32,166 bases of DNA, taken from positions 1 through 32,166 of IMG/VR virus record IMGVR_UViG_3300025305_000076; one strand, given 5' to 3'. The translations under genes were made by a program, and so were the position numbers. The number at the start of each line of letters is the position of its first letter. Within the stretch, counting starts at the first letter, position 1. The stretch comes from a virus. The notes beneath the pieces are model-generated. The model saw only the letters and a list, made by a program, of their open reading frames with translations. It did not search any database and had not been told where the DNA came from. This document shows positions 1-32,166 of this stretch, piece by piece.

Positions 1-2
1 GA

Positions 3-125
3 TGGAACCGTTCTGATGAAAAAGCTGAACGTAGACATGATAAATTTAGAGATGAGATGAATGACTTAACAGATGACATAGCCTTTCTGAAAGGTAGAAT
101 CAATGGAGGTGGTACTCGTGGATAG
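3..125 (+). CDS. C-terminal end of a coiled-coil protein (partial)
   Basis: The third frame is open from the window edge to TAG at 123-125 and encodes about 40 residues. The segment is rich in Lys, Arg, Glu and Asp with Leu/Ile/Phe spacing (DEMNDLTDDIAFLKGRI), as in an amphipathic helix or coiled coil, and ends in a Gly-rich tail. The start lies outside the window. The frame overlaps the next gene by about 23 bases, as is common here. Position ahead of virion genes suggests a small virion or lysis accessory protein, but too little is visible to assign a function. Confidence 0.55.
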   Translation, partial: WNRSDEKAERRHDKFRDEMNDLTDDIAFLKGRINGGGTRG

Positions 126-285
126 TATTCCAAGAATACAACCATTGACTTTAAAGACACCGATTGTAGAGATTGAAGCTGATTATGGTAATCCAATAGT
201 AGATGGTACTGTAATAGTGTTAGTATTGGTTGTATTGTATGCAGTTAAAAAAATGATTGATAGGCTAAGGAGCGATAAAACGTGA
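103..285 (+). CDS. Small single-pass membrane protein
   Basis: A 60-aa protein with one strongly hydrophobic segment (about residues 36-48, VIVLVLVVLYAV) followed by a basic tail (KKMIDRLRSDKT), an N-out/C-in pattern by the positive-inside rule. Two starts are possible: ATG at 103, with AAAGG upstream, or GTG at 118, with GGAGG about nine bases upstream. The GTG start would remove five residues and cut the overlap with the preceding gene. Its end overlaps the next start. The last codons share a 13-base sequence with the end of the membrane protein gene at 3181-3474. A holin or spanin-like role is possible but not shown. Confidence 0.6.
   Translation: MEVVLVDSIPRIQPLTLKTPIVEIEADYGNPIVDGTVIVLVLVVLYAVKKMIDRLRSDKT
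266..278 (+). repeat. 13-base repeat, copy 1
   Basis: TAAGGAGCGATAA, also at 3458-3470. It includes the SD of the next gene and encodes the C-terminal LRSD of a small membrane protein in both cases. Confidence 0.5.
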
Positions 286-491
286 CTAGGTGCATACATT
301 GTGATGAACCAAATGATAAAAATTGGTTCTATTGTAGGAATTGTGACAAAAGAGCATCTGAATCAAAGTACACTACTAATATGTACATGATGAGTGAAAT
401 AGGAAAAAGAACTGATATAGAATTTAGCACTACAACCATAGAAGAGAGTGCAAATAAAATGCGTAAACAGAAATGGGGTAAATATGCCTAA
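282..491 (+). CDS. Small zinc-ribbon protein
   Basis: A 69-aa protein starting at GTG, which overlaps the previous TGA, with AAGGAG ten bases upstream. Residues 4-20 hold two CxxC pairs (CIHCDEP and CRNCDK), a compact zinc ribbon. The rest is polar and ends in a basic stretch (MRKQKWGKY). No enzyme motif is visible. It may be a nucleic-acid or protein binding adaptor; the function is unknown. Confidence 0.6.
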   Translation: MTRCIHCDEPNDKNWFYCRNCDKRASESKYTTNMYMMSEIGKRTDIEFSTTTIEESANKMRKQKWGKYA

Positions 492-582
492 AGTAAAAAC
501 AAAGTCTGGTAAAGTAAAACATTATCCATACACAAGAAAAGGAAAAGCTGCTGCAAAGAAAGCAAGAAAGAGAAAGAGTTAA
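484..582 (+). CDS. 32-aa lysine/arginine-rich basic peptide
   Basis: ATG at 484 opens a 32-codon frame that overlaps the zinc-ribbon gene by eight bases. About half of the residues are Lys or Arg (core YTRKGKAAAKKARKRKS), and there are no acidic residues. Very short MPK-type basic peptides with an (Y/F)PYT-like core are common in marine phage virion operons, from memory. A DNA-condensing or packaged basic peptide is an inference. An unusual composition kept open in a dense operon supports it as a real gene. Confidence 0.55.
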   Translation: MPKVKTKSGKVKHYPYTRKGKAAAKKARKRKS

Positions 583-617
583 ACAATTAAAAAAACTAAT
601 AAAGCAAGGAGGGCATA

Positions 618-935
618 ATGCCAAGACACGGCTCAAGAATCAACCCACATAATATACCAGGAAGACCAGGATATAATCCAAACATACCATCTGGTGGAGC
701 ATATGGAGGTAGTCAAGGAGGATATGGAGGCCCATCTGTTAATGGTCAAGCACGAAGACCATCATATGGACAAAATCCAGGATATGGAAGATCTCCAATG
801 CCAAGACAACCATTAAGAGGCTCTCGCTTTGGCGGACAAAGACAGCCAATGGGTTATGGTGGAAGACCTCAGTCTGGTGGAAGATTCTCAGGACTGTCAA
901 GGTTAGCTAGGTTGCTAGGTAGAGGAAGAAGATAA
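618..935 (+). CDS. Gly/Arg/Pro/Tyr-rich low-complexity protein
   Basis: A 105-aa protein with one of the strongest SD sites in the window (AGGAGG at 607-612). Almost the whole chain is low complexity, built of GGYGG, RPSYGQ, NPGYGR and GGRPQSGGRF units, and ends in a basic helix-like tail (LSRLARLLGRGRR). It has no Cys or enzyme motif. Composition resembles disordered RGG or prion-like domains, and a second such protein lies at 10851-11444. Inference: a disordered virion or scaffolding component that binds nucleic acid or membrane. Confidence 0.6.
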   Translation: MPRHGSRINPHNIPGRPGYNPNIPSGGAYGGSQGGYGGPSVNGQARRPSYGQNPGYGRSPMPRQPLRGSRFGGQRQPMGYGGRPQSGGRFSGLSRLARLLGRGRR

Positions 936-937
936 TA

Positions 938-1411
938 ATGGCTGGAACACTGAAAGTTAAAGTTGAAGAGAATATAATTCTTGACAATCAAGACTATAGC
1001 TCTAAAAGGGTATTTGAAATATCAAGTATTGCAAATATAACTAAAAAAATAGTAACTATTGCTTCAGGTGATGATGCTACCGTTTTAGTTTTTAAGTCTA
1101 CTACAGCTATTGCCGATGGAGCATTAGACCTACAGACTGTAAAATATATAAGAATTACAAATTTGGATAGTTCTAATTCTATCAATATTTCATTGCAACT
1201 GGATTCAGATGAAGACAATTCTGCCGCAGATGCATCTATATCTCATTTGCTTGAAGCTGGTAGAAATTTTATAATGGGAACGCCTGATGAGGCAGCTCAT
1301 TGCAGTACTGCTAATGCTAATATTATTACAGCATTGACCGATCTTGAAAGTATTATAATAGACCCAGGCTCTAATAGCGGTCAGGTTGAAGTCTTTGTAG
1401 CGAGTACATAA
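938..1411 (+). CDS. Beta-rich virion protein, copy 1
   Basis: A 157-aa protein with alternating hydrophobic residues, rich in Thr, Ser, Ile and Val, typical of a small beta-sandwich. It begins three bases after the previous stop and overlaps the next gene at TAATG. It is paralogous to the product of 3474-3953: both have an SINEISK or SSIANITK segment followed by (R/K)I(L/V)TI, a central RYIR(F/I)TN-type strand, an LxAGxxF segment, and a similar end (FVAST / FIASV). Position next to connector genes suggests a head decoration, head fiber or minor tail component; the exact role is unknown. Confidence 0.65.
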   Translation: MAGTLKVKVEENIILDNQDYSSKRVFEISSIANITKKIVTIASGDDATVLVFKSTTAIADGALDLQTVKYIRITNLDSSNSINISLQLDSDEDNSAADASISHLLEAGRNFIMGTPDEAAHCSTANANIITALTDLESIIIDPGSNSGQVEVFVAST

Positions 1412-2061
1412 TGGCTTGGGATTTTGGAGCTGAAATACACGCCTTAACTGGTTTTGATGCTGATAGCACAGATGCAACAGCAACCGCAGAGACTTATCAA
1501 GTCCATGCCACTCAATGGCTCACGGACTCGGCAAAAGAAGTTATAAATGTTTTGCCTCCAAGATTATTAAATCTATGTGCCAGTCAACAAACATTTACAT
1601 CTGGAACTGCAGATACATTAAACACTGGTAAAGTCTTGACAGTATTTAGAAACGATGGAGAAGTAGACCAGCCATGCAGAGAAATAAATCCTGAACAAAA
1701 GGGAAGATATAGCGATCCTTCTGATATGAACAAGGCTACTATCACTGACCCAGTATACTTTATCGAAAACAATACTATAGACGTATTGCCAGTTGGTGGC
1801 TCTTGTAAGTATTCAGAAGTACAATATCCTTCTGTTGCATACAATGGTACTGCAATAGCAGTATTCCCAGATGAAGCAGAAAGAGCTGTAATACTCGGTG
1901 CATCTATAAAAGCTGCAGAATATATGTTTGCACACGATCAAGATTTAGAATTAACAGGTCCAATTGTTACTGGATTAAAAGGCGACTATCAAAAAGCTTT
2001 AGAAGGAATAGCGACTGGAAGACCTTCTATGCCTCAACAACAACAAGGAGGTGCTAGGTAA
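1411..2061 (+). CDS. Virion protein, probable head-tail connector component
   Basis: A 216-aa protein starting in a TAATG overlap. The N-terminal part is helical (WLTDSAKEVINVLPPRLL), the middle is beta-rich with a GRYSDPSDMNKA loop, and the C-terminal helical part contains DEAERAVILGASIKAAEYM and ends in a Gln-rich tail. I recall the VLPP...L and AERAV/LGA/IKAAEY pattern from adaptor or minor structural proteins of uncultured marine podoviruses. It is the first of three consecutive genes of this type. The assignment to the neck is an inference from position and fold class. Confidence 0.55.
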   Translation: MAWDFGAEIHALTGFDADSTDATATAETYQVHATQWLTDSAKEVINVLPPRLLNLCASQQTFTSGTADTLNTGKVLTVFRNDGEVDQPCREINPEQKGRYSDPSDMNKATITDPVYFIENNTIDVLPVGGSCKYSEVQYPSVAYNGTAIAVFPDEAERAVILGASIKAAEYMFAHDQDLELTGPIVTGLKGDYQKALEGIATGRPSMPQQQQGGAR

Positions 2062-2438
2062 TGGCTACTCGTTCGATAACAGTGAAACAGATTTTAAGTA
2101 GAGTTAGGCAGGTTTTCCCGAATGTACCTGAAAACTATGTAATTAATTTAATAAATGATGCTTTAGTAGAGGTTGGAATGTATAACTCTAAAACTGAGTA
2201 TGCTAAAATTACTACAGTTGCAGACCAGATGTGGTACGATTTATCAGATCTGGCCAAAGATTCAAGCGGTAATAAGCTTGATGTGAATAAAGTATTCAGA
2301 ATAGACTTTATGGATAATGAAGGAGACTACATAAGAATTCCAAGATTATTAGATAAGAATGTAACAATGTCAGATTTAGATGAATCAATACTTGACTCTC
2401 CAACAGGTGGAAGTTCCTCAAGTACGTTTAGCTCATAG
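2061..2438 (+). CDS. Probable head-tail adaptor or tail tube protein
   Basis: A 125-aa protein coupled to the previous gene by TAATG. An N-terminal helix pair (VKQILSRVRQVFPNVPENYVI, shown here up to 21 residues only as a description of residues 8-28) leads into NDALVEVG, followed by strands with the QMWYDLSD motif. This layout (helices, then a W/Y-D-L strand) recalls small gp11-like or adaptor proteins of podoviruses. The C-terminus is Ser/Gly-rich and probably disordered. No catalytic motif is seen. The connector role is an inference. Confidence 0.5.
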   Translation: MATRSITVKQILSRVRQVFPNVPENYVINLINDALVEVGMYNSKTEYAKITTVADQMWYDLSDLAKDSSGNKLDVNKVFRIDFMDNEGDYIRIPRLLDKNVTMSDLDESILDSPTGGSSSSTFSS

Positions 2439-2446
2439 GATAAATA

Positions 2447-2866
2447 ATGGCAAGTAATATAAAATATCCAGATCAAAATGTTGTATGGTTTATTGAAGGC
2501 AGTAAACTTGCAATAGTAACAAAGCTTGATAGTACAGGAACTGTGAATTCAACATCAAACTGGCGAAAGAAATGGAAAGCAATAGGAGAAGCTGTAACAG
2601 ATGGAATACTTATCCATTACAATTCAGAACCAGAAGCAGTTCAAAGCATTGAAGAAATACCAGATTTAGACAATTCTCTTCATGTGGCAATAGTTGATTA
2701 TGTGAAGTATTGTTTATTTATGGATCAAGCATCTAGAGATCCAAATGCAATGGGCATAATGCAAATGCATGAAAAGAGATGGAATGATGCTATTAGAAAG
2801 TATGGAATGAAAAAACGTGATAAAACTGGTGGTGCAAGAGCTATTGTTCCAACTAATATGACATAA
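2447..2866 (+). CDS. Virion protein, probable connector component
   Basis: A 139-aa protein with a mixed N-terminal half (YPDQNVVWFIEGSKLAIV) and a helical C-terminal half (LHVAIVDYVKYCLFMDQA, then MHEKRWNDAIRKYGMKKRD). The helical part resembles the C-terminal region of neck or stopper proteins, where a residue pattern of small helices packs around the ring. It follows two other connector-like genes. The basic end (KKRDKTGGARA) could contact DNA. Family assignment is by position and general pattern only. Confidence 0.5.
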   Translation: MASNIKYPDQNVVWFIEGSKLAIVTKLDSTGTVNSTSNWRKKWKAIGEAVTDGILIHYNSEPEAVQSIEEIPDLDNSLHVAIVDYVKYCLFMDQASRDPNAMGIMQMHEKRWNDAIRKYGMKKRDKTGGARAIVPTNMT

Positions 2867-2868
2867 TT

Positions 2869-3003
2869 ATGGTTAAAAAGAAGTCAATTAAAATAATTCT
2901 TCCCTACAACAGTAAAAATGTCACTGTTTCAGTGCCTTTTTTTACTTGGTGTAGAACATATACTTTGAAAGGAAAGGTTAATGAACCATCAAGAAGTAAC
3001 TGA
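2869..3003 (+). CDS. Small hypothetical protein, 44 aa
   Basis: ATG at 2869 opens 44 codons three bases after the preceding stop. The product is basic and beta-prone (MVKKKSIKIILPYNS, then VTVSVPFFTWCRTYTL). Its last 23 bases overlap the next gene, whose SD (AAGGAAAGG) lies inside it. It fills an otherwise empty 114-base gap, which favours a real gene. No similarity is recognised and the call is tentative. Confidence 0.45.
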   Translation: MVKKKSIKIILPYNSKNVTVSVPFFTWCRTYTLKGKVNEPSRSN

Positions 3004-3181
3004 ATACAGAGAAGATTTAAAAAGCAGAATAGTGAGAATTGAAACTATTGTGGAAAGAAGTGAAAATGAACTCTGCAAACTCAACAGTCGTACATCCAGA
3101 CTTGAGAGCTGGAAAAGTTGGATTACTGGCGGTATGGCATTACTAGTAATAATAATAACAATAGCAATAGGAGTAATATAA
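2981..3181 (+). CDS. XhlA-like lysis accessory protein
   Basis: A 66-aa protein with a charged heptad-like N-terminal helix (SRIVRIETIVERSENELCKL, residues 15-34), a second short helix (SRLESWKSW) and one C-terminal transmembrane segment (ITGGMALLVIIITIAIGVI). This coiled-coil plus C-terminal anchor is the layout of the haemolysin XhlA family, which acts with a holin in lysis (established for PBSX-type phages). Good SD (GGAAAGG) upstream. It overlaps the next gene at TAATG and stands two genes ahead of the endopeptidase. Confidence 0.6.
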   Translation: MNHQEVTEYREDLKSRIVRIETIVERSENELCKLNSRTSRLESWKSWITGGMALLVIIITIAIGVI

Positions 3182-3474
3182 TGGAGTGGATAGTTGCAAA
3201 ATTAGGAATAGGGGCAGTCAAGTGGACAGTTGGTGGAATAGCTGGACTTGGTGCAGCCTGGGCTCTGAAACGCATTCCCAACGGTAAAATAAAGGCAAAA
3301 ACAGGCCTTATAGGGTATTCAGCAGGCGTAGCCATGACTTTAGGGCTTGCTAAATGGAAATGGAGCAAAGCAGTTTGGAATAAAGTTATTGAACCTTGGT
3401 TTATAGATTTGCTAGACAATTGCGTATCTCATACCCTGCAGGAATTTTTGCGTGGTTTAAGGAGCGATAACTAA
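3181..3474 (+). CDS. Small membrane protein, holin candidate
   Basis: The start is taken as ATG 3181, in a TAATG overlap with the XhlA-like gene; a longer in-frame form from 3118 would read through that gene. The product has 97 residues and two hydrophobic stretches (about 8-27, Gly/Ala-rich with GGIAGLGAAWAL, and about 40-57, TGLIGYSAGVAMTLGLA), both with GxxxG-like spacing. The C-terminal helix is soluble. Two TM segments next to an XhlA-like gene and an endopeptidase suggest the holin. The gene ends in the 13-base sequence also found at 266-278, which carries the SD of the next gene. Confidence 0.55.
   Translation: MEWIVAKLGIGAVKWTVGGIAGLGAAWALKRIPNGKIKAKTGLIGYSAGVAMTLGLAKWKWSKAVWNKVIEPWFIDLLDNCVSHTLQEFLRGLRSDN
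3458..3470 (+). repeat. 13-base repeat, copy 2
   Basis: Identical to 266-278, in the end of the holin candidate gene, carrying the SD for 3474-3953. Confidence 0.5.
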
Positions 3475-3953
3475 TGGCGAGCACAGTAACTGCAGCAACT
3501 CTTAGCGTGTCCATAACAGAAAGTATTATTTTAAATGGAAGACAGCAAGGCGGAACTATTACTAAAACTTTTGCTTCAATCAATGAGATAAGTAAGAGAA
3601 TATTAACTATTACAACTAATGAAGCTACAATAGCTACATTTAGTGGAGCTGTTGCTTCAGCTGGACATTGGAATGATGGTAATGTAAGATATATAAGATT
3701 CACTAATAAAGATGACACTTATTTTGTTTGCTTTACATTCACGAATGATGATAATGATGAATTCGCTGTTAAGCTTGATGCAGGACAGTCTTTTGTATTG
3801 TGTGGTGATAATTCCACTGGTATGGAACTTATTTTTAATGCAACTCAAAATGCTGATTCTGCTTCTCATACAGCTTTTGGAAGTTTGACAACTATTCAGG
3901 CTGATGCAGAAGCTTCTACTGTTGATATAGAAATGTTTATAGCGAGCGTCTAA
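3474..3953 (+). CDS. Beta-rich virion protein, copy 2 (paralog of 938-1411)
   Basis: A 159-aa protein, beta-rich, with an aligned core shared with the product of 938-1411: SINEISKRILTITT, NVRYIRFTNKDD, LDAGQSFVLC and the end IEMFIASV. The DNA identity looks low, so the duplication is old. SD AAGGAG is embedded in the 13-base repeat at 3458-3470; the gene is coupled by TAATG on both sides. It sits between the holin candidate and the endopeptidase, an odd place for a structural gene. Likely a decoration, fiber or minor tail protein. Confidence 0.6.
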   Translation: MASTVTAATLSVSITESIILNGRQQGGTITKTFASINEISKRILTITTNEATIATFSGAVASAGHWNDGNVRYIRFTNKDDTYFVCFTFTNDDNDEFAVKLDAGQSFVLCGDNSTGMELIFNATQNADSASHTAFGSLTTIQADAEASTVDIEMFIASV

Positions 3954-4345
3954 TGCCTAGGTTTGGAACAAGATCTCGAAATGCGTTACATAGTTGTGAT
4001 GATAGATTAAAAAAGGTTTTCAATGAAGTTATCAAAACGGTGGATTGTGCTGTACTTGAAGGTCACAGGGATAAAGTTAAGCAAAACAAGTATTATGAAG
4101 AAGGTAAGACGAAAGTTAAATATCCCTTTGGTCGTCATAATAAACGTCCCTCTATGGCTTGCGATGTTGTGCCTTATCCTATTGATTGGGATGACCGTGA
4201 AAGGTTCCATCTATTTGCTGGCTTTGTACTTGGGATAGCAAAGTCTATGGGAATCAATCTTCGTTGGGGAGGAGATTGGGATCAAGATTGGGAAGTGAAT
4301 GACAATAAATTTGATGACTTTCCACACTTTGAACTTAGAAAATAA
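3953..4345 (+). CDS. Endolysin: M15-type L-alanyl-D-glutamate (or D,D) peptidase
   Basis: A 130-aa protein of the compact VanY/M15 peptidase type used by phages to cut peptidoglycan cross-peptides. Visible motifs: the zinc-binding GRH...ACD segment (H62 and D71, followed by VVPYPIDW), and the C-terminal D-x-PHFEL segment with D122 and H125, matching the catalytic acid and the third metal ligand of the family. E36-G-H-R is the usual upstream active-site segment. No signal peptide is present, so a holin would be needed for export, in line with the two membrane-protein genes upstream. Substrate bond is not decided by sequence alone. Confidence 0.8.
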   Translation: MPRFGTRSRNALHSCDDRLKKVFNEVIKTVDCAVLEGHRDKVKQNKYYEEGKTKVKYPFGRHNKRPSMACDVVPYPIDWDDRERFHLFAGFVLGIAKSMGINLRWGGDWDQDWEVNDNKFDDFPHFELRK

Positions 4346-7332
4346 TGCCTAAACAACTGTTAAATATACCATCCTTTGAAGGAGGACTTAATACAGCTCT
4401 TGATCCTCGTGACATATCTTTGTCTGAATTGTCTAAGGCTGATAATGTTATGTGTGATATAAATGGTATTATAAAATTGCAGGGAACCAGTATAAGTCAT
4501 TCTATACCAGATATTCCTATCAGTTCAATGATGGCTGGGTATGGACTTTATAGATTTGAATCGAGCTTTGGTGGAGGAGCGGAAGTAGGATCATCACCCA
4601 CTCAGGGTGCATATTCTGGCGCTTGTAAATTTGAACATGAAAGTGGGTCTAATTATACAGGTGAAAATATTTGGCATATAATGTCTGATGCACAAGAAAA
4701 TATTTATGCACATGTTCCTCTAGACTCTGGATTGTGGATAGAGATAGGAAAAATAAATACAGGAGACACTGCTGGTATTGAATATACAGAATTTAAACCT
4801 GTATATCATATAGCAGACGAAGGATTAAGAATATCTAATGCATCGTATGATTATTTTATCCAACCAGATACTCCAGGCACAAATCTTATAAAAAATAGAT
4901 GGTTTGGTTTTATACAGAAGAAAAATTATTTTCTTAATTCAGCCAGCACAACAGATTATTATTTTAACGGATGGTATTTCTTAGATAATGATATAAAATC
5001 GCCTACTGCTTTCAATGTATCTACTGGACAATACGCAGCAGATACGGTTGATGATGCAACCGCAGGCGCTGGTTTTGATTTATATATTGCATCTGACGAA
5101 GGAGGAAATCATGATTTTAGTCTTGCAGAGGCTAATGATGGAACCGTTAACTATGAATTTGCATCTTCATTTATTTATGATGGAATACAGGAATCACTAC
5201 TTTTTCAATCAGGGAATGTTTCTATAGAACGAGTTGGTACGCACACTGACCCTATCACCAGTCCAGGAGCCGATGCCTCATTACAATTGGCGGTTGGTGT
5301 AACAGCTGGATATAATCCAAGAATTACAGGCGGAAGAATTTATTTTAGAAAATACGAATCAAATGATGAATGGGTACTTCTTGTTGATATAGATTTTGAG
5401 AAAGGATGCAGGGCATCTCTTGATGATATTTACCCAACCACACCATGGACTACTCAAACGGCTGCAGAACAGGATGGAACTGGTGCTATATTTTCTTCTA
5501 CACCTTATGTTCCAGTTAGTGCTAATAAGCCAGATACACCAATATTTTCTACTTTTCTTAATGTTGATTCTTATTATACATTAAATGAATGGTCTCCAAG
5601 CGAACCAAGAATATCTATAGGATGCGATGACCCGAATAATGATAGTAGCTCTAATGGAAATAACTATCCAACTAATTCTGAAGGGCAATCAGTAGGCGAA
5701 GGATATAAATGTTCTGCAATTATCAACAGAAGATGTTTCATAGCAAATACTCAACTTTATAAAAATGAATCATCTGGAATAGCAACAGGAAGTTTATTTA
5801 GAGAAAGAGATAGAATATACTATTCAGCAGTGAATAGATTTGATTGTTTTCCAAGAACTACTCATTTTATAGATGTAGTTAGAGGAGATGCAGAAGAATA
5901 TACTGCACTTATGGGATATGCAGATAGGCTATTAGCATTTAAGACCAATACACTTTATATACTTAACATAGCTGCGCAAGATCCAAGAGAATGGTTTCTT
6001 GAATCACAACACAAAGGAATGGGCGTAAAAAAAACACCGCAAGTAAGTGAAACGCAAGACGGAATTATGTGGGCAAATGATAATGGAGCCTACATATATA
6101 CTGGAGGAGATGTTAGAACTACTACAACCGAAGATATAACAATTGGATCTGATATAAATAATATAACAAAAAATAAAATATCATCTACAGATTGGATTTC
6201 TGAAACTGGACATATTGGCGTTGGTTATATTTCAAAAAGAAATCAATTATTGGCAATAGAAGATTTAGGTTCTGACGATGCAAAGCAATATATATACGAT
6301 TTTAATAGTAAAACATGGACTGGATCTCATATATCTTCTTCCATTTTTCAACAAACACATGGAGTAAAAACTAATTTTATTTTAGATGGTTTAGGGGGAA
6401 TTGCTTTTGGTTCGCAGGCAGATACAACAGATCTAGTAACCAATGGAACTTTTGCTCCAGTTCTCGACGGAGTAGACGGAAATGATAATGGTGATGGTAC
6501 GGTTGATGGATACACTGTTACCAAATTAAGTGGAACTGGCGATGTAGAAGCATTTGTTGACTCTGGAATGCATATTACTCTTGATGCTGCAGGCGCAGGT
6601 GAAGGAAATAATAGTACTATTGCCAGAGTTGAATATGAATTTGCAAGTAATTTAGTGGCAAACACAGAATATGAATTTGTAGCAGGATATTTTGGTTGGT
6701 CTTATTCTACATGGATATTTTGGTATATAAAAGAAGATGGTGGGAACTATGAATCTATTGGTTCTGGCGGAAGTTTTGGTGATGGTCCTAATCATTTTTC
6801 TGGAACTTTTACTGCATCTACAAGCGCTTCACATACATTGAAAGCTGAATTATATTGTCCTTGGAATGTAAATCTTCATTATAGATTCAACTCTTTGTCT
6901 TTAACTTCATCACAAGATTCTGCAAAATTTTTTACATTTGATAATACAAATAATATTGGTGGAGTTTATGGTCAAAATAGATTTAATGCAGCTATCGGCG
7001 GAATAGATATAAAAACAAAAGATATAGATTTTGGTCAGTCAGGAATAAAAAAGAAAGTATTTGCTGTTTATATAACTCATAGAACTCCTACTAGTTCATT
7101 AACACAAACAACTCCAGTTTCATATGCTACAGACGGAGGAACATCCTTTACCAACTTAACTGGAAATATAACTGCTACAGGAGGTGCATGGTCAGTTTCA
7201 AAGTTTTATTCAGCTACACCAATAGAATGTCAAAGTATAAGATTTAGAATTACAAATCCATCAGCCGCTGGAATGCTTGAGATAAATGATATGGCTATTG
7301 AATACAGACAAATACATAAGAGAGTTGCTTAA
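4345..7332 (+). CDS. Large tail nozzle-like virion protein with inserted carbohydrate-binding-like domain
   Basis: A 995-aa protein starting in a TAATG overlap. The N-terminus (SFEGGLNTALDPRDISLSE, then LSKADNVMCDINGIIKLQG) has the GGLNT...D...A.N....G.......G pattern of podoviral nozzle or DNA-stabilisation proteins (T7 gp12 and P22 gp10 type). The middle contains propeller-like repeats (RRCFIANTQLY, RIYYSAVNRFDCFP, LMGYADRLLAFKTNTLYIL, DGIMWANDNGAYIYTGG). About residues 693-857 interrupt this with a jelly-roll-like segment beginning LVTNGTF, like carbohydrate-binding modules. The last 100 residues return to beta strands and end in a short basic tail. Best guess is the tail tube/nozzle that also meets the cell surface. 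Confidence 0.65.
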   Translation: MPKQLLNIPSFEGGLNTALDPRDISLSELSKADNVMCDINGIIKLQGTSISHSIPDIPISSMMAGYGLYRFESSFGGGAEVGSSPTQGAYSGACKFEHESGSNYTGENIWHIMSDAQENIYAHVPLDSGLWIEIGKINTGDTAGIEYTEFKPVYHIADEGLRISNASYDYFIQPDTPGTNLIKNRWFGFIQKKNYFLNSASTTDYYFNGWYFLDNDIKSPTAFNVSTGQYAADTVDDATAGAGFDLYIASDEGGNHDFSLAEANDGTVNYEFASSFIYDGIQESLLFQSGNVSIERVGTHTDPITSPGADASLQLAVGVTAGYNPRITGGRIYFRKYESNDEWVLLVDIDFEKGCRASLDDIYPTTPWTTQTAAEQDGTGAIFSSTPYVPVSANKPDTPIFSTFLNVDSYYTLNEWSPSEPRISIGCDDPNNDSSSNGNNYPTNSEGQSVGEGYKCSAIINRRCFIANTQLYKNESSGIATGSLFRERDRIYYSAVNRFDCFPRTTHFIDVVRGDAEEYTALMGYADRLLAFKTNTLYILNIAAQDPREWFLESQHKGMGVKKTPQVSETQDGIMWANDNGAYIYTGGDVRTTTTEDITIGSDINNITKNKISSTDWISETGHIGVGYISKRNQLLAIEDLGSDDAKQYIYDFNSKTWTGSHISSSIFQQTHGVKTNFILDGLGGIAFGSQADTTDLVTNGTFAPVLDGVDGNDNGDGTVDGYTVTKLSGTGDVEAFVDSGMHITLDAAGAGEGNNSTIARVEYEFASNLVANTEYEFVAGYFGWSYSTWIFWYIKEDGGNYESIGSGGSFGDGPNHFSGTFTASTSASHTLKAELYCPWNVNLHYRFNSLSLTSSQDSAKFFTFDNTNNIGGVYGQNRFNAAIGGIDIKTKDIDFGQSGIKKKVFAVYITHRTPTSSLTQTTPVSYATDGGTSFTNLTGNITATGGAWSVSKFYSATPIECQSIRFRITNPSAAGMLEINDMAIEYRQIHKRVA

Positions 7333-7994
7333 TGTCTTTTACTGCATTAGAAAGAAGAATTGGAAATAAAGTAGTAGCTAGAACTGCTCCTATAGAAGAT
7401 AGAAGTATATCAGCAAGAAAAAATAAAGCATTAAATAGGCAGGGTATATCTTCTTTTGATAAAGATATTCTTGTTGGAAGATTTGCAAGTATAGGAAAAG
7501 GAATGTCAATAGGGTTTGTAGGAGGGAAAAGAGGTTCCATTGGTCAGGCAGGAACAACAAGTTTAACAGAAGTTCTTCTTGATATACGAGGAAAATCATC
7601 AAGAGGAACTGGTGTAGTAATAACCAATCATAGTTCTGCTGGCGATAGTTATATAACTTTTAAAAGATTTGACACTGATGCACTAGCATTGTCTTCATCA
7701 CCATGGACTGTTGGTATTGATGGCGGAGATAGTGATAAATTTAAAATATGTAAAGGAAATGCTGTTGGAACAAATGTAGCACTAACTATAGATGATCTTA
7801 ATTTGAAGGTTGGTATAGGTACTGCAAGTCCAAGTGCAAATGCAGATTTAACGCTTGAAGGTGGAGTATTAAATTTGAAAGAAACAACCACACCAACTGC
7901 CGATACACATTATGCAAAGATATATTCTAAAGCTGATAATAGATTGTATTGGCAAGATGGTGCAGGAACTGAACACACAATTACACATTCATAA
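7332..7994 (+). CDS. Tail fiber or spike subunit
   Basis: A 220-aa protein whose first 60 residues are helical and basic, followed by a beta-rich region. The segment from residue 155 (VGIGTASPSANADL, LEGGVLNLKETTTPTADTHY, KIYSKADNRLYWQDGAGTEH) is the repeat-like end that recurs in fiber and collar proteins of marine phages. It directly follows the nozzle gene and is coupled to it by TAATG. There is no intramolecular chaperone domain, so a separate receptor-binding protein may exist elsewhere. Role as fiber is probable; the receptor is unknown. Confidence 0.65.
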   Translation: MSFTALERRIGNKVVARTAPIEDRSISARKNKALNRQGISSFDKDILVGRFASIGKGMSIGFVGGKRGSIGQAGTTSLTEVLLDIRGKSSRGTGVVITNHSSAGDSYITFKRFDTDALALSSSPWTVGIDGGDSDKFKICKGNAVGTNVALTIDDLNLKVGIGTASPSANADLTLEGGVLNLKETTTPTADTHYAKIYSKADNRLYWQDGAGTEHTITHS

Positions 7995-8006
7995 AAGAGG
8001 GATATT

Positions 8007-8597
8007 ATGCCAAATGAATATATAAGCCCAGCAAGATCAAGAGCACTTCTTGGTACGCAAATGACTGATAGTACAAGAAAATTGCGGCAAAATATAAAAG
8101 ACTATAACGAGTGGCAAAAAGGATTAGGAGAAACAACCGCAAAAGGCAGAGCGTGGGGTGGATATGGCTTACCAATTGCTTCATATCTTTTAGGAGGATA
8201 CTTTGACCAGGATTGGATGCAGGACCCTACCATTTTAGCAGCACTTGGTGGTATTGGTTCATATGCAGGTTCAAACTGGGCACAAAAACAATATGGCGAA
8301 GCACCAGATATAAGAACACAAGATATTCTTTTTGGCGAAGATGCTTTATTTGGAGCAGAGCAGGAAGCAGATTTAGCCGCAAGTGCTTTTGATGCATCTC
8401 AGTGGACAGACGCTTTGCAGGATTTAATGAATATACTTAGACTTACACCACAAGAAGAAAGCTATGGTTTTGCAGATTCTCCTTTAAACATTTTTGGCAA
8501 AAAAAGCGCGTACAAAGAATTAGGCGAAGACGAAGAATACGATTCCCTAGAAGAATTTCTTGAATACCTTGAAGAACTCGATCCATTCCTTGGTTAG
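8007..8597 (+). CDS. Probable internal virion protein
   Basis: A 196-aa protein with SD GAGGG. N-terminal helix (DSTRKLRQNIKDYNEWQKGL), then a Gly-rich mildly hydrophobic stretch (GGYGLPIASYLLGGYF and ILAALGGIGSYAGSNWA), then an acidic C-terminal third (ELGEDEEYDSLEEFLEYLEE). A short protein with a membrane-active-looking centre after the fiber gene matches the place of T7 gp14-like ejection proteins, but there is no recognisable sequence match. The acidic tail could bind a basic partner. Confidence 0.45.
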   Translation: MPNEYISPARSRALLGTQMTDSTRKLRQNIKDYNEWQKGLGETTAKGRAWGGYGLPIASYLLGGYFDQDWMQDPTILAALGGIGSYAGSNWAQKQYGEAPDIRTQDILFGEDALFGAEQEADLAASAFDASQWTDALQDLMNILRLTPQEESYGFADSPLNIFGKKSAYKELGEDEEYDSLEEFLEYLEELDPFLG

Positions 8598-8606
8598 GAA
8601 ACAATA

Positions 8607-9587
8607 ATGGCACTTGAATTTTGCGGCCCAAACAGCCCTTGTCCTCCAGGCTATACATGCTCGGAATGGGGTGAGTGTGAACCTGACAGTGGTGGAACTG
8701 GCTGGGAAGGAGGCGAAGACCCACGCTTAGATGGCTGTACAGACCCGACTGCTCTTAATTACAATGAAATGGCAGAATTTGATGATGGTAGTTGTGATTA
8801 TGGTGCTGATTATGGTGATACAGGAGGAGCTTACGGAGAAGGAACTGTATACAATTGTGAACCAGGAACTATGTATATTGATGAGAACTCTGGAATGTTA
8901 AAATACTGTCAAGGTGGTGGTGGTGCACTGGGCGATCCATTATCAGAATATAGAGGTGGTGGTGATACTTGGGGTGAAACAACTGGACTTGGATCAGAAT
9001 ACGGAGAATTAGCAGATTATTTTGGAGGAAGAAATATATTTGATGTACTTCCAGAAGAAGCTTTAAGGCATCTTCCCCCACAATATTGGGGTATGGTCGG
9101 AGGAACATATGATATATCGCAAGAAACACCATCGTGGGAATCTTTTCTTGGTGATGTTAGAGGATTACAATCTGGCACAAGAACAGAAAGAAGAAGTATG
9201 CAAGACGCTTTACGTAAAATGAATTTAGGTGGTGGTGTTAGCCAAACCTTTGCTGGTGGTGGCGGAGGAGTTATGCCAGGAAGAGAAAGAGAGCAATCAA
9301 GGGCATCTTTTCAGGATTTTTTAAGTGGTCAATCTGCTAGTCTTGCTGGATACGAACTTGGATTTGGAGAAGATGTTGAAATGATGCGACAGAATTGGGA
9401 AGATCTTGTCAGTGGAGGTTATGCTAATGTCTTAGCAGGAGGAACAACACAATATTGTGACTGTGACCCAGGATATGTATGCGTTGGAGTAGTTGATGGG
9501 CAGGAACAGTGCGTTTTAGCAGGTGATGTAGATTGGGGACAAATGTATGATATATATACATCTCCAGATGAAACGTATACAACATAG
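8607..9587 (+). CDS. Cys-rich virion candidate with C-x-PGY-x-C modules
   Basis: A 326-aa protein of unknown function. Four Cys-rich segments are visible: residues 6-23 (CGPNSPCPPGYTC...GEC), residues 44-63 (GCTDPTALNY...DDGSC), residues 84-101, and residues 284-302 (CDCDPGYVC...QC). Between them lie Gly-rich linkers and one helical middle part. The GCTD...A.NY...DDGSC motif is known to me from secreted proteins of Bacteroidota and marine bacteria; C-x-PGY-x-C resembles the end of EGF-like modules. Paired cysteines fit disulfides formed outside the cytoplasm, so exposure on the virion or delivery to the periplasm is an inference. Two PPxY sites are present (P13-Y16, P157-Y160). Confidence 0.55.
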   Translation: MALEFCGPNSPCPPGYTCSEWGECEPDSGGTGWEGGEDPRLDGCTDPTALNYNEMAEFDDGSCDYGADYGDTGGAYGEGTVYNCEPGTMYIDENSGMLKYCQGGGGALGDPLSEYRGGGDTWGETTGLGSEYGELADYFGGRNIFDVLPEEALRHLPPQYWGMVGGTYDISQETPSWESFLGDVRGLQSGTRTERRSMQDALRKMNLGGGVSQTFAGGGGGVMPGREREQSRASFQDFLSGQSASLAGYELGFGEDVEMMRQNWEDLVSGGYANVLAGGTTQYCDCDPGYVCVGVVDGQEQCVLAGDVDWGQMYDIYTSPDETYTT

Positions 9588-9598
9588 AGAGTTAATAT

Positions 9599-10828
9599 AT
9601 GCCTTTAACACCTTATTATAATCAAAGTTTTTATGACTGGTTATCAAACCTGCCAGAAGAATATGGAGGAATGCCAGGAGAATATGGCTGGACACCAGAA
9701 TCATTACTTCAGTCTTGGGGTATGTCAGACATCCCAGGAATGGGACAGTATGGAGAATTTGCAGGTATATTGCCAACATATCGGGAAAGTGGAGAAGATT
9801 ATTTATTAAATAAATACCTGCTAGATGTATATGGTATAGGACTTGGGGAAGAAAAAGTAAGAAGGGAAGCTGGTGATATACTTGCTGAAACTGGGTTGCC
9901 ACCATCTCATGGCTTTGAAGAATTTGGGCAAGATGTAGCTACAAAAACTGCACAAAGAGATACAGTAGCAAAAATTATGGAAGAAACTGCAGAAACTGCG
10001 AATATTGGGGAAGAACAATCACGGTGGAATCTTGCAAAGATGTTATATGAAGGAAGATCAGGCTGGACAAAGGAAGTAGCAGACGCATATAATAGATGGT
10101 ACGCAAATGTGGTAGAAAGAGAGGGAGAAGGAGAAGAATTTGACTATGTAACAAATGAAGGACTTATTAATGCAGTATGTTCAGAAAATCCAGATTTTCC
10201 TGGATGTGCAGATCCAGGAGATTTAGACTGGGAACAGTTATATTTCTGTTACAGTAATCCAAACGATCCTTCTTGTACTGTGGGTGCTATTTCTGAAGAA
10301 CTTGAAGGTGATGTTGATTGGGTATACGACTGTGATCCTAATAGTGAAAATTATATTAACTGTCTACAGGACAATTCGCCAGATCCTGAAGGTTTGGATT
10401 TTTCAAATTGTGGAGAACTTACTGGATCTGATATTGCTGATTGTGTAAGTAATGTATTAAATACCTATACTGGCGTTTCTAATTTGCTGGATCAAGAACC
10501 AGATTGTATGATTGAACAGCCAAATCATGACTGGTTACGCCCAGGATATGGGATGGAATGTAATATATTTGGGCAGGCAGGATTTTTAATTGCAGATTGG
10601 CTAGATTGGGAAGTAGGAGATCCTCGTATGGAATCTGGCGTATGTTATGATTCGGAAGCTTGGCAATCAGGCGGAGCATTAATTGAAGTAGATTGTTATA
10701 CCCCTGCCAGTGGTAGCGATGAAGGCTTACAAGCTGGAGACTTTGGCTTAGGTGTTACTGGAAATTGTTGGGATACTGGATGTGACCCAGGTTATACATG
10801 CGATATGATAACTGGTGAATGTGTTTAA
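9599..10828 (+). CDS. Acidic Cys-rich virion candidate, neighbour of 8607-9587
   Basis: A 409-aa, strongly acidic, Trp/Tyr/Gly-rich protein. The first 190 residues are helical. The second half carries more than ten cysteines and ends in CWDTGCDPGYTCDMITGECV, which matches the two C-x-PGY-x-C modules of the preceding protein. A GDVDW segment also occurs in both (GDVDWGQMYD, GDVDWVYDCD). The two genes are therefore related in part by duplication or module exchange. No enzyme motif is seen. Likely a virion accessory or ejected protein whose cysteines form disulfides outside the cell. Confidence 0.5.
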   Translation: MPLTPYYNQSFYDWLSNLPEEYGGMPGEYGWTPESLLQSWGMSDIPGMGQYGEFAGILPTYRESGEDYLLNKYLLDVYGIGLGEEKVRREAGDILAETGLPPSHGFEEFGQDVATKTAQRDTVAKIMEETAETANIGEEQSRWNLAKMLYEGRSGWTKEVADAYNRWYANVVEREGEGEEFDYVTNEGLINAVCSENPDFPGCADPGDLDWEQLYFCYSNPNDPSCTVGAISEELEGDVDWVYDCDPNSENYINCLQDNSPDPEGLDFSNCGELTGSDIADCVSNVLNTYTGVSNLLDQEPDCMIEQPNHDWLRPGYGMECNIFGQAGFLIADWLDWEVGDPRMESGVCYDSEAWQSGGALIEVDCYTPASGSDEGLQAGDFGLGVTGNCWDTGCDPGYTCDMITGECV

Positions 10829-10850
10829 ATTTAATTAAAAGGAGAAAATA

Positions 10851-11444
10851 ATGGCAGGTTATAATAATATGCAAAGAGGTCCAGCACCACCGTTGTATGG
10901 TGGCGGACAAAGAGGTGGCTTTGGACAGGTACCACGAGGCGTTCCAGGAAGAATGCCTTCACCAAATCCAATGGCAATGAGAAGGCAGGGAATAGGAATT
11001 GGACCTGGAGGTGGAAGACCTCAGCATCGTCCTGTACAGGGTGTGCCAGGGCAAGAGTTTATGCCAGGCATGATGAACAGACCTGAAGGCTTAAACAGAA
11101 TGGGTGCGCAAGAACGGCAGCCTTTTCAAGAGTTTCTTGCTTGGCTGAATGATGCTCCCTATGGAGATATGATGCGTACAGGCAATCCAGTAGCGCCATG
11201 GGAACAGCCTAAAGGACAACAGTCACCAAGAGGAGGACGACCTAGCAAACCATTATATTCACCACCAGGAGGTGGACGACCACCAAGAGGTGGCGGAAGA
11301 CCACCAATGAATAGACAATTTTCACAACCAAAGCCTGGAGGAGTACCTTATGACTTTGGTCAATTCTCAGGCGGAGGAGGACAGTCTCCATTGTATCAGC
11401 CACCTGGATTCGGCGGAATGCCACCAATGCCAAGAGGTTATTAA
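10851..11444 (+). CDS. Gly/Pro/Arg-rich low-complexity protein
   Basis: A 197-aa protein with a strong SD (AAAGGAG). It is mostly Gly, Pro, Arg and Gln, with RGG-like units and three related sites (PPLYGGG at 13-19, KPLYSPPGGG and SPLYQPPGFG). A small ordered island around residues 80-110 (QERQPFQEFLAWLNDAPYGD) could be a short interaction helix. Composition parallels the 105-aa protein at 618-935. The PPLY site is a class I WW ligand pattern, of interest given the WW domain encoded two genes downstream. Function unknown; probably a disordered virion or assembly protein. Confidence 0.55.
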   Translation: MAGYNNMQRGPAPPLYGGGQRGGFGQVPRGVPGRMPSPNPMAMRRQGIGIGPGGGRPQHRPVQGVPGQEFMPGMMNRPEGLNRMGAQERQPFQEFLAWLNDAPYGDMMRTGNPVAPWEQPKGQQSPRGGRPSKPLYSPPGGGRPPRGGGRPPMNRQFSQPKPGGVPYDFGQFSGGGGQSPLYQPPGFGGMPPMPRGY

Positions 11445-11632
11445 TGCAGATAGGAAAGACATTAGCAGATTTCTACATTAATAAACATAAAAGCTGTGGT
11501 GGATGTCAGAAGCGATGGAAGGGTATGCAGAATAAACTTAACATGCATCAGACTCCAGAGTTTCTAAAGAAGCGAGTAAAAGATAATACAGAAATGAAAA
11601 GGGTACTAGACACACTATTTAAAGGTAAGTAA
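11444..11632 (+). CDS. Small basic protein with a CxxC motif
   Basis: A 62-aa basic protein coupled by TAATG to the previous gene. It has one CGGC motif (residues 18-21) and helical segments on either side (LADFYINKHK, EFLKKRVKDNTEMKRVLDTLF). One CxxC could be half of a metal site in a dimer or a redox pair. No family recognised. Confidence 0.5.
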   Translation: MQIGKTLADFYINKHKSCGGCQKRWKGMQNKLNMHQTPEFLKKRVKDNTEMKRVLDTLFKGK

Positions 11633-11633
11633 T

Positions 11634-12674
11634 ATGGCACAATTCAGATCACCACCAGAAAACGTATGGCATCAGTTCTTTAATCAAGGGATACCTCAGA
11701 TTGGTGGTATTGTTGAAGGCAATAGGAAGGCAAAAGCTCTTGAAAAAAGAGAAGAAAAAGAAGACTTTCTTATGATAACAAAATCTCTTTTTGAAATGGC
11801 TGGAAAGACTGCTGCTACTAACCCTGATTCTGGTGCAAACTTATATGGTAATGTTCTTGATTTTCTGGAAGAAAATAAAAATGTTTATGGTGATAAACTA
11901 ATTGATGGACTTAGTGTTATAGCTCAGGGACAAATAGATGCAACGAACGTACAGAAAACAGTTAAATTAAAAAAATCTGATTATGTAAGAAGAGTTAGAT
12001 CTAAAGATCCTGAGATTCGCATGTCTCCAGGACAAGCTATGCAAGAAATGATAAAATTTGGATGGGGAGATACTAACGAATATAAACTTATTAAAGCATA
12101 TTCTGCAAATCCATTGTCATTCGATAATCCTGATTTATATAATAAGATAGAATTAGCAAAAAGTGTGACTCAGATAGTTAGAGATCCGATTACTGGACAG
12201 CCAATCCCAGGAACATTTGAACCAGGAAGTGAAGCTGAAATTGAAATAATAAAAGTTATGGACGAAGTTCTTAATTATTTAAAAGGAGAAGAGACATCTG
12301 GTACACCAGAACCACCGCCAAAAGGAGGAAAAGTTATATGGGATCAAGTTTGGGACGAAAAAACTCAAAGACCATATTATATAAATAGAGAAACAAAAGT
12401 AACATCTTGGGATGTAGGCGCAGGTGATAGCGTTAATGTTGTAGTACCAATTCCAGAAAAGAAAAAAGAAGCTGTTGCTAAGTTTAATACACGTGAATCA
12501 GCCGAAGGAGGTTTTATAGATATTGAACATCCAATGGGTTCAGGTAAATGGATATCTGTTCGTGAGAGACTTTTTCAGTTAGCTACTGGTGTAAACGCTA
12601 AGAAATCTACCAAAGAAAGATTAGCAAGGACGATTGGAATAACACTAGAAGAACTAGAAAACATACTGAAGTAA
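11634..12674 (+). CDS. Virion-operon protein with a WW domain
   Basis: A 346-aa protein. The N-terminal 220 residues are mainly helical. A Pro-rich linker (GTPEPPPKGG) then leads to a WW domain with W236 and W259 and the core YYINRETKVTSW, including the Y-Y-x-N-x-x-T-x-x-T-x-W signature. The proline usually found two or three residues after the second Trp is absent (WDVG). WW domains bind Pro-rich ligands such as PPxY and are rare outside eukaryotes. The C-terminal part has a GGFIDIEHPMGSGKW strand pair and ends in a short helix-turn-helix-like unit. SD AAAGG. The neighbouring 1580-aa protein carries a candidate ligand. Confidence 0.65.
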   Translation: MAQFRSPPENVWHQFFNQGIPQIGGIVEGNRKAKALEKREEKEDFLMITKSLFEMAGKTAATNPDSGANLYGNVLDFLEENKNVYGDKLIDGLSVIAQGQIDATNVQKTVKLKKSDYVRRVRSKDPEIRMSPGQAMQEMIKFGWGDTNEYKLIKAYSANPLSFDNPDLYNKIELAKSVTQIVRDPITGQPIPGTFEPGSEAEIEIIKVMDEVLNYLKGEETSGTPEPPPKGGKVIWDQVWDEKTQRPYYINRETKVTSWDVGAGDSVNVVVPIPEKKKEAVAKFNTRESAEGGFIDIEHPMGSGKWISVRERLFQLATGVNAKKSTKERLARTIGITLEELENILK

Positions 12675-12677
12675 CCC

Positions 12678-15600
12678 ATGGCTGAAGAAGGAAAAATATT
12701 CCCAGAATTAAATAGTATTCTGAAAGACAGCCTTCTCTTAACCCAAGAAGAATTGAATCCTAAGGATGACGATTGGGAAGGGAGTCGTGAAGACTGGCTT
12801 GCACAAATTTTACCACCAGCATTAGAAGAAACATCTAATATTGAAATCCCTAGTTACCTTAAAGGGGAGATACCTCCACCACCAGATTATCCACCACCAC
12901 CTGAAGGCCCACCTCCACAGATAGATCCATCAGACCCAGAAGGACTTAAGGCATTAGCGCCAATAGGTTCTGAACCAAGAGAATTTGATATGGGTTCATT
13001 AACTGTTGATACTGATTATACATTTGCAAGACCAAGACCTATGCAGTGGGTTGGTGGTTCGTTTGTAGAAGCACTTCTTGGTCCTGTATTCCCTCCTGAA
13101 AAGAAAATGCCACAACCAGAGACAACTGAAGAATTCATTTATTATCTTACAGGTCAAGTCCCTGGTACTGTGGCTTCATTTATGCCATGGAATATGGCGT
13201 TTGGAGGGGCTAATATACCAGTAACTAAAGGACCTCAGGTTAAAGAAGCTTATAAAATATATAATAAGTATTTCAAAATGTGGAAATCTGGCAAGAAAAA
13301 ACAAGCTATCCAAGGGTTAAGAAAAGCTAAAGATAAAGGATTATTACATTATCTTGATGACGCAGGAAACGCAAAACCAATACTTATGAACCCGTCTGGT
13401 GCTCTTGGTTCTTCTAAAAGATATGTTACGTGGATGGCTGAACAGTCTGCAAAAAGACCTATGGTTATGAAAGCTCTTGATACTGGAGTTAGGAATTTTC
13501 TTACATTTGGTGCTCATGGGCAAGTATACGCAAATCTTCCATTGGAAGATCTTAAGGGAAGAGGAAAGCAGTTTTTACACGATGAAATGATGGGTGCTTT
13601 ATTCACTATTGCAAGTGCTCCAAATATAGCTGATATGAGTAAATTAGCACAACACACTCTTACACCAGCTGCTATGTTTCTTATAGGTTCTGGTGCTGTA
13701 GATCCTAGTAGTCCATTTTTTATGAAAAGTCCATTTGAAGAAACTCAAGAAGAGGGAGTTGGAAGTAGTTTAACTGATAGACTTATAATGGGATTAGCAT
13801 TACCCACATTTTATTATGCAAGTCATGGTATGAGTAAAGCTAGAATAGAAAGTAAACATATAACTGCCCTTGAAGCATTTAACATAAGCAGGGCTGAAGC
13901 AGGAAAACTTATACGTGAATCTAATTTTCTAGATGCATATATTAAGGTTGCATTAAAGCCAAGGCCTGAAGACATACAGCAGGTGTGGACATCAAAAGAT
14001 GGTAAGAATGTTGACTTCTTAAACATAGCTAGGGAAAAAGGTAAAACTCCAGTAGTTCAGTATATGGATTTAGAAACACATAAAGTTAATGAAATGACTG
14101 TAGGAAGATTTTATCAAAGACATAAAAGAGCAGCTACTGGTGAAAATCCAGAACTATTTGATTTAGACGCATCATACAATAAAAGTAAAAAAGTCTGGGA
14201 AGTAACTAAAGTTGATGCAAGGGGTAACAAGTTTGGCAAGACAGAAACTATGAAAGGTGTAGATGCAAAAGATAAATATGTTGCTGGCTTTGGTGAGCAG
14301 ATAGCTGAATCTAAAGCAAAGCATAAAAATCTTGTAAGATCTGCCAAGACAGCTGAATCAAACTTTGGTGTTCCAGACAAGGAAGCAAAAATTATAAAGA
14401 ATGCATTGTATAAACAGAGCGGTGGATCTACGCTTAATATGACAAATGCAGAGTTAAGAGAATATGGTAAGATAATTCGCTCAAGTATTGTCGGAGCATC
14501 TTCTAAGCATCCAAGCACACTATGGCTTGAAAATTCAGGCGGTAAAATTGGAAATACTTTAAATGCTCTTAATAGAGATATTGTTCTTGGGCCAGTTGCT
14601 TATCTTCGTGGATTAAAAAAATCTCCAGGCTCTAGAGAGCTTTCCTATCTTATTGAAGATGTTCTTGATACTGAAAGCCTTGAAAAAGGTAAGTATGCAG
14701 ATATGATACTTTCATTACAAGATATGAACTTTAAAGAAAATCAAATAAGAGGACTACAGGGTCTTATTGATCCTACCTTTAAAGACTTTGTTCCAAAGGA
14801 TGTTTTAAATCATCCTATGCGAGAACAAGCAGTAGAGTTAGTAAAAACAACCCTCAATAAAACTTTTGACCAATTAGCACAGCACGGAGTTAAAGTTACT
14901 TCATATAGAGGTGGTAAAAAAGTAAGTGAAAAAATATGGGAAGCTTTAGATAGTAAAGGTGAAGAAATTATATTGAATGAATATAATGATGTTGCAAGTA
15001 TAGAAATTGGTGATAAGGTCACTGATCTAGGTGGTAATGTACGTAGAATACACGAAATAAATAGCCACTTACAGCAAGATTATATACATAGAGTCCTTAC
15101 TAAAGATGCCAGAAATGCTTTCGATAAAGATAAAGGTTTTAAAAGTATAATTATTGAAAGAATGGTAAAGAACGACGAAGATGCTAAGGTTATGAAGGAA
15201 GAAGGAAGATCTGAAGATTCTATACGTGAAGAAATGTGGAAAAAATTTAACAAAGTTTCTGGATGGATAGATCAGCTTGGTATATATGGAAGGCAGTATT
15301 CACGTATTCAAGACCTACCACCAGAGATTGCTTGGGATGCCGCAGGCAATGAAATAAAACTGGATAAATTCAATACCTATAAAAAAGGTGAAACTGTAGA
15401 TGGAAGGGTTATAGAACAAATTATACCAATATATGAAACTGATTTTAGGCAGGTAATCCCAAGATATGCTAATAAAGTTGCTCATATAATTTCAATATCA
15501 AAACATTATGGCGAAGAAGGTTTAGCAGGGGAAATAGCACAAGGACATATAAATAGGGTTAGGGCAGAAACAAATAACGAGATTGGTAATTATGTTGAAA

Positions 15601-17420
15601 CTGTTTTAAGAGAACAAATACACGGAGTAAAGACACCTGAAGAATGGTATACTCAAGCTGCGTTATGGGGAACGCAAAAAGCTACGGTAGCAGTTGCGAA
15701 TGCTGCACTTTCGTGGGTTGGCTCTGGAATGAAAAATCTTCTACTTGGGCAAAGAGAAAATGTGACAACATTCGGTGCTGTAAGAATGGCAAGAGCCTGG
15801 GGCGATGTAATGCATACTCCAGAGGTTGCGAAGATATTAAATTCCATACCATTTGGTGAAGGAAAGCTTGGTCCAAAAGAATCTAAATACAGGGCGGCAA
15901 AACACGAAGCAGCTCTTATTGGTGCGCTTGAAGAAGGAACGCATCTACTTGAAATGCAAAAGCTATTCAAGTTAAATCCCAGTATGATGTATCAAACCGA
16001 GGCATTGAATAGAATAACTGCAATGATAGGCGGAAGACTATCTGCTGAAGCGGCTCTTGATGTTGTTGCTGGCAATAAGACTACGTTCGGTGCTGGAATG
16101 TCAAGAACCACAGCAAGGCATGTACTTGAGGAAACATTTGATTTAAGAAATATGGATCAGATTATAGAAAGAGGACATTTCACAGAAGCTGAAATGATAA
16201 AGGTTATGCAGCGTGCTCACAGAATAACCCAAGGTTCTCCTACTGTAGAATATATGCCAAGAGCATTCCAGAATCAATTTGGAAAATCACTTACATTATT
16301 TCACAGGATGGCATATCGTGTTACAGAGAATCTTTATAAGAATGCTATTATACCAGCATCAAAAGGCAATATCTGGCCTATGATGAAGTTTGCAGCTGCA
16401 ACTTACGGTGCTGGAGAGGCAAGAGATGCACTATATTACTTTGCTACAGGTAATCCTGAACGTGATATGTTCGTATATCCACCAGCAAAAGTGTGGAATA
16501 GAATGCTATCTTCAGAAGTGTTCTCATTCCTAAGTGGTTTATTTGATGAAAATGGTAGCTATGGTAAAGCTATGGTTGACTACGCAAAGGAAACTGGAAA
16601 TTATTTTATGTTTCTAGCTAATACAGCTTGGAAAGGTGGAACAGATGTTCTTATTCCTGATGATTTAAAAAGAGAACTCGGTATTAACACTATTGAAGAA
16701 CACTATGAAAGTCTAGGATATAAAGGAAAGGCACTTGAAGATATTGTCAATTCAGTCTCTGATATTCATAGACAAGCATGGTATAAGGAAGGCAATGATT
16801 ACGGAAAAGACAATATACCATTATGGAATAGGGTTACAGAAGTGTGGAAAAGAGTGTCTGATCCGCACGTAAAACAACAGGAGTATGTACATAAAATACA
16901 GTATCAATATAGAAGAGATGTACTTGGGGAAGATTCTGATAAAAATGCTTCACGTGGTGCTTTTAATCCAAGGAGTGAGTTTTATAAAGAAATAGAATCA
17001 CTATTCTTCTCAGATGTAGACGGACCTGAGTTGAAAGATGAAGGTGGTAAAAGTGAGAAAGTAAGAATATATGAAGCTGCTGTTATGTCGCAGGCACAAG
17101 AAATAATGAGAACAAATCCTAACTACGGAAATGATTACCAAGCAGTTAAAGCGGCAATAGATAATATAGAATCAAAAGTTGTCAGTATGAGACCAGTACC
17201 TTTTAGTGAAAGGGTAAAAGGAACATTTGCCAGAACTTCAAAGCTTGATGTATTTATGCAATACCTTGAGCAGGCTTCACCAAATGATGTGCCGATAGTT
17301 GAAGAGGCAATAGATGTATACAAGGGGCAGAAAAAGAAATGGGATAGAATCATCAGAAATTCTAAGCGTAAATTATTACGGAATGCAAGTAAAAAATTTA
17401 GAGAAAAGAGAGCAGAGTAA
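12678..17420 (+). CDS. Very large internal/ejection-type virion protein
   Basis: A 1580-aa, mostly helical protein, the largest in the window, in the position of podoviral ejection proteins (T7 gp16-like). After an acidic N-terminus there is a polyproline segment (residues 65-80, IPPPPDYPPPPEGPPP) containing the PPxY motif at P68-Y71. Weakly hydrophobic stretches occur near residues 160-180 (VASFMPWNMAFGGANIPV), 310-360, 1120-1140 and 1230-1245 (MMKFAAATYGAGEA). The C-terminal 150 residues are highly basic. I see no transglycosylase or protease signature. Similar long proteins of uncharacterised phages share an AFQNQFGKSLTLFHRMAYR-like stretch in my memory. The role in DNA ejection is inferred from size and context. 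Confidence 0.55.
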   Translation: MAEEGKIFPELNSILKDSLLLTQEELNPKDDDWEGSREDWLAQILPPALEETSNIEIPSYLKGEIPPPPDYPPPPEGPPPQIDPSDPEGLKALAPIGSEPREFDMGSLTVDTDYTFARPRPMQWVGGSFVEALLGPVFPPEKKMPQPETTEEFIYYLTGQVPGTVASFMPWNMAFGGANIPVTKGPQVKEAYKIYNKYFKMWKSGKKKQAIQGLRKAKDKGLLHYLDDAGNAKPILMNPSGALGSSKRYVTWMAEQSAKRPMVMKALDTGVRNFLTFGAHGQVYANLPLEDLKGRGKQFLHDEMMGALFTIASAPNIADMSKLAQHTLTPAAMFLIGSGAVDPSSPFFMKSPFEETQEEGVGSSLTDRLIMGLALPTFYYASHGMSKARIESKHITALEAFNISRAEAGKLIRESNFLDAYIKVALKPRPEDIQQVWTSKDGKNVDFLNIAREKGKTPVVQYMDLETHKVNEMTVGRFYQRHKRAATGENPELFDLDASYNKSKKVWEVTKVDARGNKFGKTETMKGVDAKDKYVAGFGEQIAESKAKHKNLVRSAKTAESNFGVPDKEAKIIKNALYKQSGGSTLNMTNAELREYGKIIRSSIVGASSKHPSTLWLENSGGKIGNTLNALNRDIVLGPVAYLRGLKKSPGSRELSYLIEDVLDTESLEKGKYADMILSLQDMNFKENQIRGLQGLIDPTFKDFVPKDVLNHPMREQAVELVKTTLNKTFDQLAQHGVKVTSYRGGKKVSEKIWEALDSKGEEIILNEYNDVASIEIGDKVTDLGGNVRRIHEINSHLQQDYIHRVLTKDARNAFDKDKGFKSIIIERMVKNDEDAKVMKEEGRSEDSIREEMWKKFNKVSGWIDQLGIYGRQYSRIQDLPPEIAWDAAGNEIKLDKFNTYKKGETVDGRVIEQIIPIYETDFRQVIPRYANKVAHIISISKHYGEEGLAGEIAQGHINRVRAETNNEIGNYVETVLREQIHGVKTPEEWYTQAALWGTQKATVAVANAALSWVGSGMKNLLLGQRENVTTFGAVRMARAWGDVMHTPEVAKILNSIPFGEGKLGPKESKYRAAKHEAALIGALEEGTHLLEMQKLFKLNPSMMYQTEALNRITAMIGGRLSAEAALDVVAGNKTTFGAGMSRTTARHVLEETFDLRNMDQIIERGHFTEAEMIKVMQRAHRITQGSPTVEYMPRAFQNQFGKSLTLFHRMAYRVTENLYKNAIIPASKGNIWPMMKFAAATYGAGEARDALYYFATGNPERDMFVYPPAKVWNRMLSSEVFSFLSGLFDENGSYGKAMVDYAKETGNYFMFLANTAWKGGTDVLIPDDLKRELGINTIEEHYESLGYKGKALEDIVNSVSDIHRQAWYKEGNDYGKDNIPLWNRVTEVWKRVSDPHVKQQEYVHKIQYQYRRDVLGEDSDKNASRGAFNPRSEFYKEIESLFFSDVDGPELKDEGGKSEKVRIYEAAVMSQAQEIMRTNPNYGNDYQAVKAAIDNIESKVVSMRPVPFSERVKGTFARTSKLDVFMQYLEQASPNDVPIVEEAIDVYKGQKKKWDRIIRNSKRKLLRNASKKFREKRAE

Positions 17421-18343
17421 TGCCGCCAAAAAATGAATTAAACTGGAGAGAAAAAGCCAATCAAAGTGTATCTGATTTTTTCAGAAATCTTTTCGGTGAA
17501 GAGACAGCACACACAGCAATAGATGAAGAAATTAAGAATGCAGAATATCCTTCTGTAGCAAAATTTATTTACAAGAATATGGATATATCTCCTTCACCGC
17601 TTGGAAAAGGATATCAGAAGACGTACGTTCCAGGAGAAGCTGAGTTAGGAGCAAGATTGTTTGGCATTGAAGATGAAGTTGACCCATATATGTATATACA
17701 TACTCAGTCAATTGATCCAGAAGGTTTTAGTCCAGAAAATCTATCGGCAAAACCAAAGCAAGGCGAGATTCCTTCTTTTGCTGACTGGAAAACGTTTGAA
17801 GAAGTTCCGTGGGAAGATGTAGGTTTAAAAGGAAAGAGTTATAAGCCAGAAGAAAGTCCTCTTAAAGAAGTTTCAACAAATGTTTTTGAAGTTAACCAAG
17901 GTACTGAATTTGGTCAAAATCTTCAAAGCAGAATAGACTGGGGATTTGCAAAGGCAAAAACTCAAAATAGTTATAAGCCTAATCCAGATGAAAACTACAG
18001 GGAAATGTTATTTTGGGAAGATCCTCTTCTTGGTGATGTCTACTATGAAGACGATGGTTCCTTTAAAGATGTATGGAATATTGCATTGGATGAACACGAA
18101 GCTTTGCTAGGTTCTTTTCCTATTAATCTCTTAAGAGGTGCTGGCGCTTCAACATTTGAAAAGAATGTTCCTACTGTTAGAGGCAAGGCAAAGGATAGAA
18201 GTATTAAAGATTTTACAGATCCATCAGGTTTAGGTGATTACAATGTAATGCGTCCTCCAGAAAATATTTTACCACTTGAAGGACTAAATGACGAATTTTT
18301 TGAAGAATATCTTAAAAAACTTATGGAATCAGACCAATATTAA
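17420..18343 (+). CDS. Hypothetical protein, end of virion operon
   Basis: A 307-aa acidic protein starting in a TAATG overlap with the 1580-aa gene. It opens with an amphipathic helix (NWREKANQSVSDFFRNLFG), then has a mixed region rich in Asp, Glu, Pro and aromatic residues, and a C-terminal helix (LNDEFFEEYLKKLMES). No catalytic pattern is recognised. The very short spacing and shared N-terminal style with the next two genes suggest a set made together, perhaps ejected proteins. Confidence 0.5.
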   Translation: MPPKNELNWREKANQSVSDFFRNLFGEETAHTAIDEEIKNAEYPSVAKFIYKNMDISPSPLGKGYQKTYVPGEAELGARLFGIEDEVDPYMYIHTQSIDPEGFSPENLSAKPKQGEIPSFADWKTFEEVPWEDVGLKGKSYKPEESPLKEVSTNVFEVNQGTEFGQNLQSRIDWGFAKAKTQNSYKPNPDENYREMLFWEDPLLGDVYYEDDGSFKDVWNIALDEHEALLGSFPINLLRGAGASTFEKNVPTVRGKAKDRSIKDFTDPSGLGDYNVMRPPENILPLEGLNDEFFEEYLKKLMESDQY

Positions 18344-19477
18344 ATGCCACAGAACACAGTCAAAGATATTATAGAATTTCCTCCTATTACAGTATATGGA
18401 GAAGAAAAAGATCAATCTGCTACTGAAAAAACACTTCGTAGTATGTTTAATCTTGCTAACGAGCCAAAAGATCCTTATGCAATTAAACGATTTCCGTGGG
18501 GCAAAAAGCAAGCAGGTGGAGTTGATCTAGAAGACGAAATATTTCCTCTTTATTATATTATAAGGGACTTATTACGTATGCCAGAATTTGTTTATGATTT
18601 AACGACTCACAAGTTACAGGCTGGTATTCCATCAACATTCCTTGGAGATCAGGCTGTAAGGGATATAAAGAATCAAGAAATGGAAGAAGTTGCAGATTGG
18701 ATGGAATATTGGTATACAAGCCCTACTACAAAACAAAGGCTCCAAGATATGGGACACTCTGATGAAGAAATTGAAGATATTGTCGAAAGAGCTGCAAATA
18801 TAGAAGGAATGTCGTGGGAAGATATATCTAAAAGACCTCCAGATGAAGATAAATCGTTAGCATGGTTATCTGAAAGCCCTCCAGAGTCCGAGTGGGCAAA
18901 AGTACAAGATGCAGGTGCATGGTATAGTCCTCCAGATGATTATATGTATGCTCATCCAACAAATTTTATGGGATATCTTATACCAAAGGAAGAATATCAA
19001 TCAATAGGTGCCCATGAACTTACTCATGGTATTAGGGAGGAAGATAAGCTAACTGACAAAGAGCTAAAACTTTTAGAAGAAGCTGGTAAAACTTATCTTG
19101 AATATAGTGATGAAGATTTTATTAATGTAATTACTGACCCAACTGGTCCATTTCAACCATATACATATAAAAATTTACCCCTTCAATTTGGAGGGGCATG
19201 GAGAGAAGAGAGACCACGTGGAGGTGTTCAATTCCATAGTAAATACTTTGGGGACCCTTCGGAAATATACTCAAGGATATTTCAAGTAAGAAAATACTTA
19301 GATGCTAAACCTGGAGAATATATTGATGAAAGTGACATAGAAAATATAAAACATTACCCTGCTGTGAATGATCTTTTAAGATATATGCCAATAAAAAAAG
19401 TACAAGAACTTTTAAATACCTTAGCAGCTACAGAAGAGTCAAAGACAGTAGGTGACTATATGTCTGAATTTGTATAA
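18344..19477 (+). CDS. Putative virion-operon zinc metallopeptidase (HELTH)
   Basis: A 377-aa protein starting immediately after the previous stop. Residues 224-228 read HELTH, in the context IGAHELTHGI, the zincin active-site helix (two His ligands and catalytic Glu). A possible third ligand is E307 in YFGDPSEIYSRIFQVRKYL, a segment that resembles the D/N-P-x-E-xx-AR-xxE/Q-xR part of small phage and bacterial metallopeptidase-like proteins. Upstream strands (GAWYSPPDDYMYAHPTNFMG) fit the usual beta edge before the active helix. Possible roles are proteolysis during assembly or in the host envelope during entry. Activity is not proven. Confidence 0.6.
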   Translation: MPQNTVKDIIEFPPITVYGEEKDQSATEKTLRSMFNLANEPKDPYAIKRFPWGKKQAGGVDLEDEIFPLYYIIRDLLRMPEFVYDLTTHKLQAGIPSTFLGDQAVRDIKNQEMEEVADWMEYWYTSPTTKQRLQDMGHSDEEIEDIVERAANIEGMSWEDISKRPPDEDKSLAWLSESPPESEWAKVQDAGAWYSPPDDYMYAHPTNFMGYLIPKEEYQSIGAHELTHGIREEDKLTDKELKLLEEAGKTYLEYSDEDFINVITDPTGPFQPYTYKNLPLQFGGAWREERPRGGVQFHSKYFGDPSEIYSRIFQVRKYLDAKPGEYIDESDIENIKHYPAVNDLLRYMPIKKVQELLNTLAATEESKTVGDYMSEFV

Positions 19478-20688
19478 TGCCACAACAAACTTATAGCGAC
19501 TTCTTTTCTCCTGCATCTACTGCACACAATCAGATAGATCAATTGATTGGAGAGTTAGGAGATCCAGGTTCTATACGTGCTGCAGACCCTTGGTGGAATA
19601 TGTATGGACAGGCTAAGGAATCAGTTGGTGACTGGTTAGGAGAAATGCTTCCACCCTCGCCTGGTATTGAGCCTGGCACTCCAAGGTATGAAAGTGCTGA
19701 AGAGAATATAAAAAATCTGTTTGGTTTAATTCCACAGGAAAAGTGGGAGCTTCCACTCTATGCGCTGGGAGGTGCAGGTTCTTTAAAGAAGGGAAAGAAA
19801 CTTCTATCTGGAGCTAAATCAAAAAAATCTGTATCAGATTACCTTGAAAAGATGATGAAAAGGATGAGGGCGGAAGAGCAGGGAGCGGATATATTGTATA
19901 GCAATATGGAGAAAGGTGTGTATCCTAGAGATACAGCTAAAAAATTCTATTCAGATGTATACCCTAGTTTAAAACCTGACGTTCAGAAACAGTTTAGACA
20001 TTGGTCTCAAACTGGAGAATTCTATCCTGGAGCCACCAAGGGAGGCAAGGCTATCGATGTCCCATTCGATGAACAAATAGATGACTATATTTCTGAAACT
20101 TTTCCAAGTATAAAAAGCCACGGAGAAGATGCTGTATATGATTTCATAGAAGGCACGTGGGATAATCCAGCCAGTAGAGGTGAATTATCATATATGTCAA
20201 TGATAAATGATATGTTTGATGCGGCTAAACAAGGTAAGCCAAGCAGTATTGCAGAGTTTCTATCTGGTACTCAAGCAGCAAAAGCTTTACCTGAGAAAGG
20301 TTGGTTTGATTATGTACAAGATTTTCAACGAACTGCAGGCGAGGCAGTTCTAAAACATTATAAAAAATCTGGATATTTAAAAACTTTGCCAGAATATCAA
20401 CAAAAAGCAGCAGGTCATCTTATGGGGTATGAAAAATTCAAATATAACCCAGAATACTTTTTAGCACATATTTTACAGAGAAAAAATCCACCAAAGGTTA
20501 TGGGAAAGCTCGCATTCCCTGAGGATGTTATTTACAAAAAGTTAGACAAATCAGAAAAAAATCTTATGGAAGTAATTGATGAAGGTATAAAAAATTTGGA
20601 AGAGAAAGTTACTCCTATGTATCAAGAAGTTGCGAAAAAAAGAGACTTAGAGCTTAATATATTAAAATTAAAAGACCTTCTTAAATAA
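19477..20688 (+). CDS. Hypothetical protein, last gene of the virion operon
   Basis: A 403-aa protein joined by TAATG. The N-terminal 130 residues contain Trp/Pro-rich parts (PWWNMYGQAKESVGDWLGEM) and a Gly/Lys-rich hinge (LGGAGSLKKGKKLL). The remainder is helical (YLEKMMKRMRAEE; FDYVQDFQRTAGEAVLKHY; NLMEVIDEGIKNLEEKV) and ends in a charged helix. No enzyme motif is visible. Its stop codon is two bases from the stop of the helicase gene on the other strand, so transcription from both sides converges here. Confidence 0.5.
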   Translation: MPQQTYSDFFSPASTAHNQIDQLIGELGDPGSIRAADPWWNMYGQAKESVGDWLGEMLPPSPGIEPGTPRYESAEENIKNLFGLIPQEKWELPLYALGGAGSLKKGKKLLSGAKSKKSVSDYLEKMMKRMRAEEQGADILYSNMEKGVYPRDTAKKFYSDVYPSLKPDVQKQFRHWSQTGEFYPGATKGGKAIDVPFDEQIDDYISETFPSIKSHGEDAVYDFIEGTWDNPASRGELSYMSMINDMFDAAKQGKPSSIAEFLSGTQAAKALPEKGWFDYVQDFQRTAGEAVLKHYKKSGYLKTLPEYQQKAAGHLMGYEKFKYNPEYFLAHILQRKNPPKVMGKLAFPEDVIYKKLDKSEKNLMEVIDEGIKNLEEKVTPMYQEVAKKRDLELNILKLKDLLK

Positions 20689-20690
20689 TA

Positions 20691-21989
20691 CTAAAGCAGT
20701 TTAGCGTGCTCTTTAGCATCATTTAACGTATCAAAGACTAGACAACTGTCACCCACATAACCCATCTGCACCCTGCCTGTTTCTCCATACCTATTCTTGA
20801 CCACATATATATTAAATTCATACTTATCCACATCTTCGTACCTTGTTATCCAAGGGTAGTGGGTAAACATAACTATCTCTGCATCCTGTTCTAAGAAACC
20901 AGACTCTGCTAAATCTGAAAGCCTTGGTATTGAATCAAGCCTATGCTCTATATTTCTGTTTAATTGAGAAACCAGAACTACGGACATATTTTCGGCTTTT
21001 GCAAGCCATTTATATTTTCTTGAGGTGTCGCCTATCTTAAGTCTTAAATCTCTTCTATCTGATACTGGATACTCAATAAGACCTACGTGGTCATCTATTA
21101 CTACGTCTGGCTTAATCTTCTTAATTTCTCTGAATGTAGAAGGCACATCTCTTATGTCATCAAACATATAAAGGTTGCCAAAGGTGTCTGCTATTCTACT
21201 CACAGCCACATCCATAGCCATTCTGTTGTCAATTATTCCGTGTCTTAAGTTCCTATAAGATATCTCCTTTGTCTCCATAGCAATAATCTTTTTCATCATT
21301 TCAACATTAGGCATTTCCCTGTTAACAAGGATAACTTTCTTATCCTGTTTAATGAGATTTCTCGCTATATTTGCGGCAAGTGTGGTCTTTCCATTTCCTG
21401 GTCTGCCTGCTATAATTGTTAATTCTCCTCTTGTCATTCCAGAGATAATACCGTCTACACTTTCAAATCCTGTAGGCACTAAGTTCCTTCTATCATAGAT
21501 AGATTCGACAGTCTCTAAAAGTAATTCTTTAAGGCTGAAACTCGACCCTGGACGGAGGTTTAATAGGTTTCCTATAGTGCTATGAGCCTCTTCAAGTAAT
21601 ACTTCAACTCCATTAGAATTATCCTCTGATAGTTGTTGGATTCTCTGTGTTTGGATAAGGAGTTTTCTCTTCAACCATTGCTCGTGTATTATCTTAGCAT
21701 AGGCTTCAGCGTTTGCTGGCGAAGGAGAACAATCAATAAGTCCTGTGATATAATACATATCATCACCCCTCTTTTTCCTTGATGGATATGCACTACTTAA
21801 AGTAACAACGTCTATATTCTTGTCAGAATTATCAAGCTTAATGATAGTCTTCCAGATGTTCTTGTTTATATCCTCATAGAAAACATCACTGTTTGGTATC
21901 CAAGGCTTTACCTGTGAAAGATATGAACTGTCAGCAAGTAAGCTTCCTAGCAGTGCCTTCTCTGAGTCTGTATCGTGTGGTTGTATCAA
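20691..21989 (-). CDS. dnaB: DnaB-like replicative DNA helicase
   Basis: A 432-aa protein of the DnaB family, which unwinds DNA at the replication fork as a hexamer using ATP. The N-terminal helical domain (SEKALLGSLLAD at residues 9-20) is complete. The C-terminal RecA-like domain has Walker A GRPGNGKTT (195-203) and, later, VVIDDHVGLI as Walker B, then SQLNRNIE (sensor/H3-like) and LAESGFLEQDAEIVMF (H4). Length is close to the usual 430-470. The start is TTG, overlapping the methyltransferase stop in TTGA, with AGGGG about eight bases upstream. No primase domain is fused. Confidence 0.9.
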   Translation of the reverse strand: MIQPHDTDSEKALLGSLLADSSYLSQVKPWIPNSDVFYEDINKNIWKTIIKLDNSDKNIDVVTLSSAYPSRKKRGDDMYYITGLIDCSPSPANAEAYAKIIHEQWLKRKLLIQTQRIQQLSEDNSNGVEVLLEEAHSTIGNLLNLRPGSSFSLKELLLETVESIYDRRNLVPTGFESVDGIISGMTRGELTIIAGRPGNGKTTLAANIARNLIKQDKKVILVNREMPNVEMMKKIIAMETKEISYRNLRHGIIDNRMAMDVAVSRIADTFGNLYMFDDIRDVPSTFREIKKIKPDVVIDDHVGLIEYPVSDRRDLRLKIGDTSRKYKWLAKAENMSVVLVSQLNRNIEHRLDSIPRLSDLAESGFLEQDAEIVMFTHYPWITRYEDVDKYEFNIYVVKNRYGETGRVQMGYVGDSCLVFDTLNDAKEHAKLL

Positions 21990-22738
21990 AATAATTTCCC
22001 CTGATTCTTTTCTTTATCTATTCTCTGATTAGCGTGCTTAACAAATTTTTCTTCTATCTCACAAGCAAGAAAGTTTCTATTCTCCCTTAAAGAAGCTACC
22101 CCTATAGTCCCAGAACCTGCAAAGCAATCAAGTACGGTGTCTTCTTTTAAAGAACTGTTCCTTATAAGCCACCTGTACAGGTTAACTGGCTTTGGAGTGG
22201 GATGTATAGAATGTCTTGGCTTATCACTCCTATAGAAATTAGGACTCTTGGTTATCTGCATCTGCGACTTGCCTTTTGAGTGAAGCAGTATGTACTCAAC
22301 TATGTTTCTATAATGATATCCAAGTCCCATCATTCCCTTGTGCCATACTATCACCTTTTTAAACTCAAAGTAATCATCTATTATAGGCTTTAATTTAAAG
22401 AGATTCTTTTCATCAACAAAGGTATATATATGTCTGCCTGACTTAAGAACATCAAGTTGTCTATAGAGTATTGATTTGTATTCATTATACCATTCATCTT
22501 CATAGTCGTCCTGTGAACCCTTAAACCATCCTTTCTCTGAAAACCTATTGGTTCCGTTGTTTGTACTTATAGGATATGGAGGGTCTACTATAATAAGGTC
22601 GCAGGATTCTTTAGGTAACAAACCCATAAAATCCCAAGCTTCTGCCTGTGTAACCTTATTTAGGTTTTTTGAGTGGTGGCAATCTGTCGAAGTATTTTCT
22701 TTCATATTCCTTTCTCTTTTCGTGTGTCTTATTTTCAT
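21986..22738 (-). CDS. DNA N6-adenine methyltransferase (beta-type)
   Basis: A 250-aa protein with motif IV DPPY (52-55, LIIVDPPYPIS) before motif I DCFAGSGTIG (204-213), the order of beta-class amino-methyltransferases, with HPTPKPVNL between them. It transfers a methyl group from S-adenosylmethionine to adenine in a target site, probably for protection from host restriction; no cognate nuclease is seen. The start is uncertain: ATG 22738 has no clear SD, while ATG 22705 (MKENT) has AAAGGA very close upstream. Either choice leaves an overlap of 50-83 bases with the zinc-finger gene upstream. Confidence 0.85.
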   Translation of the reverse strand: MKIRHTKRERNMKENTSTDCHHSKNLNKVTQAEAWDFMGLLPKESCDLIIVDPPYPISTNNGTNRFSEKGWFKGSQDDYEDEWYNEYKSILYRQLDVLKSGRHIYTFVDEKNLFKLKPIIDDYFEFKKVIVWHKGMMGLGYHYRNIVEYILLHSKGKSQMQITKSPNFYRSDKPRHSIHPTPKPVNLYRWLIRNSSLKEDTVLDCFAGSGTIGVASLRENRNFLACEIEEKFVKHANQRIDKEKNQGKLF

Positions 22739-23024
22739 TCTTAATTATACCAAGTAAATATTTGAGTCCGTAGCCCATCTCATAAAGACGCTTTTCTAAA
22801 TATGTAGCTATGCCACGTCTTATGATTATACCCTGCATCTCTTTGATTTGGGTAAGGAAGGAATACATTTCTAAATCGGTAGCATCTGTAAACTTTTCAG
22901 ATACAGAGTCTATACTTTCAAGTGTCTTTTGAGCAAAGAGAGTACGAAGGCGAAGGTTTTCTACCTTCCAAGCCTTTTCTTTCATTTTCCTGCCACAGGT
23001 CGGACACTTATCCATTTCGCTCAC
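22656..23024 (-). CDS. Small zinc-finger protein
   Basis: A 122-aa protein with CPTCGRKM at residues 7-14, a single zinc-ribbon knuckle, then a helical domain (LRLRTLFAQKTLESIDSVSE, YSFLTQIKEMQGIIIRRGIA) and a basic Pro/Lys-rich tail. It overlaps the upstream 180-aa gene by 17 bases and the methyltransferase by 50-83 bases. The role is unknown; a nucleic-acid-binding accessory is plausible in this replication region. Confidence 0.55.
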   Translation of the reverse strand: MSEMDKCPTCGRKMKEKAWKVENLRLRTLFAQKTLESIDSVSEKFTDATDLEMYSFLTQIKEMQGIIIRRGIATYLEKRLYEMGYGLKYLLGIIKNENKTHEKRKEYERKYFDRLPPLKKPK

Positions 23025-23523
23025 ACAAAGGACATATTTTTTCTTCTAAAGGTATTCTTTTAAATACACTCCCAAGATATTCATACCTGTCTCTATAATC
23101 TGAATTGCGACAATTATATGGAACTACACTAGACCAAGCTTTTTTACAGCTTGTACATCTAAATGGATCGTATGCAGGATTCCTCGCATACTTTGCAGAC
23201 TTTATTTGTCTTTCACTCTTCTGTAGCCAATCTGGATCGAGCCACTCCAGATCTGGTACGATTGTAACCTTTCCATCCTTCGATGACTTTAATTCTCCAG
23301 CAAAATATGTCATTGACATACTTCTATTCATATCACGTTCACATTCTTTGGCACGTGATTTGACGTATTTGTCTTTCAAGTCATATGCTCCGTGTCCATT
23401 TGAAGGACGTTTTATTTTTTTGAAATGATCTTCAGCCAGTTTTCGTACTTCTGGATTACGTACACCTCGCCGTAGTTTTCCTTCACTATCTGTATGTCCA
23501 CATACTTTGATGGTTTTATCCAT
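23008..23523 (-). CDS. Zinc-binding protein with two CxxC pairs
   Basis: The start is set at ATG 23523 because AAAGGA lies six bases upstream; the frame is open to 23550. The product has 171 residues, a basic N-terminal half (KIKRPSNGHGAYDLKDKYVK, KSRAKECERDMNRS) and a C-terminal zinc ribbon of FRCTSCKKAW and ICPLCERN. The gene overlaps the resolvase-like gene by 112 bases, unusually long. A TTG at 23379 preceded by GGAG would avoid the overlap and give a shorter protein. Function unknown; nucleic-acid binding is likely. Confidence 0.5.
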   Translation of the reverse strand: MDKTIKVCGHTDSEGKLRRGVRNPEVRKLAEDHFKKIKRPSNGHGAYDLKDKYVKSRAKECERDMNRSMSMTYFAGELKSSKDGKVTIVPDLEWLDPDWLQKSERQIKSAKYARNPAYDPFRCTSCKKAWSSVVPYNCRNSDYRDRYEYLGSVFKRIPLEEKICPLCERNG

Positions 23524-23711
23524 TTTGCTATCCTTTCTCTTGTCTTGCATTGTGCTTTAAATTCGCCAACCATAACATCAACCTCTGGATGTTCACCCAA
23601 AGATCTTCCATCGCTACCCCAGGCTCGTAGAGATTTAATACCGAAACTCTTTGCTATCTTTACGCATAGTCTTTCGAATCTACTTCCCTTCTGTTTGCTT
23701 TTGTTTCCCAT
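23412..23711 (-). CDS. Holliday-junction-resolvase-like PD-(D/E)xK nuclease
   Basis: A 99-aa protein with the compact Hjc-like layout: KGSRFERLCVKIAKSFG (E13 in the first helix), then RAWGSDG, then PEVDVMVGEFKAQCK with D45, E50 and K52 as the D...ExK catalytic set. Such enzymes cut branched DNA from recombination or replication, for example before packaging. The C-terminal strand-helix (VYVIQKYENWLKIISK) looks complete. It overlaps the sigma-factor gene by 32 bases and the downstream zinc protein gene by 112 bases. Confidence 0.65.
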   Translation of the reverse strand: MGNKSKQKGSRFERLCVKIAKSFGIKSLRAWGSDGRSLGEHPEVDVMVGEFKAQCKTRERIAKWIKPSKYVDIQIVKENYGEVYVIQKYENWLKIISKK

Positions 23712-24237
23712 TTATCTCCTTTATTGCTCTAATCTTTCTAAGTCTGATACGAGCAGAGTACAACTGATTTTCTACTGTTCTTTTAGATAGAGAAAAAGTT
23801 TCTGCTACCTCACTAACTGTCTTTTTTTCATAAGTTACCATCTTAAAAACTTTACGCATTTTTTTTGGCAATCCTTTTTCAATTGCATGGTCAACGGTTT
23901 CCTCTAAAAACTTTTGCATACATAGCTTTTCTGGGCTATATTCATACAATCTCTCTTTCTGTATTTCATTTAATTTGTCATAGTATTTCTTCTTAGTAGT
24001 CTCGCGTCTGAAATAATCATAACAAATATTATACCCAATTGTTTTTATCAAAGAGAAGAATCCATATGCATCTTCTAGCCACAATCTTTTTTTCCACACA
24101 CGGAGGAAAGTATCCTGTACTATATCGTAGGCAAATTCACTATCCCCAACCTTTTCTACCATCATTGAATATAGAACTGGACTATATTCTCTGAATAAAT
24201 CTGAAAATATTTCTTCGTCATTTTTTTTCATAACCAA
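23680..24237 (-). CDS. ECF-type RNA polymerase sigma factor
   Basis: A 185-aa protein with sigma-70 region 2 (LFREYSPVLYSMM, then AYDIVQDTFLRVWKK at 37-50, and FFSLIKTIGYNICYDYFRRE at 60-79) and region 4 (LPKKMRKVFKMV, VSEVAETFSLSKRTVENQLY, SARIRLRK at about 123-168), separated by a short linker and with no region 1 or 3: the ECF layout. It would direct host polymerase to phage promoters. Start is TTG 24237 or ATG 24231 (MKKND); neither has a strong SD. The 5' region is a dense series of stem-loops, and an HTH gene lies upstream. No anti-sigma gene is seen. Confidence 0.8.
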   Translation of the reverse strand: MVMKKNDEEIFSDLFREYSPVLYSMMVEKVGDSEFAYDIVQDTFLRVWKKRLWLEDAYGFFSLIKTIGYNICYDYFRRETTKKKYYDKLNEIQKERLYEYSPEKLCMQKFLEETVDHAIEKGLPKKMRKVFKMVTYEKKTVSEVAETFSLSKRTVENQLYSARIRLRKIRAIKEINGKQKQTEGK

Positions 24238-24243
24238 ATCTCA

Positions 24244-24323
24244 AAGGCTCAGGGCGAGTGCCAACTCACAATTTATAACAGGTACTTTTGCCAATTTCAT
24301 CCTATTACGAACCCCTGAGCCTT
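24244..24323 (-). ncRNA. Predicted three-way-junction RNA in the sigma-factor leader
   Basis: An 11-bp perfect stem (24244-24254 with 24313-24323, minus-strand 5' arm AAGGCTCAGGG) encloses two further stems: UAAUAGG with CCUGUUA (24301-24307 with 24276-24282, one G-U) and GAGU with ACUC (24264-24267 with 24256-24259, loop of four). The element ends about 12 bases before the ATG at 24231. There is no T-run, so it is not a simple terminator. It could be a regulatory leader or an independent small RNA. No known riboswitch consensus was recognised. Confidence 0.5.
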
Positions 24324-24332
24324 AATTATAGT

Positions 24333-24364
24333 GGAGGCAGGTGGAATCGAACCACACTGCCTCC
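24333..24364 (-). ncRNA. tRNA T-arm/acceptor-like hairpin
   Basis: On the minus strand GGAGGCAG pairs with CTGCCTCC (8 bp), a one-base bulge follows, then GTGG pairs with CCAC around the seven-base loop TTCGATT. Loop and closing G-C match a tRNA T-loop, and the 3' end (CTGCCTCCA) looks like an acceptor end, but there are no D or anticodon arms. It may be a tRNA-like minihelix, a relic, or a piece of an attachment site. Confidence 0.4.
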
Positions 24365-24369
24365 TGCCA

Positions 24370-24398
24370 CGGATGGTGAAAGGAATAAAGCCCATCCG
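24370..24398 (-). other. Stem-loop in the sigma-factor leader
   Basis: CGGATGG (24370-24376 on plus) pairs perfectly with CCATCCG (24392-24398), 7 bp with a 15-base loop. It lies between the terminator-like hairpin and the T-arm-like hairpin and so belongs to the same structured gap. Confidence 0.4.
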
Positions 24399-24403
24399 AG
24401 AAA

Positions 24404-24418
24404 GGGGGATTAACCCCC
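24404..24418 (-). terminator. Terminator-like GC hairpin at the end of the HTH gene
   Basis: GGGGG and CCCCC pair around the five-base loop TTAAT, followed on the minus strand by TTTCTC. The TAA stop codon of the HTH gene falls in the loop. The U-run is short, so termination may be weak or conditional; read-through would feed the sigma-factor gene. Confidence 0.4.
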
Positions 24419-24604
24419 AGTGTTCAACCAATAAGTATAGTAATTCGTACCAGGTGCACTATTAGAGTCAATATTCATTCCCTCTTTTCTAAGTGTATGC
24501 ACGTATGCAGCGAGTCTATTGGTTCCGAAGTTTCTTAATGCATCAAGATGTGTCATCTTTTCTCCATTCCTGAATGCACTCTTTATCTTTTTTAACTTCG
24601 TCAT
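24410..24604 (-). CDS. Small helix-turn-helix protein (HTH_39-like)
   Basis: A 64-aa protein with RNGEKMTHLDALRNFGTNRL and AAYVHTLRKEGMNI, the pattern of the short phage HTH_39 family (GxxlTpxeAlrxfGxxRLaaxIxxLRxxG), followed by a wing-like YYTYWL. It has SD GGAGG with spacing of four. The gene starts inside the previous one (62-base overlap) and ends in a terminator-like hairpin before the sigma factor's structured leader. A regulator of early or sigma-factor transcription is a reasonable inference. Confidence 0.65.
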   Translation of the reverse strand: MTKLKKIKSAFRNGEKMTHLDALRNFGTNRLAAYVHTLRKEGMNIDSNSAPGTNYYTYWLNTGG

Positions 24605-24776
24605 ATGTCCTCCTTAGTTTATATAGTAATCGTCTTTCGTCCCTTCCTTGTATGTCTGGGACGCTTTTGTTTCTACAGGTTGTCTTCTTTATGTCAAGAA
24701 CTACATTCATTCCGTAGTCCCAACCAAGAAGCTCCTGAAATGATTCCATCGCTTTATTCCACTTACTTATTTCCAT
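24543..24776 (-). CDS. Small hypothetical protein
   Basis: A 77-aa charged helical protein (KWNKAMESFQELLGW; ERRLLYKLRRTYDEVKKDKE) joined to the preceding gene by TAATG. Its last 62 bases overlap the HTH gene. No motif recognised. Its coupling to the ssDNA-binding candidate suggests a recombination accessory. Confidence 0.5.
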   Translation of the reverse strand: MEISKWNKAMESFQELLGWDYGMNVVLDIKKTTCRNKSVPDIQGRDERRLLYKLRRTYDEVKKDKECIQEWRKDDTS

Positions 24777-25354
24777 TAAAATGGAACATCAATCATTTCT
24801 CTTTTGCCTTCTGCCCAGCTAAAGACAGACAGTACTTTAGGTGATGCTTTTTCCTCGCCATCATCATTAGTCCACTTGTCGTGTATCACCTTTGCTATTA
24901 CAGGCTTTCCATATATATCATCTTCTCTTATCTCTGGAAGTCTGTACTTGCCATCCTTATCTTCTGAAACCTTAACACCTGCTGATTCCACAAATTCCAT
25001 ATACCGTTTGTTTGAGCCTTGACTGTCAGAGAGTTGAGGGTACTTTGCCTTGTCTGGATTCTTAAACCTAAAGAATCCTTTTGCCTTTAGCTCTCTTCCA
25101 ACAAAAGCCTTGCCAGATACGTCTTCTCCATTTGTGCCATAGTCATTGGTTGCATTTTCTTTTGCTACTTTGAAGGACGGAACGTAGATGTCAGCAAGGA
25201 ACTTACCTCTTACTATTACATCTTTCCTTACATCCAGACCACAGATGTGTGCATAGTAATCTCCAATGGGTACTATACCATCGAAATCCTGCGAAGGATC
25301 ATAATATGCACCACTCGACTCTGTGCTGTTTAGTATTTCATTTATATCAGCCAT
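24776..25354 (-). CDS. Putative ssDNA-binding protein (DUF669-like)
   Basis: A 192-aa protein. Residues 24-40 (FDGIVPIGDYYAHICGL) match the x-P-x-G-x-Y-x-A/V-x-I opening of DUF669-type phage proteins, followed by an FKV strand, a GRELKAKGFFRF segment, and a late strand with GKPVIAKVIHDKW. The C-terminus is mixed rather than the acidic tail of classical SSB. It lies next to a Rad52-like annealing gene, the usual setting for such proteins. Family assignment is tentative. Confidence 0.5.
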   Translation of the reverse strand: MADINEILNSTESSGAYYDPSQDFDGIVPIGDYYAHICGLDVRKDVIVRGKFLADIYVPSFKVAKENATNDYGTNGEDVSGKAFVGRELKAKGFFRFKNPDKAKYPQLSDSQGSNKRYMEFVESAGVKVSEDKDGKYRLPEIREDDIYGKPVIAKVIHDKWTNDDGEEKASPKVLSVFSWAEGKREMIDVPF

Positions 25355-25976
25355 TTTCTCTTCTTTCTGTTATTAACTGTTCTATTCTTGTTACTGTTCT
25401 CTTTAAGTTTTCATCGTTTATTTCACCTGATTTCATTCCATCTCTTATTTTATCTTTTATGTCTTTATCAAGTTCTTCCATCATTGATTCTACCATCTCT
25501 ATCTCACCATTCTTAAGGAATGGGTCTGTTATTTGCTTCCTGTAAACATCATCTGCTATATTGGTGAGCCTATTGATTGCTCTCTTTAAAGCATTTGTGT
25601 TTGCAGAGGCAACATTCTTATCAATGTCTACTACGTTTTCTGGAGCGTGAGCCTTTCCACTTTTGAACTGTATTCTTGCAGCTCCAGGACTAAAGAATTC
25701 TCTTACTACGCCATTGTCCTCTATTCTTAGACTACCACTTACTATAACCCATTCTGAACCAAGGAATCGTACTGGATCTTCTCCAGCAGAAGACCAAGAC
25801 CAGATAGGATACTCTTCACTGAGCCTAGATCTTAAATATCCTTCATCAACATATTCATATCCATCTCCCTTTATCTTTATGAATGGCTTAGGTGTAGCCT
25901 CATCAGATATTCTCTTATGTGTTTTGCGAATATCATCTTTTGTGCTTTCACTTGTCTTTACTATTTCGTTTGCCAA
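25347..25976 (-). CDS. Rad52-like single-strand annealing protein
   Basis: A 209-aa protein. The pattern EYVDEGYLRSRLSEEYPIWS, then EWVIVSGSLRIED, REFFSPGAARIQF, and SANTNALKRAINRLTNIADD followed by VYRK matches Rad52/Sak-type phage recombinases (x-Y-V-x-x-x-x-L-x...P-x-W-S, GSL, GaA, K/N-A-x-T-x-A-x-K-R-A...vYrk). They anneal complementary single strands during replication-linked recombination. It starts at TTG with AAGGAG seven bases upstream and overlaps the small coiled-coil gene by 29 bases. Confidence 0.7.
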   Translation of the reverse strand: MANEIVKTSESTKDDIRKTHKRISDEATPKPFIKIKGDGYEYVDEGYLRSRLSEEYPIWSWSSAGEDPVRFLGSEWVIVSGSLRIEDNGVVREFFSPGAARIQFKSGKAHAPENVVDIDKNVASANTNALKRAINRLTNIADDVYRKQITDPFLKNGEIEMVESMMEELDKDIKDKIRDGMKSGEINDENLKRTVTRIEQLITERRENG

Positions 25977-26106
25977 CTTTCTTCTCCTTTACTTTCTTCT
26001 TTGGTTTTTCTGGTTCTTTGGATAACATCTCAAGAATATCCTCGATATCACTGAGTCTTGCCTCGAGTTTATGTATACTGTTTTCCATTTCTATTGCTCT
26101 TCCCAT
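25948..26106 (-). CDS. 52-aa coiled-coil protein with basic tail
   Basis: ATG 26106 is preceded by AAGGAG with eight bases between. The product has a short coiled coil (IHKLEARLSDIEDILEMLSK) and then a Lys/Pro-rich tail (EPEKPKKKVKEKKVGKRNS). It overlaps the annealing-protein gene by 29 bases. It may be an oligomerising accessory to the recombination proteins. Confidence 0.6.
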   Translation of the reverse strand: MGRAIEMENSIHKLEARLSDIEDILEMLSKEPEKPKKKVKEKKVGKRNSKDK

Positions 26107-26152
26107 TGTGCATTCTCCTTTTTACCATTATTAACTCATTTAAATTTTTAGG

Positions 26153-26269
26153 GCGAACAACGACCTTCGCAAATGAATTATTGTTCATTAAGCTGATATA
26201 ACCTCGTCAGGAAATGTTTCTATGCAAGAACGCGCTACTAGTCGCATAGAAGACATAATTACGGTCTTC
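26153..26269 (-). other. Array of four stem-loops in a non-coding gap
   Basis: In the 172-base gap between genes, four perfect short inverted repeats lie in a row: 26249-26269 (GAAGAC/GTCTTC, loop of nine), 26219-26250 (TCTATGC/GCATAGA, loop of 18), 26172-26189 (AATGAA/TTCATT, loop of six) and 26153-26170 (GCGAA/TTCGC, loop of eight). The array ends about 47 bases before the start of the 52-aa gene. It may be a structured mRNA leader, small RNA, or replication or processing site. No promoter was confidently seen. Confidence 0.45.
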
Positions 26270-26278
26270 AGCACCCTT

Positions 26279-26506
26279 TTATAATTTGTCAAACAACCAC
26301 TTGAGTAAGAAATCATTTATCTTTTTTTCTGCTTTAATCCTTAATTTTCGTTTTGGCTCTTCTGTCCATTTTATCTTTTTGGCTTTATATTCCTCGGATA
26401 TACTATCATAGCGTACTGGTGCACAAAAATGATAATCTTCGTTAAGAACACCATAATAATAAGTAGTCTGATTATAATTCTCATCCATTTCAATATGTAC
26501 TGACAT
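26279..26506 (-). CDS. Small hypothetical protein
   Basis: A 75-aa protein with a strong SD (AAAGGAG). The N-terminal half has aromatic strands (NQTTYYYGVLNEDYHF); the C-terminal half is a basic helix (KRKLRIKAEKKINDFLLKWLF). It follows the nuclease gene by three bases and precedes the hairpin-rich gap. No family recognised. Confidence 0.55.
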   Translation of the reverse strand: MSVHIEMDENYNQTTYYYGVLNEDYHFCAPVRYDSISEEYKAKKIKWTEEPKRKLRIKAEKKINDFLLKWLFDKL

Positions 26507-26509
26507 TCT

Positions 26510-27388
26510 TTACTCCTTTACGTAGGGGCAGGTGTGACGCACATCACAGAATCTTTCACACTTCACACCACCCCAGGTTTCCTCTTCATTACATTTCTCA
26601 GGAAGTTCTTTAGTTTCCAAAGCTTTAAGCAATAAGTCTCTTTTCTCAAGAAACTTTTCTTTAAGTCTTTCGTTGTCTATCATCGGAACTTTTATTAAGT
26701 ATATATTCCTATCAATGCCACGCTCTCTTGCCATCTGTATACCACCATCCCTTACCGTAGCTTGTATATACATTTTATCAACTTCATATCCCTCACATTC
26801 TAACATATATCTATACCAATTCAACTGCCACTTCCAATCTCCAAAGTCAGCTTTTTCCTCATTTTTATAAAATTCTTTTACCTTCCTGGGAGATCCTTTC
26901 CTTCCCCACTTACCATTTCTTAAGTATACTGCTCCAGACGGGTCATCTATTAAACAAAAGCTCATACCAAGTGCCTGTGCTACCTTATAGGAGCCACAGT
27001 TTTTATAATCAACAAGTACTTTACTCTTTGGATCGTACATATCAAGTATCCCTGTTATACCGTGCCTTTCCATCGCCTTCTCTGATAATATATCATCATC
27101 GGAATCTTCAAGCTTTTCGTGGTGCATAGTACCTGTTAGTGCAAACGCTCTTTCTTGAGGGTTTATAAAATAATTTTCAGTCCTTTTTAAGTAAGCCTCG
27201 CAAGTCCCTGTGAGAAGTTCTGTTGTGCTTGGCTTTCTATCATTAGGTCTTTGCTTTGCCATATACTTTAATGTTGATATAGTGCATCCCAATTTCTCCA
27301 TATCAACCAACCCATTGAAACAGGCTTCAAAAGATACCTCCATCAATGTATAAGGCCCAGCTTGATACTTAAATCCTATTGCTGGCAT
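26510..27388 (-). CDS. RecB/Cas4-like PD-(D/E)xK exonuclease
   Basis: A 292-aa protein with GTMHHEKLE (H89/H90), GITGILDMYDP (D116), VLVDYKN (D127 and K129) and WQLNWYRYML (Q188), the H...D...DYK...QxxxY set of RecB-family nucleases. Late cysteines C277, C281 and C287, with C23 or C266, could bind an iron-sulfur cluster as in Cas4/AddB. It would resect DNA ends to make single strands for the Rad52-like protein encoded downstream. SD AAGGAG. It overlaps the next upstream gene by 13 bases. Confidence 0.75.
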   Translation of the reverse strand: MPAIGFKYQAGPYTLMEVSFEACFNGLVDMEKLGCTISTLKYMAKQRPNDRKPSTTELLTGTCEAYLKRTENYFINPQERAFALTGTMHHEKLEDSDDDILSEKAMERHGITGILDMYDPKSKVLVDYKNCGSYKVAQALGMSFCLIDDPSGAVYLRNGKWGRKGSPRKVKEFYKNEEKADFGDWKWQLNWYRYMLECEGYEVDKMYIQATVRDGGIQMARERGIDRNIYLIKVPMIDNERLKEKFLEKRDLLLKALETKELPEKCNEEETWGGVKCERFCDVRHTCPYVKE

Positions 27389-27588
27389 TTTATTTTACTC
27401 CTTTTCACTTTAATTACACTTCTTAAACCATATTTTCTTCTTGCCTTTTTTAAACTGTTAACTTTAACTATCTCATAATTCTCGTCTCTGTCATCCTCAA
27501 GGTAAATATGAGTATAACGTATAAGTTGTTCCTCTTCTAAAGGCATTTTTTCTCTGTTTATAAAATCAATGAATTGAGATGCTCTCAT
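27376..27588 (-). CDS. Small hypothetical protein
   Basis: A 70-aa protein; acidic N-terminal half (EKMPLEEEQLIRYTHIYLED) and a very basic C-terminal end (KKARRKYGLRSVIKVKRSKI). No motif recognised. It lies four bases after the SET-domain gene and overlaps the nuclease gene. Confidence 0.5.
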   Translation of the reverse strand: MRASQFIDFINREKMPLEEEQLIRYTHIYLEDDRDENYEIVKVNSLKKARRKYGLRSVIKVKRSKIKCQQ

Positions 27589-27592
27589 TTAT

Positions 27593-27883
27593 TTACTCTA
27601 CCTTATACATTTCATATTTAAGTGTTAGCTCTTGTCCTGCTTTAATATCTTCTGTCGTTTCGAGCCAGTTTCTGTTTGATGCCCTTAGTAGTGTGCAGTT
27701 TGGTGATTTGGAGTGATTTATAAATCCTCCAAGTGGCGATCTGGTTACTTCTTCCCATAGAAAATAGTGGGTGATACCTATTCTTGTTTTATTCTCTATA
27801 TCTTCAGTAGCAAACAATCCAAGTCCTTCTATGCCAGACTGTTTGATAGTAAGATAATCTGGGAGTGGTTTATACTTTTTCAT
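27593..27883 (-). CDS. Minimal SET-domain protein (lysine methyltransferase-like)
   Basis: A 96-aa protein with the main SET motifs in order: SGIEGLGLFATEDI (16-29, the GxGLFA segment), GGFINHSKSPNC (52-63, the NHSxxPN cofactor-site motif) and TTEDIKAGQELTLKYEMY (76-93, ending in the G-x-E-L-T-x-x-Y signature with Y90). It is shorter than viral vSET (about 119 aa) and lacks a Cys-rich post-SET. SET enzymes methylate lysines with S-adenosylmethionine. The target here (host, phage or none) is unknown. Confidence 0.75.
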   Translation of the reverse strand: MKKYKPLPDYLTIKQSGIEGLGLFATEDIENKTRIGITHYFLWEEVTRSPLGGFINHSKSPNCTLLRASNRNWLETTEDIKAGQELTLKYEMYKVE

Positions 27884-28133
27884 ACAAAGAACTTAGCTGT
27901 TTTTCTAGCTTGGTTTTTGAAAGATCTACTCCGTATCCGAATGTTAATTCAGCGTGTCTAGTAGCATTTCGTATTAAAGAGAAAAGCTTTTTAACTTGCT
28001 TTTTATTGTATTTGTAATTTTTCCTCTCAGAACAATTAGATAATGAGATTATTGATTCCACTACTTTTATTGTTCTATATGTAGCAACTCTATTAAATCT
28101 TTCTTTGATAATTTCTTTGTTACACTTCTCCAT
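27870..28133 (-). CDS. Small hypothetical protein
   Basis: An 87-aa basic helical protein (CNKEIIKERFNRVATYRTIK; NKKQVKKLFSLIRNATRHAE). It has a weak SD and overlaps the SET gene by 14 bases and the MazG-like gene by 14 bases. No motif recognised. Confidence 0.5.
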   Translation of the reverse strand: MEKCNKEIIKERFNRVATYRTIKVVESIISLSNCSERKNYKYNKKQVKKLFSLIRNATRHAELTFGYGVDLSKTKLEKQLSSLYEKV

Positions 28134-28326
28134 TACTTTTCCTTTCCTTTAGCTGAATCAACCTACAAGCAAGGTATACACAGGTATCGAGAATTTCCTC
28201 AAGGGATTCCACAATAAAATCCCTTTTGTCTGTAACAAGTATTTCTTCTCCATACTTGTCTGCACCTGCATCAAGCCTGCTCTTTATGAGGTTCAATACT
28301 TCTTCGTTTATTCTTCTTGACTTCAA
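28120..28326 (-). CDS. MazG-like small protein (possible NTP pyrophosphohydrolase)
   Basis: A 68-aa all-helical protein with DAGADKYGEE and then FIVESLEEILDTCVYLACRL. The K-Y-G segment followed by an E-E-x-x-D helix resembles phage dNTP pyrophosphohydrolase (MazG-like) proteins, in which the acidic helix binds magnesium. It is shorter than usual and may be a half-site dimer. The call is tentative. Confidence 0.5.
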   Translation of the reverse strand: MKSRRINEEVLNLIKSRLDAGADKYGEEILVTDKRDFIVESLEEILDTCVYLACRLIQLKERKSNGEV

Positions 28327-28348
28327 ACTATTCCTTTCATTTCTCTTT

Positions 28349-28588
28349 TTATCCAGTAATTTTATTTATGTATTCTTTTTTAGGATTTGGCTCTTCCTTC
28401 TTATCACTAGCCATTTTTTCTTCTTCTTCCTTCCTTTCTTTTACCATTTGAGATATTTTAAGAAAATCATCTGCGAGTTTCTCATATGTCTCTATTTTTT
28501 TAATCTTACTAGTTAAAAAGTCGAGTGATTCGAAAACCATCTCGACTTCTTCTTCAGTCATTTTTACAGTGACCACTATCTTACACAT
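28349..28588 (-). CDS. Small acidic/basic helical protein
   Basis: A 79-aa protein with helical segments (MTEEEVEMVFESLDFLTSKI; FLKISQMVKERKEEEEKM) and a Lys/Glu-rich disordered end. SD AAAGGAG. First gene downstream of a probable promoter at 28640-28669. No family recognised. Confidence 0.5.
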   Translation of the reverse strand: MCKIVVTVKMTEEEVEMVFESLDFLTSKIKKIETYEKLADDFLKISQMVKERKEEEEKMASDKKEEPNPKKEYINKITG

Positions 28589-28639
28589 ATCTCCTTTCTC
28601 CTTCCGTACTATGCGTTTTTAGCCCTAAAACACTATGTG

Positions 28640-28669
28640 AATATACCCACAATTCAATGTACATAACAA
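28640..28669 (-). promoter_or_regulatory. Probable sigma-70-type promoter
   Basis: On the minus strand TTGTTA and TATATT are separated by 18 bases in a 96-base non-coding gap. They would drive the 79-aa gene and those after it. Prediction by eye only. Confidence 0.35.
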
Positions 28670-28684
28670 GTACTTTCTTTCTCT

Positions 28685-29947
28685 TTACGGGTATGTTAAT
28701 TGCATCGCATTAGATGAGAATTCAACTATACTCTCATCTGGTTCAGTGAATTTGTCGATCCTTTTGAGGACATAATCAACCACATCATCTGAAAGGTGGA
28801 GGGTTTCCACAAACTCCGTGAATGTTATCTCCCTATCAGCCTCGGTGTATAGCTTCACCAGTTTTTTGCGGAAATCTGTGTAGAATTCACCATCACTTTC
28901 TAGACTCCTGCCTACCTGTATCCCTGTCTTAACTATCGCCTGACAGAGATAGAGCCAGTTCTTCATCTTTCTCGGATTGTTGGTACCAGAATGGTAGCGA
29001 AACTCTATCGAGCCGAGATAGATTCTTGCGTGCATATTCATTCCGTGATAACGAGAACTATTGTATTTATCGAGTGATGGTGAATTTGAGCACGAATCGT
29101 ACCAAGTATCTATAAAGCTTTCATTACTGTCGATACTCAGTATTGATTCTACACTCATAGGCAACGGTCTGCACCAAGTTGAATTTAGTCTCGAGGTTGG
29201 AATCATTTTGTAGAGATATTTTTCTACCTTTTTCCCAACCAGGAGTACTCCCTTTAGTTCTTCCCATTGTAGATCTCTTGCATCAATGTGTACGTGTAGT
29301 CCACAAGAAGTATTTGGATAGCAAGAGTTCATCCTAAGGTGCAACGCTAATGAATCTATGCTTTCGTAAAGCATATCTCCATTTTGTGGTGCTTTTAATA
29401 AGAATTCTGCACCATCCTCTGGGAGGCTTCCGTCTGTGGTCATCATCCAATCTGGAGGACATCCATCTCTCACATCACCCCAATCTGAGCCCAATATCGT
29501 TTCAACTTCTAAAGAAGCAAGTCTCTTGAATGGATTTTTATCGTATGTTTCGCTTTCCTTTATTACGAAGCTTGCTCCAGATGAATAGGATTCAAGTGAT
29601 ATATTTCTATCTCTTTCTTCCCAGCAACTGTTACAGTAGTAGTAATCCTCGTCATAGCTTGCCTCCTCTCTTTCTACCTCCGCATCACAAACATCGCAGT
29701 TAGTATATCTCTCGTAATAGCAATCCTCACAGTACACATAATCATTGCTATGTTCTGAGCGATATATCCTATTTCGAGGTAGTTCGTGATCGCAATCGCA
29801 ACACATAGTAAAGAGATCTTCATAACATTGATGACAGAACGGTTCACCTTCTTCATACCGATTTGACCCGAAGATTTCAGATTCAGAGTAATGTATATCA
29901 TTTCTATCGGTATTTTTATCACAATGTCTACATCTTATTTTTACCAT
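28685..29947 (-). CDS. Amidoligase with three N-terminal zinc ribbons
   Basis: A 420-aa protein. Residues 1-110 hold three Cys-rich knuckle pairs (CRHC...CHQC, CDCDHE...CEDC, CDVC...CNSC). The rest is a glutamine-synthetase-like amidoligase (Amidoligase_2 type): SLEVET (145-150), DGSLPEDGAEF (172-182), TSCGLHVHIDA (213-223, metal-binding), YHGMNMHA (300-307), SIEFRYHSGTNNP (313-325). Such enzymes join carboxyl to amino groups with ATP. SD AGGAGGAG is strong. The amidotransferase encoded upstream could supply ammonia. The zinc ribbons are probably for substrate or partner binding. Substrate unknown. Confidence 0.8.
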   Translation of the reverse strand: MVKIRCRHCDKNTDRNDIHYSESEIFGSNRYEEGEPFCHQCYEDLFTMCCDCDHELPRNRIYRSEHSNDYVYCEDCYYERYTNCDVCDAEVEREEASYDEDYYYCNSCWEERDRNISLESYSSGASFVIKESETYDKNPFKRLASLEVETILGSDWGDVRDGCPPDWMMTTDGSLPEDGAEFLLKAPQNGDMLYESIDSLALHLRMNSCYPNTSCGLHVHIDARDLQWEELKGVLLVGKKVEKYLYKMIPTSRLNSTWCRPLPMSVESILSIDSNESFIDTWYDSCSNSPSLDKYNSSRYHGMNMHARIYLGSIEFRYHSGTNNPRKMKNWLYLCQAIVKTGIQVGRSLESDGEFYTDFRKKLVKLYTEADREITFTEFVETLHLSDDVVDYVLKRIDKFTEPDESIVEFSSNAMQLTYP

Positions 29948-29956
29948 AATCTCCTC

Positions 29957-30250
29957 CTATGCTATTGCATTGTTTGCTGTTATCAGAGCGAATACCCAAA
30001 TACTCACTTCCCTAAGCCAACCTATCTTTTTAAGGGTATCGTATATTTCATCAATCCCACCATCAACCTCTTTACCTTCAAGGACTTTTATCTGATGTTT
30101 GAGATGTTTCAGATAATCCTCGAAACTGTCAGTATTGACAAAAGGATTCTTCTTTGCCCTCTGGTATAATCTCTCCAATACGTACTTCTTTGACTTGATT
30201 TTTATTGGTGTTGATATACCAACGAGCATTGCTTTTCTTTTCTTTTTCAT
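29957..30250 (-). CDS. Small protein between amidotransferase and amidoligase genes
   Basis: A 97-aa protein with a basic N-terminus (KKKRKAMLVGISTPIKIKSK) and helical middle (FEDYLKHLKHQIKVLEGKE), ending in a short hydrophobic segment (VSIWVFALITANNAIA), perhaps a membrane anchor. SD GGAG; start overlaps the amidotransferase stop (ATGA). It may be a partner of the two enzymes. No family recognised. Confidence 0.5.
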   Translation of the reverse strand: MKKKRKAMLVGISTPIKIKSKKYVLERLYQRAKKNPFVNTDSFEDYLKHLKHQIKVLEGKEVDGGIDEIYDTLKKIGWLREVSIWVFALITANNAIA

Positions 30251-31467
30251 ACATTATCTCCTACATTGAATCGTTCTATTTTCTCAGGAAGGAGTAATAC
30301 TTCCTGCTCATCATCGTCTTTTTCATCATATGGATCTGGATCGCAACCATCACAAATGAGTGATTCTCCGAAGTCAGTCATTTCATTTTTATCCACCCAA
30401 TCTGAGCACCAATCACATAACCTGAGATCTGGATTGTTTTTCTTATTTTGTTCAATCTCCTCAAGTTTGCACTCTTCCCAGCAGTCTCCACAAAGTGTCC
30501 AATGAAGATCGTCTACATACTTGGTATCTTTTTTACTCACCCAGCATTTGCAGTAATCACATTGGACGTGAGAATTATGGTTATGGGTAGTTATCTGTTC
30601 TGCCCTGACATCCTCCCTGCAGTTCCAACATAGTTTGGTTTTATAGTACGTTGTAGCTCCACACTCGGTACACCTTGAGGATTCACCTTGATAGCCAGAA
30701 TATCCGTAATAAGAGCCAGAATAGTATTTGCTAACCTTTGGTTTGAACTTCTCTTTAGTGTGAATTGGCGAACTGTTAAAGTTTTCCGTTTCACATCCGT
30801 AGATTATTCCTTTTTTGAGTGAACCACATTTAAGAGTCCCCAGACCTGCATTACTCAAAGCCGTATGTAATATTAGCTCTGTGCTTGCCCAGAAGAGAAT
30901 CTTAGCTTTTTTCCAGTATGCAACACATAGAGGCCTCGATGATTCCCTTGCAAGATAGACAATGCTCGGATCGTCTTTAATGAAGGTAATCGCATAGTCG
31001 CCATCTATCTTTTCAAGAGCATTTTTGATTTTGTTCCTGTTTATTGCACCAAAGATGGCTTCGGAGTCAACTTCTATTGTTTTGTTCATCTTTCTAGCGA
31101 GTTCATTATGGTTACTTAATACACCATTATGAGCTCCGACAACTTTGCCTATGGCAAATGGATGAGCATTTCTAATAGATATTGTTCCGTGTGTAGCGAG
31201 CCTTACGTGTCCTAGAACTGCAGTTGTAGAGCGATTCAGTTCGGGAATTATTTTTTCTTCCCAATCTTCGTGCTCAATCATATCAAAGGAGGGCATAACA
31301 GTTTTAAATATTGACCTTGACTCTTTCGAGATGAAGGCTATACCTGTACTGTCTGTTCCTCTTACTGATGATTCATCTGCAAGATACTGGAGTACCAGTC
31401 TTGATTGCTCAATCTGGAAGTTGTTTTGTGAGTCAGCCTTTTTTGCTAACCCGAATACTCCACACAT
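30247..31467 (-). CDS. Class II glutamine amidotransferase with C-terminal zinc ribbons
   Basis: A 406-aa protein. The first 230 residues are an N-terminal-nucleophile glutaminase: C2 (MCGVFG), RGTDSTG (36-42), GHVRLATHG (86-94), GAHNGVLSN (111-119), DSEAIF (134-139), GDYA (156-159). These enzymes release ammonia from glutamine. The synthetase half of asparagine synthetase or GlmS is absent and replaced by three zinc-ribbon pairs (CTECGA...CWNC, CDYC...CGDC, CDWC...CDGC) and an acidic tail. SD AAAGGA. It lies between two amidoligase genes, its probable ammonia users. Confidence 0.85.
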   Translation of the reverse strand: MCGVFGLAKKADSQNNFQIEQSRLVLQYLADESSVRGTDSTGIAFISKESRSIFKTVMPSFDMIEHEDWEEKIIPELNRSTTAVLGHVRLATHGTISIRNAHPFAIGKVVGAHNGVLSNHNELARKMNKTIEVDSEAIFGAINRNKIKNALEKIDGDYAITFIKDDPSIVYLARESSRPLCVAYWKKAKILFWASTELILHTALSNAGLGTLKCGSLKKGIIYGCETENFNSSPIHTKEKFKPKVSKYYSGSYYGYSGYQGESSRCTECGATTYYKTKLCWNCREDVRAEQITTHNHNSHVQCDYCKCWVSKKDTKYVDDLHWTLCGDCWEECKLEEIEQNKKNNPDLRLCDWCSDWVDKNEMTDFGESLICDGCDPDPYDEKDDDEQEVLLLPEKIERFNVGDNV

Positions 31468-31485
31468 AGTTTGTTCCTTTCTTTT

Positions 31486-32166
31486 TTATTGATTAAAGTA
31501 ATCTCTTACTTCGTCTTTATTGTGTTGTTCCTTGTATGCTTCCTTCTCATCTGAGAAGAATCCATATAAGTTTTCTTCTCCAATCATTTGGAGATAATCT
31601 TCAAGACCAATTCCGACGTAGCCTGAATCTTTAAATTCTTTATTTAATTCTTTTTTGGAGCTATGTACAACTGCGAGGCAAAACTTAAGCCAACTCATTA
31701 TAAATCTGGAAGTTGTTCTCGTGGGAAAGTATCTGAACTCAATAGTACCGTGGAGGAATCTGGAATGGAGATTTAAACCACGGTATCTTGAATCATTATA
31801 TTTGTCTGTTGTCATCTCTACATCACTTAATGTCATATACCAAAGCTCTGCAAAGTCTTTCATATCATTTATTCTGAGAATACTCTCTGTCCAATGATTC
31901 ATATGTCTTGGCAGGGGAGCTGAATATTTCCTTTTAAATCTTATGATTGGAAGAGATAAATACATATATTCTTCCATTTTTAACATTATGAGCAATATTC
32001 TCCTTAGTTCTTTATGTCTTAAAAGTCTTGCATCTATATGAAAATGAATACCACAGGAGGAATCTCCCCACATATACTTATTATCAATATAATTTAATAT
32101 TTTATTAAGAGATTTAAACATATTATCTCCATTTAGCGGACCGTGAGATCTTAATTCTATCCCAAG
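31486..32166 (-). CDS. Second amidoligase (partial, start outside window)
   Basis: The frame is open to the window edge, giving 226 residues, and does not need the internal ATG at 32121. The new N-terminal residues (LGIELRSHGPLNGDN) align with DGAEFLLKAPQNGD of the first amidoligase. Then SSCGIHFHIDARLL, YRGLNLHSRF and GTIEFRYFPTRTTSR match its CGLHVHIDARDL, YHGMNMHARI and SIEFRYHSGTNNP. It is thus a diverged paralog. Whether it has zinc ribbons cannot be seen. Confidence 0.8.
   Translation of the reverse strand, partial: LGIELRSHGPLNGDNMFKSLNKILNYIDNKYMWGDSSCGIHFHIDARLLRHKELRRILLIMLKMEEYMYLSLPIIRFKRKYSAPLPRHMNHWTESILRINDMKDFAELWYMTLSDVEMTTDKYNDSRYRGLNLHSRFLHGTIEFRYFPTRTTSRFIMSWLKFCLAVVHSSKKELNKEFKDSGYVGIGLEDYLQMIGEENLYGFFSDEKEAYKEQHNKDEVRDYFNQ

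What the first reader, a model, noticed from the sequence alone, without database searches (positions are those of the whole stretch)
12339..12410. WW domain in a bacteriophage virion-operon protein
W236 and W259 are 23 residues apart with YYINRETKVTSW between, very close to the WW consensus, after a Pro-rich linker. WW domains are a eukaryotic-type peptide-binding module and are rare in bacteria and phages. It could hold virion parts together through Pro-rich ligands, or bind host protein. The missing proline after the second Trp makes it slightly atypical.
Basis: partly seen in the sequence, partly recalled or inferred. Interest (0 to 1): 0.8.

Follow-up and report, generated by a model that had tools for sequence, protein, structure and literature searches.

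The report
WW domain in a phage structural protein
A protein encoded among the particle genes of an uncultivated bacterial virus carries a small peptide-grabbing WW module, so far characterised almost only in eukaryotes, and the very next gene encodes a giant protein with a proline-rich strip of the type such modules grip, which suggests the virus uses it to join two particle parts.

Summary
Residues 236-260 of the 346-aa ORF 11634-12674 match Pfam WW at E=6e-8, 33.0 bits (cut-off 26.9), W236 to W259 exactly as described. The segment's solved-structure matches are nearly all WW proteins (PCIF1, PRPF40A, NEDD4L, Prp40). An AlphaFold model, low in confidence overall, still forms the three strands, and its best Foldseek hits are WW domains. 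The contig is a phage: DnaB, endolysin, ECF sigma factor, Shine-Dalgarno sites. The WW gene lies in a run of 197, 62, 346 and 1580 aa that resembles podovirus ejection genes gp14-gp15-gp16 in order and roughly in size.

New here: the strongest proline tract of the whole window, IPPPPDYPPPPEGPPP, lies at residues 65-80 of the 1580-aa protein encoded 3 bases downstream. Best explanation: the WW domain docks that tract and couples two neighbouring virion (perhaps ejection) proteins. Sequence favours Prp40/PCIF1-like binding over strict PPxY binding, because the group I histidine is Arg252. Binding is inferred, not shown.

The one close homologue ends at the contig edge exactly at W236, so conservation is untested. 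No other phage WW was found in the collections or papers searched. The WW fold is near certain; the partner is a hypothesis.

The parts
11634..12674 (+). ORF of 346 aa: mostly helical N-terminal part (about 1-220), Pro-containing linker, WW domain, helical C-terminal end
   Evidence: no family other than WW in Pfam, PHROGs or NCBIfam
12339..12413 (+). WW domain (residues 236-260), W236 ... Y248-Y-I-N-R-E-T-K-V-T-S-W259
   Evidence: Pfam WW 33 bits, E=6e-8; PDB hits PCIF1, PRPF40A, NEDD4L, Prp40; Foldseek top hits are WW domains
12303..12338 (+). linker TPEPPPKGGKVI just before the WW domain; unchanged in the 89%-identical homologue L003 up to its contig end
12678..17420 (+). ORF of 1580 aa immediately downstream, strongly basic C-terminus; ejection-protein (gp16-like) candidate by position and size only
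   Evidence: no Pfam, PHROGs, NCBIfam or PDB match
12870..12917 (+). putative WW ligand IPPPPDYPPPPEGPPP (residues 65-80 of the 1580-aa protein), contains PPDY
   Evidence: 11 Pro in 18 residues, the highest of all window proteins; at most 8 in 2000 shuffles of the protein
10851..11444 (+). ORF of 197 aa, rich in Gly, Pro and Arg, with PPLY at residue 13 and a PPR motif; gp14-sized neighbour and possible further WW ligand
11444..11632 (+). 62-aa ORF between the 197-aa and 346-aa genes

Best explanation
Residues 236-260 are a genuine WW domain in a phage structural protein. It works as a docking module: its aromatic groove (Tyr248, Trp259 and neighbours) grips a polyproline stretch of another virion protein. 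The most likely partner is the N-terminal tract IPPPPDYPPPPEGPPP of the 1580-aa protein encoded just downstream, so the pair is held together during virion assembly, and perhaps during DNA ejection in the manner of the podovirus gp15-gp16 pair. Shown: the WW match, the predicted strands, the proline tract, the gene order. Inferred: that the groove binds this tract, that both proteins are in the virion, and that they are ejection proteins.
For: Pfam WW above the cut-off. The 37-aa segment finds nearly only WW proteins in the PDB: PCIF1 7.7e-4, PRPF40A 0.003, NEDD4L 0.003, Prp40 0.018. A template-free two-sequence AlphaFold model has strands at 235-241, 246-251 and 257-258; all top 20 Foldseek hits are WW domains or WW-containing proteins (some of the larger ones aligned over much longer stretches), best by probability PCIF1 2jx8 (0.94, rmsd 1.8 over 28 columns). 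A second, single-sequence model in another context again ranks PCIF1 first. The X-Pro groove residues (Tyr248, Trp259) and Asn251 and Thr254 are present. The densest proline tract of the window is in the adjacent ORF, and PPP occurs in only two window proteins, the WW protein and that neighbour. Gene order fits the gp14-gp15-gp16 ejection operon described in PMC8954989. Prp40-type WW domains bind polyproline and also PY ligands (PMC1557994).
Against: No binding data. Both AlphaFold models are poor overall (mean pLDDT about 41-42, about 50-59 over the WW region in the better one) and Foldseek E-values are 0.19 or worse; VIA-align listed only matches to the helical parts. The 1580-aa and 346-aa proteins match no known ejection protein, so that role rests on order and size, and 346 aa is below the size range quoted for gp15. 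The group I histidine is Arg252. The stabilising Pro after W259 and the LPxG before W236 are missing. There is no homologue in which co-conservation of WW and ligand can be tested. PPxY is only mildly enriched (4 seen, 1.2 expected, P=0.027).
Confidence: 0.5

Rival explanations
1. The WW domain binds a proline-rich protein of the host cell after being ejected, or a host factor during assembly, rather than a phage protein.
For: WW domains are general proline-peptide readers (PMC1557994); if the protein is an ejection protein it would enter the host envelope (PMC8954989, by analogy).
Against: A strong proline tract is encoded in the adjacent gene, so no host partner is needed. The host is unknown and no host protein could be examined.
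Confidence: 0.15
2. The WW domain binds proline motifs of its own protein or of the 197-aa Gly/Pro/Arg-rich protein (PPLY, PPR), giving self-association, autoinhibition or a multivalent matrix, with the 1580-aa tract secondary.
For: EPPPK lies a few residues before W236 and is unchanged in L003; PRPF40A WW domains are autoinhibited by an N-terminal proline motif of the same protein (PMC11079029); PPLY and PPR in ORF 10851-11444.
Against: EPPPK is a much shorter ligand and so close to W236 that reaching the groove of the same copy may be hard.
Confidence: 0.2
3. It has the WW fold but only as a structural piece of the protein, no longer binding peptides.
For: Missing LPxG and C-terminal Pro, Arg at the specificity position.
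Against: Both groove residues (Tyr248, Trp259) are kept; the second Trp is exposed and used for ligands in known WW domains (PMC11079029), so its retention points to binding. Prp40 WW1 begins IWKE, also without LPxG.
Confidence: 0.12
4. Chance resemblance or an assembly chimera with eukaryotic DNA.
For: No second assembly carries the complete WW segment; the homologue L003 ends at W236.
Against: E=6e-8; no chance match in 200 shuffles. The ORF is continuous, its N-terminal 235 residues including the linker recur in another sample's contig, and GC of WW, gene and neighbour agree (0.32, 0.35, 0.37).
Confidence: 0.03

Closest known systems
PCIF1 WW domain (PDB 2jx8)
   Same: Best sequence match (E=7.7e-4) and highest-probability fold match in both models; shares RPYYxNRxT...W and aligns without gaps
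   Different: Part of a eukaryotic RNA cap methyltransferase; here a single WW in a phage structural protein without a catalytic domain
PRPF40A / yeast Prp40 WW domains (8pxw, 1o6w)
   Same: N-x-ETK-x-[ST]-x-W core (PRPF40A WW1), no LPxG before the first Trp, polyproline (and PY) ligand class
   Different: Tandem WW pair in eukaryotic splicing; the third aromatic of their YYYN core is Ile250 here; single copy in the phage
WW-like EL4 C-terminal domain of M. tuberculosis PMT (PMC12331936)
   Same: A prokaryotic proline-peptide reader compared with WW domains
   Different: That motif lacks the second Trp and the third strand; the phage domain has both Trp and passes the Pfam cut-off
T7 gp14-gp15-gp16 ejection proteins (PMC8954989)
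   Same: Gene order and size series with a giant last gene; basic C-terminus of the giant protein
   Different: No sequence match found; to my knowledge T7 ejection proteins contain no WW domain

Membership tests
WW domain (Pfam PF00397) | Profile match over the curated cut-off | tested here: met
   33.0 bits against 26.9, E=6e-8
WW domain (Pfam PF00397) | Two Trp about 20-23 residues apart | tested here: met
   W236 and W259, 23 apart
WW domain (Pfam PF00397) | Three-stranded antiparallel sheet | tested here: met
   Predicted strands 235-241, 246-251, 257-258; top Foldseek hits are WW domains; low model confidence and weak E-values, not experimental
WW domain (Pfam PF00397) | Pro 3 residues after the second Trp (typical, not obligatory) | tested here: not met
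   W259-D-V-G; the profile match ends before it
WW domain (Pfam PF00397) | Binds proline-rich peptides | not testable with these tools
   Needs a binding assay
Group I (PPxY-binding) WW domains | His in the Tyr pocket (YAP His32 position; own knowledge) | tested here: not met
   Arg252 by ungapped alignment of the YYxN...W core
Group II/III (polyproline-binding) WW domains | Prp40-like core with an extra aromatic in the YYY segment | tested here: inconclusive
   Nearest matches include PRPF40A and Prp40, but the third aromatic is Ile250
Podovirus ejection proteins (gp14/gp15/gp16-like) | Clustered genes: gp14-like, then gp15-like, then a larger gp16-like ORF | tested here: inconclusive
   197, 62, 346, 1580 aa in order against PMC8954989; order fits, but a 62-aa ORF intervenes and 346 aa is below the 431-982 aa range given for gp15
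Podovirus ejection proteins (gp14/gp15/gp16-like) | Sequence similarity to known members (often absent even among accepted ones) | tested here: not met
   WW protein and 1580-aa protein: no hit in PHROGs, Pfam (beyond WW), NCBIfam or phage records; PDB gives only WW or weak unrelated hits

The most novel reading that the evidence does not exclude
A bacteriophage uses a WW domain and polyproline/PPxY peptide pair, a module thought eukaryotic, as an internal connector between two virion (ejection) proteins encoded side by side.
Probability: 0.5. Interest if true: 0.8.

Novelty: new variant of a known kind. Interest (0 to 1): 0.62.

Why it matters
WW domains have been characterised almost only in eukaryotes; a 2025 paper calls an imperfect WW-like motif the first functional one in a prokaryotic protein (PMC12331936). 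A complete one in a phage, next to a gene encoding a matching proline tract, would show this recognition system working inside virus particles of bacteria, raise the question of when it moved between domains of life, and offer a small testable pair for phage assembly.

Tried and rejected
Homologue searches with the WW protein: phage records, plasmids and 84,980 prokaryote genomes gave nothing; viral contigs gave one truncated relative; its C-terminal third gave none. The 1580-aa neighbour: none. The 995-aa tail-position protein (ORF 4345) gave five short contigs; the three of them searched hold no WW match, and none but L003 reaches the gene. Two WW-shaped DNA patterns over viral contigs gave 43 loci; on translation they carried stops, lay in short frames, or in unrelated proteins such as a recurrent WYNS.TGKS.IYYTNP.T.QSQW. 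The WW segment and a WW consensus against phage records: nothing significant. WW alignments against viral and prokaryote contigs: none confirmed. These scans need exact short patterns or BLAST-level similarity, so they do not prove that WW domains are absent elsewhere. A read-through translation (TAA read as Gln) joined the WW domain and the proline tract in one chain to see whether they dock; the model was too poor to judge. VIA-align returned only matches to helices. A survey of WW frequency in bacterial phyla was not possible from a virus record. Papers: none found on WW domains in phages.

Full report
Observation. The window is an IMG/VR virus record of 32,166 bases. ORF 11634-12674 encodes 346 aa. 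Pfam's WW profile matches residues 236-260 with 33.0 bits, E=6e-8, over the curated cut-off of 26.9. A WW regular expression matches once in six frames of the window and never in 200 base shuffles.

Fold. The 37-residue segment searched against PDB sequences returns nearly only WW proteins: PCIF1 (7.7e-4), PRPF40A (0.003), NEDD4L (0.003), yeast Prp40 (0.018), then YAP, Itch, NEDD4 and Pin1. AlphaFold with only two sequences gives a poor overall model (mean pLDDT 41) but places strands at 235-241, 246-251 and 257-258. Foldseek's top 20 hits are all WW domains or WW-containing proteins, with PCIF1 at probability 0.94 and rmsd 1.8 over 28 columns; the E-values themselves are weak (0.19 and up), as expected for about 25 residues in a 346-residue model. 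A second model from a single sequence also ranks PCIF1 first. Foldseek also uses amino-acid similarity, so this is not fully independent of the sequence match. Together with the profile match this makes a WW domain nearly certain.

Specificity. The core aligns without gaps to known WW domains: Y248 and W259 form the X-Pro groove, N251 and T254 are kept. The position of the group I histidine holds Arg252, so strict PPxY recognition is less likely (own knowledge of the WW code). Of the nearest relatives, PCIF1 is named for binding the phosphorylated CTD, PRPF40A reads polyproline motifs (PMC11079029), and yeast Prp40 domains bind polyproline, phospho-Ser/Thr-Pro and PY peptides (PMC1557994). The proline after W259 and the LPxG before W236 are missing; Prp40 WW1 also lacks the latter.

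Setting. The window is a bacterial virus: DnaB-like helicase and endolysin, ECF sigma factor and DNA methylase, weak matches to the phage SU10 adaptor family, Shine-Dalgarno motifs before 17 of 35 genes against 11% at random positions. The WW gene lies downstream of the tail-position genes. The order 197 aa, 62 aa, 346 aa (WW), 1580 aa resembles the ejection operon of podoviruses, where a gp14-like gene is adjacent to gp15, followed by a larger gp16 (PMC8954989); T7 gp14 has 196 aa (own knowledge). No sequence similarity to ejection proteins was found, and the WW protein is shorter than the gp15 range in that paper, so the assignment is positional only. The giant protein has no strongly hydrophobic 19-residue segment (best 1.16) and a basic C-terminus (net +11 in 30 residues).

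Candidate ligand. Among the window's 35 ORFs considered, the densest proline stretch, 11 of 18 residues, is in IPPPPDYPPPPEGPPP at residues 65-80 of the 1580-aa protein, whose gene starts 3 bases after the WW gene ends; 2000 shuffles of that protein never exceed 8. PPP occurs in only two proteins of the window, the WW protein (EPPPK, before the domain) and this neighbour. PPxY motifs also occur in ORF 10851 (PPLY) and ORF 8607 (PPGY, PPQY); overall PPxY is mildly enriched (4 against 1.2, P=0.027). An adjacent gene encoding a first-class WW ligand is the main reason for proposing an internal virion connection.

Relatives. Viral contigs hold a handful of short relatives. Only L003 (same contig as L002, sample 3300009413) reaches the WW gene: 89% identity over residues 1-235, including an unchanged TPEPPPKGGKVI linker, and the contig ends at the TG of the W236 codon. 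In it residues from about 157 on are much more divergent than those before (78% against 99.6% DNA identity; 25 of 35 differing codons non-synonymous). So whether the WW domain and the tract are conserved is open. No other WW domain was confirmed in phage records, viral contigs or prokaryote genomes by the pattern-limited searches available, and no paper on a phage WW domain was found.

Known context. A 2025 paper states that WW domains had been characterised exclusively in eukaryotic proteins and describes an incomplete WW-like motif of a mycobacterial mannosyltransferase as the first functional one in a prokaryotic protein (PMC12331936). The phage domain is more canonical (both Trp, profile over cut-off) but its function is untested.

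Verdict. Real WW domain in a probable virion protein of a bacterial virus: confidence about 0.95 for the domain. Docking to the proline tract of the neighbouring giant protein: about 0.5.

Noticed in passing
27593-27883 (-): A 96-aa SET domain protein (Pfam SET E=1.3e-11), a second eukaryotic-type domain in this phage.
   Followed up: no
28685-29947 (-), 30247-31467 (-), 31486-32121 (-): Two Amidoligase_2 genes flank a class II glutamine amidotransferase gene; looks like a peptide-modifying cassette. The second amidoligase lies at the window's end and may be truncated.
   Followed up: no
618-935 (+); L007:1061-1399: Low-complexity Gly/Tyr/Arg/Pro protein ending in a basic tail; the relative L007 shares the C-terminal part but has a different N-terminus.
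   Followed up: no
938-1411 and 3474-3953 (+): Two ORFs of 157 and 159 aa in the particle gene block with look-alike beginnings and ends, perhaps paralogues (by eye).
   Followed up: no
12102-12299 (residues 157-222 of the WW protein): Segment far more divergent from L003 than the part before it, with mostly non-synonymous codon changes, then a conserved linker; suggests recombination or diversifying change just before the WW domain.
   Followed up: partly
23680-24237 (-): Phage-encoded ECF-type sigma factor with regions 2 and 4.
   Followed up: no
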